This document shows positions 1-64,000 of a DNA stretch of 64,000 bases, in pieces. The notes below the pieces were generated by a model. It was not told the origin of the DNA. It saw nothing but the letters and a program-made list of their open reading frames with translations, and ran no database searches. This stretch comes from a virus, in the IMG/VR virus record IMGVR_UViG_3300025109_000004, positions 1 to 64,000 of that record; one strand, given 5' to 3'. The position numbers and the translations under genes were made by a program. Positions within the stretch are counted from its first letter, which is position 1; the number at the start of each line of letters is the position of its first letter.

Positions 1-62
1 CCGTAGCGGTCAACAAAGACGCTTTCATCAAATGGGAATGTGAATGTATACGGAAAAGGCAT
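1..62 (-). CDS. Partial gene cut by left window edge
   Basis: An ATG at 62-60 opens a frame that runs off the window, reading MPFPYTFTFPFDESVFVDRY. It begins 3 nt after the stop of the upstream gene (TAG at 66-68), the tight spacing typical of this operon. Only about 20 residues are visible, so no function can be given. Its place beyond the distal tail genes suggests another tail or fibre component (inference). Confidence 0.5.
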   Translation of the reverse strand, partial: MPFPYTFTFPFDESVFVDRY

Positions 63-65
63 TTT

Positions 66-473
66 CTACTGCTTCTCTAAAGTGGTTACTCTTAACTGCA
101 AATTACGTATTGCGCTCCATGCCGTTACGTTGTCAGCTTCAAGTGCTATCAATTGGTTTTCAATATTCCTTAGTTTATTGTTTGCCGTTGCATTATCTGT
201 TTCCAGTGCATCTATTCTGTTTTGGTTGCCTGTGGCAAGGTTGAGAAGTGCTGAACCTTGAGCCTTTATATCTTCAAATACAAATTGAATACCCTTTGGA
301 GTGTTAACTTTTAATTCTGTTTTCCCTTTGAAAGTTGGATCGTACTGCTCCATAAGTTTCTCCATTGCAACACGGAGAAATTTTGATCTTGTGACTCCCA
401 GTTGTTTTGCCTGAAAATCGAACTTCTCAAGAAATTTTACTTCCATTAAAAAATTAACCAGTTTCTCTGTCAT
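66..473 (-). CDS. Unknown protein, ribbon-helix-helix-like N-terminus plus coiled coil
   Basis: 135 residues. Residues about 13-44 have the feel of a ribbon-helix-helix segment (FQAKQLGVTRSKFLRVAMEK), and residues about 75-135 are a heptad-like run of L/I/A with Asn-rich spacing, i.e. a coiled coil. ATG is preceded by AAAAGGAAAAATC. It lies at the distal end of the tail region; coiled coils are common in fibre and baseplate parts, but the N-terminal half would fit a DNA-binding protein equally well. I do not recognise the family. Confidence 0.7.
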   Translation of the reverse strand: MTEKLVNFLMEVKFLEKFDFQAKQLGVTRSKFLRVAMEKLMEQYDPTFKGKTELKVNTPKGIQFVFEDIKAQGSALLNLATGNQNRIDALETDNATANNKLRNIENQLIALEADNVTAWSAIRNLQLRVTTLEKQ

Positions 474-495
474 GATTTTTCCTTTTCATATTTAT

Positions 496-852
496 TTATA
501 TTCCTATTTTTACAATGTCGGCTTTAATTTCAATGATTGCGGTTTTGGCAACACTCAATAATTCTTTTGCTCGGCTTAATCTATCCCACATAAAAGCTAT
601 TTGTTTTTTTCTGCTAACACCCAATGGAGCCTTGCCGATTTCATTGTCAACCTGCAATAATATTTCACCGCTTGTATCGGTTATCATTTGGGGTGTGATG
701 TTTGCTTGATCTATGTAAACAACAAGTTCAGGAAATTTTTCATGTGCATCTTGTGCCGATAATCCATAACCGACTTGACCGGAATTTTTATCAATCCATT
801 TCTTGACCTTAATATCAAACATGCTATCAGTATCAAGAGTAATGTTGGTCAT
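496..852 (-). CDS. Unknown protein of the tail-distal region
   Basis: 118 residues from the ATG at 852, which overlaps the stop of the upstream gene in an ATGA junction; an upstream in-frame ATG at 897 is less likely because it lies deep inside that gene. N-terminus MTNITLDTDSMFDIKVKKW; the C-terminal half is predicted helical (SRAKELLSVAKTAIIEIKAD). No family recognised. Translation is probably coupled to the M15-like gene before it. Confidence 0.7.
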   Translation of the reverse strand: MTNITLDTDSMFDIKVKKWIDKNSGQVGYGLSAQDAHEKFPELVVYIDQANITPQMITDTSGEILLQVDNEIGKAPLGVSRKKQIAFMWDRLSRAKELLSVAKTAIIEIKADIVKIGI

Positions 853-1100
853 TTTATTATTCTCTTTGTTGCTTCTCTTGGTGAAATGTTTGGACAATAA
901 AAATCAACTGCGAGACCATGATAATGTAAACTATTTGTAGCGTGACCAGATGTTGCATAGGCTTTAATAATAATAATTGGTGTATCTATCTCTGCTCGAA
1001 TTAAATCGAGGGATAGTAAAAGATATCCTGAAATTAATTTACTAACACCCCATCGTTCTCGTGCTGTAAAAAAATCGAGTTCGTCCCAAATAGTTGTCAT
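849..1100 (-). CDS. Short M15-like (D-Ala-D-Ala carboxypeptidase fold) protein, incomplete
   Basis: 83 residues. The segment SGHATNSLHYHGLAVDF matches the SxHxxGxAxD zinc-site motif of peptidase family M15, used in many phage endolysins and tail-associated peptidoglycan hydrolases. Family members are normally longer and carry a second His-containing motif near the C-terminus; here the protein stops about 18 residues after the Asp, so that ligand is absent. It may be inactive, a binding module, or a truncated gene. Its start has only a weak SD (AATAGATAAATATT). Confidence 0.55.
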   Translation of the reverse strand: MTTIWDELDFFTARERWGVSKLISGYLLLSLDLIRAEIDTPIIIIKAYATSGHATNSLHYHGLAVDFYCPNISPREATKRIIK

Positions 1101-1112
1101 AATATTTATCTA

Positions 1113-1619
1113 TTAATCTTCATTAAGCTCTTTAATTTGTTTCTTCATTGAAATCATATATCTAACTATCCATTTCATCGCTACCTTTGCAGAGGCAAGA
1201 TCAGTGACATTGTTATCGATGTAGTCCCACGATTGCTGTGGAGTTAAATTTTTTAGAATAGAACTATTCATTTTAGCTTTTGCATCTTGGGCGGAATCAG
1301 AAACACCGTAAGGATGTGTGCCAGTGCAATTATCAAGGGTAGCACTGTCGGCAAATACCATACTCTGTACTCTAAAAAAAGCAGTTGAGTTGTCGGCATA
1401 GTGGTCTATTAAATCCTGACCTGACTTTACACCTTCATTTGGACTGTTCCACGGCTGAACATCAGTCGCCTTACATTCTGTACCGTTATCCCATGTAACA
1501 AAGACCCACTGAGAGGAGTTATCTATTGCTCGAACCCCATTGACTGTGATGGTTTGTGCGTGGGTTGTTGTTACTATCAATGCTGTCAATAATAAAATTG
1601 CTATAATATATTTATACAT
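1113..1619 (-). CDS. Exported protein of unknown function
   Basis: 168 residues from the ATG at 1619, which has an excellent SD (GGAGGGAGTA); an in-frame ATG 15 nt upstream is unlikely. The N-terminus MYKYIIAILLLTALIVTTTHAQ is a classical signal peptide with an AxA-like cleavage site. The mature part contains NGTECKATDVQPWN and three Cys residues, ending in a short Lys/Glu-rich helix. Signal peptides are unusual for virion parts, so it may act in the host envelope. No family recognised. Confidence 0.75.
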   Translation of the reverse strand: MYKYIIAILLLTALIVTTTHAQTITVNGVRAIDNSSQWVFVTWDNGTECKATDVQPWNSPNEGVKSGQDLIDHYADNSTAFFRVQSMVFADSATLDNCTGTHPYGVSDSAQDAKAKMNSSILKNLTPQQSWDYIDNNVTDLASAKVAMKWIVRYMISMKKQIKELNED

Positions 1620-1630
1620 TACTCCCTCCA

Positions 1631-2998
1631 TCATCTTAATTGAATTGCTATTGGTTTAATTCTAATACTTGTAAATGTGTCATTTCGTGTAATCTCTGTA
1701 TCACCATTTGAATCAAGTGCAATAGTAAATACATTAGCTTCTGCCTTAGTCGCAACAGCAGTATACATCGTATTAGCGGGCCAATTTCCGCCAAGAGTTA
1801 TATATTGTTGAGCCGTTGCACAAGTCGCATAGAATCCAAATATACCACCGATTGCCCCTTTTGGAATTTTTCCATTCGACTCTGCTTCAAGGTTTACTGC
1901 GGTAGTTGCTGAAACCGAACTTGATCCATAAGAAGTAAGTTCAAATGGAGCCTCCAACCATATCCATTCATTCACTATCGGCTGATAATTACCCTCTCCA
2001 ATGTAACTACCTAAGACAAGCATTGGTTGGGAGATGTAGACTGTCTCTCCTGACGCCACTAGAACCGCAAAGGGCAAAGCCCCGGAAGAATCAGAGGGCC
2101 AAGAATAGGAGCCTTCAAGCCATTGCCAATCAGACGATGTGGTACAAGTATCTAAGGTTTGATATGATGTCTCATCGTTATCATATGCCTGCAAGATTAC
2201 CGCCGAAGCTGTTCCGTCCGTCTTTACCCAACATCCAGAAGTGGATGTTCTGCCGGAGAATTTACTTGCTAAAACAATATCATTGTACTTAGTTATCTGC
2301 CATACAAGCCTGCTTGTTGCTCCACTGGCTATAAATTTTGCAGAATAGAAAGAGCCGTCTTTGGTGTTGTTCCCATTATGTTCCCTGTAAACAAAGTCTC
2401 CATTAGTACTTTTCGCCCATCCATCAAAAGCATTGCCGTTTGCCGCCACAAAACCAGGGGTGACTTCATAACCTGTTCCGGGACTACCTGAATCAGTAAG
2501 TGATGTATCATTTAAAGTAAAAGAAGTATTTGGAGTAATGGCTGTTATCTCATAAGTCTCTCCATTAAAATCACCTGAATCAAAATTCCATAATTCTCCA
2601 AAAGCTAATCCTTGGGTATTTGCAGATGCACATACGCCACTTGTTACATCCGTAAGTGTTACTTGACTCCCCACATTCTCAAGGGTACTCTGACTTGCAA
2701 CTTCGAACCCTGAATTGGTAAGGAGGTTCACTTGTTTACCAGAGGATTTTAAAATTCCACTTGATATATCAGCACAATTTGCTCTGTTCTCGTCACATAT
2801 ATTGACGGCATTCAAATTAGCCGTAACAGAAATATCGCCTTGACAAACTAATGCCATATTACCTGCATTATTTACAGTGGTACATGTTATTTTTGAAATA
2901 CCATTGGATAGAATAAAATTGCCGTACATTGGTGGTGCTGCGTCTACTTTATAAATAAAAATAAAAATAAAAAATAAAGTTAAAACTAATCTTTTCAT
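1631..2998 (-). CDS. Large exported or fibre-like beta-rich protein
   Basis: 455 residues from the ATG at 2998 (SD AAAGGAGAGAAG); the in-frame ATG at 3019 lies on the end of the preceding gene. A hydrophobic N-terminus (MKRLVLTLFFIFIFIYKVDA) looks like a signal peptide. The rest is rich in T, S, G and N with alternating beta patterns. Around residues 170-330 there is a stretch (GNAFDGWAKSTNGDFVYREH, later GCWVKTDGTASAVILQAYDN) that resembles carbohydrate-binding or jelly-roll domains found on phage fibres. A tip or fibre role is inferred, but the signal peptide is odd for that. Confidence 0.65.
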   Translation of the reverse strand: MKRLVLTLFFIFIFIYKVDAAPPMYGNFILSNGISKITCTTVNNAGNMALVCQGDISVTANLNAVNICDENRANCADISSGILKSSGKQVNLLTNSGFEVASQSTLENVGSQVTLTDVTSGVCASANTQGLAFGELWNFDSGDFNGETYEITAITPNTSFTLNDTSLTDSGSPGTGYEVTPGFVAANGNAFDGWAKSTNGDFVYREHNGNNTKDGSFYSAKFIASGATSRLVWQITKYNDIVLASKFSGRTSTSGCWVKTDGTASAVILQAYDNDETSYQTLDTCTTSSDWQWLEGSYSWPSDSSGALPFAVLVASGETVYISQPMLVLGSYIGEGNYQPIVNEWIWLEAPFELTSYGSSSVSATTAVNLEAESNGKIPKGAIGGIFGFYATCATAQQYITLGGNWPANTMYTAVATKAEANVFTIALDSNGDTEITRNDTFTSIRIKPIAIQLR

Positions 2999-3009
2999 CT
3001 TCTCTCCTT

Positions 3010-3411
3010 TTAAACGCATGCTACTTCAAGTGATATTGTATTTACTGCCATCCAAATCCTTACGGTATCGGCATCAACCGATAAATCTATTTTATTGGGG
3101 TTCATCTTCAGCCATGTTGTTGTGAAATAGCATTGAACCACATATGGACGAACTCCTATGTCAGATACGTCAACATCTCCATAATATAATCCCTCTCCCG
3201 CGTCCCAATTCCAATCACCGCCTGCTAAAGTATCGACTATCTTATGAGCCACATTTGCTTTTGCGATTCCTGAATCTTCAAGGGTATCTGATGCAGTTAT
3301 ACTCACAAGATTATCGGTGACACCATTCGGAATAGTATGCCTTCCATCTGCTTCAAACTCAGCCTGAGAATATTCAGTACCAACTGACACATGCTTTAAA
3401 ACATCAGCCAT
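3010..3411 (-). CDS. Unknown tail-region protein
   Basis: 133 residues, ATG with SD GGAGAGATAGAAA. Sequence features: MADVLKHVSVGTEYSQAEFE at the start, a WNWDAGEGLYYGDVDV segment in the middle and a hydrophobic beta C-terminus ending in ACV. It sits directly downstream of the distal tail protein and upstream of the fibre-like gene, so a baseplate or fibre-attachment role is plausible by position only. No family recognised. Confidence 0.7.
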   Translation of the reverse strand: MADVLKHVSVGTEYSQAEFEADGRHTIPNGVTDNLVSITASDTLEDSGIAKANVAHKIVDTLAGGDWNWDAGEGLYYGDVDVSDIGVRPYVVQCYFTTTWLKMNPNKIDLSVDADTVRIWMAVNTISLEVACV

Positions 3412-3426
3412 TTTCTATCTCTCCTT

Positions 3427-4185
3427 TTAATACCACCTATCGGTCCACTCAGTATCAAGCGTTCCGGCTGCATCTACAGTTATCAATAATTGATTATCGT
3501 CATCAGGAGCATAGTCCCAAAAATCTCCTAGAGTGTCACTCAACCCATTCACTCCAGAGACCGTTACTGTTTTAGTTTTCATATTGATTACAAGCAGACT
3601 ACCAGATGCCAATGTAGGGATAGGTCGATACCATTGAATATATTTATTTACTGCTGTGTTTGAATTTTGGATTCTGCAAATTGTTAATGCTCCAGAAGGT
3701 GTATAAGTAAGAATTGGAGGAGTGGGGGCATTTCCAGCAGTTGTTGTAACCGTAATAGTATCTCCAGCAGCAACTACAGAAACAGCATTGCTTGAACTGT
3801 CATCAGATGTGGAATAGAAATAAGGATCATCACAAAAGAAATCAAGTGTGTATGGGATAACCCGTGCCTGAAACCCTATTGGGTAACTTGGACGAAAGCT
3901 CCTTTTAACGGCGTTCAGATACCTATCATCAAAAAGAGTAAGGTTCTGCCTGTTATTCTCGATGGCAGCCTCAAGAGTGTTGAGAGCAGTTCTGGCAAGG
4001 GTATTTGTTGCGGCAGTAATAATACCGGCAATTGTGACGATACGGGCATTCCTCTTCGGGCTTGAGTTTATTAACTCCCCATCGGCACGAGGGATAGTAA
4101 CAGCCTCAACCCTGTTCTCAAGAGACTGGCTCCACGTTTGTGCCCCTGTTATTGTAACACCACCAAATGTAATCGATATAGCCAT
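3427..4185 (-). CDS. Distal tail protein (Dit-like)
   Basis: 252 residues. The N-terminal half fits the siphovirus distal tail component: a short beta start (MAISITFGGVTITGA), an RADGELINSSPKRNARIVTI segment typical of the Dit barrel, then LPF-like YTLDFFCDDPYFYS about residue 120. The gene follows the tape measure by 13 nt, the position Dit occupies in siphoviruses. Dit forms the hexameric hub joining the tail tube to the tip complex. The C-terminal 120 residues look like an extra beta domain of the kind that binds host glycans in evolved Dits (inference). Confidence 0.75.
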   Translation of the reverse strand: MAISITFGGVTITGAQTWSQSLENRVEAVTIPRADGELINSSPKRNARIVTIAGIITAATNTLARTALNTLEAAIENNRQNLTLFDDRYLNAVKRSFRPSYPIGFQARVIPYTLDFFCDDPYFYSTSDDSSSNAVSVVAAGDTITVTTTAGNAPTPPILTYTPSGALTICRIQNSNTAVNKYIQWYRPIPTLASGSLLVINMKTKTVTVSGVNGLSDTLGDFWDYAPDDDNQLLITVDAAGTLDTEWTDRWY

Positions 4186-4198
4186 TTACATTGTATCC

Positions 4199-7100
4199 CT
4201 ATGCCGGAGTTATTGTTCTTATCTGCTGTTCAAAATAATAGCCCAATCGCTCTGCCGCCATCTTCGCTTCACTCGGGGAATTAGCACTCCCCACAAAGGT
4301 GACATTCATATTTATGGTCTGACCACCACCTGATTGAGTTGCATCAGGAACAGTTCGAATATTAGGATTAACTTGTGAAGATGGTCTACTAGATGTACCT
4401 GTTCCTGTATCGGTAACATTTTTTGGACCATTCTCATCAAAGAATCTTGGAAACCAGAATGCCAATATTTTCCATACTATCCCCTTTAATCCCTCGATTA
4501 TCCCCTTCATTAGATTACCAAGAAATCCACCTGAACCTAAATCTTTATCTCCCAATCCAGTAAGAAAAGTATTCCATCTATCTGACCACAACTCTTTTAT
4601 TTTATCTATAGAAGAACGAAAACCAAATTTAAGTGCTTCCCAAATTTCTTGTAATTTAGTACCCACTTCAGATCCCAATTCAGTTAAGCCACCAAGAAAA
4701 TTATCCCACCTGTCCGACCACAATTCTTTTGCTTTATCTATCGAAGTTTTAATCCCGAGATTTATCACATCCCATATTTCCTGTATTTTTTCAAGAGGAG
4801 TTTCTCCTTTTAGACTATCTACAAAATCTTTCCATTCTTTTCTTAAATCTCTCCTATTTTTAGTTAAGGCTTCTCTTACACCTGTTTTTATTTCCTCCCA
4901 GATGCGTCGTATTTCATCACCAAATTTAAAATCCTCTGGTAAACCTAACTTTGTTCCTATTATATCTTTTATTTTTTTAAAGAATGTCCTGAGTTGAAAT
5001 GGAAAATTTAAAACTTTCTCAATAAAAGTCTTCATATGATTAATAAGGGCATCAAGAATAGGAGTAGTATCTAAATCAAAAAAAGTTTCTCTACTACCAA
5101 GTATTTCACCCAGATCCATAAAGAAACTTATCATTTTATTTAACAACCGAAAGTTTTGGAGAAACCCAGTCGGCACTTCTTCCTCTTGTCCTTTTGGTTT
5201 TGCACCCGGCGTTACATCGGCTGCGGTCAACCCTCCAGTAGTACCAGTACCAAATAAAATTTCTCCAAAATCTCCGATTGAATCTGCTATGCCTTCAAAC
5301 ACTTTCTTATTATCTTCAAGCATCTGTGGCAATTCTGTTGCAATACCAGTTAAAATACGTGAAAACTCCGCCTGATCAAACTTCCCTCCGAATATTGCCT
5401 TAACGAACAGATTGCCAAGATCCTTAAGAAATGGACCAATGGCACCAAGAAATATAATACCTTTAGAGAGGGCTTCGGCAGTGCCCTTCACCACCATATC
5501 AAAGATCCCTTCCTTAAGTGATCGCTGGAAGTTCTCCCATCCACCGCTTACGGAATAACTTTTAAACCCTTCCTCAAGTGCATTAGAAACTATCCCAGTC
5601 ATGTCAGACCACATATCCTTAACACTCTCAACCATGTTAGCAGTCATATCATCTGTAAGAGTAATACCTGCTCTTGTCATTTGCTTTATCCAATCAGCTT
5701 GTAAATTGAATAACTTTTCAAACATCTGTGTGACTTTAAACATGGTTTCAAACATCGGTTCAAACATTTTCTCTGATGCTTTACCTATAGCCGCAAACAG
5801 TGGAGTTAAAGCCCCCACAAGTCCGGGAAGTGCAAACAGCAATGCCCCAAGGATTCCCTGTTCAAGTGCCGGACCAATTAATTTAATACTGCTTATTTTC
5901 TTAAATAAATTATCTAGCATTTTCCCAACAAACTTAAACAAATCTTTATAAATATCTCCTATGGCATCACGGGTTGCCTCTGTTGCTTCGACAAACCTCA
6001 GCTCTATAGCCATAGCAATATCATTAATAACTTGAAACGCAGGGGCCAACATCCTCTTCATCAGGGTGTCCATCATGTCAGCCATCTGCCCAACCACAAT
6101 ACTTGTAAACCCAGCTCCAAACTTGTCCCTGAATTGTTCCAATGCCTGAGTAGTGGTACTGGCATTAAGTCCTGCCTGTATCGCCCCTGTTATGGTAGAG
6201 GTGATCTGTTGACCAAGTTTCTTTACCCTGTTCATCCAATCCTTAATAATAGTAGCAAATTTCTTAGCGAACTTCGGATCAAGGTCAGTACCGAATGGAG
6301 AGAAGAATCCCTCCGCCTGAACCTTTTGAAGTTGTAGGGAAAGATTTTTTGCGAATTCTTTTTCCTGTTTCTCCTGTTCCTTCTTCCGGTCATCCTTTGC
6401 TTTCTTGGCTCCAAAAGCAGCAACCCCTGCTCCAATAGCCAATCCGGCTCCACCAGCAGCCGCAAGACCCAATGGACTTTCAACTCCTAAACCGCTTGCG
6501 AGACCCACACCACTCATAGCACCACTAATACCACCTGAAACGACTCCTGCTCCTCCCCCTTGGACTCCACCCTGAAATGCCCCCTGTAGAACCTGAGCTC
6601 CTTGTAGCAAACCTTCAAATTTCCCAGCTGCTCCACCCTTCTTCAGTGCCTCACCAGTTTCTTTCCCCAATACTTTCCCAGCACTAAGTCCCATTATCTC
6701 ACCAAGCTTTTCAAATATTCCCCCAAACTTGGAAAGGAAATCTCCCGCTCCACCATCCTTCTTCTTTTTCTGTTCCGGCTCCGGCCCCTTCTTAATAATG
6801 TCGGTCACTTGTTGTTCAGGAAATTCTAATTTCCCCTTATTTAATCCAGCCCCTAGCAATGTGGATAAAATGCCCTGATCAAGTTTGAAGTCCGTTTTCC
6901 CTTTAAACAAATCTATTGTCGACGCTTCCGGCTCAAATAATTTTGGGACTTTCATCTTCGTTCGCTGCACCGTTTCAATATTAAATTTCACCCATGCGTC
7001 CGATTCCTTGCTCCGTTCTTTTTCTTTTTCTGCTATTTTCTTTGGATCTGTTTCTCCAAGTCCCGGTATCGAAGGAGCACCTCCACCCAAAATAGAAGTA

Positions 7101-8617
7101 TCCACTCCGGCACCTCCAGCACCTGTATCCCTAGAACGTATTACACCAAACTCTTTTTGATTCAAACCATCAATAAGTATTCCTGTTTCAATCAAAGCTT
7201 TATTTATGTTAATAATTTCCTCCGCAGTCTCATTCATAGAAATAGTAAGTTCAGCAGAAGTACCTTCTAAAGCTTTCTGTATTCCTTCCAATGGATTTGA
7301 ATCTATCTTTCCTAATTGAACCAACCGATTAAGAATAGAATCAAGTGGCATCAATATAAATTTTAATAAACCAAATACTTCCCTCACAAATTCCACTACA
7401 ACAAATGTAAGAGTTTTAAACGCCAGCTTTACCCCTAAAATACCTTTCAATAACATTCCAAAAAACTTAGAAATATTTTTTAATGAATCAACAAAATCGT
7501 TACTCACTTTTGTAATACTAACAACAGCAGTATCATTTTCTCCTAATGCTTCAGTTGCAAAATTAAGTTGTCTAACCAGTAATATTAACCAGTCCACAAC
7601 AAATCGAACCTCTTTCCCATACCTATCCATGAAATCAATAGCTTTGCCTTCAAGAGTAGACTTGAGTTCATCAAAAGATCCCTGCAAAGTATCTCTCATA
7701 ATATCGGCTAATTCTTTTGCTTCACCTTTTGCATTTTTTAGTATTCTTACAAAATTTTCATATGTAGATAACTGTTTTCTTAATATCAACGCAGCCTTAC
7801 TTGATCTATCTCCAAATAGTTTCATCACTTCTGGGGCTTCTGAATCTACAAGTTCCTTTAAAGTCTCGACAAGTCCTTTACCACTCTTTGCTGCTTTGCC
7901 CATAATAAATGCTAAGTTAGTACCAGCCAAACTTCCTTGTACACCGGCATTACCCAAAAGACCAATAAAAGCTGCAGTTTCTTCAATACTAAATCCAAGA
8001 GCTTTAGCCGTTGGTGCTGCAAATTTAAATGCCTCTCCCATCTGTAACACGCTTGTATTTGCTCTTGTGGCAGTAGCAACAAGAACATCATTCACCCTTC
8101 CCAATTCTTTAACAGGAAGTTGAAAAGCACTTAATATATTAGAAGCAATATCAGCAGCAGTTCCTAAATCTAAAACCCCCGCTGTTGCTAAATCTAAAAC
8201 TCCCGGAAGTGCTACAATAGCCTGTTTTGCTCTAAACCCTGCCATACCCAAGAAGCCCAAAGCCTTTGCTGCTTGTGAAGCTGTAAATTCTGTAGTCCTT
8301 CCCATCTCTTTTGCAACATTGGTTAACATTTGAAATTCTTTTTCAGTAGCTCGCATGACACCACGAACCTGTGCCATACTCTTTTCAAATGAAGCACCAA
8401 TACGAATGGAAGCGGCGACGGCAACCCCTGCAGCAAGCACAAAGGTTGCACCAACTGCCTTTGCAGCCTGAGTACCAACACGGCGGACATCCATAAAAGA
8501 CTTCTGCATTTTAGAAGCTGATTTTTTAGTCTGGTCCTCAGCCTGCTTCAACGCAGTTTTGTACTTCTTACCGTCGATGTCTATTTCTACAAATACAGTT
8601 CCTAGCTTTGCCGCCAT
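4199..8617 (-). CDS. Tail tape measure protein
   Basis: 1472 residues, by far the longest tail gene. Residues about 90-260 contain the TP901-type core (MGRTTEFTASQAAKALGFLG and VGAANFVATA-like helices such as TRANTSVLQMGEAFKFAAPT). A Gly/Ala-rich low-complexity hydrophobic stretch lies near residues 690-790, followed by long amphipathic helices. Near the C-terminus a unit of about 40 residues containing SIDK and ELWSDRW is present twice in tandem. The protein is wound inside the growing tail and sets its length. By the usual scaling of roughly 0.15 nm per residue the tail would be about 0.2 micrometre long (inference). Confidence 0.95.
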   Translation of the reverse strand: MAAKLGTVFVEIDIDGKKYKTALKQAEDQTKKSASKMQKSFMDVRRVGTQAAKAVGATFVLAAGVAVAASIRIGASFEKSMAQVRGVMRATEKEFQMLTNVAKEMGRTTEFTASQAAKALGFLGMAGFRAKQAIVALPGVLDLATAGVLDLGTAADIASNILSAFQLPVKELGRVNDVLVATATRANTSVLQMGEAFKFAAPTAKALGFSIEETAAFIGLLGNAGVQGSLAGTNLAFIMGKAAKSGKGLVETLKELVDSEAPEVMKLFGDRSSKAALILRKQLSTYENFVRILKNAKGEAKELADIMRDTLQGSFDELKSTLEGKAIDFMDRYGKEVRFVVDWLILLVRQLNFATEALGENDTAVVSITKVSNDFVDSLKNISKFFGMLLKGILGVKLAFKTLTFVVVEFVREVFGLLKFILMPLDSILNRLVQLGKIDSNPLEGIQKALEGTSAELTISMNETAEEIININKALIETGILIDGLNQKEFGVIRSRDTGAGGAGVDTSILGGGAPSIPGLGETDPKKIAEKEKERSKESDAWVKFNIETVQRTKMKVPKLFEPEASTIDLFKGKTDFKLDQGILSTLLGAGLNKGKLEFPEQQVTDIIKKGPEPEQKKKKDGGAGDFLSKFGGIFEKLGEIMGLSAGKVLGKETGEALKKGGAAGKFEGLLQGAQVLQGAFQGGVQGGGAGVVSGGISGAMSGVGLASGLGVESPLGLAAAGGAGLAIGAGVAAFGAKKAKDDRKKEQEKQEKEFAKNLSLQLQKVQAEGFFSPFGTDLDPKFAKKFATIIKDWMNRVKKLGQQITSTITGAIQAGLNASTTTQALEQFRDKFGAGFTSIVVGQMADMMDTLMKRMLAPAFQVINDIAMAIELRFVEATEATRDAIGDIYKDLFKFVGKMLDNLFKKISSIKLIGPALEQGILGALLFALPGLVGALTPLFAAIGKASEKMFEPMFETMFKVTQMFEKLFNLQADWIKQMTRAGITLTDDMTANMVESVKDMWSDMTGIVSNALEEGFKSYSVSGGWENFQRSLKEGIFDMVVKGTAEALSKGIIFLGAIGPFLKDLGNLFVKAIFGGKFDQAEFSRILTGIATELPQMLEDNKKVFEGIADSIGDFGEILFGTGTTGGLTAADVTPGAKPKGQEEEVPTGFLQNFRLLNKMISFFMDLGEILGSRETFFDLDTTPILDALINHMKTFIEKVLNFPFQLRTFFKKIKDIIGTKLGLPEDFKFGDEIRRIWEEIKTGVREALTKNRRDLRKEWKDFVDSLKGETPLEKIQEIWDVINLGIKTSIDKAKELWSDRWDNFLGGLTELGSEVGTKLQEIWEALKFGFRSSIDKIKELWSDRWNTFLTGLGDKDLGSGGFLGNLMKGIIEGLKGIVWKILAFWFPRFFDENGPKNVTDTGTGTSSRPSSQVNPNIRTVPDATQSGGGQTINMNVTFVGSANSPSEAKMAAERLGYYFEQQIRTITPA

Positions 8618-8622
8618 TAAAA

Positions 8623-8952
8623 TTATCCCTTAGAAATCAAGTAATGTTTTATTTCCATAAAAGCCCTGTTGCACAAATTAAAACATTTCATCTGCTTTCC
8701 CTTATCAACCTTGAGCCAATCCATGAAAATCTTTACCGCTACCAAATCCAACCCTAGAATATCCCCCATACCAGTTGTTTTAAACTGCCCCATAATATAG
8801 GGGAATATTCTTGCCGCCTCCTCATTCTGTGGAAGCACTTTTGGAATACAGAGAGAACAATCCGGTTTATCCTTTTTTATTTTCTCGTAATATTTCCTGC
8901 ACTGTTCGCAGTTGGTCTCTGGTTGCACACACCACTCTGCGAACTCTACAAG
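8623..8952 (-). CDS. Tail assembly chaperone T extension (expressed by -1 frameshift)
   Basis: This frame encodes 109 residues when entered by frameshift at the slippery site at 8952-8958; a GTG at 8928 would give a 101-residue free form, but no good SD is present there. It carries two Cys pairs, CEQC and CSLC, in the first 35 residues, a likely zinc knuckle, then helices ending in CNLCNRAFMEIKHYL. In lambda-like phages the gpGT fusion recruits tape measure to tail tube, and this reading frame lies exactly between the G-like gene and the tape measure gene (6 nt spacing). The fusion product would be about 264 residues. Confidence 0.8.
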   Translation of the reverse strand, partial: LVEFAEWCVQPETNCEQCRKYYEKIKKDKPDCSLCIPKVLPQNEEAARIFPYIMGQFKTTGMGDILGLDLVAVKIFMDWLKVDKGKQMKCFNLCNRAFMEIKHYLISKG

Positions 8953-9416
8953 TTTTTTATTTCTTCGTCGTCCCCACCCATAAGTCTCTTATTCAATTCT
9001 TTCATACTCTGAGCATAGAAAGCCGCAAACTTGATCGACTTATTCATCATTTGAACTTTGAATTGTCGTGTGCATGGAATATCTTTTCTGCTCTTATCCA
9101 AACACTTTTCCCAATCGATAATAGTATAATCCCAAATCAAAACAGACTGTTGGTCTTCATCAACCGTTTCGATTATGTGCATATGCTCACCTTTGAAAAT
9201 ACGCTTCTTCTTGGTGGTTACTTTTTCAACCTCCCTGATTTCCTCTATAGGACATGTCCTGAGACAAACACGCATACCAGACTCCCCATAATCGAACCAC
9301 ATTCCAGGGTTGAGTTCATCAAAATCAAACTCGTTATCTTTCGGCATATCCGCTTCGTTCATGATTTCAACATCTTCATTTTCATCAATCTCATTATTTT
9401 CTTTTTCATCAGACAT
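8946..9416 (-). CDS. Tail assembly chaperone G-like protein
   Basis: 156 residues beginning with a very acidic segment (MSDEKENNEIDENEDVEIMN). The core contains GMWFDYGESGMRVCLRTCPI and a basic KVTTKKKRIF stretch. It lies between the tail tube gene and the tape measure, the standard position of gpG. Its last codons ATA AAA AAC TTG TAG contain a -1 slippery heptamer that links it to the downstream frame. It would act in the cytoplasm during tail assembly and not be part of the virion. Confidence 0.85.
   Translation of the reverse strand: MSDEKENNEIDENEDVEIMNEADMPKDNEFDFDELNPGMWFDYGESGMRVCLRTCPIEEIREVEKVTTKKKRIFKGEHMHIIETVDEDQQSVLIWDYTIIDWEKCLDKSRKDIPCTRQFKVQMMNKSIKFAAFYAQSMKELNKRLMGGDDEEIKNL
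8952..8958 (-). other. Programmed -1 ribosomal frameshift site (A AAA AAC)
   Basis: On the minus strand the zero-frame codons are ATA AAA AAC TTG TAG, so the heptamer A AAA AAC is in the correct X XXY YYZ register two codons before the stop. Slipping -1 continues as CTT GTA GAG TTC GCA GAG TGG TGT and runs without a stop into the 8623 frame. The tail chaperone G/GT slippage is a conserved feature of long-tailed phages. Confidence 0.85.
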
Positions 9417-9459
9417 AATGAATTGCCCTCCTTTTAAATCCTTTGATTAATTCTTGGGT

Positions 9460-9912
9460 TTACACATGTACGAGTAAACCACTCACCTTGGCTGTAAAAT
9501 CAATAGTCATCAATGCTGCTTTATCTGCGCCAATATTTACCGAAGTAATATTCACCCAGCTATAGACAGTTGCCTCTCCGGTAGTTGAAGTTCCTGACCA
9601 CCACTGAGTTGTCTGACACGGCTCAAAGTAACTTGTGTCATCTGTGTACAGTCTCAGGCTTGTGATATCAGTATTATCCATATTAGCCCTCATTAGCAGA
9701 TCCTGCCCTGTAGCATCTTCTGGATCAAACAGACCACTAAATGTTACCGTACCACCATCCTTCGCTCCAAACTCAAAACTTTTCCAATCATCATTGAATT
9801 CCGTTGCTTCCATCTGATCGGCTGTAATACCATCCATCGTCCATGTTCCCATACCGACAACTTTATTTGCACCAACAGATACCTGACAATCCTTTCCAAT
9901 TTTTTTTCCCAT
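9460..9912 (-). CDS. Major tail tube protein
   Basis: 150 residues. Starts MGKKIGKDCQVSVGANKVVG and continues with a WTMDGITADQMEATEFNDDW segment typical of the beta-sandwich tail tube fold, where a polypeptide of about 150 residues forms stacked hexameric rings. ATG follows AAAAGGAGAATATAAATT. The next gene downstream encodes the tail assembly chaperone, as in other siphoviruses. The glycosyltransferase island begins immediately upstream (21 nt). Confidence 0.85.
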   Translation of the reverse strand: MGKKIGKDCQVSVGANKVVGMGTWTMDGITADQMEATEFNDDWKSFEFGAKDGGTVTFSGLFDPEDATGQDLLMRANMDNTDITSLRLYTDDTSYFEPCQTTQWWSGTSTTGEATVYSWVNITSVNIGADKAALMTIDFTAKVSGLLVHV

Positions 9913-9932
9913 AATTTATATTCTCCTTTTCA

Positions 9933-11312
9933 TTATGAATCATTCACAACTTCTACATTATCCTGACCAACCTCAGCCTCCTCGACAATGCCCAGTGATG
10001 CGGGTTCAAGATTTTCCCTTTTATTTAAATCAGGTGGCTTCACCCACCCGAACTTTCTATACCGCTTATACAATTCATACAATGGTCTAGCCACTTCCAT
10101 CTGTGCTATGTGACCAATTTCAATGGAAGTATCCACCCATATTCTCTTTCCGGCTTTTTTCATGTTCCTGCAAAAGAACACATCTTCACCAATGTGTGTC
10201 CCATCTCTTTTCCCATCGATCTTAAACCACGGTCTTGGAGTATCCATAAAGCATCTGGTATCGAACATCATACAACCAGTTCCTATTGCATCAGCCTCAA
10301 TCAACTCTCCACTATAAACCTCTTTATCAGGAATGTGCCAATACCTATCAGATTTTGGATTATGTTTTAATACTATTGGATCATACGGCGGATACCTTCT
10401 ATGAACAGGCACGGCCACCACATCCTTATCCCTGTTCTTCAAAAGTTTTATAATTGTATCAACAGGATAAATCTGATCAGTATCCATCATAATCATATGA
10501 GTCACGCCTTCAATTAAAGCCTGTTCTACAAGGTTATCCCTAATCGCATCAATCTGTCCCGGCCACTTTGGGATAAGTAAAGTATATTCCTCTGGTTTTT
10601 CCATTGTAATGTAACTTATGAAAAAAGATGTATGCACTTTTTCATCTGTAATAGGGAAAGCAATTCCCAATTTAAAATCTTCTGATATTCTATTTCTATT
10701 ATTTTTTCTCTGGATGTACAGAGCATTATCCCTTGCAGAATTAGCAGGAGAATATGCCCACTTGTAATCATCATCCCAAGGAACAGTTTTATCAACTATA
10801 GGATTAATGTGTTTAACTTTTGCATCAGGCGCAAATATATACCTACCTATTTCTTTACACCTATCAGTCAACTCATTATCACAAAAAGAATGAACATACC
10901 CAGTATGAAAAAACTCATCATCGAGAAATGGCAACAACCTTCTATGTGCTATCCAATGAGTTGCATTAAGGTTTCCATCAACCTCATCATAATTATCATT
11001 TAGTCCAACCAATCCCCAATTCGCATCAAACATTTCCATAGACTCAAATGCTATTTTTAAAAAATTTTTTTCCGGCAAAGTGTCATCACCAAGAAAACAT
11101 ATATATGGATGATTATGCATCTCTATTACTTTGTCTGTCATAGTCTTTATCATTTTCGGACAACCAATTCTCTCCTCATCCGCTTCAGCATATACAGAAA
11201 TATTCTCTTTTGGTATTCCAGCGTTAGCATAAATTGTATCTACTAACTTTTTTACATTTTCTTTTCTAATTACTGGTATAATTATTGATACCTTTCTATC
11301 CTCTTGCTTCAT
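9933..11312 (-). CDS. Two-domain glycosyltransferase
   Basis: 459 residues with two GT-A type halves. N-terminal half (about 1-200): KVSIIIPVIRKENVKKLVDT start and CFLGDDTLPEKNFL, where GDDT is a DxD-like metal site. C-terminal half (about 215-430): TLLIPKWPGQIDAIRDNLV, then MIMMDTDQIYPVDTI with a DTD site and EADAIGTGCMMFDTRCF, a pattern seen in other phage glycosyltransferases. Would transfer sugars from nucleotide donors, possibly to virion proteins. Overlaps the end of the upstream glycosyltransferase gene by 17 nt. Confidence 0.85.
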   Translation of the reverse strand: MKQEDRKVSIIIPVIRKENVKKLVDTIYANAGIPKENISVYAEADEERIGCPKMIKTMTDKVIEMHNHPYICFLGDDTLPEKNFLKIAFESMEMFDANWGLVGLNDNYDEVDGNLNATHWIAHRRLLPFLDDEFFHTGYVHSFCDNELTDRCKEIGRYIFAPDAKVKHINPIVDKTVPWDDDYKWAYSPANSARDNALYIQRKNNRNRISEDFKLGIAFPITDEKVHTSFFISYITMEKPEEYTLLIPKWPGQIDAIRDNLVEQALIEGVTHMIMMDTDQIYPVDTIIKLLKNRDKDVVAVPVHRRYPPYDPIVLKHNPKSDRYWHIPDKEVYSGELIEADAIGTGCMMFDTRCFMDTPRPWFKIDGKRDGTHIGEDVFFCRNMKKAGKRIWVDTSIEIGHIAQMEVARPLYELYKRYRKFGWVKPPDLNKRENLEPASLGIVEEAEVGQDNVEVVNDS

Positions 11313-12003
11313 AATAGTCTGCCCTCTCTATGAATCTTCCAGTTAATTTTCTATATGACATATGTCCTGAAGTTTCATCCCAAGCATTAACCCCCTTCAT
11401 ATCCAGAAGCTCAATCCATACTCCATCATATAATCCTGTTTTTAGTTTTCCTTTCTTTATTATTGATTGATATTGACTCCAGCCAAATAAAGAGTGTGTT
11501 TCATACTCAATAGGAACATCAAATATATTCCTTTTAAACACCGTGCCACTAGCCCCAATTAGAATTGGAACAAAATGATTTAGACCAAACTTAATAAATC
11601 CTTTCTCCCTTTTAAGATGTTCCCAATTATAAATACCCTGTATAAAGAAATAATGATTAGCCTGTACAGCATCTCGATCAAGACCAATTAAAGGATCAAG
11701 TAAATCATTTAACCAGTTAGTCGGGACTATAGTATCATCATCAACCTTCGCAATAAATTCATTATCCTTTGTCAATTCTAGGAACTGATTCATAGCCCCA
11801 CCAATTCCCTTATTCTCATTATTAAAAATAATCTTTTTTATTTTTCTATGACTCCTAAATTTATAAAGAAATGCATCCGTACCATCCATTGAACCATTAT
11901 CGATAATAATAATTTCACCATCATGAGTAGTCTCAAGTAGAACAGGTAAAGTCTGCTTTGTATAATCCAACCTATTCCATGTGGTATAAAGTACTGGGAT
12001 CAT
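11296..12003 (-). CDS. Family 2-like glycosyltransferase
   Basis: 235 residues. GT-A features: MIPVLYTTWNRLDYTKQTLP at the N-terminus, EIIIIDNGSMDGT (nucleotide binding), and FIAKVDDDTIVPTNWL with the DDD metal site about residue 92. Later IGASGTVFKRNIF is the acceptor-loop region. The ATG overlaps the stop of the methyltransferase gene (ATGA), so translation is coupled. Likely decorates a glycan or virion protein; the acceptor is unknown. Confidence 0.85.
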   Translation of the reverse strand: MIPVLYTTWNRLDYTKQTLPVLLETTHDGEIIIIDNGSMDGTDAFLYKFRSHRKIKKIIFNNENKGIGGAMNQFLELTKDNEFIAKVDDDTIVPTNWLNDLLDPLIGLDRDAVQANHYFFIQGIYNWEHLKREKGFIKFGLNHFVPILIGASGTVFKRNIFDVPIEYETHSLFGWSQYQSIIKKGKLKTGLYDGVWIELLDMKGVNAWDETSGHMSYRKLTGRFIERADYYEARG

Positions 12004-12479
12004 TTAGATTCCTTTACTGCAAAAAATACTCCGTGAGTATGTATAATTTTATTTGCTTTGTCCGTAACCAAGTCTTCCCTAAATCCTTTAAACTTTGCTT
12101 TAATTCCATACAGCTTTCTATGCTCATCATCAGTATAGTAAATCCAACTGTTAATATTCCAAAAACTCAAATGAGTTGGATCTTGAAAAGCCCCCCTACC
12201 ATCTGTACTAGGAGTGAAGTGTTCAAACTTTCCGTCATGCCTCAGCACTCTAAAAATTTCCTCGATGACGAATATTGTTTTGCCAAGTGGAACGTGTTCA
12301 AGAAAATCCCATGCCCTTACTTCATCAACAGAGTTATCTTCCCACATATTCAACCCAAAAGAAACAATGTCTAATTGAACATCTGGATCACACTTAGGGT
12401 TATAATCAATATTAACGAAGTCTTCTTTTTTTCTGTATCCACATCCCAAATTTAATTTTACAGGATTTTCAATACTCAT
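12000..12479 (-). CDS. SAM-dependent methyltransferase (class I)
   Basis: 159 residues from the ATG at 12479, chosen over an in-frame ATG at 12533 because it has SD GGGAGGG and avoids overlapping the upstream gene. Motif I VKLNLGCGYRKKEDFVNIDY binds SAM; VDEVRAWDFLEHVPLGKT is the motif IV region, with EIFRVLRHDGKF after it, the pattern of small-molecule or sugar methyltransferases. Being between glycosyltransferases suggests sugar O-methylation (inference). Confidence 0.8.
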   Translation of the reverse strand: MSIENPVKLNLGCGYRKKEDFVNIDYNPKCDPDVQLDIVSFGLNMWEDNSVDEVRAWDFLEHVPLGKTIFVIEEIFRVLRHDGKFEHFTPSTDGRGAFQDPTHLSFWNINSWIYYTDDEHRKLYGIKAKFKGFREDLVTDKANKIIHTHGVFFAVKESK

Positions 12480-12498
12480 TATATTTACCCTCCCTAGT

Positions 12499-13200
12499 TT
12501 ATTGTTCTCTTCCAACCCACCATGTTTCCCCATTCTTAACTATAATCTTTCCTCCCACATAATGAAAAAAATCATTCTGATGAACTATCCCCCGATTTAC
12601 CCTCACTACAGGTAATTGAGTCTTCCATGCTGTATATGCTAAACTCAGTTGATCATTCTTACTTCCCTTTAAATATTCATCATACCAGTATTCTCCAAAT
12701 TCATTTATCTCTTTAGTATGTCTCCTAATAACAATACCACCAGCAAATATTCCAAAGTCCCTCGGCATCCCTTCCTCTGCATACCTATTTATCTGATCGT
12801 AAATTATTTCTATATTATTTTTATATTTCTTATTTTCAACTATCGCAAGTGATTCTTCATAAATACACCGTCTGACTGGGTGCATCCAAAAGGCAATATC
12901 GCCATTTTTTAAAATATGTTTAACAGCCTCAAGCAATGGTCCTCTCTTTGGAACGATCATGCTGTCCAACCAGACACTGTACTCACAATTAAAGTATTTA
13001 TGTGGGAGCATTTTATATCTGGCTGTATCAACTTTCGGATGCCCTTTCCTTTCTAATTTCTTTTTCTGCCAGGGAGATTTAAGCTCTGTTCCATTTTCCA
13101 TATATGCAACGTAGTCAATATCCTTTGACGGATAAAAACTATTCAAAAAATATTTATCTGTCAGTGCAGTATATACAACACATTCAACCATCCAACTCAT
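12499..13200 (-). CDS. DUF616-like glycosyltransferase
   Basis: 233 residues. The N-terminus VVYTALTDKYFLNSFYPSKD, the middle YSVWLDSMIVPKRGPLLEAV and the His-rich segment DIAFWMHPVRRCIYEE resemble the DUF616/TOD1-type glycosyltransferase domain, in which xWxD provides the metal site. ATG at 13200 or 13191 is possible. Overlaps the 3' end of the upstream methyltransferase-like gene by 17 nt. Probably acts with its neighbours on one glycan. Confidence 0.75.
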   Translation of the reverse strand: MSWMVECVVYTALTDKYFLNSFYPSKDIDYVAYMENGTELKSPWQKKKLERKGHPKVDTARYKMLPHKYFNCEYSVWLDSMIVPKRGPLLEAVKHILKNGDIAFWMHPVRRCIYEESLAIVENKKYKNNIEIIYDQINRYAEEGMPRDFGIFAGGIVIRRHTKEINEFGEYWYDEYLKGSKNDQLSLAYTAWKTQLPVVRVNRGIVHQNDFFHYVGGKIIVKNGETWWVGREQ

Positions 13201-13687
13201 CCGATGAATTTTTCTTCTTTTTCTTCTTTTTCTTATCGATCTTCATGGCAACACACATTATATCATTCCATATTGTTAGACCCTCCCCATACTTCGGAAG
13301 TTCACAAGATAAAATATCCAATTCTTTGCCCACCAACTTACTCAGAGATTCAACAGTAAATGTTTTTATTTTAGATCCAGTAGAAGGAGTAACAATACAC
13401 AACAATCCCTCATCCTTCAAAAGTCTGTTAATACGGGCAATGGCAACATTTGGATTATTGGTTGAATAGAAAAAAGAACTTGTCGCAACTATATCGAAAG
13501 AACTATCATCAACTGGTATCCCTTCCCCTTCCACTGCTCGGGAGGAATGATAAGTATGCCCACAAAATTCAACTAATTCTTTATGATCCTCAGAGTCCTT
13601 ACTGAGCACCAAAACATTTAAATTCTTTTTTCCTTTAAGATGTTCCTCAACGAAACGTCTCATAAACTCTATTGCAGTTGCTCTCAT
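13184..13687 (-). CDS. Methyltransferase-like protein with poly-Lys tail
   Basis: 167 residues. Shows a class I methyltransferase layout without a perfect motif I: KKNLNVLVLSKDSEDHKELV, then GIPVDDSSFDIVATSSFFYS (motif IV-like) and RINRLLKDEGLLCIVTPST. The C-terminus has a run of eight or more Lys before NSSDELDG. It heads the glycan island with its small upstream partner. The degenerate motif I means SAM binding is uncertain. Confidence 0.65.
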   Translation of the reverse strand: MRATAIEFMRRFVEEHLKGKKNLNVLVLSKDSEDHKELVEFCGHTYHSSRAVEGEGIPVDDSSFDIVATSSFFYSTNNPNVAIARINRLLKDEGLLCIVTPSTGSKIKTFTVESLSKLVGKELDILSCELPKYGEGLTIWNDIMCVAMKIDKKKKKKKKNSSDELDG

Positions 13688-13690
13688 AAA

Positions 13691-13933
13691 TTAATCTCCT
13701 TCCTCTGTAGAAACTTCCTCAATCTCTGTATTATTAAAATCTAATACTATGTGAGATGATACCTCTTTTAAAATATATGGATCTTCCTCGTCAAATTCCG
13801 ATGCATCCAAATGATCAACATTAATAAAGTCAACATAGCATCCCGTCTCTATTTCAAATTTCTTTACTCGATTTTTAATATCGAGATTTAATTCAGTTAC
13901 TTTTTTTCTTATCACCTTTGAATCTACCATCAT
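13691..13933 (-). CDS. Small acidic protein, unknown
   Basis: 80 residues with SD AAGGAGGGC just before two adjacent ATGs (13933 and 13930; the second has better spacing). Highly charged, ending in IEEVSTEEGD. Lies between the dispersed repeat at 13944-14055 and the glycan island. No family recognised. Confidence 0.65.
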   Translation of the reverse strand: MMVDSKVIRKKVTELNLDIKNRVKKFEIETGCYVDFINVDHLDASEFDEEDPYILKEVSSHIVLDFNNTEIEEVSTEEGD

Positions 13934-13943
13934 TGCCCTCCTT

Positions 13944-14055
13944 AAATTTAGGATCCTGCTTGCTTAAATCGCTCTCCAATCGATTATCTTCTCAAAAAGG
14001 TTATATCCTATTAGTTTAAAATTTAAAGCTCTTAGAAACGATTTATGAGCTTTTC
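13944..14055. repeat. Dispersed repeat, copy A
   Basis: About 110 bp with clear similarity to 35232-35335, and partial similarity to 44461-44571 and 50262-50310. Shared landmarks on the plus strand: AGGATCCT, GCTCTCCAATCGATTATCTT, then an inverted repeat AAAGCTC/GAGCTTT. In copy B the inverted repeat is AAGCCC/GGGCTT, a compensated change. All four copies lie in the same orientation although flanking genes run both ways. It fills the only sizeable gap in this stretch, from the stop of the SV-repeat gene to the next SD. Confidence 0.75.
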
Positions 14056-14059
14056 TTGT

Positions 14060-14830
14060 TTAATTTTCTGGTTCCCAAATATAAATTATCTTTGCATCTT
14101 TGCCCGTATGTAATCTCCATTTTCTTCCATCAAATGAAGGCACAAGTCCAGATTCCCAAAGATCAATACAAGGTTGAAAGGGATTTTCTCCTTCTCCATG
14201 CTTAATATATTTCCAATTCTTTAATACGAAAAATGATGATACATAACCCCTGACAGAATCACCAACAGACTCCCCAACAGACTCCCCAACAGACTCCCCA
14301 ACAGACTCCTTAACGGAAGCCTCAACAGATTCTCTAACAGAATTACCAACAGACTCTCTAATTGCTATCCAAATAGAATCCCCGACATGATATCTAACAA
14401 TAGTATTAATAGAATTCTTGACGGAAGCCTTGGCAAAATTCCTAATAGAAGCCCATTGTAGTAATAGTTCCTTTTCATTGTTTGAGACTGTTTTTAATTT
14501 TCTTTTAATTTTTAACGGATCAATAATCTTCTTGATTTTTAATTCTGGTATCATAAGAGAAAAATTTAATTTTCTGCATTGTCTTTCAACAGCTTCAGAA
14601 TCATCTTTTACATTTAATTGATTGATCTTAAATTCTTTGCTTAGTGGATTATACTTATATTTATTTGTTCGGTCCTCATTAAGATTGAAATAATCTGCAA
14701 TACTGGAATGGCTGTCTGTTCCCAAAGTTCCTAGAGCAGAATTTTTAGAGATTATTTCTTTTCTTATCTTGGCATCAAAATACCATATTCTTTTTTGTCC
14801 ATTGCTTATACAACTAAAAAATTGGTACAT
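14060..14830 (-). CDS. SV-repeat protein of unknown function
   Basis: 256 residues from the ATG at 14830 (256 codons before TAA at 14060); an alternative ATG at 14908 would overlap the upstream gene by 56 nt. Starts MYQFFSCISNGQKRIWYFDA. The centre has a repetitive stretch of SVxxSV units (SVGESV repeated), encoded by 12-bp near-identical DNA repeats at about 14265-14360. It ends PFQPCIDLWESGLVPSFDGR followed by WRLHTG. I recognise this layout from uncharacterised phage and bacterial proteins but know no function. The repeats may make its length variable. Confidence 0.7.
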   Translation of the reverse strand: MYQFFSCISNGQKRIWYFDAKIRKEIISKNSALGTLGTDSHSSIADYFNLNEDRTNKYKYNPLSKEFKINQLNVKDDSEAVERQCRKLNFSLMIPELKIKKIIDPLKIKRKLKTVSNNEKELLLQWASIRNFAKASVKNSINTIVRYHVGDSIWIAIRESVGNSVRESVEASVKESVGESVGESVGESVGDSVRGYVSSFFVLKNWKYIKHGEGENPFQPCIDLWESGLVPSFDGRKWRLHTGKDAKIIYIWEPEN

Positions 14831-14852
14831 AGTTTTTGGTTCTGCCCCCTCC

Positions 14853-15251
14853 TTAATTCTTTTCCATTTGCACCAGATACTGAACTGTGTATTGATAAGT
14901 ATTCTCAAGTGGTGGTCGAGTAAGCTGATAAAAAATTAATTCCATTTTGAAGAATGTATATCCACTTACAGTCAAAGTTGTATTGTTATAAACATTTTTT
15001 AAATTTGTAAAAATAGTTTGTATATCCGTATCTGCATTCTTTATGGAAAAGATATTAAACTGAATTATAATATCGTCAACCTGCTCGTCATTAAACCAGT
15101 ACTCAGGAACCCCGCTCGGCAGGGAGAAGACTATATAATCATCTTGCAGACCTTTCTCTGCTTCAGTATTATACATCCTCCCGTCGACACTATTAAACAA
15201 AGTGGAATCGGCTGTGAATTTAGAATATACTGCTGTAAATAATTCCTGCAT
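14853..15251 (-). CDS. Tail terminator / tail completion-like protein
   Basis: 132 residues. Starts MQELFTAVYSKFTADSTLFN with later DGRMYNTEAEKGLQDDYIVF, then alternating beta strands, which matches the DUF3168-like tail completion fold. It follows the HK97 gp10-like gene by one nt, the usual order (connector, adaptor, gp10-like, tail terminator, tail tube). It would cap the tail and join it to the head. Here the tail tube gene is displaced about 5 kb by the inserted SV-repeat and glycan genes. Confidence 0.7.
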   Translation of the reverse strand: MQELFTAVYSKFTADSTLFNSVDGRMYNTEAEKGLQDDYIVFSLPSGVPEYWFNDEQVDDIIIQFNIFSIKNADTDIQTIFTNLKNVYNNTTLTVSGYTFFKMELIFYQLTRPPLENTYQYTVQYLVQMEKN

Positions 15252-15252
15252 A

Positions 15253-15774
15253 TTATATCTTCACCAATCCTTTCTTTCCAAACTTTGCCAGTTTTCTCTC
15301 TATAGCTTTTTTGTGCAGTTCGAATCCCGGTCTCATGAATGGCCTTGGTTTAATATATCTCGTACCAAACTCAAGATATGGGGCATACTGAACATTTGTC
15401 CCAACCACTACCTTGAACTTCTTTCCATTTTTTATTTTCCCGCCATCAGGTTTCCCCACTCCATCACTTATATCACCTTTTCCTTCTGTAGTCCCTCTTG
15501 CTTTACTGCTACCAGTCCAATTCACAGAGATACTGTTCATCAACCGACTTTCTATCGGTTTGGGTGGCTGACCTACGGCACTTGCATAGGTAATTGGTCC
15601 CTTCTCATTTTTCTTTTTTGATCTTGGTTTATCCCGATCCGTTCTTGATCGTGACATACTTTTCTTTATATCACCAGACATCTGCATCCCGATAGCTACA
15701 AGACCCTCTTGTAACGAGTTAGTAAGTGGATCAAGTTTCTGTGGCTTCCATACAACTCGTTTTTTAACTGTCAT
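15253..15774 (-). CDS. HK97 gp10-like head-tail joining protein
   Basis: 173 residues. The diagnostic stretch is near the C-terminus: YAPYLEFGTRYIKPRPFMRP, the consensus of HK97 gp10-like proteins. An insertion rich in Lys, Ser and Gly (about residues 45-110) separates the N-terminal helix from it. Stops one base before the ATG context of the next gene. Functions in joining neck and tail. Confidence 0.85.
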   Translation of the reverse strand: MTVKKRVVWKPQKLDPLTNSLQEGLVAIGMQMSGDIKKSMSRSRTDRDKPRSKKKNEKGPITYASAVGQPPKPIESRLMNSISVNWTGSSKARGTTEGKGDISDGVGKPDGGKIKNGKKFKVVVGTNVQYAPYLEFGTRYIKPRPFMRPGFELHKKAIERKLAKFGKKGLVKI

Positions 15775-16092
15775 CTATCTGATCTCCTTACAAAAACACT
15801 GAAGCTTCCTGTTCCACTCTTTAGGGTTGATAATATATTTTATCTGAAAAATTCGACCACCATATTTCAACTGCCACCACTCCTTTACATCGGTTCTATA
15901 TCTGATAGTTATCTTATGAGAAATCTCGGCCTGTAGTTGATCGGCAACCACTCTCTCTTTTCCATTAGGGACTTTTATCTCACCCCATACAGTAGCAACC
16001 GTACTAAATGTCTCTGATATAGAACCTGTCTCCGTTCTCGCCTTTGTGGGAGCCTGTATCTGTATTCTTTTTCTAAGGTTTCCTATACTCAT
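15775..16092 (-). CDS. Head-tail adaptor (head closure) protein
   Basis: 105 residues starting MSIGNLRKRIQIQAPTKART, then TVWGEIKVPNGKERVVADQ and KITIRYRTDV, the compact beta barrel of SPP1 gp16-like head closure proteins. Starts 3 nt after the connector gene ends. Expected to form a ring below the connector that holds packaged DNA. Confidence 0.85.
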   Translation of the reverse strand: MSIGNLRKRIQIQAPTKARTETGSISETFSTVATVWGEIKVPNGKERVVADQLQAEISHKITIRYRTDVKEWWQLKYGGRIFQIKYIINPKEWNRKLQCFCKEIR

Positions 16093-16095
16093 CTT

Positions 16096-17118
16096 CTATA
16101 ACCAAATAATCGTATATTTCTGAAGAGGTCTCATGATATCCTTTTCGGCATCTTCAGCATTGGATGCTTTCAATGCCCCTTCATCCGTGTTCCAGTCACC
16201 CCTATTCTCGTACCAGTAAGAAACCAGTCTCTTGATCACGGTTCGTATTGGCTCAGGTACGTTTGTTCCAGCATCCCCATATCCAGCAACAAACTCTACA
16301 TTAATTGCATTTACAGGGTAAAGAGAATCAGTAGGCCATGCACTATCCGGTGGCAGCACAATTCTTCCTAATGTTCTACTCGTATCTACAAGATAATCTG
16401 TTGTCACTGTCATAGTAGTGTCATCGTTATTAGTATCAGTATAAATAATAGAAGTAACGGACTGAAGCTTTCCAAACGGTAGTTCAAAAAAATCAGTGCC
16501 GGGGAAATCTTCAAGATATACATTCCATGTCTGTGTAATCAAAGCCCTTCGTGTTTTTTTCTCCACCTGCTCCCGTGCGGCAGTTATTAAAGCTGTGACA
16601 AGGTCATCATCTGCACTCTCAGCAGCATCCCTTGTAACGCTTACTGAGAATATACCAGAGTCATTCGCCACTACATAAACGGCTCTGACATATTGCTTTA
16701 CACCATCGTATTCTTTTGTATAGATATCATTATCATTAGCAGCGGTTACCTGTGTAAAAGCTCCACCAGTAAAATCATTCCATGTAGCATTGTCATCGGA
16801 CTCCTCTATATGAACATCAACTGTGGTGGTAGCCTCAACTGTTCCAACGTTGAATGTAAAGAGAGTTCCATAGCCTTGTCTGTCAACAGCGGTCCCGTTA
16901 GCTGTTCCTATGCCATAAGATGCTGGTGCTATAGACTGATCCACAAGAAGATCAGCTTCAACATCAACACTATCCAATCTCAGATACTGTTTCATCTCAG
17001 ACAGACTGACAGGCTCAACTGTTGGTGCAGTATTAAGAACCCTCATTAAGCTTGGTATAGTCAATGCAAGTTGATCATCACTATCCCCTCTATTTCTACT
17101 TCCGTATCTATATAACAT
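16096..17118 (-). CDS. Head-tail connector (gp6/gp15-like) with inserted beta domain
   Basis: 340 residues; typical connectors have 100-200. The family signature is split: VEPVSLSEMKQYLRLD at about 36-51 belongs to the first helices, while DDDLVTALITAAREQVEKKT followed by RRALITQTW at about 171-200 is its direct continuation. Between them about 110 residues of beta-rich sequence (VDVHIEESDDNATWNDFTGG in the middle) are inserted, resembling an Ig-like or lectin-like surface domain. After that comes the usual C-terminal part with PEPIRTVIKRLVSYWYENRG. The insert probably projects from the neck (inference). Confidence 0.8.
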   Translation of the reverse strand: MLYRYGSRNRGDSDDQLALTIPSLMRVLNTAPTVEPVSLSEMKQYLRLDSVDVEADLLVDQSIAPASYGIGTANGTAVDRQGYGTLFTFNVGTVEATTTVDVHIEESDDNATWNDFTGGAFTQVTAANDNDIYTKEYDGVKQYVRAVYVVANDSGIFSVSVTRDAAESADDDLVTALITAAREQVEKKTRRALITQTWNVYLEDFPGTDFFELPFGKLQSVTSIIYTDTNNDDTTMTVTTDYLVDTSRTLGRIVLPPDSAWPTDSLYPVNAINVEFVAGYGDAGTNVPEPIRTVIKRLVSYWYENRGDWNTDEGALKASNAEDAEKDIMRPLQKYTIIWL

Positions 17119-17146
17119 TACTGTGTCCTAAATTAATTATATATTG

Positions 17147-17248
17147 TCAATTTATGCTCGCTCCCGGTCCTAAAGTTTCCCATCCTGAAAAGTATTTAGT
17201 TCCTAAAAGCCCCCCACCAGCTCCTGAGAAAAGCGATAGTTCCTTCAT
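17147..17248 (-). pseudogene. Remnant of a DNA cytosine-C5 methyltransferase
   Basis: A 33-codon frame beginning with ATG and a weak SD (AAAGGTGGC) reads MKELSLFSGAGGGLLGTKYF and ends ETLGPGASIN. The first 16 residues are the classic motif I of cytosine-5 DNA methyltransferases (FSGAGGG, SAM binding). Nothing beyond residue 27 resembles the family, and no catalytic PCQ or ENV motif is nearby, so this is a decayed or deleted gene. It occupies most of the 182-nt gap between the connector and the exported protein gene. Confidence 0.75.
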
Positions 17249-17300
17249 TGCCACCTTTCAAAAAATCAGGGGGAATCAGGAAAGGACTTCCCCCGATTAG

Positions 17301-18092
17301 TTATCGACGTTGCCAGACTTTTAGATAAGTAAGGGTTATCTTCGATGCTACAGTTCCGTTTGTCTTAACTCCTATGTAAGGAATCAATTTATCAGCCCCT
17401 GTCATCGAAGCTGCTGCGTTTGTTGCCAATAAGGAATTTGCCGCATAGAACTTTACTTTACCATCATCATGCATCTCAATCCGATAAGTCCGTAAAGTAT
17501 CCGCAGCCCATGCAGCCCCAGTTGTTTCCGTTCCATCAGTTCCATCTTTAACCGTAATACTATTAATAGTATCGGTTGTCATTTCGGAGTCTGTGAAAAA
17601 GAAAGCCCCATCGGTCGCATTCGTTGTAGTAGTTGTTCCGTTTTTGGTAACAGCAATATTACCCGCAGATTCTGCCTGCGCATCACTAAATCCTATACAC
17701 CAAGCAGTTCCAGAAGCATCACTACCGGCGACCTCAAATTCCATCGTCGCCCATAGACTAGGTTGCCACTTTGCACTTAACGCAGCCTGAACATCATTAT
17801 TATCAGATGCTCCGGTTGTAAGAACCAATCCATCAGCATTATACTTAGCCAGACCACTGTTGGTTGCCTGTAATGCATAAGTATCGGTAACCCCTCGAAC
17901 TGTAGTCCCTGGTTGATATAAATCAAAGAACTGGTCCGGAGCCATCACAGCAACAGTTTCACCAGTACTCTTTTCGTAAAATTCCTGCGTGCCATTTGTC
18001 CATCGAGCACTAATACCATAGGCAAATATGGAAACTGTGTATGAAAGTATTAATACCACGAGAAATATGGCTATTTTATTTAATCTTGTCAT
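17301..18092 (-). CDS. Exported lectin-like protein in the head module
   Basis: 263 residues from the ATG at 18092 with SD AAGGAGGTAAAAAATAAG; an upstream in-frame ATG at 18164 has none. Signal peptide-like start MTRLNKIAIFLVVLILSYTV ending FAYG. Mature part: a beta-rich region with GTAWCIGFSDAQAESAGNIA and DTLRTYRIEMHDDGKVKFYA, the pattern of concanavalin-like jelly rolls (ligand or glycan binding). Sits between capsid and connector genes, so a head decoration is plausible, but the signal peptide argues for export. Confidence 0.7.
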   Translation of the reverse strand: MTRLNKIAIFLVVLILSYTVSIFAYGISARWTNGTQEFYEKSTGETVAVMAPDQFFDLYQPGTTVRGVTDTYALQATNSGLAKYNADGLVLTTGASDNNDVQAALSAKWQPSLWATMEFEVAGSDASGTAWCIGFSDAQAESAGNIAVTKNGTTTTTNATDGAFFFTDSEMTTDTINSITVKDGTDGTETTGAAWAADTLRTYRIEMHDDGKVKFYAANSLLATNAAASMTGADKLIPYIGVKTNGTVASKITLTYLKVWQRR

Positions 18093-18131
18093 CTTATTTT
18101 TTACCTCCTTACCAAAAATATTATTAATTAA

Positions 18132-18169
18132 GTGATGCCCTCTGCACTCCCACGAGGAGGGCATGTCAC
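18132..18169 (-). terminator. Stem-loop between genes
   Basis: Minus-strand RNA would form a stem from GTG-ATGCCCTC (plus 18132-18142) and GAGGGCAT-CAC (18157-18169, one bulge). It lies between the stop of the Lys-rich gene and the SD of the exported lectin-like gene. No strong U run follows, so it is more likely an attenuator or mRNA-processing hairpin than a full terminator. Confidence 0.55.
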
Positions 18170-18204
18170 GGACGAAGGAGATACAAAGAACACCACTTAA
18201 ACTC

Positions 18205-18642
18205 TTACTTGTTCTTTGATCCCGCTACCATCTTATCTTTTTTTGGAAACTCCAAGCCCCTTCGTTTGATGCCGGATACAGATGGTTTTGTTTTTGCTGA
18301 TTTTTTCTTTGTCATCTTTTTTGCCCCCTTCTTTTTTGTTGATTTTTTCTTGGTGACTTTTTTCTGTTTCTTTTCACTCACCTCATGGGCAACACCCCGC
18401 TCGATCATCTTTCGTGCTTGCCATTCCACTATACACAACTCTGTGCCCTTTGGATCTCCCAACCACTCTTCATCAAAAACAATTTTCAGTCCCCCTTTTT
18501 TTATTTCCTCGCTATATGATTTCTCCTCAGGATCCACATGAGCAGTGCCACGATCAATCATCAATAAAGCCTGCTTGGTATTAAGATCAAGATGTTTCCC
18601 TTTTGGATTACCCATCCACTCCATATCGAGTATTATCTTCAT
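18205..18642 (-). CDS. Duplicated-domain protein with Lys-rich tail
   Basis: 145 residues. Two copies of one unit: MKIILDMEWMGNPKGKHLDL...MIDRGTAHV (1-36) and LKIVFDEEWLGDPKGTELCI...MIERGVAHEV (about 52-88). The remaining 55 residues are basic (KKKSTKKKGAKK-type), reminiscent of DNA- or scaffold-binding tails. SD AAAAGGAGGGCAATTC precedes the ATG. Located just after the decoration-like gene. Unknown family; a head-associated role is inferred. Confidence 0.7.
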   Translation of the reverse strand: MKIILDMEWMGNPKGKHLDLNTKQALLMIDRGTAHVDPEEKSYSEEIKKGGLKIVFDEEWLGDPKGTELCIVEWQARKMIERGVAHEVSEKKQKKVTKKKSTKKKGAKKMTKKKSAKTKPSVSGIKRRGLEFPKKDKMVAGSKNK

Positions 18643-18679
18643 AATGAATTGCCCTCCTTTTAAATCCTTTTGTTAAAAA

Positions 18680-19168
18680 TTAATCGGTCACTGCTTCAAC
18701 AGCAATACCGCTGTTGTACCGGAATCCGCCAAGTACATACAGACCGCTAACGATGAAAGCATTCGATCCAGCACTTGCGGCAACATCAACCCGAATACAA
18801 TCAAAACCATTAGCAATATCCAACTGGCTTGCATTGATCTCGATCACATAGATACTTGCAGAAGTACCCATCGTAAAAGTGTCCGAAGTAACATCCGTCT
18901 TGGCCAGCGTAGAACTTGTGGTTAAAGTTCCTTCCTTCTGGTATACAGTATCAAAAGCAAGTGCCTTTGAACTACCTCCAGCTACCGTAGTTGCCTGCAA
19001 CAGAGTGACAGCAGAGCCTGCCCCACCAGCAAGAACGCCAGCCATAAGGACAATTGTTATCCGATCCGCATTCTTCAGAGAAACCCAATCCTCAGTCGGA
19101 ACACTATCAACATCGACAGGACCGAATGCAGTAACGATTTTGGTAATATCTATCAACTGTTTACTCAT
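18680..19168 (-). CDS. Probable head decoration or minor head protein
   Basis: 162 residues, rich in A, S, T, V and G with beta periodicity (DRITIVLMAGVLAGGAGSAV; YVIEINASQLDIANGFDCIR). Lies immediately downstream of the major capsid gene. This is where many HK97-like phages place a decoration or head fibre protein. ATG follows AGGAGGTAAGTATAAA. Assignment rests on composition and position. Confidence 0.6.
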   Translation of the reverse strand: MSKQLIDITKIVTAFGPVDVDSVPTEDWVSLKNADRITIVLMAGVLAGGAGSAVTLLQATTVAGGSSKALAFDTVYQKEGTLTTSSTLAKTDVTSDTFTMGTSASIYVIEINASQLDIANGFDCIRVDVAASAGSNAFIVSGLYVLGGFRYNSGIAVEAVTD

Positions 19169-19224
19169 TTTATACTTACCTCCTATTCAAAAAAATTATT
19201 TAAATTTATGTGTAAAGCCCTTCA

Positions 19225-19281
19225 GGGGGAGACGGTAGCAGAAAGGAGCTAAACCAAACCTCTACCACCTATATCACCCCC
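19225..19281 (-). terminator. Stem-loop after the major capsid gene
   Basis: GGGGG (19225-19229) pairs with CCCCC (19277-19281) and GGTAG (19234-19238) with CTACC (19262-19266). The structure lies in the 128-nt gap between the capsid stop codon and the next gene. No U run follows, so it may be a partial terminator or RNA-stability element that sets the capsid-to-downstream expression ratio. Confidence 0.5.
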
Positions 19282-19296
19282 AGTCAAGAGCACTTA

Positions 19297-20592
19297 TTAC
19301 CTTGCTGCCAATCCGACAAACGGTGACAGGGTATCTGTAGCATACCGAGTGGTGAGTGCTGATTTCCACCAAGGCTGACCATCGATCCGGAAAACAAAAC
19401 GGAAAGCGGTCTGATCGTAATCAAATTTCAAGTGCATACTAGATGCGAACTGCATACCCGCTCCATTGCCACTTTTCTGACCCACAAGGTATTGTGAAAA
19501 ATCAGTAAAGTAAATATCACCAAGATCGCCAAGTGTGCGGCAATGCTCAGTATAGACGATGGGTTTGCCCATAAGGGTATCAAACGGTTTCCCACTTAAA
19601 CCACCTGCAGGCATATAGGCGATAGACCCACCAGTACCAACAGCAAGACTCATTGTGGCAAGCTGTTTAAAAGTATCATCATTTGCATACCATACTCCCT
19701 TCCTCTTATTAGAAAGGCGAGCAAACATCTTGACGATATTCTCAAACAGAATCGTATCTGCGCCCTGTCCACCTTCTGCTGCAACCGAAATCAAACACGG
19801 AGCATTGATGATACCAAGAGGCTGTCCAGCACCAGTTCCATTCAGAAGAACCCAGTCGAGTTCATAGGTCAGAGCGTCCGAAAACATACTTGTGATCAGA
19901 GGTTGAATGGAAATCGGAGAATCTTCCATCAGCTCATCAGATACATAGGTAAGCCCCGCTACCTTTTTCAGATTCAATTCCACGTTGCCCAACTTAGGTT
20001 TCGTCCCGGTTTTCTGTGCTTCCTCGTTCAGCCATTTAAACTGAACACCTCCATGAACCGTTCCACCACTTCTATCAAAACCAGAAACAGTAGGTATCTT
20101 AACGGAATTGGTTGCCATAGGAATAATCATGGCAGACTGCAGGATGTTGGAATTCTCCACCGCTACCTTCAACAGTTCATTCCTGAACTCTTCCGGCACG
20201 AGGAATCCACCACTTGCTCCATCACCTTCAGTCATGCTGGGAGTACCGGCAGCTTTCAGCATTGCATCATAAGCCACAAGTTTCTCATCCCAATCAGTTC
20301 CACTCCGTCCAGCCTTGAAAGTACTGTGGGCAAAATCGGCAAAATTAACAAAACCACCCTTGGGATCCTTGCCCTCATCTTTGAGATGGGTTTCATCCCC
20401 CGCAATAGCCTTCACCTTCTCATCCCATGTCTTGTCAAGCTCTTCACTGTACGCAGCGTATTTCTCTTCAACAAGTGACTCAAGTGCAACCTTATCATCT
20501 TCCCTTGCCGCGGTGATAGCCTCAGTAATCTGATCTTTGATCAGGTCACCACACATCTCTTTAAATTTCTCTTTCGTTATTTTTGTACTCAT
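19297..20592 (-). CDS. HK97-fold major capsid protein
   Basis: 431 residues. N-terminal 110 residues are charged and helical (TEAITAAREDDKVALESLVE), the delta/scaffold domain removed by the prohead protease. The HK97 core begins near MTEGDGASGGFLVPEEFRNE and contains AMIIPMATNSVKIPTVSG and KWLNEEAQKTGTKPKLGNVE (E-loop to spine), then LLNGTGAGQPLGIIN in the A/P domain. Ends DTLSPFVGLAAR. SD TAGGAGGTATAGCGAAAG. Preceded by the protease gene as usual. Confidence 0.95.
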   Translation of the reverse strand: MSTKITKEKFKEMCGDLIKDQITEAITAAREDDKVALESLVEEKYAAYSEELDKTWDEKVKAIAGDETHLKDEGKDPKGGFVNFADFAHSTFKAGRSGTDWDEKLVAYDAMLKAAGTPSMTEGDGASGGFLVPEEFRNELLKVAVENSNILQSAMIIPMATNSVKIPTVSGFDRSGGTVHGGVQFKWLNEEAQKTGTKPKLGNVELNLKKVAGLTYVSDELMEDSPISIQPLITSMFSDALTYELDWVLLNGTGAGQPLGIINAPCLISVAAEGGQGADTILFENIVKMFARLSNKRKGVWYANDDTFKQLATMSLAVGTGGSIAYMPAGGLSGKPFDTLMGKPIVYTEHCRTLGDLGDIYFTDFSQYLVGQKSGNGAGMQFASSMHLKFDYDQTAFRFVFRIDGQPWWKSALTTRYATDTLSPFVGLAAR

Positions 20593-20611
20593 CTTTCGCT
20601 ATACCTCCTAT

Positions 20612-20730
20612 CAAAATATTGTGTTTTTATTTTTACCCTCACCATTGATAGCAATACTGATGTCGTATTCTTGCCCTACCCTCGTTCGCATGAAGCTAAT
20701 AAACGGTTCCGCAGATACACACAATATTTG
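20612..20730 (-). promoter_or_regulatory. Long-range stem in the capsid mRNA leader
   Basis: CAAAATATTGTGT (20612-20624) and ACACAATATTTG (20719-20730) are complementary with one bulged base and enclose about 95 nt between the protease gene and the capsid SD. In the transcript this would present the capsid ribosome site just after a 12-bp stem. It could stabilise the abundant capsid mRNA or be a processing site. A 26-codon frame inside (20611-20691) has no SD and is not called. Confidence 0.5.
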
Positions 20731-20741
20731 CTTTTAAAAAA

Positions 20742-22679
20742 TTACAATACCTTTCCAGATATTATATCTTTTTTATTCCTAATAATATCAGACCCTCTAG
20801 CAATCTTGACATCCTTCATTATATCTGCCAAAAAAGTCTTGTCTGATAAAATTTCCTGCACATCTTCTAGCGATACATCATCGTCAGAAGAAAAATCCAA
20901 ATCGTAAGTTTGATCATCCACTCCCTTACCACCATCCGGCGACCTCGGCTCACTGGCATCCAATAAAATGGATAGAGCCTCTACAGCAGTTGTCAATGTT
21001 GATAAAGTGTTTGTTACTATCGTCCGATTCTTTCCAGATAAAACTCTGCCATCTTTCTCCTCTGCCTCCCATTCCTCAACCCGTTTATTAAGATTGTCCA
21101 AATCCTCTTTACTTATAGCCACAAGACTACCATCAGAAAGACCGGCAAGGATTGGATTCCTCTTAATCAAATCCCTTTTTGTAGTACATGAAGAACAGGT
21201 CTCTTTGAATTCTTTGGTTTCAAATTCTTTTTCACAATCAGCACATCGGCAGAGATAAGATTTATCAGGTTCGATTGGACCTTCTTCATAACAAGTATCA
21301 CAAATAGTATTATCCTCCCCATCCTCATCTATCTCAAACCACTGCTTACATTTTTCACAACAAGCAATATCAATATCCTCATCATCAAAACATTTATTAC
21401 AAACTGTCTGTTCACCCTCCTCCGATTCAAATTCTCCACCACATATATTGCACATACAAATAACTTTTCCCTCGTCCTCCTCTTCTTTATATTCGGTAAC
21501 CATAAAATCAATGTCATCATGAGTAACAGTACTGCAAAGTTCAAATTCCAATAGCTTCATATCAGCATCATTGTATTCTTTAAACTCTGGAGGTTCTGCA
21601 TCAAACTCTCCATAGTGTCCAACAAGGTGATCGTAAACACCTCTCTTCTCATTATTGGGTATTGCCACCCCGCCACGAGCCCCAAGCAGTGCCCCCATTG
21701 CTGCGACCACTCCTCTCCATACAGCCTTCTTATCACTGGGTCTATGATGGGGGAGTTTAAAATCTCCTTTGGTCAGATCATCAGATTCTTTCTTTCCATC
21801 GAACCAAGTGGTTATTGATTTGAGCATATCAACATCAGATGCTCTCATCACAGCAGGACCATTCCACACTTCCTCCACTGGGGCAATTCCGTATGACTTA
21901 AAAGGTATCACTGTTTTCTCTCCATCTGGTTCTTTGTCTTTACAGTTACAATTCTCATCTTCACAATCACAAAGTTCCAGTTCCAGATCGTCATCCTGAG
22001 TATCCTCATCAACAACATCTTTTCTATCGGGATCAACATCTTTCCCAAAACCATCACAAGCACACTCCTCCGAATCACAACCACCACAACGTTTCCCAAT
22101 ATCAGTTTCGAATGCATGATTTATCACAAGGTCCACTTTCTTCTCCTGAAGGATATCTACCACAGTATCAACAATACATTTCTCTTTAATATTTCCTTCC
22201 CCTATCTCAGCGATCAAGGCATCAGGACACGCCGGGATACTCACACAACTTATCTCCAGTAATTCTGCTTTTTTAAATAGACGATATTTTATAGGATTCC
22301 CCTTCTCATCCTTTTTCTCCCGATCGTCAAAGGCTTTCGGAATAAACCCTACGGAGAATGCTCGCATAATTCCCTGCTTGTACAACTGGAAAACTTCTTC
22401 CCCTCTAGCAGTCTCAGCAAAGATAGCCTTGAACCACAACCCTTCTGGTCTTGCCTTAATAGACACCACCCTACCAACCGGCAGTGATCTATAATCATGG
22501 GACAACATCAGGACAGGATTTTTCTTTTTAAAATCTTTTAAATTTGTCCAAGCATTCGTAGCAATAATTTCACCGTCTCGATCCAAAGTAGGCTTGCTCC
22601 CCCACGCCTCAATGCTCCTCTCCTCATCATTGACCGCCTTCACTTCAGATATGCAAAATAACTTATTTTTTATTTTCAT
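20742..22679 (-). CDS. Prohead protease (S78-like) with zinc-ribbon extension
   Basis: 645 residues, three times a usual prohead protease. Residues 1-160 are the protease: NPVLMLSHDYRSLPVGR (His61), MRAFSVGFIP (Ser109) and LLEISCVSIP (Glu142 region). Residues 195-250 are acidic and Cys-rich. Residues 305-365 contain LPHHRPSDK and WRGVVAAMGALLGARGGVAI, a segment seen in other phage head proteins. Three Cys-pair ribbons follow at about 408-430, 440-463 and 477-498 (e.g. CNIC...CNKC). The C-terminus RVLSGKNRTIVTNTLSTLTT resembles scaffold helices. Probably protease plus scaffold in one chain. Confidence 0.85.
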   Translation of the reverse strand: MKIKNKLFCISEVKAVNDEERSIEAWGSKPTLDRDGEIIATNAWTNLKDFKKKNPVLMLSHDYRSLPVGRVVSIKARPEGLWFKAIFAETARGEEVFQLYKQGIMRAFSVGFIPKAFDDREKKDEKGNPIKYRLFKKAELLEISCVSIPACPDALIAEIGEGNIKEKCIVDTVVDILQEKKVDLVINHAFETDIGKRCGGCDSEECACDGFGKDVDPDRKDVVDEDTQDDDLELELCDCEDENCNCKDKEPDGEKTVIPFKSYGIAPVEEVWNGPAVMRASDVDMLKSITTWFDGKKESDDLTKGDFKLPHHRPSDKKAVWRGVVAAMGALLGARGGVAIPNNEKRGVYDHLVGHYGEFDAEPPEFKEYNDADMKLLEFELCSTVTHDDIDFMVTEYKEEEDEGKVICMCNICGGEFESEEGEQTVCNKCFDDEDIDIACCEKCKQWFEIDEDGEDNTICDTCYEEGPIEPDKSYLCRCADCEKEFETKEFKETCSSCTTKRDLIKRNPILAGLSDGSLVAISKEDLDNLNKRVEEWEAEEKDGRVLSGKNRTIVTNTLSTLTTAVEALSILLDASEPRSPDGGKGVDDQTYDLDFSSDDDVSLEDVQEILSDKTFLADIMKDVKIARGSDIIRNKKDIISGKVL

Positions 22680-22705
22680 GTCATTGTATCTCCTCTGCTA
22701 TATTA

Positions 22706-22825
22706 TCATTTACTAAATGTATATCCACACTGTAAACATTTCCTGTTATGTTCTGAGTGAAACTTCAGTTTATATATAAACCCACATAAACCTATGGGGC
22801 ATTGTTCATTCGCTACGAATATCAC
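22706..22825 (-). CDS. Tiny zinc-ribbon protein
   Basis: 39 residues from a GTG at 22825 with SD AGAGGATAGCAGC. Reads MIFVANEQCPIGLCGFIYKL then KFHSEHNRKCLQCGYTFSK, a two-knuckle C-x4-C / C-x2-C zinc ribbon. Begins 4 nt after the upstream gene stops and ends 26 nt before the protease, so it fits the operon spacing well. Function unknown. Confidence 0.65.
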   Translation of the reverse strand: MIFVANEQCPIGLCGFIYKLKFHSEHNRKCLQCGYTFSK

Positions 22826-22829
22826 GCTG

Positions 22830-23117
22830 CTATCCTCTACTTATATATCCATGTTTCTCGTTAAATTTTCTATTTACTTCGTCAAAACATTTATTATGGT
22901 ATATCCCTGCTCTTGGAGATCCAGTCATTGCCGTAAAATCATCCTCTTCAACTTCCTTACCACAACTGTTGCATTCAATAAAATAATCAGGACAATAGAC
23001 AAGCCTATTATTCAAACTAAGCCTTGCTTTGTTCCCAGCAGCACAAAGCACCTGCCCCTTACCCCTTTTATATACAATTCGATAGTTATAACAGAAGAAA
23101 CAATTTATATCTCTCAC
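22830..23117 (-). CDS. Cys-rich protein, probable zinc binding
   Basis: 95 residues with CFFC, CNSC and other Cys residues (YCPDYFIECNSCGKEVEEDD) and a His-Cys pair near YHNKC, giving likely two zinc sites. ATG overlaps the upstream stop (ATGA). Family not recognised. One of a dozen small Cys-rich proteins in the head operon. Confidence 0.7.
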   Translation of the reverse strand: MRDINCFFCYNYRIVYKRGKGQVLCAAGNKARLSLNNRLVYCPDYFIECNSCGKEVEEDDFTAMTGSPRAGIYHNKCFDEVNRKFNEKHGYISRG

Positions 23118-23455
23118 GCTGCTGCTTTCTCCCTTGTATCGACTATCCTGTATTCAAGTCTGATATTAAAATAAGTGCTTCTATTCTTTCGGAGGTATAA
23201 CAACCCCTTTGTAGCATCTTCAATTCTTCTATACTTTTGATAACTCCTTTTCCACTTATCACTTCTATCAAACAGCGTTATGAACCAATCGTCAGGATCA
23301 ATCTCATCGAAGTTTGTTATCCTCTCCTCTATAACAAATGGTTTGTTCTTGCATTTCTTTTTCGGTGGTTTACTATGCTCATTCTTCCAACTATTTCTCG
23401 GAAGATATGGTTTGCCATCTCGTCGGTCTTTATCTCCTCGTTTCCGCTGGCTCAT
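23114..23455 (-). CDS. Basic protein, unknown
   Basis: 113 residues, strongly basic N-terminus (MSQRKRGDKDRRDGKPYLPR) and a helical centre (SYQKYRRIEDATKGLLYLRK), suggesting nucleic-acid binding. Overlaps the 3' end of the upstream 51-residue gene by 26 nt. No family recognised. Confidence 0.65.
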   Translation of the reverse strand: MSQRKRGDKDRRDGKPYLPRNSWKNEHSKPPKKKCKNKPFVIEERITNFDEIDPDDWFITLFDRSDKWKRSYQKYRRIEDATKGLLYLRKNRSTYFNIRLEYRIVDTREKAAA

Positions 23456-23585
23456 TTATTTTTTTAACCTTAGAATGTTTGCATTCGGGACACGTTACTA
23501 TTTCTACTTTTTTTAAAGCTTCAACAAAATATTCCCCAAGCCTTTTAGACATTTCATATATATTATTGTTCTCTTGACTATTCAT
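23430..23585 (-). CDS. Short protein with single CPEC knuckle
   Basis: 51 residues (MNSQENNNIYEMSKRLGEYF...). A CPECKHSKVKK knuckle lies near residue 32. Its ATG overlaps the upstream stop as ATGA, which supports expression by coupling. Unknown function. Confidence 0.6.
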   Translation of the reverse strand: MNSQENNNIYEMSKRLGEYFVEALKKVEIVTCPECKHSKVKKINEPAETRR

Positions 23586-23761
23586 TCCGGTTTCTCACAT
23601 GGGGTATAATTTTCACATTCACCATTATCTATTTTTATATTTTTTAAATTACACTGGCACACCGGACCCTTAACCTGAAAAATACAATCAGTTGTAAAAC
23701 AATCCACCTTAACTATTGACTCGATATCTAGCGTAACTTTTATCTCACCACCACCAGCCAT
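23582..23761 (-). CDS. Small Cys-rich protein
   Basis: 59 residues from an ATG with a strong SD (AGGAGGGCAAACCT). Reads MAGGGEIKVTLDIESIVKVD then six Cys residues in pairs (CFTTDC, CQC, CENYTPC), which suggests metal binding. Not recognised as a family. Confidence 0.7.
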   Translation of the reverse strand: MAGGGEIKVTLDIESIVKVDCFTTDCIFQVKGPVCQCNLKNIKIDNGECENYTPCEKPE

Positions 23762-23773
23762 AGGTTTGCCCTC

Positions 23774-23965
23774 CTATATCACAGCATTTTTTGGCACATC
23801 ATTATCAATATCCATCGGGGTGAAGGTCAAGAAAGCCTTGTCAAGTTTATCTCTTAACTGCTGGGTGGTCAGACCAGAACCAATAAGTGTTGGGATGTCA
23901 CCAAACTGCCTTCTATATATTCTGAGAAGTTGATCCAAACTTTCATCATAAATTATTTCACCCAT
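23774..23965 (-). CDS. Small unknown protein
   Basis: 63 residues: MGEIIYDESLDQLLRIYRRQ with later GLTTQQLRDKLDKAFLTFTP. SD GGAGGGCAAAAGCA. Mostly helical. Between the MuF neighbour gene and the Cys-rich set. Unknown. Confidence 0.6.
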   Translation of the reverse strand: MGEIIYDESLDQLLRIYRRQFGDIPTLIGSGLTTQQLRDKLDKAFLTFTPMDIDNDVPKNAVI

Positions 23966-23980
23966 TGCTTTTGCCCTCCA

Positions 23981-24187
23981 TTAACTAATAAAAGAAAATT
24001 GTAATCCATGATCCCCCTTAATAGGAAACGTATGAACAATACTTCCAGATAAAATATCTTGAGGTATCCCTTCAGGAAAAGCCTTACACTTATTCCAATT
24101 TTTTTTACTCAAACGTCTACAATGATCACAGGCTAATTCTGCCATACCACCATTCACAAAAATAGCTCGTCTATTTTTAACTGTCAT
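23981..24187 (-). CDS. Small MuF-associated Cys protein
   Basis: 68 residues with CDHCRRLSKKNWNKCKAFPE, then GIPQDILSGSIVHTFPIKGD and HGLQFSF. Proteins of this pattern commonly follow SPP1 gp7/MuF head genes in phages, and here the ATG overlaps the MuF stop region (ATGA at 24184). Likely a zinc-binding partner of the MuF protein, role unknown. Confidence 0.7.
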   Translation of the reverse strand: MTVKNRRAIFVNGGMAELACDHCRRLSKKNWNKCKAFPEGIPQDILSGSIVHTFPIKGDHGLQFSFIS

Positions 24188-27100
24188 TTAGATGCCCTCA
24201 ACACTTTTATTTTTCTAAATTTTGTTCCAGTAGAAACAAGTCCCGACTCTGGTCCTAATGTAGAAAGTCCCCCATAAAACCACATCACATCATCAATAGG
24301 TATTGTTGCTTCAACAAGTATATGACTATCCCCCACAGCATACCTACCTGCATGGTTTACATCAGTCGACCAATAAGTCCCATTCATTTCTTTTATTTGT
24401 TTAGTTTTCTTCATTGTAGCTATATCATCAGCTTTCATAGAATTCATTCCACGAAATACTTTAAATTCTTTTACCCCCTGTTTCTTTAACCATTCCCTTT
24501 GAACACTTGCTGCTATATGAGATAATTCTAAAACTTCATCTGTTACTTTTCTTGAAGCATTAATCATAGTAAGTAATTGATCTGCTGATCCATTTGACAT
24601 CATTCCTACAACGCCCATATCGCTTGAATAAGTAAATTTACCTGTCTTTGCATAACTCATAGCCGTTGACATAATGGGACTTTGTCCTATAGTTTCCAAT
24701 CCTTGACCACTGGCACTACTCCAACTTTTAAAAGATTTAATAGCTTCCTCAGAAAATTCTTTATATAACATTTTCTTTTCTGCCATTACTGCAACATCCT
24801 CTGCTGCTTCCGTTAATAATTTTGCCCTACCTGTCACAGTTTCTGGAAATTCTATATTGCCAGCATTTCCTAAATTAAAAATCTCATCAGCGTTTTTCTT
24901 CCCCCAATTTTCTGCAACAGAAACATTGCTTGTAAGTTGAGATATATCTGAAGTGGGAAGTACTGTTGAAGGAGTTGGTTTCGGAGCAGTGACCCCTGTT
25001 TGACCACCTCGGATCGGTTTATTTACCATCACTCTTGCTTCTTTTATTTTATCCTCAAACCCCTTCACCAATTTTGGGAATCGTTTTTTAAGTATATTGT
25101 ATTCAGCCCGATTATTTATTGTTAAACTCATAAGTTGAGTAAAAATTTCTGGTTCTTGATAAGGAGTAGTAGCCCAATATTCAATACTATGCCCAGAAGA
25201 CTGACCACCTTTTGATAAAGCTGAAATAATATCTTTTGCAGAACGATCATTTATCCCAAGATTCCTTTGCAAATCTCTGATAGCTACCCTGCCCTCATAT
25301 TCGGTATTGACAATAAATTTCTTAATTCCTTTTCTCGTAGTATCATCAAACTTATCTCCAAAAACTTTTATATATTCCCCAATAACCCTTATCGCATCAG
25401 GATCATAGAAAGCATTTTGTCCGGACATCTTCACAAGAGTATCTCTCAATTTTGTATCCGACATTTTATTTAATTGTTTTAATCTATTTTGACTATATAT
25501 CTTCCACTTTTTTAAATCCTTTTTAGTCTCTTTAACTATCTCCTTGCTTAATTTCCTTATCTCTTTTCCAAAATCTCCTGTTTTAGAAAACCATGCTGAT
25601 CGGGAGGTACCAAAAAAATTATTTGGTTTTTTAGAAAACATATTATCAAGAAAATGTCCATACTCATGTGTTGAAGTTCTGTCTGCAGTTACGCGAGACA
25701 TATGAGTAACTTTTTCCTGTGGGTGATAATAAGAATTTTTGCTATCAGGCAAATCTCTCTTAACCCCTTTCGGAATCGGTCCTCTGGCAACAATCTGCTG
25801 CAATTCATTATCGGCTTGTTTATATTGTTCTATTAATATTCTTCTTTCTGCAGCACTTATGCCTTTTGCCTTCTTGAGCCTTGTTTCAAAAATCTTCATC
25901 GGCTCTTTATAATCAGCTGTAGGATCTATCGGAACAGATCCAGAGGGAACTATATCATCCAACAATGCTGTATCAACCATCGGAACCAAAGTACACCTAC
26001 ACGATGGATGAATCGGAGGACCATTTACATTACCATAGTCCATCGATAGTTTACCTCCTCGATCACCAGTAACGGTACTGCCCTCTTTTGCAAAAGGGTT
26101 ATCAAGAGGAAAAACCTTACCATCCATCTTACGACAGAATTGACAATTGTGAACAACAATCTTGTTTGCCGTATAACTATGATCCTCCTCAACCTCAAGA
26201 TTATATACCGGCTGAGTCCTTCTCACCTTCCATTTCTTTACTGACTTGACTTCTATATCAATAAAGCAACTCTGTTGTTCAATAGCTTCCTCTAATCTAA
26301 TTGCGCACGATGAAAAATTATTTATAATATCATTCTGTTTAAAATGTAATATCTGTCCTGTAAAAACCTGACTTAATTCTCTATCTCTTTTTCTAGTACT
26401 AATATCTGTATGGAAATAATCACCATCAGCCTCAATTATGATATTGTAATCAGGAAGAAAAAAGTCAACCCAAAATCTCCTCTTACCATTATTATAATAT
26501 TTTTGAGGTTCAAAATTTATGCTTTCCTTTTCCAAAAACCACCTGACCTTTTTCTCAAGATAAGAATTGCCTAAATGATTTTTTCCTCTATTAATAAAAG
26601 CAATTTTTAAAGCAGCATCATGTCTTTCTTTATTTTTCCATCCCCAATCAGGTTGCTTTGCAAGTTCCCTATTCTGCTTCACTTTCATCTTCCATGAAGG
26701 GGAACCTTTTTTATAAACTTCTTTGTTCGTCTTTGAAATCTTATCTTTGAAATCTTGCTGAAATTTTTCATCTTCCCATTTTATATCAAAAGCCTTTCTC
26801 ATCTTTTTTGTTTTCTTATATTTTCGATTATCCTCAGCAAGTTTTTCTTTCTGTTTTGGATCAGACCATCTAACTTTATTTGAATTCTGAGCATTACAAG
26901 AATAAGAACAATATTTTTTATCAATAGGAATTAAAGTATTACACTCTCTGCAAGGATGAGCTATATAAACTATCTTATCTCCCTGCTTAATTTTATCTGC
27001 TCTCTTCCATTCTCCATTAACAAGTATGGGATGATTTGCTGTACAAGTTAATCCTTTACCTCTACGAGAATTCCCCAAATTAATTCTCACAAACTTCCCA

Positions 27101-27996
27101 ACAAAATTACTTCTCTTTAAACCTATTACTTTTCTATAACGATCTTTATGAGTAAGTACTTTGTCCCCAACTTCAATATCCTGAATAGGAACAGAACTAT
27201 TCTTTGTCTGTACTCTTGTACCAGCAGGAAAACAAACCCTTTCGTCAAGTGCGGTGACCCATTCTTTACCTGTTACAACCCCGCTCTGTTTGTATGCCTC
27301 TATGGCTCCCTCATTTGCTGCCCGTGTAGTTTCAGTTCTCGCAATCTGCCGAGCCTTAACATCTGACATATTTTCAAACTGGTCCTTCACCCGATTTCTT
27401 AACTGAGTAATACTCTCTCCATTCTCTACCCCTACCGCAAGAGCATTCCTAATTCTTTCCTCAGCTGAGTTCATTACGCTATTGGCAAGCTTGATACTGT
27501 TCTCTGCAACGAACTGGGTCATCAATGGGTTATCTATAGCGAAAGAACCAATAAACTCTGCCTGCTCACCTCCAACTATGGTCTGAAGTTGAGCCATAGT
27601 CCGAGCACCGTTCTCAGCAGTGACTTCCTTCATGAACTCTTGACCTTCCTCTCTTAATCTTTTCGTCCACTCCCTGTTGCTGAACATCCAATTATCAAAC
27701 TGATCTTTTGTTACCATTACCTCATACGAAGTGCCTTTAGCATCTCCGTATACAAATCTCTTTTTCATCCTCCCCAACATCTGCTTACCCATATCAAGAA
27801 ACATCTTCGATAATACTTTCCGAAACTTTTCAGCATTTCCGATATTAGCTTTAAAGAAATCCATCCACCATCTGATCTGCTCCCTACGAGATAGCTTCTC
27901 ATTCTCTTTCAGAAGAATATCAAGGCACAGATCCATAGCCAGAAGTCCCGCTAGATCGTATTGAATGGTATTCAGCTGTTGTGTTTGAAGATTCAT
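24184..27996 (-). CDS. MuF head protein with intein, metallopeptidase and ART-like domains
   Basis: 1270 residues. Residues 1-254 and 618-680 form the SPP1 gp7/MuF domain (ARQIARTETTRAANEGAIEA, WVTALDERV, then CQFCRKMDGKVF and PPIHPSCRC). An intein occupies 255-617. Residues 757-957 contain a metallopeptidase-like region: HEYGH (777-781) inside STHEYGHFLDNMF, with a candidate third ligand in SIEYWATTPYQEPE. The C-terminal 100 residues (1175-1270) show R-G (Arg1182, FKVFRGMN), YWST (1208-1211) and ESG...TGTKF (Glu1250), the R-S-E order of ADP-ribosyltransferases. MuF proteins enter the capsid, so this may be injected. The ART catalytic Glu position is ambiguous. Confidence 0.9.
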   Translation of the reverse strand: MNLQTQQLNTIQYDLAGLLAMDLCLDILLKENEKLSRREQIRWWMDFFKANIGNAEKFRKVLSKMFLDMGKQMLGRMKKRFVYGDAKGTSYEVMVTKDQFDNWMFSNREWTKRLREEGQEFMKEVTAENGARTMAQLQTIVGGEQAEFIGSFAIDNPLMTQFVAENSIKLANSVMNSAEERIRNALAVGVENGESITQLRNRVKDQFENMSDVKARQIARTETTRAANEGAIEAYKQSGVVTGKEWVTALDERVCFPAGTRVQTKNSSVPIQDIEVGDKVLTHKDRYRKVIGLKRSNFVGKFVRINLGNSRRGKGLTCTANHPILVNGEWKRADKIKQGDKIVYIAHPCRECNTLIPIDKKYCSYSCNAQNSNKVRWSDPKQKEKLAEDNRKYKKTKKMRKAFDIKWEDEKFQQDFKDKISKTNKEVYKKGSPSWKMKVKQNRELAKQPDWGWKNKERHDAALKIAFINRGKNHLGNSYLEKKVRWFLEKESINFEPQKYYNNGKRRFWVDFFLPDYNIIIEADGDYFHTDISTRKRDRELSQVFTGQILHFKQNDIINNFSSCAIRLEEAIEQQSCFIDIEVKSVKKWKVRRTQPVYNLEVEEDHSYTANKIVVHNCQFCRKMDGKVFPLDNPFAKEGSTVTGDRGGKLSMDYGNVNGPPIHPSCRCTLVPMVDTALLDDIVPSGSVPIDPTADYKEPMKIFETRLKKAKGISAAERRILIEQYKQADNELQQIVARGPIPKGVKRDLPDSKNSYYHPQEKVTHMSRVTADRTSTHEYGHFLDNMFSKKPNNFFGTSRSAWFSKTGDFGKEIRKLSKEIVKETKKDLKKWKIYSQNRLKQLNKMSDTKLRDTLVKMSGQNAFYDPDAIRVIGEYIKVFGDKFDDTTRKGIKKFIVNTEYEGRVAIRDLQRNLGINDRSAKDIISALSKGGQSSGHSIEYWATTPYQEPEIFTQLMSLTINNRAEYNILKKRFPKLVKGFEDKIKEARVMVNKPIRGGQTGVTAPKPTPSTVLPTSDISQLTSNVSVAENWGKKNADEIFNLGNAGNIEFPETVTGRAKLLTEAAEDVAVMAEKKMLYKEFSEEAIKSFKSWSSASGQGLETIGQSPIMSTAMSYAKTGKFTYSSDMGVVGMMSNGSADQLLTMINASRKVTDEVLELSHIAASVQREWLKKQGVKEFKVFRGMNSMKADDIATMKKTKQIKEMNGTYWSTDVNHAGRYAVGDSHILVEATIPIDDVMWFYGGLSTLGPESGLVSTGTKFRKIKVLRASK
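26146..27234 (-). mobile_element. Intein with Vsr-like endonuclease in the MuF gene
   Basis: 363 residues, beginning CFPAGTRVQTKNS (Cys1) and ending DHSYTANKIVVHN with Cys as the next residue, i.e. complete splice junctions of a class 1 intein. Block B is TCTANHPILVNGEW. Between the Hint halves lie a Cys4 knuckle (CREC...CSYSC), basic helices, and WVDFFLPDYNIIIEADGDYF followed by His, a PD-(D/E)xK/Vsr-like (edxHE type) endonuclease signature. Excision rejoins ALDERV to CQFCRK, an uninterrupted MuF motif. Should be able to home into the intein-free gene. Confidence 0.9.
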
Positions 27997-28251
27997 TTAC
28001 TCTTTAATATCCTCATAGTATTCTTCGATAATCCCTCTCAACTTCAAAGCATTTATTAATTTAAGATTTTCTTTCTGTTGTTTTTTCACTTGCCTTTTTA
28101 ACTCATGAATATCTTCAAATATCGCAAGTATAGAAGTTTCCCATACCAAATCTAAAGCTCTTCCATACTCAGTCATATACTTATGAACTTTTTCTCTTTC
28201 AAATACTTCATCTTCTTTCTGAACTTCTTTATAAAATTTTTCTATTGCCAT
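27997..28251 (-). CDS. Coiled-coil protein, unknown
   Basis: 84 residues, almost wholly helical: IHELKRQVKKQQKENLKLIN is a clear coiled-coil run. ATG has SD AGGAGGGCAAACCT. Ends one base before the MuF gene begins. Small coiled-coil proteins between portal and MuF genes may be scaffolds, but I have no further evidence. Confidence 0.65.
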   Translation of the reverse strand: MAIEKFYKEVQKEDEVFEREKVHKYMTEYGRALDLVWETSILAIFEDIHELKRQVKKQQKENLKLINALKLRGIIEEYYEDIKE

Positions 28252-28271
28252 AGGTTTGCCCTCCTATTGGT

Positions 28272-28469
28272 TTACTCTGGAATAAACAACTCATCCCTTA
28301 TCATATAGCAGTCACACTTATCATGACATGGTGTGACTATCTCATCAAAGTTAGCATTGTCAAGAGTCTTACAACCACAGTTTTTTAATTCACATTTATT
28401 ACCAACCCTGAAGATGAATGGTCCATCCATCGATTTCTCTTTTTGTATCTCCTCAACATTCTTGTCCAA
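28272..28469 (-). CDS. Cys-rich small protein
   Basis: 65 residues from a TTG at 28469, or 52 from ATG at 28430. Contains CELKNCGCKTLDN and CHDKCDCYMI, seven Cys with His, likely a zinc fold. Upstream gene stops 2 nt away. Unknown function; the start is uncertain because neither codon has a well-spaced SD. Confidence 0.6.
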   Translation of the reverse strand: MDKNVEEIQKEKSMDGPFIFRVGNKCELKNCGCKTLDNANFDEIVTPCHDKCDCYMIRDELFIPE

Positions 28470-28470
28470 A

Positions 28471-28737
28471 TCAATATGCCTTCGTTAAAGGATTCCGAAT
28501 CGTGCCGACAGCCAGAGAGGAGGCATTCCCGATGACCATTACCTGTCGTGTAGTGACAACTTCCTTCACAGCCTTTGCAATAGCCTTGCGATCCAATATA
28601 GTTAACTTGATCGGAACCATCACTGTCACAATATCTTTATCAATGACTTTTGTTTTCTTGGCGACTTTGACCACTCCACAAATTATTTTATCGATGTCAC
28701 TGACTTTAGGTTTTGCTTTCGTTTCATCTTTTGCCAT
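28471..28737 (-). CDS. Unknown small protein
   Basis: 88 residues. MAKDETKAKPKVSDIDKIIC start, then beta/alpha alternation (DIVTVMVPIKLTILDRKAIA, TTRQVMVIGNASSLAVGTIR). SD AAAAGGAGGACAAAAAATT. The beta-rich core could be a small capsid-associated protein; no family recognised. Confidence 0.65.
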   Translation of the reverse strand: MAKDETKAKPKVSDIDKIICGVVKVAKKTKVIDKDIVTVMVPIKLTILDRKAIAKAVKEVVTTRQVMVIGNASSLAVGTIRNPLTKAY

Positions 28738-28766
28738 AATTTTTTGTCCTCCTTTTTAATTTATGT

Positions 28767-28946
28767 TTAACAATTATATACCTTGCCGTAAATCAAGATA
28801 CACATCATTCGATAGCAATCCATACAATGTATTCTGCCGTTAACCAATCCATAGTCCTCATCACCAAACATTTCCCTACCACACTCAGTACAGACATATT
28901 TCTGAGTTCTATATTTTTTATCTATATTTGTTTGAACAGTTTCCAT
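28767..28946 (-). CDS. LIM-like zinc-finger protein
   Basis: 59 residues from the ATG at 28946, 2 codons after the portal stop. CTECGREMFGDEDYGLVNGR followed by HCMDCYR gives a CxxC...HCxxC pattern of LIM or ribbon-type zinc fingers. Longer in-frame starts lie inside the portal gene and are rejected. Function unknown. Confidence 0.65.
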   Translation of the reverse strand: METVQTNIDKKYRTQKYVCTECGREMFGDEDYGLVNGRIHCMDCYRMMCILIYGKVYNC

Positions 28947-28950
28947 ATTA

Positions 28951-30366
28951 TTAATACCCTGCTGATTTCTTTCCCTGTATCTCCTGAATCTTTTGGTAAA
29001 TACGTTGGGCAATCGCGGCAGTAACATTTTCATCCTGTTCGGGAGGAGCAGTACCGACCGGCAACCATAAACCCTGTCCAAGTGGCAAGTCACCCCATGA
29101 AACATCGTCCAGTCCATCCTTTTTTCTCTCCTGATTAATACTGGAGTAGAAATATTTCAATCGGGATTCTCTCTGCTTTATCTTCAGTTCTGTATCTTCA
29201 GGCAACAGATCATCGTAGGCAACAAACAGATTTTCATCATATCGAGGTATCACCTGCTCATTCAGTTTCTCCTCGATCCTTGTCAACCTCGGCTCAATGG
29301 TATCCTTAATCCATTGTCTCTCACCAGCCTCTGCATTCGCCTTGTTAACATTCTCGGTAACTATCTTGCTCATTGGTACACCGAAGGCAGCAGCAATCAT
29401 CTCCCTGTTGTACTTCTTCCCCTTTTCAAATGCCAACTCCTTGGGACTGAAAGCTATCTTCTCATACTTTAATCCGGATGAGAGGACAACGGTTTTGCCC
29501 TGACGACCAAACCCACTATACCGAGCCTTCCATAATTTCCTGATCCTTTCAAACTCCTCCTCATCAAGTTCCTGTTCGGTACTCAGTACACCTTCCGGCG
29601 CGGCATTGTTCTTCAACAAGGCTTCCTCAAATGCCTGCCCCTGCTGATCAATAACAAATGTTTTCCTGACCGCAACCAGAGGACTATAGCCATAAAACAT
29701 ACTCGTTGGAGATCCAAATTTAAAGTGAACGATCTCGTGGATATCAAACGGAATCTTGATCGTCCCCATATCATAGACATACCCACCAACAAATGTTTTA
29801 TCATCTGTAACAATCTTCATGTTCTGACTTGGCAGTACCCATATCTGTCTAGGAATCTTCAAAGTTGGATCATCAGCGATGTACCAAAAAGCATCCCCTG
29901 TTAGCTCAAGATAAATTTGGGTCAGTTCCCACAAGTCAAACCGATTAATAAAAGCATTCACATTCTGCATGAGTAAAAGGAACGGGTGATCAACCACTTC
30001 CTCAACCTCTACTGCTTTTGAAAGCCACGGTTGTAGATGAGCAAATGATTCCAGGCGATCTCTTTTCTCCTTCGTCACTGCTCTCGTAGGAACCTGAAGT
30101 TTACGTCCCGGTACTTTCTTGGCAACAAATAATCTCAATGGGGCATTGGCAACTGCCGAAGAATTTCTACTCACACAAACATAGACCCAATCCACATATG
30201 CCTGCACTTGAAGCTTGGGGTTATCTGGCTGGGGTATGTCCTTACCCCTCTGCATTGGGTTAATGATAAATGGTATCTTGGTCTTACTGATATTCATATC
30301 CGCCAGTATATCCTCACGGGCAGACTTCTTCTCTACATTCTCAAATTGTGATTCCATTAAGTTCAT
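28951..30366 (-). CDS. Portal protein (HK97 portal family)
   Basis: 471 residues. QAYVDWVYVCVSRNSSAVAN is the first helix of the HK97 portal clade, then ELTQIYLELTGDAFWYIADD and IWVLPSQNMKIVTDD in the clip/stem region, and GKKYNREMIAAAFGVPMSKI near residue 320, the portal hallmark. Gene order TerS-TerL-portal-MuF-protease-capsid supports it. Forms the dodecameric ring at one capsid vertex through which DNA passes. Start could be either of two ATGs nine bases apart. Confidence 0.95.
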   Translation of the reverse strand: MNLMESQFENVEKKSAREDILADMNISKTKIPFIINPMQRGKDIPQPDNPKLQVQAYVDWVYVCVSRNSSAVANAPLRLFVAKKVPGRKLQVPTRAVTKEKRDRLESFAHLQPWLSKAVEVEEVVDHPFLLLMQNVNAFINRFDLWELTQIYLELTGDAFWYIADDPTLKIPRQIWVLPSQNMKIVTDDKTFVGGYVYDMGTIKIPFDIHEIVHFKFGSPTSMFYGYSPLVAVRKTFVIDQQGQAFEEALLKNNAAPEGVLSTEQELDEEEFERIRKLWKARYSGFGRQGKTVVLSSGLKYEKIAFSPKELAFEKGKKYNREMIAAAFGVPMSKIVTENVNKANAEAGERQWIKDTIEPRLTRIEEKLNEQVIPRYDENLFVAYDDLLPEDTELKIKQRESRLKYFYSSINQERKKDGLDDVSWGDLPLGQGLWLPVGTAPPEQDENVTAAIAQRIYQKIQEIQGKKSAGY

Positions 30367-30558
30367 TTATATCCCAGCTCCTAAAATATCCCACATATCT
30401 ATATTCAATGGTTCTCTTTTTATAACACTCTTTATTGATACCACTCTTACAAACTTACTATCTCTATATAATTCAACCTGCCCACACCTTCTATTACCAG
30501 TAATATATTCTTTATTACGCCATAAAACTTTAACACCAGCATTAATAGTTAGATTCAT
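30367..30558 (-). CDS. Small unknown protein
   Basis: 63 residues (MNLTINAGVKVLWRNKEYIT...), beta-rich and basic, with one Cys. Begins with ATGA overlap of the upstream gene's stop and ends just before the portal ATG. No family recognised. SH3-like composition is possible but not shown. Confidence 0.6.
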   Translation of the reverse strand: MNLTINAGVKVLWRNKEYITGNRRCGQVELYRDSKFVRVVSIKSVIKREPLNIDMWDILGAGI

Positions 30559-30803
30559 CTGCTTTGCTCCACAGAGTTAATCATTTCTCCAGTCGATGTA
30601 GTAAGATTCCATTTTTGTTTTGATGGTAGATCCTTTTTTATAAAAGCATCAGGCTCCTTGCAATCTTCAGGTATATACTCTTGGGTCATATCGTGCCACG
30701 TCAGATTCAGTTCATACTTGCTACAATACTGCCTCTCCTTGGAACAGTTAGGACAGTCATAGCAACGGGAGATAGTAAACATAACTTTCTTTTTAGTTGT
30801 CAT
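30555..30803 (-). CDS. Small Cys protein, unknown
   Basis: 82 residues. CYDCPNCSKERQYCSKYELN is a CxxCxxC...C cluster, later EDCKEPDAFI, so metal binding is plausible. ATGA coupling to the upstream gene. Phage-specific, family not recognised. Confidence 0.65.
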   Translation of the reverse strand: MTTKKKVMFTISRCYDCPNCSKERQYCSKYELNLTWHDMTQEYIPEDCKEPDAFIKKDLPSKQKWNLTTSTGEMINSVEQSR

Positions 30804-31006
30804 ATAGACACCCCCACTTTTTGTTTCAGATAATGAATATCTCTGAGTATGTTTGTCACATGTTCTTTCTGTAAAGAGTCTCCCACATACTCATCGGCTT
30901 TCTCTTCATCAAATTTTTCTACCGGCTTTTTCATTACTTCCTTATAACCAAAAAATGAAGTCACTCCCAACAACGGTATTTTCTTTATAAAATCTCTTCG
31001 TTTCAT
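30800..31006 (-). CDS. Small protein with Tat-like N-terminus
   Basis: 68 residues. The start MKRRDFIKKIPLLGVTSFFG fits a twin-arginine signal (RRDFIK followed by a short hydrophobic stretch). The rest is charged and helical (HVTNILRDIHYLKQKVGV). SD GAGGGCAAAAAT. There is no obvious cofactor-binding cargo, so this could be a membrane-anchored small protein or a false signal. Unknown function. Confidence 0.65.
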   Translation of the reverse strand: MKRRDFIKKIPLLGVTSFFGYKEVMKKPVEKFDEEKADEYVGDSLQKEHVTNILRDIHYLKQKVGVSI

Positions 31007-31031
31007 ATTTTTGCCCTCCCTAGTTTATTAC

Positions 31032-31256
31032 TTATTCCCAAATCGGAAAATCCTTCTCCTCACAAAGTGCTAGTAACTTAGCCCTACATTTTTCAATTGC
31101 CAAATACTCTTCACTTGTTAAATCTTTATTGTGGTCAAGTTCGATATTAATCCAATTATCAAAATCCTGCAATGCTGATAAATATTTACTCCCATTCTTG
31201 GCGCAGTTATATTCATACTCCTCATCCGGTAAACTAAATATGGTAAACTCGATCAC
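31032..31256 (-). CDS. Conserved small phage protein, unknown
   Basis: 74 residues: MIEFTIFSLPDEEYEYNCAK then KYLSALQDFDNWINIELDHN and ...RAKLLALCEEKDFPIWE. I recognise the layout (F-x-LPEE start, ALxDFxNWL centre, C-terminal helix) from many uncharacterised phage proteins, with no function known. Overlaps the stop of the upstream gene by 4 nt (ATGA). Confidence 0.65.
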   Translation of the reverse strand: MIEFTIFSLPDEEYEYNCAKNGSKYLSALQDFDNWINIELDHNKDLTSEEYLAIEKCRAKLLALCEEKDFPIWE

Positions 31257-31537
31257 TTGATTGATCCCCCCGTCGCCTCACTCAATCCTATATTCAATAG
31301 TATAAGATACCCTATCAGATCATCCACGGTGTTCTCATCATCTCCACTAAACCCAGAATTTTTTATTCTACTTAACTTGTCATCAATCCTATCACTTAAC
31401 TGCTGTACCGGATCTGCTTTTGAAAATATCCTCAAGGGCTCAAGGGCTGAATTGCCATACTTAATATTCTTCTCCAGCAGGAGTTTCTTAATCCTATCAC
31501 ACTCTTCAGCTATCTGTCTTTGTGAACGCTTGCTCAT
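31253..31537 (-). CDS. DUF1599 / nucleotide-modification-associated domain-like protein
   Basis: 94 residues. LLEKNIKYGNSALEPLRIFS, then DRIDDKLSRIKN and DDENTVDDLIGYLILLNIG match the helical DUF1599 family (K-N-x-D/K-YG, R-x-DDK, DDLxGYxxLL). The family is linked by context to modified nucleotides in phages, though its activity is unproven. Its presence with a 7-deazaguanine pathway is suggestive. Overlaps the upstream metallopeptidase-like gene by 32 nt. Confidence 0.65.
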   Translation of the reverse strand: MSKRSQRQIAEECDRIKKLLLEKNIKYGNSALEPLRIFSKADPVQQLSDRIDDKLSRIKNSGFSGDDENTVDDLIGYLILLNIGLSEATGGSIK

Positions 31538-31910
31538 ATAAACTATTTTCCCAATTTCTTAATTCTGAATTATCTCTCCTCCATCCAACAGTCCCAGTGG
31601 AAATAACCGTTACATGCTGTTCTTCCGATCTATATGCCCTTTGTTTCTCATCATCTTTTTCTTCCCTATCAACTTTCATTCCAAATGTATGTTCAACAGC
31701 ATGATTGATTTCATGATAGAGAGTATCAAGCATCATCCACTTACCCATATCATGCACAACCCATAGTATTTTTAAATCAAACTCACATTGGCCAGATGAC
31801 ATATGGGTTAAATAATATTTAAAATCCACCCACCTGATCTCATAATCAAAAGGTCCAATCTTAACAAACCCAACAGGACAACCATAAGTATCAATCTCCT
31901 TTTTAATCAT
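31506..31910 (-). CDS. Putative zinc metallopeptidase-like protein (HExxH)
   Basis: 134 residues. The motif LYHEINHAVEHTFGMKVDRE contains HExxH (His-Glu-Ile-Asn-His) on a helix, preceded by an extended domain (VVHDMGKWMMLDT). This resembles SprT-like or small phage metallopeptidases. No third ligand could be placed with certainty. Adjacent to the metallophosphoesterase gene (ATGA overlap). Confidence 0.65.
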   Translation of the reverse strand: MIKKEIDTYGCPVGFVKIGPFDYEIRWVDFKYYLTHMSSGQCEFDLKILWVVHDMGKWMMLDTLYHEINHAVEHTFGMKVDREEKDDEKQRAYRSEEQHVTVISTGTVGWRRDNSELRNWENSLYEQAFTKTDS

Positions 31911-32806
31911 AGTATGATCTTCTCAGCTGAAACGGGTTTACCTCTCCTTACCGCCATACAGACACAACCAAGTTCGGTTGGATCGTACCCCGCCTCCTCG
32001 CTATAGCTATCCCCCTCTATCTCCAGATCATACATCTTCACAAAACTTCCTCCCGAAATATACCAACAATGGTCAGGGTGTATATAGCTCCTACCAGTTA
32101 AGTCATGGGGCTGTGAATAGTGCTGAGTAATTTCTTTTCCATTGTCTGATAAGTATAATGCATGGGTCGGCTCATGAATCAAAATCTTGTGGCAATGTCC
32201 TTGAGCCTTGATAATACAGTCACCATGTTTTTCCTTTAACAACCTTTTCAGGATCAGCTCCATATTTGTTTTTCTTCTTGCGGGGTCATCGGCTGTTGAA
32301 CTTATCGTCCTCTTCCCGTGAGTTGCAAAAACTTTAAACAGCTGCCTACCCGACTTGGTAACAAAAGTTACCTTTGCGCTCCAAGTACCATAGGGGATTT
32401 TCAACTCCCTACATACGTACTGGGTGGACTGGAAATAAGGCCACATATGTTTAGGATGGTTACCGTTCAAGATACATATGTATTTCTCAGCCCCAATCTT
32501 TCTTGCTTCTCTGATGTACTCCTCAGCCTCGTACAGACACATCCCCGCCACCGGACCAATATCATTATCCTTGAGTATCTTGGATAGATGTGCCGGTGAG
32601 AACCTCTTAATGTCCCTCATGGAAACAGACTCGGTTACATCCCCAACATCAATCCCAATATTATGGTCCACCCCACGGTGAGGGCTGTTCATTCTCTTTG
32701 CTAACTTCCCCCACCCTTTCTTATAAGCAAATGGGTTACCACAATGACGATCTCCAAAAATCCACAAGTTAAAATTCAGCGGTACTTCTCTTGTTATAAG
32801 TTTCAA
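31907..32806 (-). CDS. Metallophosphoesterase
   Basis: 299 residues of the calcineurin-like superfamily. Motifs: NLWIFGDRHCGNPF (GDxH), IGIDVGDVTESV (GDxxE-like), ILNGNHPKHMW (GNHD/E position), FATHGKRT and IKAQGHCHK (GHxH). Would bind two metals and act on a phosphodiester or phosphomonoester, substrate unknown. In the region between TerL and portal, so perhaps a DNA-end or nucleotide phosphatase (inference). Confidence 0.8.
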   Translation of the reverse strand: MKLITREVPLNFNLWIFGDRHCGNPFAYKKGWGKLAKRMNSPHRGVDHNIGIDVGDVTESVSMRDIKRFSPAHLSKILKDNDIGPVAGMCLYEAEEYIREARKIGAEKYICILNGNHPKHMWPYFQSTQYVCRELKIPYGTWSAKVTFVTKSGRQLFKVFATHGKRTISSTADDPARRKTNMELILKRLLKEKHGDCIIKAQGHCHKILIHEPTHALYLSDNGKEITQHYSQPHDLTGRSYIHPDHCWYISGGSFVKMYDLEIEGDSYSEEAGYDPTELGCVCMAVRRGKPVSAEKIIL

Positions 32807-32811
32807 AATGA

Positions 32812-33141
32812 TCAGACAGAATTTTTACCGCGGCAGTTGATACAAGTAATATACATCTCTCCATTATCTTTAATATCGGCATCCTCATCGAGCAGTCTGG
32901 TACAGTTTGTACATCTGCCTTCTGTCCTCAGTTTCCTCCTAGATTCAAATATGTATCTACATTTCTCTTCAGGTGTTTGGTGCTTATTGACTGACACCTG
33001 ATGACTTGCCAAATGTTTTTCACAATGCAAATAAGGGTACAATGCAGGACGAGAGCACCAAACACATATCCCCTCTATTCTTTTTCTTTCCCTTTCCTTT
33101 TTCTTTATCTGGTTGTATCTGAGTTTCTGTTGTTCATTCAT
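32812..33141 (-). CDS. Zinc-finger protein
   Basis: 109 residues. CVWCSRPALYPYLHCEKHLA and CTNCTRLLDEDADIKDNGEM followed by CINC give two ribbon-like zinc modules; the basic N-terminus (KKKERERKRIEG) suggests nucleic-acid binding. Similar small zinc proteins are widespread in phages without assigned function. An HNH nuclease is possible in principle but no HNH residues are evident. Confidence 0.65.
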   Translation of the reverse strand: MNEQQKLRYNQIKKKERERKRIEGICVWCSRPALYPYLHCEKHLASHQVSVNKHQTPEEKCRYIFESRRKLRTEGRCTNCTRLLDEDADIKDNGEMYITCINCRGKNSV

Positions 33142-33144
33142 TTC

Positions 33145-33402
33145 TTACTGATTATTAAAACATTCTTTATGACACTCGTTGCATACTTCTTTGTACTTAA
33201 AAAGATTTGGATCGTAAAAAGATACTGGTCTAAGTTCATCACTCACAATATTCATCTCCTTTAAACTTTTTTCTCCCTTACACATCTCGCACACAAACAA
33301 AAATCTATGCTGACCATTATCTCTCCCAAGACAAGTGGGAGGACAATCCTCACATCCATAATTAATATCTTCAAGGTCGAAACATCTCCGGTCACAACTC
33401 AT
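33145..33402 (-). CDS. Cys-rich protein, probable zinc binding
   Basis: 85 residues with eleven Cys, in groups MSCDRRC, CEDCPPTC, CEMC and CNECHKEC. SD TTGGAGGGCAAACAATA. The high Cys count for its length suggests two or more zinc sites. Not recognised. Confidence 0.7.
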   Translation of the reverse strand: MSCDRRCFDLEDINYGCEDCPPTCLGRDNGQHRFLFVCEMCKGEKSLKEMNIVSDELRPVSFYDPNLFKYKEVCNECHKECFNNQ

Positions 33403-33429
33403 TATTGTTTGCCCTCCAATTTTTAAAAT

Positions 33430-33660
33430 TTAATTACTCATAACCATGTTCCAATTATTGAGTGGTATTAAATCTTTATTTCCTGTTGTCTCTATCCATT
33501 CATAAACTTCTTTGGTATCCGGATTAAAAAACTTAATGGGAAGTTTTGCCAATCTCTCCAATTTTTTATATGAAATTATTTTTGGATTGTCCATAGATCC
33601 AAAAACTATCTGCATCAAACACCATAATCTTTCCGGTACATTATACTTATTAGTCGGCAT
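33430..33660 (-). CDS. Unknown small protein after TerL
   Basis: 76 residues from the ATG at 33660, which lies 1 nt after the TerL stop codon (TGATATG) and has AGGA upstream. Longer starts run into TerL and are rejected. MPTNKYNVPERLWCLMQIVF; the C-terminus LIPLNNWNMVMSN is hydrophobic. Unknown. Confidence 0.65.
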   Translation of the reverse strand: MPTNKYNVPERLWCLMQIVFGSMDNPKIISYKKLERLAKLPIKFFNPDTKEVYEWIETTGNKDLIPLNNWNMVMSN

Positions 33661-33661
33661 A

Positions 33662-35200
33662 TCACATCGTCCTGATCTGGGGTCTCGCCCCCTTTTTGCC
33701 GTACTTGGTATAGAGACCATATCTAAAGGTATCACAGAAGTGATCATTGAACTTCACCGGCTCCTCCAGAACGTGACCATTACTATCCTCCCTGTAGGAA
33801 TAACCGCTGATCTCCTTTACCCCATCGGGGCTGTTGTCAAGGATATGAAGCTTCCACCGCTTGCAGTAATCAATCCCATCACTGACCGATTTATCCGATG
33901 GCAGACATTTAAAACCGTTGTCGTTGATCTCCTTTATACGGGCGGGCTCCTGTGTGTCTGCATATATGGGATATCTCTTCCGGTTCTCTGTCGGGATCTT
34001 TTTATCCAACACCTTATCGATAAGATCCCGGTTGGTGTAACCCGGTTTATACAATACAATCTCAAGCCACGCCTCCATGATCGTCGGGTCAGCCCAGATC
34101 CTCGCCACACAGGTCGGGGAAGAGAAGCCAAAGTCAACGGCATATATTTCCCCTATACCTGCCCTAACCTCCTCGGGCACTTTGTCAACCACATCCCATT
34201 TGCGGTAAATAATATTCTCCAGCGAGCCCCACTCACCAAGGGTATAGATCCGGTGGAAGTTGGGATCCTGAGCCGCCAGCCCCTCAACATAATCAACATA
34301 ATCCTTATCGAGATACGGATTGTCCTTATACGTGGATATGATCTCAGCCAGATCACCGGTCTGTTTATCAAGCAGCTCGGTCTTGATCCAGTGTATCTCA
34401 TTGATGGGATTAAAAGCAAGATGTATCTGATTACGAGTACCCCCTCTGGGGACCGATGCCCTTAATCTCAACAACAGCTGCTTATAGTCGGCATGATCAA
34501 ACTCCGTAGCCTCCTCTAATAAAATATCATTCCACTCTGTTGATTTAATTCTCTCAGGGTCGGCAAATAAAGAACCAAAGTGGAGAAGATTACGACCATA
34601 ACGATAATTCATCTCCACCTTTTCCTCTTTCACATACCGATCCAGTTTATAGGAGTGAAGGATCTCGTCTATCTTCGGCTTTACCGATGCCCTTAATGAC
34701 GGCAGGGTTTTTCTCAGTATTAATATCTTTCTCGGTCCAACGCCAAACAGCCGCTCAACCATCAGCTGATAAACACTATGGCTTTTGCTTGACCCCGCCC
34801 CGCCCCTTGATAACACTATCCTCGAATTGGATGTCATCTTCAGCTTCATGAAGACGGGAGTGATCTGGATGTTTCTCTCCTCCTGCTGTTTCTTATCGGG
34901 TATGGGATTACCGGCTTTTACTTTTTTCTTTTTCCCGGGACCATTGTTATCAGAAATATTTTTATTAAGATTCTTTTTTCTGGAAGTACTTTTGTCTAAA
35001 GAAACAGAAGCTGATTTGTTTAAAGAATCGGATAAAGTATTTTTATCAGAAGCTGATTTGTCTAAAATAACTGTGGAGGGGTTATCATTCCCCCCAGTCA
35101 AACACGAGCTATTTTTTGATAGGGGGATAGTCTGAGGGGGTTGAGGTATTATTCTTCCCTCTCTCCATATCAAATTATTGCCCTGTAACCCTGCTTCCAT
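33662..35200 (-). CDS. Terminase large subunit (Terminase_3 type)
   Basis: 512 residues. ATPase: IVLSRGGAGSSKSHSVYQLM (Walker A) at about 129-148 and NDILLEEATEFDHADYK (Walker B). Nuclease: EIYAVDFGFSSPTCVARIWA, YADTQEPARIKEI and VKFNDHFCDTFRYG supply the acidic residues of the RNase H-like fold. The first 100 residues are a low-complexity Ser/Lys/Asp-rich extension with repeated LDKSAS-like units that is not part of the family. The enzyme cuts concatemers and drives packaging through the portal. Confidence 0.95.
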   Translation of the reverse strand: MEAGLQGNNLIWREGRIIPQPPQTIPLSKNSSCLTGGNDNPSTVILDKSASDKNTLSDSLNKSASVSLDKSTSRKKNLNKNISDNNGPGKKKKVKAGNPIPDKKQQEERNIQITPVFMKLKMTSNSRIVLSRGGAGSSKSHSVYQLMVERLFGVGPRKILILRKTLPSLRASVKPKIDEILHSYKLDRYVKEEKVEMNYRYGRNLLHFGSLFADPERIKSTEWNDILLEEATEFDHADYKQLLLRLRASVPRGGTRNQIHLAFNPINEIHWIKTELLDKQTGDLAEIISTYKDNPYLDKDYVDYVEGLAAQDPNFHRIYTLGEWGSLENIIYRKWDVVDKVPEEVRAGIGEIYAVDFGFSSPTCVARIWADPTIMEAWLEIVLYKPGYTNRDLIDKVLDKKIPTENRKRYPIYADTQEPARIKEINDNGFKCLPSDKSVSDGIDYCKRWKLHILDNSPDGVKEISGYSYREDSNGHVLEEPVKFNDHFCDTFRYGLYTKYGKKGARPQIRTM

Positions 35201-35231
35201 CTATCTTTCCCCATCTATCTATCGTTAAATT

Positions 35232-35335
35232 AAGGATCCTACCGCTCTCCATCGCTCTCTAATCAATTATTTCTCTGAAAAGGTCATATCCTATGGCTTT
35301 AAAATTATAAGCCCTTAGAATCGATTTGCGGGCTT
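35232..35335. repeat. Dispersed repeat, copy B
   Basis: Closest relative of the copy at 13944-14055, roughly three quarters identical by eye. Starts at AGGATCCT and ends at the inverted repeat AAGCCC/GGGCTT, which overlaps the terminase small subunit stop codon at 35335-35337. It fills the 134-nt gap between TerS and TerL. The minus strand also reads KSILRAYNFKAIGYDLFREI in one frame, similar to KSFLRALNFKLIGYNLFEKI in copy A, so an ancestral coding origin is possible. Confidence 0.75.
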
Positions 35336-35805
35336 CACTGTATTGTTGGTTGCTGCTGCTCCTCATTCTCTTCTCTCTGCTGCTTTACTTTATCGGGGGT
35401 CATCAGATCGTAATTAAACGTTATCGGCACATTGGGTAAGATTACTTCATTGGTATCCATATAGCCCCTGCTCTTACCTTTCATCTTTAAAGTAAACTCA
35501 GTAGCCCACTTATGCCCTTGCTCAAGAGCTGCAGTAAGATTGTATTCAGCAAGATCCAAAACCTCTTCCTCGGTTCTCTTTGCCACAAGCTGAAGAACCT
35601 TATTGTTTTTTATCCACCAGTAGACAGATGAGAAGGTAACATCCAGTTTCTTTGCCGCGAGTGAGGTACTGCCCCCACATTTCTCCAGAGCCCTCTTTAC
35701 CTTGCGCAGGGTCAGACCGGCATTCCTACCCTGAGACCTTCGATCTGTTATCTGCTTTGCCGTATCCATCTGTTTCATTATGTCTGTATCAACTTTTATT
35801 GTCAT
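35335..35805 (-). CDS. Terminase small subunit
   Basis: 156 residues. N-terminal helix-turn-helix (KCGGSTSLAAKKLDVTFSSV, then YWWIKNN) fits terminase small subunits that bind the packaging site. Middle helical oligomerisation domain (AEYNLTAALEQGHKWATEFT), C-terminus Gln/Glu-rich. Directly upstream of TerL. Its upstream region (35806-36315) may contain the packaging site. Confidence 0.8.
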   Translation of the reverse strand: MTIKVDTDIMKQMDTAKQITDRRSQGRNAGLTLRKVKRALEKCGGSTSLAAKKLDVTFSSVYWWIKNNKVLQLVAKRTEEEVLDLAEYNLTAALEQGHKWATEFTLKMKGKSRGYMDTNEVILPNVPITFNYDLMTPDKVKQQREENEEQQQPTIQ

Positions 35806-35952
35806 TGTTCTCTATTCTTTCCCTATTGCTGTTCTGTTTTATGGAGAAATGCATAAGTGCTTTGATCTAAGATAAGTAGGTGAGAACCACCCTCGACTAT
35901 TTTCTCGGTTGTTTTTAACGCTTTGTTTCTCTCTATTTCTCTCTCTTATTTA

Positions 35953-36054
35953 CTACCAATCTTTCGGACCATTATTACCCACACTCTTTATACTGATCTC
36001 TCTTATTCTTCCCACTCTCACAATCTTTACTTTATATAATAATATCAATATCAT
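35953..36054 (-). CDS. Possible 33-residue protein
   Basis: Starts at ATG 36054 with TAAGGATAAGAA upstream and reads MILILLYKVKIVRVGRIREI then SIKSVGNNGPKDW. The SD is fair and the hydrophobic N-terminus plausible, but there is nothing else to support it. May be a random frame in a gene-poor region. Confidence 0.3.
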   Translation of the reverse strand: MILILLYKVKIVRVGRIREISIKSVGNNGPKDW

Positions 36055-36099
36055 TTCTTATCCTTAGGGTTCTTCTTTTCTCTTTATCTTCTCTCCAAT

Positions 36100-36179
36100 A
36101 AAAAAGGGATTCATAACCGTTTCTCAGCCCCCATTCTATGTGATGGTTGGAAGAGCCTTGACGTGCCTGTTGAATCCCT
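36100..36179 (-). ncRNA. Structured RNA ending in an intrinsic terminator
   Basis: On the minus strand AGGGATTCA (plus 36171-36179) pairs over 9 bp with TGAATCCCT (plus 36105-36113), and six U follow at once (A run at 36100-36105). The 57-nt interior can form a second hairpin around CCAT/ATGG near 36130-36145. This is either the terminator of a short leader or a small RNA in its own right, in the gap before TerS. No clear promoter was found for it. Confidence 0.6.
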
Positions 36180-36315
36180 CTTTCATGTTAATACTTTTGT
36201 TGTTGTATTTACTTCATTTCTCATACCCTTTTCCCGTGCATATTATTCTTATTTTAACGTTATAAAGACATTCCAGTAATTGTTAAATTATTTTCCCTTT
36301 AAACAGTTGATTTTA

Positions 36316-36516
36316 TTAACCATTCCTTTTATTCCCGGATATGGCTGTTTTCTTAATAAATTCCTCTATGGAAACCCCTTTACCAGAGTATAACATCTCT
36401 GTTGGTTTCCGTTCACCGATCAGTTCAAAGAGTATATCCATCCCATCCTCCCAGTGGTTATCCGAGTTAATAAGCCCAATGACTTTTCTTATCTGCTCCC
36501 TCTCATTCTTTGTCAT
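36316..36516 (-). CDS. Small unknown protein
   Basis: 66 residues: MTKNEREQIRKVIGLINSDN then HWEDGMDILFELIGERKPTE and a basic C-terminus. Helical, no family recognised. Third gene of the leftward operon after the sigma-like gene, so it could be regulatory (position only). Confidence 0.6.
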   Translation of the reverse strand: MTKNEREQIRKVIGLINSDNHWEDGMDILFELIGERKPTEMLYSGKGVSIEEFIKKTAISGNKRNG

Positions 36517-36526
36517 ATTATTCCCT

Positions 36527-36784
36527 CTACCATCTTAACTGCTCAACGGTCTTATTACTATTGTACAGGGTATAACCGTCCTCCTCTATGAGCACCCGTA
36601 TGGCTGCTTCTATTACTGCCCTCTCCTCCACAATTCCCTTGAAAGGATAATTTAAATAATAATCCCCATCCCTTGCCCTTTCTTTTATCCTTTCATAGAC
36701 GATAGATAGTGTATGCTGTACCCTTATATTAAGTTTCGTATTCCCTTTCTTACTGGATAGTTTTCTCGCCTCTTCTACTTTCAT
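36527..36784 (-). CDS. Small unknown protein
   Basis: 85 residues. VQHTLSIVYERIKERARDGD and EERAVIEAAIRVLIEEDGYT suggest a compact helix-strand fold of the kind found in small phage regulators. SD AGGAGGGCAAAGATA. I do not recognise the family. Confidence 0.65.
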   Translation of the reverse strand: MKVEEARKLSSKKGNTKLNIRVQHTLSIVYERIKERARDGDYYLNYPFKGIVEERAVIEAAIRVLIEEDGYTLYNSNKTVEQLRW

Positions 36785-36806
36785 TATCTTTGCCCTCCTT
36801 TTTTAT

Positions 36807-37433
36807 TTATAGCCTGTCGTTGACGATTAGAGATATCTCCCCCTTCATCATATTCTTTATCTCTCGGTACGTGTTGATGTCGAGGCTAGTCTTCTCTCTT
36901 CTTTCCAGACGTTGCTCCTTATTCCCGGTCATCGATAACAGCGCATCCTCAAACACGATCCTATCCTCACTTGACAGCTCCTCGTAAATTGATTTTAATT
37001 CCTCGATGATCCCGTACAGATTAATATTTCTCTCTGGTCTAATGAGGTACTCGCTAATGACTGAATACGGGACATGTCGTGGGTGTTTGTTCTTGTTGAC
37101 AAAATGGATGAGCATCCCATAGGTTGTATACTTATTGGTGTGCTGGATAATGTTAATATTATTTTTTTCTTTATAGCCATTGAGGGCAAAGAGAAAACAA
37201 TCCCATGATACACTCAATAGCTCTCCCTCCCCCATAAAATATTTTCTCTGCTTTAAAAACCTCTTCATCTCCAAGACTATAAATGATTGGAGCATGTCAT
37301 ATAGCCGGTTTCTTTTTTTATTTTTTACTTTTTTATAAATTGATCTACTATACTCCCTGTACGATCTCTCTATTACCTCTATCTCCTCTTTGTTTTTTGA
37401 TAATCCATTACCGTTATTATTTTTCATAGGCAC
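36807..37433 (-). CDS. Possible sigma-like regulator, first gene of the late operon
   Basis: 208 residues. MLQSFIVLEMKRFLKQRKYF then LLSVSWDCFLFALNGYKEKN and YTTYGMLIHFVNKNKHPRHV is reminiscent of sigma-70 region 2 (a helix pair that begins with a W-x-x-F-x-x-A-L-x-x-Y segment), and the C-terminal helices (DRIVFEDALLSMTGNKEQRL) could be a degenerate region 4. It is the first gene of the leftward late operon, next to the divergent control region, as expected for a late transcription factor. Strong SD GAGGAGGGGGGA. Similarity is weak, so the call is tentative. Confidence 0.5.
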   Translation of the reverse strand: MPMKNNNGNGLSKNKEEIEVIERSYREYSRSIYKKVKNKKRNRLYDMLQSFIVLEMKRFLKQRKYFMGEGELLSVSWDCFLFALNGYKEKNNINIIQHTNKYTTYGMLIHFVNKNKHPRHVPYSVISEYLIRPERNINLYGIIEELKSIYEELSSEDRIVFEDALLSMTGNKEQRLERREKTSLDINTYREIKNMMKGEISLIVNDRL

Positions 37434-37445
37434 TCCCCCCTCCTC

Positions 37446-37478
37446 TTGATTTATTGTTGTGTGGTGGTTGATTTATTG
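37446..37478. promoter_or_regulatory. Direct repeat, candidate operator of the late operon
   Basis: TTGATTTATTG occurs at 37446-37456 and again at 37468-37478, start-to-start 22 bp (about two helical turns). The pair lies between the candidate leftward -10 box and the first late gene, where a bound repressor would block transcription. No cognate repressor is recognised in the window. Confidence 0.5.
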
Positions 37479-37490
37479 CCTGCTACGAGA

Positions 37491-37496
37491 ATTATA
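37491..37496 (-). promoter_or_regulatory. Candidate leftward promoter -10 box
   Basis: The minus strand reads TATAAT in the context GAGATATAATTC, 60 nt before the first late gene. The expected -35 (about 17 bp upstream) is only TTTATT, so this would be a weak or activator-dependent sigma-70 promoter, consistent with delayed late expression. Confidence 0.5.
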
Positions 37497-37752
37497 TCTC
37501 AAAAAATATAAAAAATAAATACCTATCTCAAGGGGTCTAAGTAGTTGAAATCCCATGGAAAATGAAAAAATATCTTGTAAGTAGTTATATTACCTTATAA
37601 AATCAGACAGGTCGAGTAAAATGGGCTTTTTTGGGGGCTGAAAATAATTTTTTTGCAGAAAAATGAAAAAAAAATGAAAAAAAATAACATAAGTCTTTTC
37701 AATGAGTTAGAGGGCTATTTCAGGACTAATCAAAAATAATTGAAAATAAGCA

Positions 37753-37780
37753 TTGCAATTACTATATATATACTTATAAT
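37753..37780 (+). promoter_or_regulatory. Strong rightward sigma-70 promoter
   Basis: TTGCAA (37753-37758) and TATAAT (37775-37780) with a 16-bp spacer rich in TA steps. It is about 180 bp ahead of the first rightward gene. Good match to the consensus, so host RNA polymerase could start the early operon at once after infection. Confidence 0.7.
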
Positions 37781-37957
37781 TTTAGACATGAGAGCGAATC
37801 AAACATACAACAGCCAATCAAACACAGGGAGGAACTTCTCCACAATAGCCAAAGATTCCAATAATTGCTCGGATGGCAGGTCGCAAGAAAGTATGGTCAT
37901 TGTTCACTATCAAAGAAACAGAAGTTTAATAATTAATCTTTTAAAAGGAGAAAGATC

Positions 37958-38314
37958 ATGGATGACAAAAAAGAACTGCAAGATATGTTAAGGGAAATGA
38001 GTAAAAAAACTGAAGTCGTTGGGGAACTTGATGGAAGATCATGTTACGGTCATTGTTTAATACTTGAGAATTTGGTTCCCCCAAGTGTATTTATTAAAAC
38101 GGCGGAGGAGTTGGGGTGGACCCAGCAAGTACTCGATGAAACTAAAAAACATAAAGCAGAAAAATGTTTGTTCGTTGACCTTGGACTTGAAGGGAACGAA
38201 GAGATTGGATTTTATATGCAAAAACCGGATGAGGATGGTTACTTGATGGCGTTGGTGTATCAACTGGATTTTGAGAGTGGGGAGGCATTACTTTTTATTG
38301 GTGATGCTGAGTAG
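37958..38314 (+). CDS. First rightward gene, unknown
   Basis: 118 residues, acidic: MDDKKELQDMLREMSKKTEV with later EELGWTQQVLDETKKHKAEK and ALVYQLDFESGEALLFIGDA. Preceded by a 31-bp leader identical to the one at 41547-41577. No family recognised. As the first gene after the strong promoter it may be an early host-modifying protein (inference). Confidence 0.7.
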   Translation: MDDKKELQDMLREMSKKTEVVGELDGRSCYGHCLILENLVPPSVFIKTAEELGWTQQVLDETKKHKAEKCLFVDLGLEGNEEIGFYMQKPDEDGYLMALVYQLDFESGEALLFIGDAE

Positions 38315-38452
38315 CTGTTAAATCGTTAACCCTCTAACCAATAGGAGAAATCATAATTATGAATTAGAGTATTCATGGGGTAGGGGATGGTGGTAATGCC
38401 GAGCCCCCCTCCTCCCCGATGAGTATTTTAATAATCTTAAAAGGAGGAAAAT

Positions 38453-38707
38453 ATGAAACTAGAATTTATGCAGAAGCATGAGAACCACAAATACAAATCA
38501 TTTTGCCATACCGAACTTTACAGCTTTATGATCACCACTTCAACAGTTGATGGAGATGTAGAAAAGACAATCGAAACATCAGTTAACTATGTTCCTGAGT
38601 TTGACGATTTTGCAACTGTAAACCCAAGACTGCTGACCGCAGAAGTAAAAGCATTAATCAGAGCATTCACATTCCGAGAAGAACAATACATAATAATCGA
38701 TAATTAA
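38453..38707 (+). CDS. Small unknown protein
   Basis: 84 residues beginning MKLEFMQKHENHKYKSFCHT, then beta-rich (VEKTIETSVNYVPEFDDFAT) with a C-terminal helix. SD AAAAGGAGGAAAAT. The 138-bp gap before it has a GC-rich hairpin around 38378-38420 (GGGG/CCCC arms). No family recognised. Confidence 0.65.
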   Translation: MKLEFMQKHENHKYKSFCHTELYSFMITTSTVDGDVEKTIETSVNYVPEFDDFATVNPRLLTAEVKALIRAFTFREEQYIIIDN

Positions 38708-38719
38708 GAAAGGAGCTAT

Positions 38720-38854
38720 ATGTTCACGGTGAAGGAATTTATTTGTCTTATTATCTGCATCATCTCGATGCTGGTCGTATGCTACATCAACGACCCTAAC
38801 GACACCCTAATGGAGGACAAAGACTATGCCATGTTATCAAGTGAGGACAATTAA
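38720..38854 (+). CDS. Small membrane protein
   Basis: 44 residues with one transmembrane helix: MFTVKEFICLIICIISMLVV then CYINDPNDTLMEDKDYAMLS. SD AAAGGAGCTAT. Overlaps the following DUF1257-like gene by 29 nt. Small phage membrane proteins often modify the host envelope or act in exclusion, but no evidence here decides. Confidence 0.65.
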   Translation: MFTVKEFICLIICIISMLVVCYINDPNDTLMEDKDYAMLSSEDN

Positions 38855-39134
38855 TGTGAAGTTCAAAGCATTGAGCAAAGAACTCTTATATGAAACATTC
38901 ACAAACTTAGGATGGACGGTTACAGAAAATCATCGCAACGAAATAAGAATAGATGGTAAAGCGATTACGCTCCTTCTCAATGAGGGGGTTGCCGATCTGC
39001 CGGTCCGAGAACAGAACAATCTCAACAAACTCAAGCAAGCATATTCAAAAACGGTCGTCGAGAAAATTGCCAAAAAGAAAAAGTGGATCATCAGGAACCA
39101 ATCGGAAAACAAGATGACAGCGAGGAGGTATTAA
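38826..39134 (+). CDS. DUF1257 (Ycf35-like) protein
   Basis: 102 residues. MPCYQVRTINVKFKALSKEL, then LYETFTNLGWTVTENHRNEI and GKAITLLLNEG match the DUF1257 layout (short helix, LGW, R-x-x-I-x-IDG). The ATG at 38826 has SD GGAGGACAAAGACT. In cyanobacteria and others, DUF1257, DUF2997 and a Ycf46-like AAA+ ATPase occur together; all three appear in this early block. Molecular role unknown. Confidence 0.7.
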   Translation: MPCYQVRTINVKFKALSKELLYETFTNLGWTVTENHRNEIRIDGKAITLLLNEGVADLPVREQNNLNKLKQAYSKTVVEKIAKKKKWIIRNQSENKMTARRY

Positions 39135-39138
39135 TCTC

Positions 39139-39396
39139 ATGTACTCACTCAGAGATGATCATAACAACTTGCTAGGTACTGATGAAAGTGATCAAAAATT
39201 AATCGATTTTATTGTTAAGCAAGAGCAGAGAGAAAATGGGAAAGACATTTACTGGAATCGAACAACCATTACAGAAAGAAACGATGAAATTTCTTTTTGG
39301 TATCCTGTTGATGAAACATGGGAAGAAGATGCTTACCCAAACGAAACATATACTCTAACATATAGTGGAAAACTTTCTTCGGAAGGAGGGCATTAA
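39139..39396 (+). CDS. Small unknown protein
   Basis: 85 residues, acidic: MYSLRDDHNNLLGTDESDQK with later DIYWNRTTITERNDEISFWY. Lies between the DUF1257-like and DUF2997-like genes. No family recognised. Confidence 0.6.
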   Translation: MYSLRDDHNNLLGTDESDQKLIDFIVKQEQRENGKDIYWNRTTITERNDEISFWYPVDETWEEDAYPNETYTLTYSGKLSSEGGH

Positions 39397-39400
39397 TATT

Positions 39401-39595
39401 ATGGCTGATATAATAAATATTGAAATACTGGAGGATGGTACGGTCAAGTTTGAGACCGACAAAATCTCGGATGCTCGACATGTGGCGGCTGATCAGTTTC
39501 TCACAGAGGTTGAGGAACTGCTTGGCGGTCCGGTCGATATCAAACAGAAGAAGAAACATCATCACGTTCATACTCACAACCATGTCAAAGCATAG
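39401..39595 (+). CDS. DUF2997-like protein with His-rich tail
   Basis: 64 residues from the ATG at 39401 (SD AAGGAGGGCATTAATATT). MADIINIEILEDGTVKFETD and AADQFLTEVEELLGGPVDIK match the compact DUF2997 layout; the tail KKKHHHVHTHNHVKA has six His and could bind metal. It accompanies DUF1257 and a Ycf46-like ATPase in many genomes. Function unknown. Confidence 0.65.
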   Translation: MADIINIEILEDGTVKFETDKISDARHVAADQFLTEVEELLGGPVDIKQKKKHHHVHTHNHVKA

Positions 39596-39608
39596 ATTAA
39601 ATCTCTTT

Positions 39609-39638
39609 GAGAGGACTGATTCATTTCAGACTCCTCTC
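39609..39638 (+). terminator. Intergenic hairpin 1 of a related set
   Basis: GAGAGGA/TCCTCTC outer arms and CTGA/TCAG inner arms, immediately after the DUF2997-like stop. Conserved flanks (AATCTCTTT before, ATGGATGTTTAAT after) recur at 44412-44445 with a different inner stem. A T-rich stretch follows about 8 nt later (TTTAATTTTTTATT), so partial termination is possible. Confidence 0.6.
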
Positions 39639-39682
39639 ATGGATGTTTAATTTTTTATTAATCTTAACCAAGGAGAGAGATC

Positions 39683-39874
39683 ATGAGAAAACCAAATCAC
39701 TGTTCGGTATTAACAGAAATTATCTGTGCAACCGAGAAATGTAACCGCCGGATCAAGAAAAATCTTTTTGAGAGGAAAGAAGGAAAAGGGAAAGACCTGT
39801 ACTGCTACAAATGCTACAGAATAATGAGCGGGGCGGGACCGGAGAAAAAGAAAAAGAAAGAACAAAGCGTTTAA
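39683..39874 (+). CDS. Small zinc-ribbon protein
   Basis: 63 residues with CSVLTEIICATEKCNRRIKK and CYKCYRIM plus a poly-Lys tail (PEKKKKKEQSV). Two Cys pairs make a likely zinc knuckle. SD AAGGAGAGAGATC. Function unknown. Confidence 0.65.
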   Translation: MRKPNHCSVLTEIICATEKCNRRIKKNLFERKEGKGKDLYCYKCYRIMSGAGPEKKKKKEQSV

Positions 39875-39907
39875 AGATTTTTTATTAACCTCATAGGAGG
39901 AAAGGAG

Positions 39908-40153
39908 ATGAAAAAGATATTTTTGTTAATTTTCATATTTACATTCATGCCCCTGAATAAAAGTTTTGGACAATCAGAAATACCAATATCCATAACAGAG
40001 ATTAGAATGGAGAACTCTTCTGATCCCCCCACTATACCAGAGGATAAAAACTGCAGAGAGATATTCTGGGCAATTGTGGGGACAATCTATACAGCTTTAA
40101 CAGGAGAGGTGATATACCATGTTCCCGATACAGGCGAGGGACCATATTTATGA
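39908..40153 (+). CDS. Exported small protein
   Basis: 81 residues. MKKIFLLIFIFTFMPLNKSF with GQ next is a signal peptide. The remainder is polar with PPTIPEDKNCREIFWAIVGT. Its 3' end overlaps the leader of the next gene. Role unknown; export suggests action in the envelope. Confidence 0.6.
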   Translation: MKKIFLLIFIFTFMPLNKSFGQSEIPISITEIRMENSSDPPTIPEDKNCREIFWAIVGTIYTALTGEVIYHVPDTGEGPYL

Positions 40154-40181
40154 AATACAAAAAACCATAGAAAGGAGGATC

Positions 40182-40628
40182 ATGAATCAAATACATGTGG
40201 GTTTTACAGGTACTCGACAGGGGATGACTGACAAGCAAAAAACAACACTCCATAAAATATTAGTAAGCAATAATAATATAAAAAATGTAGATGTTCTTCA
40301 TCATGGAGATTGCAAAGGAGCCGATGCTGATGCTCATTATGAATGTTGGAAATTAGCTATTTCTATTATTCTTCATCCACCGGATAATCCTAAGCATCGA
40401 AACTACTGTGACACTGGTCCATATGAAGATATGGTAAAAGAAATCAATCCCACAAAACCATATCTTACTCGTAACCATGATATTGTTGATGAAACAGATT
40501 ATCTCATCGCTTGTCCCGATGGGTACAAAGAAGAACTACGCAGTGGCACATGGGCAACAATACGGTATGCAAAAAAACAACATGTTCTAGTTTATATTAT
40601 TTACCCAGATGGAACACTGGGACATTAA
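40182..40628 (+). CDS. SLOG-like Rossmann protein
   Basis: 148 residues from the ATG at 40182 (SD AAAGGAGGATC). IHVGFTGTRQGMTDKQ, then HHGDCKGADADAHYECWKLA, PPDNPKHRNY, YLTRNHDIVDETDYLIACPD and RSGTWATIRYAKK match the SLOG/DprA-like nucleotide-binding fold (GTR at the first turn, GxCxGAD, final RSGTxxT). SLOG proteins bind nucleotide second messengers or nucleoside phosphates; many sit in anti-phage or counter-defence contexts. Substrate here is unknown. Confidence 0.75.
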   Translation: MNQIHVGFTGTRQGMTDKQKTTLHKILVSNNNIKNVDVLHHGDCKGADADAHYECWKLAISIILHPPDNPKHRNYCDTGPYEDMVKEINPTKPYLTRNHDIVDETDYLIACPDGYKEELRSGTWATIRYAKKQHVLVYIIYPDGTLGH

Positions 40629-40663
40629 AGATTTTCAAAGCCATAGAGAGGAGGTGATATAGT

Positions 40664-40939
40664 ATGGCGATAAAATACTTGCAAACTTTTGAGGTGAAAG
40701 GAAACGGGGCATTCCCTCTTGATATGCTGCGCTACGATAGATGTTTTCCTGCAACAGAAAGTGATAGCAGGAAAATAGCGGACACAGAATTTAGCGTTGG
40801 AGTCAATACCCACTCAATCAAACTATGCCGGTATGTATCAGTTCGACAAACTCCAACTGTCGATAGATGGAACAGTTTTCTATGGAAGGTAGTTCCAGAT
40901 TCTATAACCATAGAAAATAATATAGTTATTTTCTATTGA
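40664..40939 (+). CDS. Small unknown protein
   Basis: 91 residues: MAIKYLQTFEVKGNGAFPLD then MLRYDRCFPATESDSRKIAD and SIKLCRYVSVRQTPTVDRWN. SD GAGAGGAGGTGATATAGT. Beta-rich. No family recognised. Confidence 0.65.
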   Translation: MAIKYLQTFEVKGNGAFPLDMLRYDRCFPATESDSRKIADTEFSVGVNTHSIKLCRYVSVRQTPTVDRWNSFLWKVVPDSITIENNIVIFY

Positions 40940-40986
40940 AAAAGAAAAACAAAAAGAAATAATTACTGAAAGAGTGTAAAGATTTT

Positions 40987-41025
40987 CGAGACCATCAACC
41001 ACAGACCACGGTTGAACTGGTCTCG
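40987..41025 (+). terminator. Intergenic hairpin 2 of a related set
   Basis: CGAGACCA/TGGTCTCG arms with an inner TCAACC/GGTTGA stem and a 9-nt loop. Followed by TGAGTTTTTAACC. Same layout as the hairpins at 39609 and 44412 but with a different, internally compensated sequence, which argues that structure is what is conserved. Confidence 0.65.
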
Positions 41026-41075
41026 TGAGTTTTTAACCTTAATTATTTTTACTAACCTTAGAAGGAGGAAAGACT

Positions 41076-41501
41076 ATGAAAGATCGTATCATGTACACCA
41101 ACGTCAAGTATAAACTTAATCAAGCATTCAAAGAAATCAGGAAAGAGGGAATCCTCGCAAGGCAGAATTTCTCATGCTGTCAGGGATGTGGAAGCTATGA
41201 CCTTGCTGAAGCAGCTGAACAGCAAGAAAAAAATGGCAAGAAAAAAGTTCTCGGGTATGTCTTCTATCACCGACAGGACAATGAAAAATTTTTGGAAACT
41301 GGTAAAGTCCATCTTGCTTTCACCTCACTTCATAAGGATCTCTCTACGAAGCAACTCGGATTGATGATCGTTGCCATACTGCTGAAGAATGGAATATGTC
41401 TTAATTGGGATTATACCAGTAATACAAGAATTGAAGTCACCGGAACAACATCTATTGAACCTACTCCGATACATCATATTTCACCAAACGATAGAGGTTA
41501 A
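41076..41501 (+). CDS. DUF6891-like protein
   Basis: 141 residues. The stretch ARQNFSCCQGCGSYDLAEAA, then GYVFYHRQDNEKFLETGKVH is distinctive for a family of uncharacterised proteins (I recall DUF6891). The CCxxC could bind a metal. Present in the early block before the ATPase; function unknown. Confidence 0.6.
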   Translation: MKDRIMYTNVKYKLNQAFKEIRKEGILARQNFSCCQGCGSYDLAEAAEQQEKNGKKKVLGYVFYHRQDNEKFLETGKVHLAFTSLHKDLSTKQLGLMIVAILLKNGICLNWDYTSNTRIEVTGTTSIEPTPIHHISPNDRG

Positions 41502-41504
41502 TAG

Positions 41505-41546
41505 GGTTGAGGATATGCTTTAGCGATAGAGCATACCTCCTGAACC
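41505..41546 (+). terminator. Intergenic hairpin 3 of a related set
   Basis: Three stacked helices: GGTT/AACC, GAGG/CCTC and TATGCT/AGCATA with small bulges. It ends directly in the 31-bp leader that also precedes 37958. Hairpin plus leader may act as a module that keeps each small gene's expression separate. Confidence 0.6.
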
Positions 41547-41572
41547 ATTAATCTTTTAAAAGGAGAAAGATC

Positions 41573-41965
41573 ATGGAAATAAATAAATATGGGGATGATC
41601 TCAATTATTCTTTTCACATCACCAACGATGATGGAGAAACAATTTTTTCTTATTCAATATCCCTGAGTGGTATGTACAATCAGGGAGGGAGCTGGAGCGG
41701 ATCGGTTGTATGGTATGGGAAAAGATTTCATAACTATCTCAACACTCTTCTCTGCCCCGATATGGATTCTGAGATGTACCAGCAGGCGCGATGGGAAGCA
41801 GAAAAAGAAACAAAAGATTACTGCTCATACTCACCTATCGGATGGGGATTTCAAACTCAAAGGGAAATGAAAAAATGGATCACCAAAACTTTGCGTGACC
41901 ATGTTTACCCTGCAATCAAACATGATACCAAAAAAACTATCTATCAAATTAGAAGAAATAAATAA
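41573..41965 (+). CDS. Unknown protein upstream of the ATPase
   Basis: 130 residues. MEINKYGDDLNYSFHITNDD then WSGSVVWYGKRFHNYLNTLL and C-terminal helices. SD AAAAGGAGAAAGATC is in the repeated leader. No family recognised. Ends 28 nt before the AAA+ ATPase start and probably shares its mRNA. Confidence 0.65.
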   Translation: MEINKYGDDLNYSFHITNDDGETIFSYSISLSGMYNQGGSWSGSVVWYGKRFHNYLNTLLCPDMDSEMYQQARWEAEKETKDYCSYSPIGWGFQTQREMKKWITKTLRDHVYPAIKHDTKKTIYQIRRNK

Positions 41966-41993
41966 TCCACCCAATCCAAAAGGAGGAAAGATC

Positions 41994-43445
41994 ATGAAGG
42001 GAACAAAAGAAACGATCAATGCAATAAAGGCTGGTTACTCATATTTCTACTGCCAGACATATGAGATGAACCGGACAGTCGAAAACCTGTTTGAGGAGCT
42101 GAAGACCTTCTCCGAAAATTCCTCATTATTCAACGAGGTGAAAGTCTGGGATCTCTCGATCAATGAGGATCCTGAAGAGGTCATCAACTGGCTCAGGGAA
42201 CCGGGAGTGATTGTCATCGCAAAAAACTGGAACTGGTTTCTCTTGGATGATTACAACAAACCAGAGAAACAGAACTGCTCCTTTTTACAGCGCAACTCGG
42301 ATCTGTTCACATCAAAAGAAAATCGCAATGTCCTGATCATCGTTGGTGATGGTCCGATGGAAGATACTGTTCCCGCCATGCTGAAAAAGGAATTTCAGGG
42401 AATCGAATTTGAACTCCCGAAAGAAGAGGAGATCAGAGAGGTTTTAAACTTCATCATCGAATCAGTCAGAGACAACCCGAAGTTTGAAGAGCCCTCAGAA
42501 GAACAAAAGAAACAATTGGTCGATGCAGCAAAGGGTATGACCAAAACCGAGATAAAAAACGCCTACAGCTTTTCTCTCGTTAAGACAGAAGGGAAACTTG
42601 ATCCCAAGATAATAGCCAAACTCCGAGCAAAGGAAGTAGAGAACACTGCCGGTCTGAAGATCATCGAGACCGATCAGGATTTTAATACATTGAGAGGATA
42701 TGAAAATCTCAAAAAATTTACCATCACCACAATCAACCATCCTTTATCAAAGGGTATTCTCCTGCTCGGTCCGGCTGGTACTGGCAAGACTCATTTTTCA
42801 AGATGCCTTGGAAATGAATCCGGAAAAATTCTGTTTGAGCTTGAAGTTGCCGAACTGTTCAGTGCTCTGGTCGGTTCAAGCGAGGAGCGGGTAAAGAAAG
42901 CCATTGAAATCATAATCGCGAACGCCCCCTGTATTGTTCTCATCGATGAGCTTGAGAAAGCACTGGCGGGAGTCGGGGGTGGAGGTAGCAACGATGGTGG
43001 AACAACAAAGAGGGCTCTTGCCCAGCTGCTGAAGTTCATGTCAGATACCGAAAAAAGAAAAGGGGTATACATCATCGCCACCTGTAATGATATCTCTCAA
43101 CTTCCTCCTGAATGGATACGGGCAGGTCGATGGGATTCAGCACCTTTCTTCATCGATTTACCGAGCAGTGAGGAGAAAGCAGATATTCTGAAACTCTATC
43201 AGGAAAAATATGGTGTCAACAGCAAACCAAATATGGAGGGATGGACAGGGGCAGAAATCGAATCCTGTTGTCGTATCGCATCCATGATGGAAACCTCAAC
43301 CAAAGAAGCAAGCAACTTTATCGTTCCGGTAAGCAAGACAATGGAAACAGAGATCACCAATCTTCGCAAATGGGCGAAGGGTCGTACGATAACAAGCTCC
43401 ATTATTTCCAAAACAAAAACAACAAACAGAAGCATCGAAATTTAA
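41994..43445 (+). CDS. Ycf46-like AAA+ ATPase
   Basis: 483 residues from the ATG at 41994 (SD AAAGGAGGAAAGATC); an earlier in-frame ATG lies inside the preceding gene. An N-terminal degenerate AAA-like half (to about 190) precedes a complete AAA+ domain: GILLLGPAGTGKTHFSRCLG (Walker A), CIVLIDELEKALAGVGGGGS (Walker B) and NDISQLPPEWIRAGRWDSAP (sensor/Arg finger region). This two-part architecture is that of Ycf46. Downstream DUF3150 and upstream DUF1257/DUF2997 form a set. Possible role as a remodelling ATPase. Confidence 0.85.
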   Translation: MKGTKETINAIKAGYSYFYCQTYEMNRTVENLFEELKTFSENSSLFNEVKVWDLSINEDPEEVINWLREPGVIVIAKNWNWFLLDDYNKPEKQNCSFLQRNSDLFTSKENRNVLIIVGDGPMEDTVPAMLKKEFQGIEFELPKEEEIREVLNFIIESVRDNPKFEEPSEEQKKQLVDAAKGMTKTEIKNAYSFSLVKTEGKLDPKIIAKLRAKEVENTAGLKIIETDQDFNTLRGYENLKKFTITTINHPLSKGILLLGPAGTGKTHFSRCLGNESGKILFELEVAELFSALVGSSEERVKKAIEIIIANAPCIVLIDELEKALAGVGGGGSNDGGTTKRALAQLLKFMSDTEKRKGVYIIATCNDISQLPPEWIRAGRWDSAPFFIDLPSSEEKADILKLYQEKYGVNSKPNMEGWTGAEIESCCRIASMMETSTKEASNFIVPVSKTMETEITNLRKWAKGRTITSSIISKTKTTNRSIEI

Positions 43446-43473
43446 TCCCACAAACCAAAAAGGAGAAAAGATT

Positions 43474-44403
43474 ATGAGTAAATCAAACCAAGCAAAAGAA
43501 TTTGATTACCTGAATGATGACAAAGTTGTGGAACATCTTTTTACAGAGGGGGTCCTTGTCAGGCTGAATACCCGATGCTGGCAGGCAACCAGTTCCAAAC
43601 TGCGAGAAGGAGAACTCAAAGCAAATGAGGATGTGATTCATGGAATTAAAACATTAATCGATCCTGACTCACTGGCAGACATCCGTTGTTTCTGTAACAT
43701 GGCTCGCAATACCGTCAAGAGGAGCAAAAGCCGAAACAGGAGCAAAGCAGGTTATTCATTTTTAAATATGGATTCGGTTGTCTTCGTCCCGAAAGGAATT
43801 TTGCCATGGATGGAAAGTCGCCTGCAGGAAATCAAGGCTGGGTTTGATAAAGCCGTTGAAGAGTTTATAGAGGCTTACCCGAAACTGAAGAAGGCATGGA
43901 AAGAGGTTGATCCGGAATTGTACGATGAGGATCTCTACCCATCACCTACAGATTTGAGAAGTAAGTTCGGAATCGAGTGGATGAAGTTTGTCATTACCAT
44001 GCCATCGAAATCAACCGGGATCCTATCCAGCGCGCAGTATCAAAATGAAGTTGATCAGCAGAAGAAACAGATCCGGGAATTTCTTGATTCAGCACTCTCA
44101 TCCATCTCTACTGAATTTCTGGGGATCGTAAATGAACTCAAAACCAAAGCCGAAAAAGGGGAGCCCATGAACGCCCGCCGCCTTGAGACGATCAAGAATT
44201 TCGGTGCAACTTTTGATGCTCTGAACATCACCAGAAACCAAGATTTAAAAAGACTGGTCTCCGATTGCTACGGTCTCATTGGAACATCTGAGAAGGAGGA
44301 TTTCAAAGAAGATTCATTTCAGAGCAAAGTTAAAGATGGAATGAAAAAGATCACCACCGAGTTTAAGAAATCCAGCTCATTAAAAAGAGCAGTTGACTTT
44401 TAA
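43474..44403 (+). CDS. DUF3150-like protein
   Basis: 309 residues, helical. VRLNTRCWQATSSKLREGEL, YSFLNMDSVVFVPKGILPWM and PSPTDLRSKFGIEWMKFVIT fit the DUF3150 family, often found beside an AAA+ ATPase in phages and prophages. The ATPase/DUF3150 pair resembles a MoxR-type ATPase/partner arrangement, but the partner's role is unproven. SD AAAAGGAGAAAAGATT. Confidence 0.7.
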   Translation: MSKSNQAKEFDYLNDDKVVEHLFTEGVLVRLNTRCWQATSSKLREGELKANEDVIHGIKTLIDPDSLADIRCFCNMARNTVKRSKSRNRSKAGYSFLNMDSVVFVPKGILPWMESRLQEIKAGFDKAVEEFIEAYPKLKKAWKEVDPELYDEDLYPSPTDLRSKFGIEWMKFVITMPSKSTGILSSAQYQNEVDQQKKQIREFLDSALSSISTEFLGIVNELKTKAEKGEPMNARRLETIKNFGATFDALNITRNQDLKRLVSDCYGLIGTSEKEDFKEDSFQSKVKDGMKKITTEFKKSSSLKRAVDF

Positions 44404-44411
44404 ATCTCTTT

Positions 44412-44445
44412 GAGAGGATCAACTAAGTATCGTTGAACTCCTCTC
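44412..44445 (+). terminator. Intergenic hairpin 4 of a related set
   Basis: GAGAGGA/TCCTCTC outer arms with inner TCAAC/GTTGA. Flanks AATCTCTTT and ATGGATGTTTAAT are identical to those of the hairpin at 39609-39638, while the inner stem differs in a compensated way. Confidence 0.65.
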
Positions 44446-44460
44446 ATGGATGTTTAATAT

Positions 44461-44571
44461 GCTTGATAAATCGCTCAGGATTGCCGTAGGACAGACTATC
44501 TCAAGGTCACCCATAGGAGAACACCCACTCAAAATTACAAGCTCTTAAATCGAATTTTATGAGTAAATAAG
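44461..44571. repeat. Dispersed repeat, copy D (diverged)
   Basis: Shares AAATCGCTC near its left end, ATCTCAAGGT in the middle, and AAGCTCTTAAATCGA then TTTTATGAG at the right with copies A and B in the same order on the plus strand. The interior differs. It lies between the DUF3150-like gene and the promoter of the RHH gene, where transcription is rightward, opposite to copies A and B. Confidence 0.6.
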
Positions 44572-44585
44572 AATAATTATTTACC

Positions 44586-44613
44586 TTTACTTTTTAATAG
44601 AAACCCTTATAAT
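44586..44613 (+). promoter_or_regulatory. Promoter of the RHH gene
   Basis: TTTACT (44586-44591), 16-bp spacer, TATAAT (44608-44613). The transcript would start about 20 nt before the ATG of the small RHH gene, fitting a repressor with a short leader. Possibly autoregulated. Confidence 0.6.
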
Positions 44614-44639
44614 AATAATTTTATGAAAGGAGAACTCTT

Positions 44640-44795
44640 ATGACAAAAAAGAAACTGAACAAGAAACCAACCATCACCATCACCATCGATAAAGAGGTTC
44701 ATGACGCAATCATCGAGAAGTCAAAAAAGGAGAGACGCAGCATTAGCAATTTTGTTAATCTTAAATTATTGGAGGCATTATTGAAAAAACAATAG
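44640..44795 (+). CDS. Ribbon-helix-helix protein
   Basis: 51 residues: KPTITITIDKEVHDAIIEKS (beta strand then helix A) and KKERRSISNFVNLKLLEALL (helix B), the Arc/CopG-type fold that binds DNA as a dimer. SD AAAGGAGAACTCTT. It has its own promoter, adjacent to a dispersed repeat, so it could be a regulator of nearby promoters. Confidence 0.7.
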   Translation: MTKKKLNKKPTITITIDKEVHDAIIEKSKKERRSISNFVNLKLLEALLKKQ

Positions 44796-44807
44796 AAGGG
44801 TAAGACC

Positions 44808-45170
44808 ATGCCGAAAAGAAAAAAGAAAAATATATTTCATCCCCCCTGTGGGATCTGTCAGACCTTTGAGGAGATTCCATCAAAACACCGGCTCGCAAAC
44901 TCTCGCTACTGCCATACATCGGGGAAGAGAACTGAGATCGACTACGATCATCCATCATGTAAAAAGTTTGTGATGGCGGAATACTTCTGGTGTGAACATA
45001 TCCAAAGAAGAATTAATAAAACCGTTTGTTTTCATCGTTTCAAAAACATCGTGAACTTTAAAGACTTCAACGGGTGCAAAAAATGTCCTATCGGAAAAAT
45101 GTTGGAAAGTGATGGATCCATTTACATTTCACCATTAATCAAACGCCAAGGGAGGAAAAGCCATGTATGA
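44808..45170 (+). CDS. Cys/His-rich protein
   Basis: 120 residues. CGICQTFEEIPSKHRLANSR, CEHIQRRINKTVCFHRF and CKKCPIGKM suggest two zinc sites. SD GAAGGGTAAGACC. No family recognised. Ends overlapping the next gene by 8 nt. Confidence 0.65.
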   Translation: MPKRKKKNIFHPPCGICQTFEEIPSKHRLANSRYCHTSGKRTEIDYDHPSCKKFVMAEYFWCEHIQRRINKTVCFHRFKNIVNFKDFNGCKKCPIGKMLESDGSIYISPLIKRQGRKSHV

Positions 45171-45534
45171 CGATAATGAACAACTGAATATCTATGATAT
45201 GAGAGAAGAGATAAAAAGTTTTTCTGAGAATTGTATTGCAGCAGCATCAGAGGAGTATGAGGATTCTACTCACTCCCCGAACTCCTACTCACCCACCCCT
45301 CCAATACTATTAGAGATAATAAACATGGAAACATTCTACTCCCTGTCTGAAGAAGCACAAGAGGTAATAAACATCATAATCAGTTGCCCTGCCGAACTGC
45401 GGAGAACTCTTGGTATACCTCTTAGATTAAACCAGTCTCTGCTGAAAACATTCTTCCATAAAAAAAGAGGGTGGAAGCACAGATCCATCAAAAGGACTTT
45501 TAAGGAAATCAAACAATATCTCCACAACAACTGA
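45163..45534 (+). CDS. Possible small regulator
   Basis: 123 residues. N-terminus acidic (MYDDNEQLNIYDMREEIKSF), C-terminal half helix-turn-helix-like (RLNQSLLKTFFHKKRGWKHR then SIKRTFKEIKQYLHNN). SD GGGAGGAAAAGCC. It precedes the helicase gene. A DNA-binding role is inferred from the basic helical end. Confidence 0.6.
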   Translation: MYDDNEQLNIYDMREEIKSFSENCIAAASEEYEDSTHSPNSYSPTPPILLEIINMETFYSLSEEAQEVINIIISCPAELRRTLGIPLRLNQSLLKTFFHKKRGWKHRSIKRTFKEIKQYLHNN

Positions 45535-45541
45535 GGAGGGT

Positions 45542-47251
45542 ATGATGAAAATCAACATCAGGATCCCCTATAACAAAGAGGCGGTGGCTATCATCAAGTC
45601 ACTGCCTCCACCCACCCGCAAATGGAATCCCGAGAAAAGATGTTGGTCGATAGAGGATAGTGAGTATTTTAATCTCGCAAATAAACTGAGGAAACCTCTG
45701 CCCATATTCGCAAAGAAACTTATCTTTGATAAATCCTATAAACCCATCAGGGATGCTGTGATCAAGAACCAAGGGCGAAAAGAATCAGCAATTAAAAAAT
45801 CCAAAGCATCATCATCCTCTATTATTATTCCATGCCCAGAGGGTAAAGAGTATTTTGATTTTCAAAAAGCTGGCATAGATTATATGTTGCGGAGAAAAAA
45901 TTCATTGTTAGCCGATGAAATGGGACTGGGGAAAACCATACAGGCGATCGGGGTCATGAATTATTTTCAGAGAGAAATTAAAAATACCCTTATCATCTGT
46001 CCGGCAACTGGTAAAATAAACTGGTCCAGAGAATTGGAAGAATGGTTAGTAAGTAATAAACTCTCCATCGATATTGCATACTCAGGACAGTTTCCCAATT
46101 CTGACATTGTCATAATAAACTATGATATAGTCATGAGAAATATTAAAAAAATTCAAAATCGAGAATGGGATTTGTTGCTCCCCGATGAATGTCATTTTCT
46201 GAAAGGGGAAGATACCCAAAGAACAAAGGCTATCCTCGGGAACGATAACGGGATGAGAAAGTTCCGGAAAACAAAAAAGAAAAAGGATATCGAAAAACCC
46301 ACCCCACCCATCCAAGCAAAAAGAAGTATTTTCATTACCGGAACTCCCATCGTTAATCGACCAAAAGAACTTTATTATATTGCAAACAGATTGATGGATG
46401 GGAGGCTGGGATCATTTATTAAATATGCCTATCGATACTGTGATGCAAAACAAACAAGATGGGGATGGGATTTTGATGGAGCCTCTCATCTTGATGAGCT
46501 TCAATCGGTCCTCAGAGAAAATATTATGGTGAGGAGAATGAAGAAAGATGTATTGAAAGAACTCCCAGACAAGGTCAGACAGGTAATAGAACTACCCTCA
46601 AACGGGCTGATGAAAGTTGTTAGATCAGAGCAGGCAAAAACAGAAAAATATAATAGGGTAATCAAACAACTTGAAAAAGCAATCGAGGTATCCACAGAAA
46701 CCTCTGATGAAAAACAGTACAGAGATAAATTAAAAAATATGGATTACTCTATGTCTCTGCCGGAACTAAATGAACTTTCTAAACTCCGACGGGTTACCTC
46801 TACCGCCAAAGTTCCTTATGTAGTAAAGCACCTGCAGAATGTTCTGGAAGGAACTGATAAGGTTGTGGTGTTCGCTCACCATCATGATGTGATCGATGCA
46901 ATACATAATGAATTTAGAAACCATGCTGTACAGGTTACCGGAAGGGATAGCCAGAAGAAAAAACAAAACATGATTGATCTATTTCAAACGAATAAAAAAA
47001 CAAAACTATTTATCGGCTCAATAAAAGCCTGCGGGGTTTTGATAACCCTGACCGCTGCAAGCACTGTGGTGTTTGCGGAGCTTGATTGGGTTCCTGGAAA
47101 TTTACAACAGGCGGAAGATCGACTTCACCGAATTGGACAAAAGAACTCAGTACTGGTCCAACATCTGGTTCTGGAGGGAACGATTGATGCCTACATGGCA
47201 AAGGTTATTGTCAGGAAACTAAATGTTATCGATAAAGCAGTTAACCAATAA
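45542..47251 (+). CDS. SNF2-type DNA helicase/translocase
   Basis: 569 residues. N-terminal segment (RKWNPEKRCWSIEDSEYFNL) resembles the HARP-like annealing-helicase leader. Motifs: SLLADEMGLGKTIQAIGVMN (I/Ia), LLLPDECHFLKG (II, DECH), FITGTPIVNRPKEL (III), then C-terminal KVVVFAHHHDVIDAI (IV), TLTAASTVVFAELDW (V) and QAEDRLHRIGQ (VI). All key SNF2 residues are present. HARP-like proteins re-anneal or remodel forks; a replication or recombination role fits. Confidence 0.9.
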   Translation: MMKINIRIPYNKEAVAIIKSLPPPTRKWNPEKRCWSIEDSEYFNLANKLRKPLPIFAKKLIFDKSYKPIRDAVIKNQGRKESAIKKSKASSSSIIIPCPEGKEYFDFQKAGIDYMLRRKNSLLADEMGLGKTIQAIGVMNYFQREIKNTLIICPATGKINWSRELEEWLVSNKLSIDIAYSGQFPNSDIVIINYDIVMRNIKKIQNREWDLLLPDECHFLKGEDTQRTKAILGNDNGMRKFRKTKKKKDIEKPTPPIQAKRSIFITGTPIVNRPKELYYIANRLMDGRLGSFIKYAYRYCDAKQTRWGWDFDGASHLDELQSVLRENIMVRRMKKDVLKELPDKVRQVIELPSNGLMKVVRSEQAKTEKYNRVIKQLEKAIEVSTETSDEKQYRDKLKNMDYSMSLPELNELSKLRRVTSTAKVPYVVKHLQNVLEGTDKVVVFAHHHDVIDAIHNEFRNHAVQVTGRDSQKKKQNMIDLFQTNKKTKLFIGSIKACGVLITLTAASTVVFAELDWVPGNLQQAEDRLHRIGQKNSVLVQHLVLEGTIDAYMAKVIVRKLNVIDKAVNQ

Positions 47252-47273
47252 TAATTAAGGAGGAGAAAAGATT

Positions 47274-47372
47274 ATGACTAACAAAGACTATTCAGAAAAA
47301 AATGATATATTTAAAAGTGCTTGCAAAGACGCAAATATAGAACCAACCACCAGACAAGCAAGTAAGTTTTGA
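47274..47372 (+). pseudogene. Small gene interrupted by in-frame TGA
   Basis: An ATG with a strong SD (AAGGAGGAGAAAAGATT) gives 32 residues to a TGA at 47370-47372, ending EPTTRQASKF. The same frame continues as RGMGKAYKFIMKRK to TAA at 47415-47417. The continuing basic sequence resembles the natural tail of such a protein, so the TGA looks like a nonsense mutation. Many other genes here end in TGA, so recoding is unlikely. Confidence 0.5.
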
Positions 47373-47421
47373 AGGGGTATGGGCAAAGCTTATAAATTCA
47401 TAATGAAAAGGAAATAAAAAT

Positions 47422-47455
47422 ATTTTTTCATGGTTTGGTAAAAGTAAAGTATAAT
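47422..47455 (+). promoter_or_regulatory. Repeated promoter, copy 1 (primase operon)
   Basis: A 34-bp block ending in TATAAT (47450-47455). It contains TTTTTTCATGGTTTGG followed by TAAAAG. The same block, with a few changes, is at 54400-54433 and 56499-56532. Conservation of the interval between -35 and -10 suggests a binding site for a phage factor beyond the usual sigma contacts. Confidence 0.75.
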
Positions 47456-47487
47456 AGGTTATATTAATTTTTTATAAAAATAATCCT

Positions 47488-48390
47488 ATGTTTAATGTCA
47501 TCGAGTATCTGGAAGATAGAAATATCTCCTATAGAACAACTGGAAAGAATGTCAGTGCCGGATGGGTCGAGGTGAACTGCCCTTGGTGTGGTGACCCATC
47601 CGAACACCTTGGCATCAACATTGAGGGGCTCGGGTTCAACTGCTGGTCATGTGGTAATAAAGGTTATATCACAAAGTATATAGCCGAGATCGAGAACTCC
47701 ATAAGTAACATAAGAAACATCATAAATAAGTTCTCAGACCAGGACAAAGAACCCGAGCCCCTTTCCTCTTTATCTCTGCAACAAAAATATCTATTCAAAC
47801 TTCCATCCAACGCTTCTGATCAACCTTCAAAAAATCACAAACGATATCTCAAGAAAAGAAATTTTGACGTGGGATTCCTATGCTCAAAATATGGGATCAG
47901 ATTTTGTAGTGTCGTGGGAAAATATAAACACTCGATCATTATCCCCATAATCATGAACAGGGAAATGGTTTCATTTACCACGAGAGATGTAACAGGTATG
48001 AGGGATCAGCGGTACAGCCATTGCCCGAACAACAGATCCATTATCCCCATCAAACAAACTATTTATAATCTGGATAACTGTAATGGGGAGACAGCTTTAA
48101 TTTTAGAAGGTCCGACTGATGTGTGGAGAATGGGGGATAATACTATGGCTCTATTTGGAACTCAGTATACACAACAACAGATTGCCCTGCTCTCTCAAAA
48201 AAAATTCAAGAGGTTGTATATTCTATTTGATAAGAAAGCAGGGGAAGAAGCCCTTATGCTCGCAAAGGATCTTTCTCTATTTGTTACAGAGACATTCGTT
48301 GTTGATCCTATGGGATATGACTATGATGATCCTGCTTCATTAACTCAGGCGGATGTATTATATGTGAAGAAAAATTTAGTGGGGGTATAA
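47488..48390 (+). CDS. DNA primase (zinc finger plus TOPRIM)
   Basis: 300 residues. Zinc-binding N-terminus CPWCGDPSEHLGINIEGLGF then NCWSC, and a TOPRIM core: ALILEGPTDVWRMG (EGxxD) and YILFDKKAGEEALML (acidic pair). Shorter than bacterial primases but typical of phages. Would synthesise primers for the DnaB-like helicase and PolA-type polymerase encoded downstream. First gene after the repeated promoter. No clear SD, so it may be translated from a near-leaderless mRNA. Confidence 0.85.
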   Translation: MFNVIEYLEDRNISYRTTGKNVSAGWVEVNCPWCGDPSEHLGINIEGLGFNCWSCGNKGYITKYIAEIENSISNIRNIINKFSDQDKEPEPLSSLSLQQKYLFKLPSNASDQPSKNHKRYLKKRNFDVGFLCSKYGIRFCSVVGKYKHSIIIPIIMNREMVSFTTRDVTGMRDQRYSHCPNNRSIIPIKQTIYNLDNCNGETALILEGPTDVWRMGDNTMALFGTQYTQQQIALLSQKKFKRLYILFDKKAGEEALMLAKDLSLFVTETFVVDPMGYDYDDPASLTQADVLYVKKNLVGV

Positions 48391-48394
48391 AGAT

Positions 48395-49591
48395 ATGACA
48401 AAACAAATAACATCAAATGATGAATCATGGATGGGGATGTTTACAGGGAAATCCTTCTGGCAGATAAATAAAACTATCTGTATGGGGATAGGATTAACTC
48501 CAACCCTGTTGCTCGCAGAACTATCCAGCAGGTGGGAGTATAGAAAAAAGAGGGGGGAGTTAAAAGACGGTTATTTTTTCCGCACAAAAGAAAAGATTGA
48601 AGAGGAAACATTTCTCTCCCCATACCAACAGGGAAAGGCACTTGAACTGCTTAAAAAATTAAATCTTGTTGAGACAAAGATGATGGGGGTTCCCTGTAAA
48701 ATGTATTATAAAATCAACATCCAAAATATAAGTCACCTCCAAGATTTTATTGTTGAATATCGAAATTCCCAGTTCTTAAAAAACTTGAGAACTAGCCATG
48801 AAGAAATTAAAGAACTAGTTCTTAAAAAACTTAATGACTCATATAATAAGAATATAAATAAAAAGAATAGAGATAAATCATCTAAAGATGATATTGCGAT
48901 TTCACAGAAATCGAGGGAAAGCTTTTCTCTTACAATTAAACCTTATCTTGATTACTGGTATGAGAAAGGGTTTACTGTTAAACATGGGAGGCAGACCAAG
49001 ACCTATAAGAAAGCAAAACAATTTTTATTTGATCTTATCAATGGAAAATTATTTGAGAATGTTCCTAACTATGAAGATCATGTTGGTAGGGAGTTTACTC
49101 TTAATGAATGGAAACAGTCTGTTAATAATTATGAGCTGGTTTTTGACAAATCGTTTTCCCCTGCTGATAAATCAAAACTCGCCAGACCTGCCCTCGACTC
49201 TTTTCTCTTTAACGAGAGGGCTAAAGATGGGAACTACAGCAGATTCATCAAGTATCTCACCTACACCCCGAAACGATTGGAACAAAATCCTGGAGGGAAT
49301 CCCTACCCAAAGACAGTTCAGCTCCTGCAGAAAAAACTGAATCTCAAAACCGTTAATATAAACCTCGTGAACGCATCAATCAGGATTGAGAAGTTCTTCG
49401 CCAAACATGATCATAAACTTGATGGAGCAATAAAGGGCTCATCAAAGAGAAAAGTGGATCTCTGTTTTAATGTTGCGGATGATATGGAGAACATCAAACT
49501 ATCCACCAACCTGTTCCTACAAGAGTGGTATTATGAACGAGTCCATAAATGGCTCGATGATAGGGGCTATCTTTTAACAAGGAGGAGATAA
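48395..49591 (+). CDS. Replication initiator-like winged-helix protein
   Basis: 398 residues. N-terminal winged-helix segment (GLTPTLLLAELSSRWEYRKK, FRTKEKIEEETFLSPYQQGK, ALELLKKLNLVETKMM) resembles DnaD or initiator-type wings. The rest is basic and helical with RRRKQ-like stretches and ends WLDDRGYLLTRRR. Directly after the primase, suggesting origin recognition or helicase loading. Family not firmly recognised. Confidence 0.65.
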   Translation: MTKQITSNDESWMGMFTGKSFWQINKTICMGIGLTPTLLLAELSSRWEYRKKRGELKDGYFFRTKEKIEEETFLSPYQQGKALELLKKLNLVETKMMGVPCKMYYKINIQNISHLQDFIVEYRNSQFLKNLRTSHEEIKELVLKKLNDSYNKNINKKNRDKSSKDDIAISQKSRESFSLTIKPYLDYWYEKGFTVKHGRQTKTYKKAKQFLFDLINGKLFENVPNYEDHVGREFTLNEWKQSVNNYELVFDKSFSPADKSKLARPALDSFLFNERAKDGNYSRFIKYLTYTPKRLEQNPGGNPYPKTVQLLQKKLNLKTVNINLVNASIRIEKFFAKHDHKLDGAIKGSSKRKVDLCFNVADDMENIKLSTNLFLQEWYYERVHKWLDDRGYLLTRRR

Positions 49592-49594
49592 AAG

Positions 49595-50164
49595 ATGAAA
49601 TATTATGAAGAATACAAAGTCAACATTCCAGAAGGTCAGTCAGGGGATTTTAAAATCCAAAAATTTATAGTTAATAAAAAAGATGCTTTTAGTTTTAATA
49701 TTTCAAATATGTTTCAAAGAAGTATTGAACCGGGAACTTATACAAAATTGGTCGCGACCAATAGACTTATTATGTCTGATACACCAGCAGAAATTTCTGA
49801 TCATTTGGAAATTATTTATCAAGCTAAAGGGAATGTTTTGATTAATGGTTTAGGAATAGGAATGGTTGTGATAGTATGTGCGAGAAAGAAAGAAGTTAAA
49901 AAAATTATAGTTAATGAAATATCTGAAGATGTAATTAAATTGGTTGCTCCATTTTTAAAATTCAAGAAAAAAATACAGATTAACCATATTGATGCTTTTG
50001 ACTATAAACCAAATGGAATTAGATTCAACACAGTATGGCATGACATTTGGGATGAAATCTGTGAAGATAATAATGATGAGATGAGTAAACTCTGCAGAAG
50101 GTATGGGAGATGGTTACAAAAACCTCATTGGCAGAAATGCTGGGGAAGATACCAATGGAGATAA
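49595..50164 (+). CDS. Phage SAM-dependent methyltransferase-like protein
   Basis: 189 residues. Core motif NVLINGLGIGMVVIVCARKK binds SAM, then KIIVNEISEDVIKLVAPFLK and RFNTVWHDIWDEICEDNNDE. It ends in KPHWQKCWGRYQWR. I recognise this layout from class I methyltransferase-like phage proteins. The N-terminal EGQSGDFKIQKFIV element is also found, truncated, after the MerR-like gene at 51752. Substrate unknown. Confidence 0.7.
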   Translation: MKYYEEYKVNIPEGQSGDFKIQKFIVNKKDAFSFNISNMFQRSIEPGTYTKLVATNRLIMSDTPAEISDHLEIIYQAKGNVLINGLGIGMVVIVCARKKEVKKIIVNEISEDVIKLVAPFLKFKKKIQINHIDAFDYKPNGIRFNTVWHDIWDEICEDNNDEMSKLCRRYGRWLQKPHWQKCWGRYQWR

Positions 50165-50172
50165 TATTTTAT

Positions 50173-50198
50173 ATAGTTTTATACTAGATATAAACTAT
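50173..50198. promoter_or_regulatory. Inverted repeat, possible operator
   Basis: ATAGTTTTATA and TATAAACTAT flank CTAGA: a near-perfect 10-bp dyad with one extra T, just after the methyltransferase stop. Could be a binding site for a dimeric regulator or a transcript hairpin. The 188-bp gap that follows holds a second weaker hairpin (GGGCTA/TAGCCC) and copy C of the dispersed repeat. Confidence 0.5.
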
Positions 50199-50261
50199 CG
50201 ATTTTAGGGCTAGAAAATAGGGGGTATGATATATCTTTAAATCTCTGATTTAGCCCCTTAG

Positions 50262-50310
50262 ATTGCTCTCCAATCGATTATCTTTTAGAAAAGGTATGAG
50301 ACTATGGGTT
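50262..50310. repeat. Dispersed repeat, copy C (partial)
   Basis: Nearly identical to the left part of copy A (GCTCTCCAATCGATTATCTT is shared without change), then diverges before the inverted-repeat part. Same plus-strand orientation as all other copies. It lies directly ahead of the phosphoribosyltransferase gene. Confidence 0.65.
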
Positions 50311-50352
50311 TAGAAAAACAACTGTTTAAAACTTAAATATGGAGGCCAAATC

Positions 50353-50757
50353 ATGGCAAAATGGGTAAAATGGGGAATTTCACCAGAGGGATATCATAAT
50401 TTGATATTAGAACTGGTAAAGAAGATCAAGGAAACAGAAAGGAAGTTTTCAAAAGTTTATGGCATACCAAGGGGAGGATCCATCATTGCGGTTTATCTTT
50501 CTCATTATCTTAATATTCCAATAGCAGATATTGTTTTTGATCAAACAACTCTTATAGTAGATGATATAGCGGATACAGGAAAAACTTTGAAGCCTTACAG
50601 CGAAGCATTCTTTACAGCCACCCTTCACTACAAATCACGAAGTATTGTTACTCCTGATATCTACATCAAGAAAGTTGAGAACAAAGATTGGATAGTTTAC
50701 CCCTATGAGATGAGTAGTGAGATCCCAAACAGGGAGCTACCAAATAAACCAACATAA
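50353..50757 (+). CDS. Phosphoribosyltransferase-like protein
   Basis: 134 residues. TLIVDDIADTGKTLKPYSEA is the PRPP-binding loop of type I phosphoribosyltransferases, with KVYGIPRGGSIIAVYLSHYL as the upstream hinge motif. The C-terminus is short. Could link nucleobases to ribose phosphate; with a 7-deazaguanine pathway nearby, a salvage role for a modified base is possible but unproven. Confidence 0.75.
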   Translation: MAKWVKWGISPEGYHNLILELVKKIKETERKFSKVYGIPRGGSIIAVYLSHYLNIPIADIVFDQTTLIVDDIADTGKTLKPYSEAFFTATLHYKSRSIVTPDIYIKKVENKDWIVYPYEMSSEIPNRELPNKPT

Positions 50758-50792
50758 GAAGAAATAAAAATTTAACTAAGGAGAACCATGCA

Positions 50793-50824
50793 AATTTAAT
50801 TGAATTTTATTATTGGGCAATAGG
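50793..50824. repeat. 32-bp duplicated segment of a downstream gene
   Basis: The 32 bp from 50793 (starting AATTTAATTGAATTTTATTA) are identical to 52212-52243, which is inside the Cys-rich gene at 51903-52280 (encoding NLIEFYYWAIG). In this place they lie out of context between two genes. This looks like a scar from recombination or deletion. Confidence 0.7.
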
Positions 50825-50838
50825 AAAGGAGCAATCAA

Positions 50839-50994
50839 ATGAACAAAATGCAATTCTTACTTATGCTGAATTTTATGCGATTTGGAACACCCCTCCCAAC
50901 TAAAAAACAAATAGAAGAAAGGAAAAATTTACTTAAAGAAAAAAGAAAAAAAGAACCACAACTTTGTAGTATTGAAAATTGCAACAATAAATGA
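50839..50994 (+). CDS. Small basic protein
   Basis: 51 residues: MNKMQFLLMLNFMRFGTPLP then KKQIEERKNLLKEKRKKEPQ and CSIENCNNK. SD AGGAAAGGAGCAATCAA. The ATG of the next gene overlaps its stop (ATGA). Unknown; membrane-like N-terminus and basic helix. Confidence 0.6.
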   Translation: MNKMQFLLMLNFMRFGTPLPTKKQIEERKNLLKEKRKKEPQLCSIENCNNK

Positions 50995-51197
50995 TAAATC
51001 CGAACTGTATTTTTTACAAATCCTTCGGTAACTGTCTTAACGAAAAAATTAAAAAGAAATATTTTATCGGGAGGCAATGCATTGAGTGGGTAAACGAAAA
51101 AAACGATATTTGTAAATTTAAGATCGAACATAAAAAGTCTTTGGTATTACCACCACCCCCACCAAGAAAAATTTATACTAAACTGGGTAGAGCTTAA
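50991..51197 (+). CDS. Small Cys protein
   Basis: 68 residues beginning MINPNCIFYKSFGNCLNEKI with CIEWVNEKNDICKFKI and a proline run (LPPPPPRK). ATGA coupling upstream. Unknown. The following 95-bp gap has an 18-codon frame without SD (51200) that is not called. Confidence 0.6.
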   Translation: MINPNCIFYKSFGNCLNEKIKKKYFIGRQCIEWVNEKNDICKFKIEHKKSLVLPPPPPRKIYTKLGRA

Positions 51198-51292
51198 CAA
51201 TGACCAAAGAAAAAGAGATCATCTGGCAACAGATCAAGATTAGCACATCACGTTAATATAAACATAATCCGACAAGATAAAGGGAGGGAAAT

Positions 51293-51886
51293 ATGAAAGT
51301 ATTTACACCATCAGAAATCAATAAAATTATTCCGGCTCTTGGGAAAAAACAAATTAATGACCTTGTTGATAAAGGTCTAATTGAGCCTTGGAAAAAATCA
51401 ACAGGGCAAGGGGTCACGAGATTATATGACAAGAAAAACATAATTGATTTGCTTATTTGCTGGCAAATAAGGGGAATGATGCCACAAAAACAGATTAAAG
51501 AATTTATAAGTTATGCTCATGTTGACCCAAAAATAATATTTATTATTTCTAAGCGGACTGGAGATAAATGGTATTTTCATAGGATAGCCGAGGGATTTGA
51601 TGAGCAGTTCTTTCAGGCTTGTCTGTTTTGGGACTATGACAGTGAAAGAAAGTACACGCCTAAAAAAATGGACACAGCTTCAATAGTTGTCAATGTTAAA
51701 TCGACTAGAGAGTTTGTCGAAAAATATTTCGCAGCAAGGAGGAAAATAACCATGAGAACAATCTACAATCAAAACAAAGTTAAAATTCTGGAAGGACAAT
51801 CGGGAGAGTGGAAGGTTAGTAAGTTCCTAAAGAAGGTAAGCAAAGAAAAGAAATATACATGCATGTCCAACATGCGATTCTTATAA
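51293..51886 (+). CDS. MerR-like regulator fused in frame to a methyltransferase fragment
   Basis: 197 residues. Residues 1-70 are a MerR-type winged helix (FTPSEINKIIPALGKKQIND, then GQGVTRLYDKKNIIDLLICW). From residue 154 there is an internal ATG (51752) with an excellent SD (AAGGAGGAAAATAACC), and the sequence KVKILEGQSGEWKVSKFLKK matches the start of the methyltransferase-like gene at 49595 (EGQSGDFKIQKF). So the 3' part is a truncated copy of that gene, joined in frame or translated separately as 44 residues. Confidence 0.7.
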   Translation: MKVFTPSEINKIIPALGKKQINDLVDKGLIEPWKKSTGQGVTRLYDKKNIIDLLICWQIRGMMPQKQIKEFISYAHVDPKIIFIISKRTGDKWYFHRIAEGFDEQFFQACLFWDYDSERKYTPKKMDTASIVVNVKSTREFVEKYFAARRKITMRTIYNQNKVKILEGQSGEWKVSKFLKKVSKEKKYTCMSNMRFL

Positions 51887-51902
51887 CTAGGGAGACTATG
51901 TG

Positions 51903-52280
51903 ATGATGACCAAACAAAAACGTCAGGAGGTAATAAAGCAAACTAGGGAACGATTCGATGTAAAGAAGTTTCAAATTAATGGAGCAATAAATATTGGATG
52001 CCCATTTTGTGAAATAGCAAAAAATTCCTGTTTAGAATGTGAAATTAGTCCTTGGGCTCCCGAAGTAGATCCGTTTTGTGGTGGTATTATATGGGATAAA
52101 ATCGAAGATGAACCGGGGAGTGGTATTATTCATTGCTCTGATGCAGTCATATTTTGTGATGCCGATGAGGATACTTGGAAACAGATATGTGAGAATATAA
52201 ATCATCACATGAATTTAATTGAATTTTATTATTGGGCAATAGGTGAAGTAAAAGAGAGGGGGAAAGAGGTATGTGTTTAA
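51903..52280 (+). CDS. Cys-rich protein, unknown
   Basis: 125 residues from the ATG at 51903, with a fair SD (GGGAG); a GTG at 51900 would add one residue. MTKQKRQEVIKQTRERFDVK and then CPFCEIAKNSCLECEISPWA give a possible zinc site. Its N-terminal TRERFDVKKF resembles [10 protein letters not shown] at 63781, so that element recurs. Source of the 32-bp duplicated segment at 50793. Confidence 0.6.
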   Translation: MMTKQKRQEVIKQTRERFDVKKFQINGAINIGCPFCEIAKNSCLECEISPWAPEVDPFCGGIIWDKIEDEPGSGIIHCSDAVIFCDADEDTWKQICENINHHMNLIEFYYWAIGEVKERGKEVCV

Positions 52281-52879
52281 CCACAATAAATAATTGTAGG
52301 ACCGATGAACAAATCAAAAACGGGAAGTATCTGAAAAATCAACAAGAGGCATGGGTAGTTGTAGAAAAACATGGATACGGAAACTACAATGGAATCCGAT
52401 GTAATTCTCCGGCAAGGTTTGGGGTATGGGAGGAAGCCCCCATTAGAAAAAAAGATATACTAAAATGGGTTGATGAAGATTATTTATATGAATTAGGGTT
52501 TCATGGATTTAAAAATAAAGAGGATGCTGAACAAGTTTACAAATGGGAACTGATGTATAGAAGAAATTTTTCAAGAATCTTGTCTGGTATTAAGAGAAGA
52601 AATTTTTCAAGGAATTTTTCTGGTATTACAATAGCACTAGTACGGGTAATATTTAGAGATATTTTGGCAGAGGGAAGACAAAATTTATCAATAATGGGAT
52701 ATGCAAGGTTCTATAAAGAATATTGGAGAGAAGTAAAAGTGATAGTGGCTAGAGGGCGTTGTATCGTGGAAGAAATAAAAAATTTAACAAGTGAAGAGTA
52801 TTTGGCAATTTCGAACTTGACCACAATAAAGAAAGCAATAACTGCAATAGATCATCATATTAGAAAAAAGGATAAATAA
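52271..52879 (+). CDS. Unknown protein with internal duplication
   Basis: 202 residues. N-terminus MCLTTINNCRTDEQIKNGKY then GVWEEAPIRKKDILKWVDED. A segment RRNFSRILSG is followed by RRNFSRNFSG, a local tandem duplication (DNA repeat AGAAGAAATTTTTCAAG at about 52559 and 52595). The end is helical. No family recognised. Overlaps the preceding gene by 10 nt. Confidence 0.6.
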   Translation: MCLTTINNCRTDEQIKNGKYLKNQQEAWVVVEKHGYGNYNGIRCNSPARFGVWEEAPIRKKDILKWVDEDYLYELGFHGFKNKEDAEQVYKWELMYRRNFSRILSGIKRRNFSRNFSGITIALVRVIFRDILAEGRQNLSIMGYARFYKEYWREVKVIVARGRCIVEEIKNLTSEEYLAISNLTTIKKAITAIDHHIRKKDK

Positions 52880-52882
52880 TCT

Positions 52883-54394
52883 ATGGAGTTTAGAATAAGG
52901 AAAGTCGATTCCCAGATTGAGAAGAGAATCCTCATGGCAATGATCGTATCAAAAGATTTCCTTCAGGAAATCATGCCACTGATAAATCCCAATTACTTTG
53001 CCAATAGTTATGCGAGAAGAGTAGCATCATGGGTGATTGAGTTCTGGGGGGCATATGAGACAAACCCCTTTGATAATATCCAAGATATATACCTGAGTAA
53101 AAAAGAAAAATTAAAAGAACCTGAACAGGCTCTTATTGAAACTCTGCTGATGGATATCTCTGAGCAGTATGGGAAGGATGATAAGATCAATGTTGACTAT
53201 ATGGTTGATAAGACCATTGATTATTTCAAGAGGAGGGAGCTGGAACTGATATCTGCCAACATCAAGGACTCACTCACAAGAGATAATCTGGTGGATGCAG
53301 AGAAGGCTGTTATACAGTTTAAGAAAGTGGGGAAGCTAACCTCCACATGGATTGATCCATTCAGTGAGGAGAGCGTCGAAAAAGTATTTCGGGATGAGGA
53401 TAGTAGTTTTTTTAAATTTCCGGGAGAGCTGGGGGAGTTTCTTGGTCCATATGAGAGGGGATGGTTGGTTGGAATAGCGGGTCCTTACAAGAGGGGGAAG
53501 TCGTGGCTTTTGCAGGAATATGCCATCATGGGAATATTACAGGGGTTAAGGGTGGTGTTCTTCTCACTTGAGATGACCGAGAAGCAAGTACTTGAGAGAT
53601 TATATAAACGAATAACCGGATTGGGAACAAAAGAGGGAGGTGATCTGCTATACCCAACATTTGATTGCCAGAGGAATCAGTTTGGTAATTGTAAATCTGA
53701 GAATAGGAAAAGCTCCGAGAAACTTTTTGCCAGCAAAGAATCTCCAAAACCAAAGTTCAAAGATGCCCCAGAGGACTATATACCATGTGACTATTGTCGA
53801 ACGAAGAATAGGGAGCAGTATCAGTTTGCCACATGGTTCAAAGTATTAAATAAAGATCCTTGGAGTCATGGTGTGGTGGCTGATAAGATTAAAGTATTCC
53901 AAACATACTATAAACATTTATTCAAAATAAAAATCTTTCCAAAGTTTAGTGCTAATATGGCTGATATCGATCATAACCTTAATATATTAGAAGCAACTCA
54001 GGGATTTACTGCTGATATGATTATTCTTGACCATATGGATATCACAAAACCAGAGGATAGTTCTTTAACTGGAATACAAAAGGAAGATGAGACATGGATG
54101 TCAGCAGGGAGAATAGCGGGGGAAAGACATGCTCTGTTTGTTGTGGGTACTCAGCTGACTAAAGAGGCTCTGGATGCTTATATCGTTACCCATAAACACA
54201 ATGCACGATGGGCAGGAAAGCTAGGGCATGTCGAGGCGATGCATACCCTGAATCAGATCCCAGATGAGAAACAAGATGGTCTGATGAGGATAGGTACTAT
54301 GATCCATAGGCATATGGAATTCTATGAGGGGGAGACGGTAAAGATATTACAGGACATAAAAACAGGGCAGGTTAATCTTGGCTCTTTCAAGTAA
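52883..54394 (+). CDS. DnaB-like replicative helicase
   Basis: 503 residues. N-terminal helical domain (QIEKRILMAMIVSKDFLQEI), then RecA-like core: GWLVGIAGPYKRGKSWLLQE (Walker A), RVVFFSLEMTEKQVLERLYK (H1a/arginine region), and DMIILDHMDITKPEDS (Walker B). An insertion of about 60 residues between these holds four Cys (CQRNQFGNC and CDYC), a probable zinc site absent from bacterial DnaB. Would unwind DNA with the primase. The following gap holds the second repeated promoter. Confidence 0.85.
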   Translation: MEFRIRKVDSQIEKRILMAMIVSKDFLQEIMPLINPNYFANSYARRVASWVIEFWGAYETNPFDNIQDIYLSKKEKLKEPEQALIETLLMDISEQYGKDDKINVDYMVDKTIDYFKRRELELISANIKDSLTRDNLVDAEKAVIQFKKVGKLTSTWIDPFSEESVEKVFRDEDSSFFKFPGELGEFLGPYERGWLVGIAGPYKRGKSWLLQEYAIMGILQGLRVVFFSLEMTEKQVLERLYKRITGLGTKEGGDLLYPTFDCQRNQFGNCKSENRKSSEKLFASKESPKPKFKDAPEDYIPCDYCRTKNREQYQFATWFKVLNKDPWSHGVVADKIKVFQTYYKHLFKIKIFPKFSANMADIDHNLNILEATQGFTADMIILDHMDITKPEDSSLTGIQKEDETWMSAGRIAGERHALFVVGTQLTKEALDAYIVTHKHNARWAGKLGHVEAMHTLNQIPDEKQDGLMRIGTMIHRHMEFYEGETVKILQDIKTGQVNLGSFK

Positions 54395-54399
54395 AAAAT

Positions 54400-54433
54400 A
54401 ATTTTTCATAGTTTGGTAAAACTATAGTATAAT
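54400..54433 (+). promoter_or_regulatory. Repeated promoter, copy 2 (QueD/QueE operon)
   Basis: A 34-bp block ending in TATAAT (54428-54433) with ATTTTTCATAGTTTGG in front, the same layout as at 47422 and 56499. It overlaps no gene and precedes the truncated P-loop gene and the QueD gene. Confidence 0.75.
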
Positions 54434-54463
54434 AAAAAATAAAATTTAAGGAGGGCAAAGATC

Positions 54464-54614
54464 ATGGAAAAGAAAAAGGTACAAATAAAAATCATTGCTC
54501 CATATAAATCGGGAAAGACAACTATCGCTTCTTTAGGATGATGATGAACTGGAACAGTTTATAAAATTATGGATAAAGCATAAACAAAAATCTTTTAAGA
54601 CAACTAAATCATAG
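54464..54614 (+). pseudogene. Truncated and frameshifted P-loop protein
   Basis: ATG 54464 has SD AAGGAGGGCAAAGATC and reads MEKKKVQIKIIAPYKSGKTT then IASLG, ending at TGA 54539-54541: a Walker A motif and nothing after it. The +1 frame continues from 54537 as DDDELEQFIKLWIKHKQKSF to TAG at 54612-54614, like the acidic-helix continuation of such proteins. Looks like an internal deletion with frameshift. Confidence 0.55.
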
Positions 54615-54624
54615 ATGAAGTAAA

Positions 54625-54876
54625 GTGCTGATAACAATAGTACGATATGAAAATGAGAAAACCCTAAAGCGAATATGGCTTTTCAATACCGATGGGGACA
54701 ATGTATTCCTTGAAAGTTATGTCGAGGAATACCTGAGTATAAGTTCTCATCAATATAAATCAATATTTGAAAAATACTATAACCACGACCCAGCATTATC
54801 AAGAATGAAAAAAGAGGATATTAAAACTCCTCAAGATGTCAGAGAGGAAATAATAAAAACAGTCATTAATTTATAG
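54625..54876 (+). CDS. Unknown protein
   Basis: 83 residues from a GTG at 54625 with weak SD. IVRYENEKTLKRIWLFNTDG and ESYVEEYLSISSHQYKSIFE are unremarkable. Lies between the P-loop remnant and QueD. No family recognised. Start uncertain. Confidence 0.5.
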   Translation: MLITIVRYENEKTLKRIWLFNTDGDNVFLESYVEEYLSISSHQYKSIFEKYYNHDPALSRMKKEDIKTPQDVREEIIKTVINL

Positions 54877-54891
54877 AAGGAGGAAAGAACT

Positions 54892-55815
54892 ATGCTGACA
54901 GTAACCAAGATATTTCGTGACATTTCCTATGGTCATCACCTGCCGGAGTATGATGGCAAGTGCAAAACCCCTCATGGGCACAATGCGACATTGGAAGTAG
55001 AGGTGGATGGAGTATGGGAAAATGGAGAGAAGGAAGGTATGGTATGTGATTTTAGTATTTTGAAAAGAATTATTAATAAGTATGTGATTGATATACTTGA
55101 TCATCAGAACATCAATGATTTAAATTTATGTGATTATGGGGGAGAAGTTTTTCAAACTATGCGTAGGATGATCAAGATGCCCACAGCCGAGAACATGGTC
55201 AAGTGGATTATAGAAGTATTAAGGAAACATTTTGGTGATCACCTCATCAGGGTCCGGTTGTATGAGACCTCCGATAGCTATGCCGAGTGGTATCGAGAAA
55301 ATATAATTAACGAAGAAGTAAAGAGAAATGAAGAGGATTATTATTGCTCTGCAGTTGGTCATGATGAAATCGATTGTGGAGACGAGAATGAGTGTGGTGA
55401 TTGTGAGCATTATATAGAAGTATCAAAGCAGAAGAAAACCCCCGGTGGTGAACATTTAAAGCATCCAGTTATTAATAATATTTTTATACAAGCAAAAAAT
55501 GATCCTAATATCGATAGTATTTGTACTGCTGCAGATAATGATGAAGTCGATTGTGATGGAATATTCTGCAAGGACTGTAAATGGAATAAAGAGTTCTCAT
55601 ACATCGATTTTAAAATCAAACCCAAAGATACCAGAGTCCAACTGAAGAACCTGCGAGACGGGGCTATATTTGAAAACGAAAATAGTTGTAGATTAGTAAA
55701 AACAAGAATAATAAAAGATAACTCTATTCAGTGCATTTCTTTACATGAAGGAAGCATTTGTCATTACCCAATCGATTACAAACCTCTTGTGAGGGAGATC
55801 ATAATCGATGGCTGA
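54892..55815 (+). CDS. queD: QueD-like 6-carboxytetrahydropterin synthase with Cys-rich C-terminal extension
   Basis: 307 residues; QueD alone is about 120-150. Residues 1-135 are QueD: GHHL (His16), CKTPHGHN (Cys24, His28, His30) and ILDHQNIND (Asp70/His71), converting dihydroneopterin triphosphate to CPH4. Residues 145-240 hold two similar Cys-rich units: CSAVGHDEIDCGDENECGDC and CTAADNDEVDCDGIFCKDC. The last 60 residues are another small beta module. SD AGGAGGAAAGAACT; overlaps QueE by 8 nt. Confidence 0.85.
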   Translation: MLTVTKIFRDISYGHHLPEYDGKCKTPHGHNATLEVEVDGVWENGEKEGMVCDFSILKRIINKYVIDILDHQNINDLNLCDYGGEVFQTMRRMIKMPTAENMVKWIIEVLRKHFGDHLIRVRLYETSDSYAEWYRENIINEEVKRNEEDYYCSAVGHDEIDCGDENECGDCEHYIEVSKQKKTPGGEHLKHPVINNIFIQAKNDPNIDSICTAADNDEVDCDGIFCKDCKWNKEFSYIDFKIKPKDTRVQLKNLRDGAIFENENSCRLVKTRIIKDNSIQCISLHEGSICHYPIDYKPLVREIIIDG

Positions 55816-56494
55816 GAAAATAAAAATCTACTCAATATTCAATTCCATAGATGGGGAGGTCAACAGGTTTCATCAGGGAGGCTTCACCACGTTCATCAGA
55901 TTTGCCGGTTGCAATTTAAAATGCTCCTACTGCGACACCCTGTACGCTCAGGATCCGAACTGCGGGAAGGAGATGACGGTTGCCCAGATCATAAAGGAAG
56001 TAAAAACGTTCGGGTGTAAAAAGGTCACCATCACTGGGGGCGAGCCGTTGATGCAGATAGATGGGTTCATAGAATTATGCCAGCAATTACAAGCTAGAGA
56101 GTATGATATCTCTGTTGAAACAAATGGGACGATCGATGGTGAGGAATTCATACAATGTATTGACTGCTGGGTGGTGGACTACAAACTACCAAGTTCAGGG
56201 GTGAAAGAGAAACAGATCAATATGAATTTTTTGGAGGATCTGAATGATCAGGATTTTGTAAAGTTTGTCATAACATGCAAGGGGGATTATGTAATAGCAA
56301 AAAAGGCGATGAAAAAAATTATAAAAAATAACAGCAATTTTGATCCTCCTTACTTTGCTTTCTCCCCCATGCATGGTAGTCTGGAGCCACAGACCCTTGT
56401 CGAGTGGATACAGAAGGACAAACTGTTTGATAATATTATAATCAATCTTCAACTCCATAAATATATCTGGAAAAATGCGGAAAAGGAGGTGTGA
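55808..56494 (+). CDS. queE: QueE-like 7-carboxy-7-deazaguanine synthase
   Basis: 228 residues. FIRFAGCNLKCSYCDTLYAQ carries the radical-SAM CxxxCxxC cluster, then TITGGEPLMQIDGFIELC, SVETNGTI and WVVDYKLPSSGVKEKQ. QueE turns CPH4 into 7-carboxy-7-deazaguanine using a 4Fe-4S cluster and SAM. GG in the GGEPL loop is present. Overlaps QueD in an operon and ends next to the third repeated promoter. Confidence 0.9.
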   Translation: MAEKIKIYSIFNSIDGEVNRFHQGGFTTFIRFAGCNLKCSYCDTLYAQDPNCGKEMTVAQIIKEVKTFGCKKVTITGGEPLMQIDGFIELCQQLQAREYDISVETNGTIDGEEFIQCIDCWVVDYKLPSSGVKEKQINMNFLEDLNDQDFVKFVITCKGDYVIAKKAMKKIIKNNSNFDPPYFAFSPMHGSLEPQTLVEWIQKDKLFDNIIINLQLHKYIWKNAEKEV

Positions 56495-56498
56495 AAAT

Positions 56499-56532
56499 AT
56501 TTTTTCATGGTTTGGCAAAACTGTGGTATAAT
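56499..56532 (+). promoter_or_regulatory. Repeated promoter, copy 3 (histone-like/QueC/FolE/DpdA operon)
   Basis: A 34-bp block ending in TATAAT (56527-56532), with TTTTTTCATGGTTTGG in front of GCAAAAC. The three copies are nearly identical upstream of the -10. It begins 5 nt after the QueE stop and drives the genes from 56597. Confidence 0.75.
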
Positions 56533-56596
56533 GGTATCATAAAAAGTTGAGAGTGTTTCACAAAAAACAAAACCAAAACCAAAGGAGGGCAGCATC

Positions 56597-57145
56597 ATGA
56601 AAGCAACATTAAATGGAGAAAAAGTTGAACTGGCAAGAGAGGTTCCGAACAAAGAGATCAAGGCAATATCAACAAAGCTGAACAAGACCCACGGCACGAA
56701 GTTAAAGATCGTTGCCATATCAACCATCGCGATGATCGAAGCGTTCATCCTCAAGATTGAGGAGCTGGATACCAGCAAGGCAAAAATCAATAAAGAGTTC
56801 TCCGATTTTTACAATGGGCTCTTTCCAAAAGCAGACAAGAAAAAACCTGCTGCAAAGAAAGAACCTGCCAAGAAAAAATCCGCTGCAAAGAAAGAACCGG
56901 CAAAGAAAAAAGAATCAAAAGGTCCTGGAGTGATTGCCTCCATTCTTGAATTCATCAAAAGCGGTCCAATCACAAAAGAGAAAATTCTGACCAAATTGGA
57001 AAAGCGTTTCCCTGATCGTGATACTGTCGGTATGGAAAAAACCATCAAGGCACAAATCAGCGGTAAGAAAAGACCTCTCCGGATGGAGAAGGAAAAGAAA
57101 GTCAAATTTGTCATCAGTGACAAGGGAGCTTATTCAATAAAATAA
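56597..57145 (+). CDS. Histone-H1-like basic protein
   Basis: 182 residues. Residues 1-80 helical; 80-115 a Lys/Ala/Pro-rich linker made of AAKKEPAKKKSA-type repeats, as in histone H1-like and HU-tail proteins; 115-182 a small winged-helix-like end (ASILEFIKSGPITKEKILTK, later KFVISDKGAYSIK). Probably binds DNA and compacts or regulates it. First gene of the transcript that makes QueC, FolE and DpdA. Confidence 0.65.
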   Translation: MKATLNGEKVELAREVPNKEIKAISTKLNKTHGTKLKIVAISTIAMIEAFILKIEELDTSKAKINKEFSDFYNGLFPKADKKKPAAKKEPAKKKSAAKKEPAKKKESKGPGVIASILEFIKSGPITKEKILTKLEKRFPDRDTVGMEKTIKAQISGKKRPLRMEKEKKVKFVISDKGAYSIK

Positions 57146-57155
57146 AAGGAGGGTT

Positions 57156-57821
57156 ATGAAAACAAAAGCATTGGTACTTTTATCAGGGGGGCAGGATTCA
57201 GCAACCTGCCTCTCTTTGGCAAAACAAACTTATGATGAAATTTATACGTTGGCTTTTAATTATGGACAACGTCATCAAAGAGAACTTACCTGCTCCGCAA
57301 AACTTTCTCAGATTGCGGAGGCTCAACTTCATTTCACATTATTTGTTCCCACCCTTCAACATCTGGGGGGATCGGCTTTGGTTGAAACAGATTCCACCAT
57401 CGATAAACCCCATTCAAAAAATAAAAATTTACCGGCATCATTTGTCCCGGGACGAAATTATATTTTTCTTGGGTTTGCTGCAGCGAAAGCCTATCAACTG
57501 GATATTCATGATTTGTATACAGGAGTATGCGAAACAGATTATTCTGGCTATCCGGATTGTAGAAATGATTCAATAAAAGCTATTTCTTATGCCCTCAATC
57601 TCTGTCTTGATTATCAAATTATTATCCACACTCCTCTCATGAATATAAACAAAGCCCAAACAGTACAGATGATGGATAATCTTGGAACTCTTGATTGGTA
57701 CAAACATACCCATACCTGTTACGAGGGTCAATATCCCCCCTGTGGTAAATGTCCTGCCTGTGCAATAAGGGCTAACGGATTTAAAGAAGCAGGTATCAAA
57801 GATCCTCTGGTGGAGGGTTGA
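57156..57821 (+). CDS. queC: QueC-like 7-cyano-7-deazaguanine synthase
   Basis: 221 residues. ALVLLSGGQDSATCLSLAKQ is the PP-loop ATP site; LAFNYGQRHQRELTCSAKLS and VPGRNYIFLGFAAAKAYQLD are family signatures; CYEGQYPPCGKCPACAIRAN is the zinc site. It converts 7-carboxy-7-deazaguanine to preQ0. No amidotransferase (Gat) domain is attached, so preQ0 is the expected end product, not archaeosine-type dG+. SD AGGAGGGTT. Confidence 0.92.
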   Translation: MKTKALVLLSGGQDSATCLSLAKQTYDEIYTLAFNYGQRHQRELTCSAKLSQIAEAQLHFTLFVPTLQHLGGSALVETDSTIDKPHSKNKNLPASFVPGRNYIFLGFAAAKAYQLDIHDLYTGVCETDYSGYPDCRNDSIKAISYALNLCLDYQIIIHTPLMNINKAQTVQMMDNLGTLDWYKHTHTCYEGQYPPCGKCPACAIRANGFKEAGIKDPLVEG

Positions 57822-57824
57822 CTA

Positions 57825-58397
57825 TTGACTAAAGAAACTTATGATGAAATTTATGCTTATTCAATAGATTGTATATGGAAGATGATTGAACTTGTTGGGG
57901 AAGATCCAGAACGGGAAGGGTTAAAGGATACCCCAAAACGAGTTGCAAAGGCATGGGAGTATATATTTGCAGGATATTCTCAAGATCCTAAAGATGTCAT
58001 GACTACATTTGATTCTGATGGTTATGATGAAATAGTTCTATTAAAATCAATAGAGGTTTATTCGATTTGCGAACATCATCTCATGCCCTTTTTTGGTAAA
58101 GCCCATATCGCCTACATCCCTGATAAAAAAATTATCGGGATATCCAAACTCGCCCGACTCATTGATATCTATGCGAGACGAATGCAGATACAGGAACGGA
58201 TCGGGGATCAGGTCACCACTGATTTGATGATTTATTTACAACCGCAGGGAGCTGCCTGTATTATTGAAGCAAATCATCTCTGTATGAGGATGCGGGGGGT
58301 GGAGAAACAAAATTCAACTATGGTCACCTCCTCCCTCAAAGGAGTATTCATGGAAGATGGTCGGGCGCGAGAGGAGTTGATGAGATTGATAAAGTGA
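57825..58397 (+). CDS. folE: GTP cyclohydrolase I
   Basis: 190 residues from a TTG at 57825, 3 nt after QueC. REGLKDTPKRVAKAWEYIFA, SICEHHLMPFFGKAHIAYIP (Cys and His zinc ligands), GISKLARLIDIYARRMQIQE, and EANHLCMRMRGVEKQNSTMV. These are the full family signatures. Makes dihydroneopterin triphosphate, the substrate for QueD. Its stop overlaps the GTG start context of the transglycosylase gene. Confidence 0.95.
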   Translation: MTKETYDEIYAYSIDCIWKMIELVGEDPEREGLKDTPKRVAKAWEYIFAGYSQDPKDVMTTFDSDGYDEIVLLKSIEVYSICEHHLMPFFGKAHIAYIPDKKIIGISKLARLIDIYARRMQIQERIGDQVTTDLMIYLQPQGAACIIEANHLCMRMRGVEKQNSTMVTSSLKGVFMEDGRAREELMRLIK

Positions 58398-59323
58398 AAA
58401 TTTTACTTTCACGGAGGGAAAAATTGAAAAAGAAAAAACTTAATATCTTTTTAGATTCAGGAGCATTCTCTGCATGGGCAAAAGGAGAAGAAATAAACCT
58501 GAAAGATTATATTGCCTTCATCAAGAAGTATGAAAAGTATATCGAGGTGTATGCCAACCTCGATGTGATCGGTGATCCCAAAGCCACATTAAAAAATCAA
58601 AAGAAGATGGAAAAAGCCGGACTATCTCCCCTCCCCTGTTTTCATTATGGAGAAGACATTTCTTATCTCAAAGACTATATCAAAAATTATGAGTACGTCA
58701 GTCTTGGAGGCATGGTCCCCATTTCTTCAGCCGATTTAATAAAATGGTTGGACAAAATTTTCGGTGAATACATTTGTAACACCAAAGACCACAAACCAAA
58801 AGTCAGAGTGCATGGATTCGGAATGACCTCATTCGATCTGATGTTGAGGTATCCTTGGTATTCAGTTGATAGTACTTCATGGGTGATGACCGGACGGTTC
58901 GGGGGAGTGATGGTCCCTAAATTCAGGAAGGGAAAATACTCTTATGAAACTTCTCCTTTAAAAGTTGATGTTTCCACCCGCTCTTCCTCAGTCAAGAAAG
59001 AGGGTCAGCACATCACAACATTTTCTGAGTTGGAGCGGCAGCAGATCCTGAAATATTTTACTCATAAGGGATATAAATTAGGAGTTTCCAAATTCAAATC
59101 GGTTAAAGAAAAAGGGTATACGTTAAAAGACAATGAGTGTTGGAATGGGAAAGCTAATAAGAATGGTGATAAGGAGGTGGAGGAAGTTATCGAAAAAGGT
59201 ATCTGTAATCAGTATAAACAGAGGGATGAATTAAACATAATTTATTTTTTAGATTTAGAAAAAAATATGCCTACCTATCCCCAGCCCTTCAAACCACAAA
59301 GAATAGGGGGACTGGGATTGTGA
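58394..59323 (+). CDS. dpdA: DpdA-like tRNA-guanine transglycosylase-family enzyme acting on DNA
   Basis: 309 residues from the GTG at 58394, or 299 from a TTG at 58424 which has the better SD (GGAGGGAAAAA). NIFLDSGAFSAWAKGEEINL contains the acidic catalytic segment of the TGT fold (DSGAFS); YVSLGGMVPISSADLI and RVHGFGMTSFDLMLRYPWYS are typical of phage DpdA. The enzyme would replace guanine in DNA with preQ0 made by the neighbours. It is shorter than bacterial tRNA TGT and matches no tRNA enzyme pattern beyond the fold. Confidence 0.85.
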   Translation: MKILLSRREKLKKKKLNIFLDSGAFSAWAKGEEINLKDYIAFIKKYEKYIEVYANLDVIGDPKATLKNQKKMEKAGLSPLPCFHYGEDISYLKDYIKNYEYVSLGGMVPISSADLIKWLDKIFGEYICNTKDHKPKVRVHGFGMTSFDLMLRYPWYSVDSTSWVMTGRFGGVMVPKFRKGKYSYETSPLKVDVSTRSSSVKKEGQHITTFSELERQQILKYFTHKGYKLGVSKFKSVKEKGYTLKDNECWNGKANKNGDKEVEEVIEKGICNQYKQRDELNIIYFLDLEKNMPTYPQPFKPQRIGGLGL

Positions 59324-59505
59324 AGATATATTTAGCAGAATTGGGAGAGGAGAATTATGGAAACTATCGTCAGGCAAGTTTTAATTTCAAGAGGGGGGGA
59401 TGTTTATTGTTTTCATTTTATGATTTGACTATAAGCCCGTTTCCGTATCGAAAACAAACATGGAGAATTTTAATTGAAACTTTATCTTGCAGGAAGAAAC
59501 TTTGA
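59320..59505 (+). CDS. Small MKIYLA-type protein
   Basis: 61 residues from a GTG overlapping the DpdA-like stop. MKIYLAELGEENYGNYRQAS then CLLFSFYDLTISPFPYRKQT. The first residues match two shorter frames downstream (59474 and 59613). Such small proteins are often seen by transglycosylase genes in phages, function unknown. Confidence 0.55.
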   Translation: MKIYLAELGEENYGNYRQASFNFKRGGCLLFSFYDLTISPFPYRKQTWRILIETLSCRKKL

Positions 59506-59741
59506 AAAAGATATACGATTGAGAGAGAGCTATTTGAATTGAAAGCAAATCGGTTAATTTCTTTTTTCAATAGGAGGACGGTTATAATAGTTATTGAAGT
59601 GAGATTAACAAAATGAAAATATATTTTGCCTCAGTAGATACAATTAGACTCACAACTTTTTATTATATAAAATCATCGAAAATTATTGTTCAATTAAGGA
59701 GGGCACTCATACATGAAAACAAAAACACAAGAACTGCTTGA
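59474..59741 (+). pseudogene. Two short MKIYLA-type remnants in the gap before the clamp gene
   Basis: Frame 59474-59542 (TTG) reads MKLYLAGRNFEKDIRLRESY then LN. Frame 59613-59741 (ATG) reads MKIYFASVDTIRLTTFYYIK and overlaps the clamp start. Both share the K-[IL]-Y-[LF]-A start with the gene at 59320, so they look like duplicated, decayed copies. A candidate -10 box TATAAT sits at 59583-59588 without a good -35. Confidence 0.45.
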
Positions 59742-60759
59742 CATACTTACCAACCTCAAACCGGGATTGGCACAAAAGGATATTGTGGAGCAGATGACCC
59801 ACTTCATTTTTACCGGCTCCAACGCTGTCACCTACAATGACCAGATTTATATCTCTCACCCATTTGAAACTCCATTCAAAACATCGGTTCCAGCACAAGA
59901 ACTCTTGCAACTACTTCAGAAGGTTGAATCAAAAAATACCATCCTAAAAATGGAAGAAAACCAGTTGAAAGTCAAGTGTGGGAAGGTATCTGCAGGGTTC
60001 TCTACCCTTGTGGAAGATCAGGTCTTTAAACTCCTCCCCGCCCTTGAAAAACAGCTGAGGAAATCAAAATGGGACCGACTTCCAGAACAGGTGCAGGAAG
60101 GATTGAAACTTACCATGTTCTCGACAACACAAGATATGATGAAGTATAGTCAGGGATTGACCTGTGTCTATGCAAATAAAAACTCGATTACTTCAAGTGA
60201 CGGACACAGGGCTGGGATCTTCCAACTTGATGACAGTATCAAACATTCCTTTTTGTTGACCGCTATCACGATCCCTGAACTTCTTAAGCTTGATCCCATA
60301 AAATACTGTCTCACCGACTCATGGATAAATTTTAAAAATAAAGAGGGAACGGTGTTTAGTGTTAAAAAGATCGTGGTGGAGGAGAATGTGCTCAAGAATG
60401 TGGATAAGTTCTTTGACTCGTTCAAGAAGAAAAAGAGGAAGGTGAAACTGCCGCAGGATAATCTGTTGAAGGCTGTTGATGTGGGGGCTATCATAGAGCA
60501 AAGTCAAGTGGATATGGAAAAGCGGATAAAAATCAGTATCAGCCCTGATGAACTGATTGTCGGGTCAAAGCGGGAGACGGGGTGGATAGAAACATCAGTG
60601 GAGATTGATTATGAGGGAAAGCCGGTGGAGTTCCAGATCCACCCCGAGTACTTCTCCAATATCCTTAACCATGCAACAACTATTTATATCGGGGAGGACA
60701 AGGTATTCTTTGAGTCGAGTAACTTCAAACATCTCATCTGTATGTATATGGAGGAGTAA
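59713..60759 (+). CDS. Sliding clamp (DnaN-like)
   Basis: 348 residues, slightly short of the 366-residue bacterial clamp. Three alpha/beta repeats: KTQELLDILTNLKPGLAQKD, the central FSTTQDMMKYSQGLTCVYAN with SITSSDGHRAGIFQLDDSIK (a highly conserved SDG/RA segment), and the end EFQIHPEYFSNILNHATTIY then FKHLICMYMEE. Would encircle DNA and tether the polymerase encoded next. SD AAGGAGGGCACTCATAC. Confidence 0.85.
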   Translation: MKTKTQELLDILTNLKPGLAQKDIVEQMTHFIFTGSNAVTYNDQIYISHPFETPFKTSVPAQELLQLLQKVESKNTILKMEENQLKVKCGKVSAGFSTLVEDQVFKLLPALEKQLRKSKWDRLPEQVQEGLKLTMFSTTQDMMKYSQGLTCVYANKNSITSSDGHRAGIFQLDDSIKHSFLLTAITIPELLKLDPIKYCLTDSWINFKNKEGTVFSVKKIVVEENVLKNVDKFFDSFKKKKRKVKLPQDNLLKAVDVGAIIEQSQVDMEKRIKISISPDELIVGSKRETGWIETSVEIDYEGKPVEFQIHPEYFSNILNHATTIYIGEDKVFFESSNFKHLICMYMEE

Positions 60760-60762
60760 TTT

Positions 60763-63363
60763 TTGACAACCAGAAAACTTTTTGACATAAAAAAAATGAA
60801 ACCCGCTGATCAGATCATCACCGAGCCCCATTGTCTCAAGTGTGGTCTTGATAGAAAATGTCAAACCCCGAAAATGAAGTGGACGGGAAAGGGAAGGCAG
60901 AAAGTTCTAATATGGGGGGAGGCTAATGGTGCTACTGAGGACGAGTCGGGTATCCAATTCAGTGGTGATGCTGGGGATGTTCTGAGAACCGAGTTGAAAA
61001 AGAATGGTCTTGATCTTGACAAGGATTTCTGGAAGGACAACTCCCTTGGATGCAGACCAATGAACCCGAAAAAAACTGCCAACAGACCCCCCACAGATGC
61101 CGAGATAAAATACTGTAGACCCAGAATCAGAAAAGTTGTGGAGGAACTAAAGCCGGAGCAGATTTGGTTATTTGGTGGCATGGCGGTAAAGAGTTTCCTT
61201 GGGCAGAAGATCAGTGATTGTGCTATCAACAGATGGAGGGGGCTCTGTATCCCGGACAGGGATGTTAATGCATGGGTGCTCCCGATGTTCCACCCCTCCT
61301 ACCCAATGAGGGACTCAAAAAATTATAATCTTAAATCGGTCTTTGAGAGGGATATAAAATTTGCCTGTTTACAGATCGGAAAAGAGTTCCCGGAGTTTAA
61401 GGATGAGTGGAAGCAGGTTAAAGTATTAAAAACATTTGATAAGGTATGTAATGCCCTTGAAGATGTATTACATTGGCAACCAAAGTATTTTTTCTTTGAC
61501 TATGAGACCACCGGGATCAAACCCCATAAAGAAGGAAGTAAGATAGCGTCTATTTCCTTTACCTCATCAATTACCCCCTTACATGCCTATAGTTTCCCCT
61601 ACGAGTTCAATAATTACTGGACTCCTCTCCAGTTACGACAAATTAGAAAACGATGGATCAAGATTCTCAAACACCCAAAGATAAAAAAAGTGGCTCAGAA
61701 CTCCAAGTTTGAGGATAGCTGGTCGAGAGTGATCTTTAATACTGTTCCCGATCCTTGGCACTGGTGTACTATGAACTGCTCTCATGTGCTTGACAACCGG
61801 CAATATTTCTCAAGCCTTACATTTCAACTCTACATCCAATTCGGTATTAATCCATATGACAAAGAGATGAAGAAATATCTTGAGAGCAAGGATTCAACGG
61901 GGTTCAATAGAGTAATGGAAGCCCCTCTTGATAAACTGCTGGGGTATGGGGGGATGGATAGTCTTGGTGGGTATAAACTATTTCTTAAACAGCAACAGGA
62001 ACTAAAAGGGAAAAAGAAAAAAGCATTTATGTTTTTCATGGATGGGTTGGAGGTATTCTCCGATATACAGGAAAATGGGATCCCTGTAGATGACCTGTAT
62101 TATGAGAGAAAAAGAAAGAGGCTGACAAAACAGATCACAGAAATGGGGAATGAACTGGTTAATGGAGTGGAGGGAAAAAAGTTCAAAGAGAGGGAGAACA
62201 GGGAACTTAAACTTACGTCAAATAAGGATATGGGTATTTTATTATATGAGGTTTTAAAGTTTCCTGTAATTAAGACACAAGATGGAAAAGGAAAGAACTA
62301 CTGCGTCGATGTAAATGCTCTGGAGCAGACCGATTCTGATTTCACGAGAAAACTATTGAGAAAGAGGAAATTGGAAAAAGTTATGGGGACATATATTGCC
62401 CAGTTCCAGAGGGAATCTGTTGGCGATATCATGTACCCGATATTCGACCTCCATACCACGAGGACATACAGACCCAGTGGTAGCAAACCAAACTTCACAA
62501 ACATTCCAAGACGTGATAAGGAAGCAAAAAATATCTGTCGCGGTGGGATTATTCCAAGCAAGGGAAATAAACTTGGGGAGTTTGACTTTAAGGGGATAGA
62601 GGTAAATATTTCCTGTTGTTACCACCACGATCCTACCATGATAAATTATGTAACTAATCCAAAATCAGATATGCATAGGGATGGAGCATGTGATATCTGG
62701 CAACTAACTAAAAAAGAAATTACAGATGATATACGTGATAGGGTAAAGAATGATTGGACGTTCCCCCAATTCTATGGTGATTGGTACATGCAATGTGCAG
62801 AATCATTAATAAAAGATTGTTTCAATCTAAAGACCACATCAGGTATTATTTTAGAAGATCATATAGCAGGATTTAATAAGAAATCATCATGGGTGACTGA
62901 TAAAGAGTATTTTGAAAACCACTGTAAGGAAGCAGAGAGGATAATGTGGGAAGAGCGGTTCCCGGTCTACGCCCAATGGAAAAAAGATATTAATAAATTC
63001 TACAGAAAGCATGGTTATATTGAAACCCATATGGGATTTCGATACACGGGGTATATGGGCAGGAACGATGTTACCAACTATCAGACTCAAGGAACGGCTT
63101 TCCACTGTCTGCTCTGGACTCTGATACAGGTGAACGAGATATCCAAAAAGGAAAAATGGGGAAGCAAGATTATCGGACAGATATATGATAGTATTGTTTT
63201 TGATCTTGTGCCTGATGAGCAGGATCATATTATAGAAACGGTCAATAGGATTGGTACGAAGGAGATTAGGAAAGAGTTTGATTGGATCATCGTGCCATTG
63301 AGTATCGACTTTGAGGTAACCCCGATTGATGGGGCATGGAACGAGAAGGAGAAAGTAAGATGA
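60763..63363 (+). CDS. Uracil-DNA glycosylase fused to family A DNA polymerase
   Basis: 866 residues from a TTG. N-terminal 215 residues: Fe-S type UDG fold (CLKCGLDRKC; WGEANGATEDESGIQFSG; GCRPMNPKKTANRPPTDAEI then YC; MFHPSYPMR). Then a 3'-5' exonuclease: FFFDYETTGIKPHKEGS (ExoI), QNSKFEDSW (ExoII), YGGMDSLGGYKLF (ExoIII). Polymerase: LGEFDFKGIEVNISCCYH (motif A), RDRVKNDWTFPQFYGDWYM (B), GQIYDSIVFDL (C). Motif C has YDS where most family A enzymes have HDE. Probably the replicative enzyme, with built-in uracil removal. Confidence 0.88.
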   Translation: MTTRKLFDIKKMKPADQIITEPHCLKCGLDRKCQTPKMKWTGKGRQKVLIWGEANGATEDESGIQFSGDAGDVLRTELKKNGLDLDKDFWKDNSLGCRPMNPKKTANRPPTDAEIKYCRPRIRKVVEELKPEQIWLFGGMAVKSFLGQKISDCAINRWRGLCIPDRDVNAWVLPMFHPSYPMRDSKNYNLKSVFERDIKFACLQIGKEFPEFKDEWKQVKVLKTFDKVCNALEDVLHWQPKYFFFDYETTGIKPHKEGSKIASISFTSSITPLHAYSFPYEFNNYWTPLQLRQIRKRWIKILKHPKIKKVAQNSKFEDSWSRVIFNTVPDPWHWCTMNCSHVLDNRQYFSSLTFQLYIQFGINPYDKEMKKYLESKDSTGFNRVMEAPLDKLLGYGGMDSLGGYKLFLKQQQELKGKKKKAFMFFMDGLEVFSDIQENGIPVDDLYYERKRKRLTKQITEMGNELVNGVEGKKFKERENRELKLTSNKDMGILLYEVLKFPVIKTQDGKGKNYCVDVNALEQTDSDFTRKLLRKRKLEKVMGTYIAQFQRESVGDIMYPIFDLHTTRTYRPSGSKPNFTNIPRRDKEAKNICRGGIIPSKGNKLGEFDFKGIEVNISCCYHHDPTMINYVTNPKSDMHRDGACDIWQLTKKEITDDIRDRVKNDWTFPQFYGDWYMQCAESLIKDCFNLKTTSGIILEDHIAGFNKKSSWVTDKEYFENHCKEAERIMWEERFPVYAQWKKDINKFYRKHGYIETHMGFRYTGYMGRNDVTNYQTQGTAFHCLLWTLIQVNEISKKEKWGSKIIGQIYDSIVFDLVPDEQDHIIETVNRIGTKEIRKEFDWIIVPLSIDFEVTPIDGAWNEKEKVR

Positions 63364-63434
63364 AAGATATATGGATAAAAGAAAAAGTAAAATTGCATTT
63401 GGGGATAAGCCATGACCGACCTTGTTATTTGTGA
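63360..63434 (+). CDS. Possible tiny protein overlapping polymerase end
   Basis: 24 codons (MKDIWIKEKVKLHLGISHDR then PCYL) with ATGA overlap. Coupled start is plausible but the product is tiny and overlaps the next gene. Low support. Confidence 0.3.
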   Translation: MKDIWIKEKVKLHLGISHDRPCYL

Positions 63435-63579
63435 AGAATTTGATAAAAAAATATGTATTGATAAGTGTTCCCATTTTGGGAAGCATGAAAGAGATAATTG
63501 TTTTTGTGAATTAATTACTTATTGTGATGAAGTGGGAAAAATGCTTAAATGCGTCCCGGTTAAAGAGGAGGGGGAATGA
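63412..63579 (+). CDS. Small Cys-rich protein
   Basis: 55 residues: MTDLVICEEFDKKICIDKCS then HFGKHERDNCFCELITYCDE. Seven Cys with two His suggest a zinc or Fe-S site. Stop overlaps the next start (ATGA). Unknown. Confidence 0.6.
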   Translation: MTDLVICEEFDKKICIDKCSHFGKHERDNCFCELITYCDEVGKMLKCVPVKEEGE

Positions 63580-63779
63580 AAAAAGCAATGATACATTTTG
63601 ATTTTACAATAGAGGTTATATGTCCGTATTGCGGAACAAAGATTAATTTAGCAGGCTACGATAATGATGCGTGTTTTTCCGGCCCTATTTTTGAAGGTAG
63701 GCCACATGATTTAATAAATGAATCTTTTGAGTGTATTTCATGCGAACAGGTTTTTAAATTTAAAGGTATAGAAAGGTAG
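63576..63779 (+). CDS. Zinc-ribbon protein
   Basis: 67 residues. [20 protein letters not shown] and [15 protein letters not shown] form a CPYC...CISC ribbon. SD GAGGAGGGGGA. One of several small zinc ribbons in the window. Unknown function. Confidence 0.65.
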
Positions 63780-63780
63780 A

Positions 63781-64000
63781 ATGAAAAAACTAACCAAAGA
63801 GGAAAAAGTAGAATTAAGGCAAGCGGTGAAGATGACTAGGAAACGGTTTAAGGTGAAGAATTTTAAGAAAGGAAAAGTAATCATGACAGTATTTTTTACG
63901 GCAGATGAACATTACGGTCACTATACAAGCAAAGATAAAAACATAATCAAGTACTGCAATAGACCTTTCTCATCTATTGAAAAAATGGATGAAACCCTGA
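63781..64000 (+). CDS. Metallophosphoesterase with fused N-terminal element (partial, right edge)
   Basis: Open from ATG 63781 to the window end. Residues 1-34 ([20 protein letters not shown] then [14 protein letters not shown]) resemble the start of the gene at 51903. Residue 35 is an in-frame ATG (63883) with SD AAAGGAAAAGTAATC, and [20 protein letters not shown] begins a calcineurin-like phosphoesterase (ADEHYGH metal motif, then KYCNRPF). Either a fusion or two overlapping starts. The 3' end is outside the window. Confidence 0.65.

What the first reader, a model, noticed from the sequence alone, without database searches (positions are those of the whole stretch)
54892..59323. Complete preQ0 pathway with a DpdA-like transglycosylase: predicted 7-deazaguanine phage DNA
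Seen: QueD, QueE, QueC, FolE and a DpdA-like enzyme in order, all with active-site motifs intact, and no Gat-QueC or QueF. Known: phages with this set carry 7-deazaguanines in DNA (dPreQ0 when QueC ends the pathway), giving resistance to restriction enzymes. Inference: guanine is replaced by preQ0 in this phage's DNA.
Basis: partly seen in the sequence, partly recalled or inferred. Interest (0 to 1): 0.8.

Follow-up and report, generated by a model that had tools for sequence, protein, structure and literature searches.

The report
Phage preQ0-DNA modification gene cluster
An uncultured bacterial virus carries a complete gene set for making the modified base preQ0 and swapping it into its own DNA, most likely to blunt bacterial restriction enzymes; this is a new member of a known kind of phage, with two extra genes that recur beside the set in its relatives and have no assigned role.

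Summary
QueD, QueE, QueC, FolE and a phage DpdA are intact and in that order at 54892-59323 of a 69,055-base IMG/VR contig. No QueF above cut-off, GATase_6 domain or tRNA-type TGT was found anywhere on the contig. The same block, inside the same replication module (DnaB, clamp, polymerase), recurs in 22 related uncultured contigs and, reordered, in CAjan and 9g. The DpdA is of the CAjan/9g type. The best prediction is therefore partial replacement of G by dPreQ0 after replication, as measured in CAjan and Rosebush (about 30% of G). "Guanine is replaced" overstates it: the contig strongly avoids GGCC (19 seen, 101 expected) and CCWGG (11 against 77), so modification probably does not shield every site. 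A protein of unknown family with a predicted winged helix sits in the queE-queC slot and recurs in most relatives. A purine phosphoribosyltransferase, separate here, is fused to FolE in 14 of 31 FolE-bearing relatives, which suggests recycling of the guanine that DpdA releases. Verdict: new member of a known kind. Identity and extent of the base need mass spectrometry.

The parts
54892..55815 (+). queD: 6-carboxytetrahydropterin synthase (residues 1-142) plus a Cys-rich C-terminal extension found in no relative here
   Evidence: Pfam PTPS 5.7e-28, PHROG 2389, CxxxHGH motif aligned to solved PTPS; extension alone matches only itself among 4,824 ORFs of related loci
55808..56494 (+). queE: 7-carboxy-7-deazaguanine synthase (radical SAM)
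   Evidence: NCBIfam QueE 3.6e-51, PHROG 2076 3.4e-40, best solved match 7-carboxy-7-deazaguanine synthase 5tgs; overlaps queD by 8 bases
56597..57145 (+). 'K' protein: helical N-terminal region, Lys/Ala-rich linker, C-terminal predicted winged helix; unknown family, conserved in the queE-queC slot of relatives
   Evidence: no Pfam/PHROG/NCBIfam match; orthologues in 11 other contigs; N-terminal profile retrieves the slot ORF in 9 of 11 further relatives; AlphaFold residues 110-182 confident, best Foldseek hits mostly winged-helix proteins but best E only 0.09
57156..57821 (+). queC: 7-cyano-7-deazaguanine (preQ0) synthase
   Evidence: Pfam QueC 3.6e-70, NCBIfam TIGR00364 above cut-off, aligned end to end with solved QueC 3bl5, 1e-55
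57825..58397 (+). folE: GTP cyclohydrolase I
   Evidence: Pfam GTP_cyclohydroI 2.8e-72, solved homologue 1wm9 2.5e-57 with zinc ligands kept
58394..59323 (+). dpdA (type 1 phage DpdA): predicted DNA guanine transglycosylase; likely start TTG 58424
   Evidence: PHROG 887 5.8e-59; family profile finds CAjan and 9g DpdA (themselves members of the profile) and nothing in nt-1 or CP220; 37-38% identity to CAjan/9g, invariant D21/D57/H84/H140/D159; model pLDDT 88.5 matches viral queuine transferases
50353..50757 (+). purine phosphoribosyltransferase; probable guanine salvage partner (fused to FolE in many relatives)
   Evidence: Pfam Pribosyltran 1.1e-8, solved purine phosphoribosyltransferases, PRPP motif VDDIADTGKT; PRT-FolE fusion in 14 viral contigs and 2 MAG contigs
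59713..60759 (+). sliding clamp, downstream of dpdA as in CAjan and 9g
   Evidence: PHROG 947 1.2e-25; same neighbourhood in L005/L006
60763..63363 (+). family-4 uracil-DNA glycosylase fused to family-A DNA polymerase
   Evidence: Pfam UDG 1e-19 and DNA_pol_A 1.2e-34
52883..54394 (+). DnaB-like replicative helicase, upstream neighbour of the cluster in relatives
   Evidence: PHROG 19 1.1e-39; same position in most loci

Best explanation
The cluster is a self-sufficient phage DNA-modification module. FolE, QueD and QueE turn GTP into 7-carboxy-7-deazaguanine and QueC turns that into preQ0 (steps inferred from enzyme families with intact active sites). DpdA then exchanges guanine bases in newly replicated phage DNA for preQ0, by the base-exchange chemistry of transglycosylases (inferred from the CAjan/9g family). 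The result is partly modified DNA, probably up to tens of per cent of G in a preferred sequence context, that many restriction enzymes cut poorly (inferred from CAjan and Rosebush). A plausible addition, suggested but not shown, is that the guanine released by DpdA is recycled to GMP by the phage's purine phosphoribosyltransferase.
For: All five enzymes intact, tightly packed with short overlaps. No QueF, GATase_6 or TGT on the 69-kb contig. Order QueD-QueE-...-FolE-DpdA next to DnaB, clamp and polymerase kept in 22 related contigs, 13 of them with QueC in the same slot, and a reordered version in CAjan and 9g. DpdA is of the CAjan/9g type, with the His that DpdA2 lacks. CAjan and Rosebush with the same gene set carry dPreQ0 at about 32% and 28% of G, and deleting dpdA in CAjan abolishes it and restores cutting (PMC6884629). 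PRT-FolE fusions in 14 of 31 FolE-bearing relatives.
Against: No chemistry has been measured and the virus is uncultured. Strong avoidance of GGCC, CCWGG and AGATCT shows that restriction has shaped this genome, so protection is incomplete or recent; CAjan and 9g also avoid some palindromes, so this does not exclude modification. Foldseek against solved structures gave no significant match for the DpdA model. NCBIfam's bacterial DpdA model matches only weakly (3.6e-5).
Confidence: 0.74

Rival explanations
1. The DNA base is a 7-deazaguanine other than dPreQ0 (for example dADG, or a derivative made by an unrecognised phage or host enzyme).
For: QueC makes preQ0 through ADG (PMC13329287); Pantoea phage MED16 with only dpdA carries dADG (PMC8306585); nt-1 carries several bases at once; K and the QueD extension have no assigned function.
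Against: No GATase_6, QueF or known further enzyme on the contig; the two phages with this exact gene set have dPreQ0 with at most traces of dADG.
Confidence: 0.15
2. Essentially every guanine is replaced.
For: Complete replacement by dADG is reported for Campylobacter phages CP220 and CPt10 (quoted in PMC8306585).
Against: The DpdA profile finds nothing in CP220, and CAjan-type DpdA gives about 30% of G; the contig still avoids G-containing restriction sites.
Confidence: 0.04
3. The cluster boosts queuosine in host tRNA instead of modifying DNA.
For: The preQ0 pathway is shared with queuosine synthesis; phages without dpdA were suggested to do this (PMC6884629).
Against: No TGT match on the contig, no tRNA gene in the window, DpdA of a phage DNA-modifying type, cluster embedded in the replication module.
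Confidence: 0.03
4. The module was acquired recently or is poorly expressed, so the DNA is little or not modified in practice.
For: Marked GGCC/CCWGG avoidance; nt-1 and Dp-1 with full pathways have under 2% of G modified.
Against: All frames intact, strong Shine-Dalgarno before queD, synteny shared across a deeply diverged lineage, which argues for long residence.
Confidence: 0.04

Closest known systems
Escherichia phage CAjan preQ0/DpdA module (Queuovirinae, Seuratvirus)
   Same: FolE, QueD, QueE, QueC, DpdA without amidotransferase; dpdA next to clamp and DNA polymerase
   Different: gene order inside the block; no K orthologue or phosphoribosyltransferase detected; CAjan carries a putative preQ0 transporter; DpdA only about 38% identical
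Mycobacterium phage Rosebush
   Same: same gene set and predicted product (PMC6884629)
   Different: sequence not held here and not compared
Enterobacteria phage 9g dG+ module
   Same: same DpdA type and synteny with clamp and polymerase
   Different: 9g has Gat-QueC and makes dG+; the window has plain QueC without the amidotransferase domain
Vibrio phage nt-1 (DpdA2) and Campylobacter phage CP220
   Same: 7-deazaguanine phages
   Different: no DpdA match in either with a 22-member profile of this family

Membership tests
Phages with preQ0 pathway plus DpdA (group 2 of PMC6884629) | DpdA plus FolE, QueD, QueE, QueC | tested here: met
Phages with preQ0 pathway plus DpdA (group 2 of PMC6884629) | no QueF/QueF-L or Gat-QueC | tested here: met
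   QueF below cut-off (only FolE), GATase_6 absent; contig may be incomplete
Phages with preQ0 pathway plus DpdA (group 2 of PMC6884629) | no ArcS | not tested
   no search with an ArcS model was run; none of the ORFs scanned was annotated so
Phages with preQ0 pathway plus DpdA (group 2 of PMC6884629) | dPreQ0 in virion DNA | not testable with these tools
   needs LC-MS
Phage DpdA type 1 (9g/CAjan) | sequence family membership | tested here: met
   tblastn to 238 phage records, best E 3e-55; 37-38% identity to CAjan and 9g
Phage DpdA type 1 (9g/CAjan) | conserved His lacking in DpdA2 | tested here: met
   H140 invariant with CAjan and 9g (feature from PMC6884629; equivalence of numbering inferred)
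Phage DpdA type 1 (9g/CAjan) | TGT-like TIM-barrel fold | tested here: inconclusive
   confident model matches viral queuine transferases, but no significant solved structure; weak TIM-barrel hits only
tRNA-guanine transglycosylase (TGT) | Pfam TGT domain | tested here: not met
   no match on the contig; all 14 control genomes ring
Gat-QueC dG+ phages | glutamine amidotransferase domain on or near QueC | tested here: not met
   QueC is 221 aa, PF06508 only

The most novel reading that the evidence does not exclude
The functional module is larger than the known five genes: in this uncultured lineage the preQ0/DpdA machinery includes a dedicated guanine-recycling phosphoribosyltransferase (fused to FolE in many relatives) and a winged-helix DNA-binding protein (K) that helps DpdA find or read its DNA target. 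In sister phages QueC itself is absent and its slot holds a SAM methyltransferase or a carbon-nitrogen hydrolase, pointing to DNA 7-deazaguanines not yet described.
Probability: 0.3. Interest if true: 0.6.

Novelty: new member of a known kind. Interest (0 to 1): 0.38.

Why it matters
It extends experimentally grounded 7-deazaguanine DNA modification to a diverse, uncultured phage lineage and adds two recurrent candidate partners (K and the FolE-linked phosphoribosyltransferase) to a pathway thought to be complete with five genes. The loci without QueC offer concrete leads to further DNA bases.

Tried and rejected
Nearest-isolate search by DNA gave nothing. The window's K protein finds no match in 50,697 phage records or in solved structures by sequence. 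A larger K alignment was too diverged for a pattern scan. Foldseek of K gave mostly winged-helix folds without significance, and of DpdA only weak TIM barrels in PDB. Cui et al. 2023 and the 2024 review are not held, so the DpdA3/DpdA4, DpdL, DpdM and DpdN families were not tested with reference sequences; what I know of them is from memory. I considered reading restriction-site avoidance as evidence against modification, but CAjan and 9g avoid palindromes too, so it only argues against full protection. Host: terminase relatives are spread over unrelated hosts at under 40% identity, so no host is proposed. Rosebush was not held under the two accessions tried.

Full report
WHAT IS THERE. The window is bases 1-64000 of a 69,055-base IMG/VR virus record. 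ORF calling gives, on the + strand, queD 54892-55815, queE 55808-56494, an unnamed ORF 'K' 56597-57145, queC 57156-57821, folE 57825-58397 and dpdA 58394-59323. The genes overlap or abut (8-base overlap queD/queE, 10 bases K to queC, 3 bases queC to folE, 4-base overlap folE/dpdA), with a Shine-Dalgarno GGAGG before queD. DpdA more likely starts at TTG 58424, 6 bases after a GGAGG, than at the listed GTG; the first 12 residues of the longer form have low model confidence. Pfam, PHROGs and NCBIfam agree on the four synthesis enzymes, and PHROGs on DpdA. Alignments to solved QueD-, QueE-, QueC- and FolE-type enzymes keep the catalytic and metal-binding residues.

NEGATIVE CLAIMS. Across the whole contig there is no QueF above its cut-off (the sub-threshold match is FolE, a T-fold relative), no GATase_6 domain and no TGT domain, while control genomes ring as expected. 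No tRNA gene is in the window. The last 5 kb, outside the window, hold a helicase, an N6/N4 DNA methyltransferase and a clamp-loader subunit. The contig's completeness is unknown, so absence is absence from this record only. ArcS was not searched with its own model.

WHICH DpdA. tblastn of the window DpdA finds 238 phage records, best E 3e-55, all below 60% identity. A 22-sequence profile (which includes CAjan and 9g) finds those two at about 1e-100 and nothing in nt-1 (DpdA2) or in CP220. D21, D57, H84, H140 and D159 are invariant across the family including CAjan and 9g; DpdA2 is described as lacking a conserved His (PMC6884629). An AlphaFold model (pLDDT 88.5) matches viral 'queuine tRNA-ribosyltransferases' but no solved structure significantly.

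SYNTENY. Scans of IMG/VR with DpdA brought 36 distinct loci. The order QueD - QueE - ... - FolE - DpdA is kept in 22 contigs (several near-identical: L021-L023 with L029, L016 with L017), usually as DnaB - QueD - QueE - K - QueC - (PRT-)FolE - DpdA - clamp - UDG/polymerase, with QueC in its slot in 13. CAjan and 9g show the same neighbours with a different order inside the block: QueE, QueC, QueD, FolE, DpdA, clamp, polymerase. Eight loci in bacterial and archaeal MAG contigs carry the same DpdA, mostly with clamp and polymerase next to it, probably phage contigs binned with cells (inference).

MECHANISM. PMC6884629 classes phages with DpdA plus FolE/QueD/QueE/QueC and no amidotransferase as predicted preQ0 (or ADG) phages. 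CAjan and Rosebush measured 70,628 and 96,530 dPreQ0 per million nucleotides, about 32% and 28% of G, and CAjan without dpdA has none and is cut by restriction enzymes. The window matches this set, so dPreQ0 by post-replicative base exchange is the best prediction. Gene content does not fix the amount: nt-1 and Dp-1, with full pathways, have under 2%. GA and GGC are the reported CAjan sites (cited in PMC8306585).

EXTENT. The contig holds 19 GGCC against 100.6 expected from its own trinucleotide and dinucleotide counts (z -10.4), 11 CCWGG against 76.6, 0 AGATCT against 16.5 and 2 CCATGG against 16.7. T7, which is unmodified, shows the same for CCWGG (2 against 59.2); CAjan and 9g hardly avoid GGCC or CCWGG but do avoid several six-base palindromes. 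So this lineage has been under restriction at G-containing sites that modification did not neutralise, or acquired the module after that. Either way the literal claim that guanine is replaced is not supported.

(1) K, 182 aa, 47 basic and 23 acidic residues, matches no curated family. Eleven other contigs carry recognisable orthologues with the FPDRD-type C-terminal domain. A profile built only from the first 80 residues of nine K proteins, searched against 4,824 ORFs of all loci, ranks next after the K proteins an ORF upstream of dpdA in L042 and then the ORF in the queE-queC slot of 9 of 11 further loci tested (E from 8e-8 to 0.019), with nothing but identical copies of these in between; L018 and L028 were not retrieved. 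So K looks like a slot-specific family with a variable C-terminal domain. All K matches from collection scans lie on contigs with DpdA, except L010, a 16.8-kb fragment that has QueD, QueE and QueC. Residues 110-182 are modelled with confidence as helices plus a wing and resemble winged-helix proteins without statistical support. (2) The purine phosphoribosyltransferase at 50353-50757 is separate here, but the same domain is fused to FolE in 14 of 31 FolE-bearing viral contigs, with the PRPP motif intact by pattern in 13, and in two MAG contigs. Its nearest solved relatives are purine phosphoribosyltransferases. As DpdA chemistry would release one guanine per exchange, salvage to GMP, feeding GTP to FolE, is the natural reading (inference). 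A literature search found no description of this fusion, but most subscription papers are not held. CAjan, 9g and most tested relatives without the fusion lack a detectable phosphoribosyltransferase, so it is not essential.

CONCLUSION. Confirmed observation; interpretation partly supported; a new member of a known kind, with two recurrent candidate accessory genes and, in sister phages, replacements of QueC that deserve their own study.

Noticed in passing
L013:6296-7201, L018:6758-7609, L024:8337-9266: QueC is absent from these contigs and its slot holds a class I SAM methyltransferase-like protein (L024: Pfam Methyltransf_23 7e-16) beside intact QueD, QueE, FolE and DpdA: possible carboxy-deazaguanine-derived or methylated DNA base. 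Contigs may be fragments.
   Followed up: partly
L021:8141-9175 (same in L022, L023, L029): QueC absent and a carbon-nitrogen hydrolase (Pfam 4e-10) sits between the K-like gene and folE: another possible variant chemistry.
   Followed up: partly
window 26146-27237 (-), inside ORF 24184-27996: Minor head protein (Mu F-like) is interrupted by an intein with a homing endonuclease region (Pfam Intein_splicing 1.6e-12, PHROG HNH).
   Followed up: partly
L013:2841-4442; L031:8870, L033:9338, L034:3: QueE in L013 carries an apparent intein, and DpdA ORFs of 636-837 aa in L031, L033, L034 may be similarly interrupted.
   Followed up: no
window whole contig; GGCC positions: Extreme avoidance of GGCC and CCWGG; only one GGCC lies between 32,440 and 63,680, yet six fall in 63,681-66,137, next to the DNA methyltransferase gene, suggesting recent acquisition of that end.
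   Followed up: partly
L002:3003-3962 (contig about 66002-66961): N6/N4 DNA methyltransferase (Pfam 4.9e-21) next to a helicase; a second possible layer of DNA modification.
   Followed up: no
window 60763-63363: Family-4 uracil-DNA glycosylase fused to DNA polymerase A; in many relatives the matching region is split into two ORFs; similar near-full-length matches exist in a few phage isolates.
   Followed up: partly
window 49595-50164 and 51293-51886: The N-terminal stretch of the methyltransferase-like ORF (EGQSGDFKIQKF) recurs near the C-terminus of the ORF at 51293-51886 (EGQSGEWKVSKF), suggesting a duplicated or recombined gene piece.
   Followed up: no
L019:3322-4017 and L019:4427-5104; L025:7005 and 7679; L052:6624 and 7295: Two tandem QueC-like ORFs in the same cluster.
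   Followed up: no
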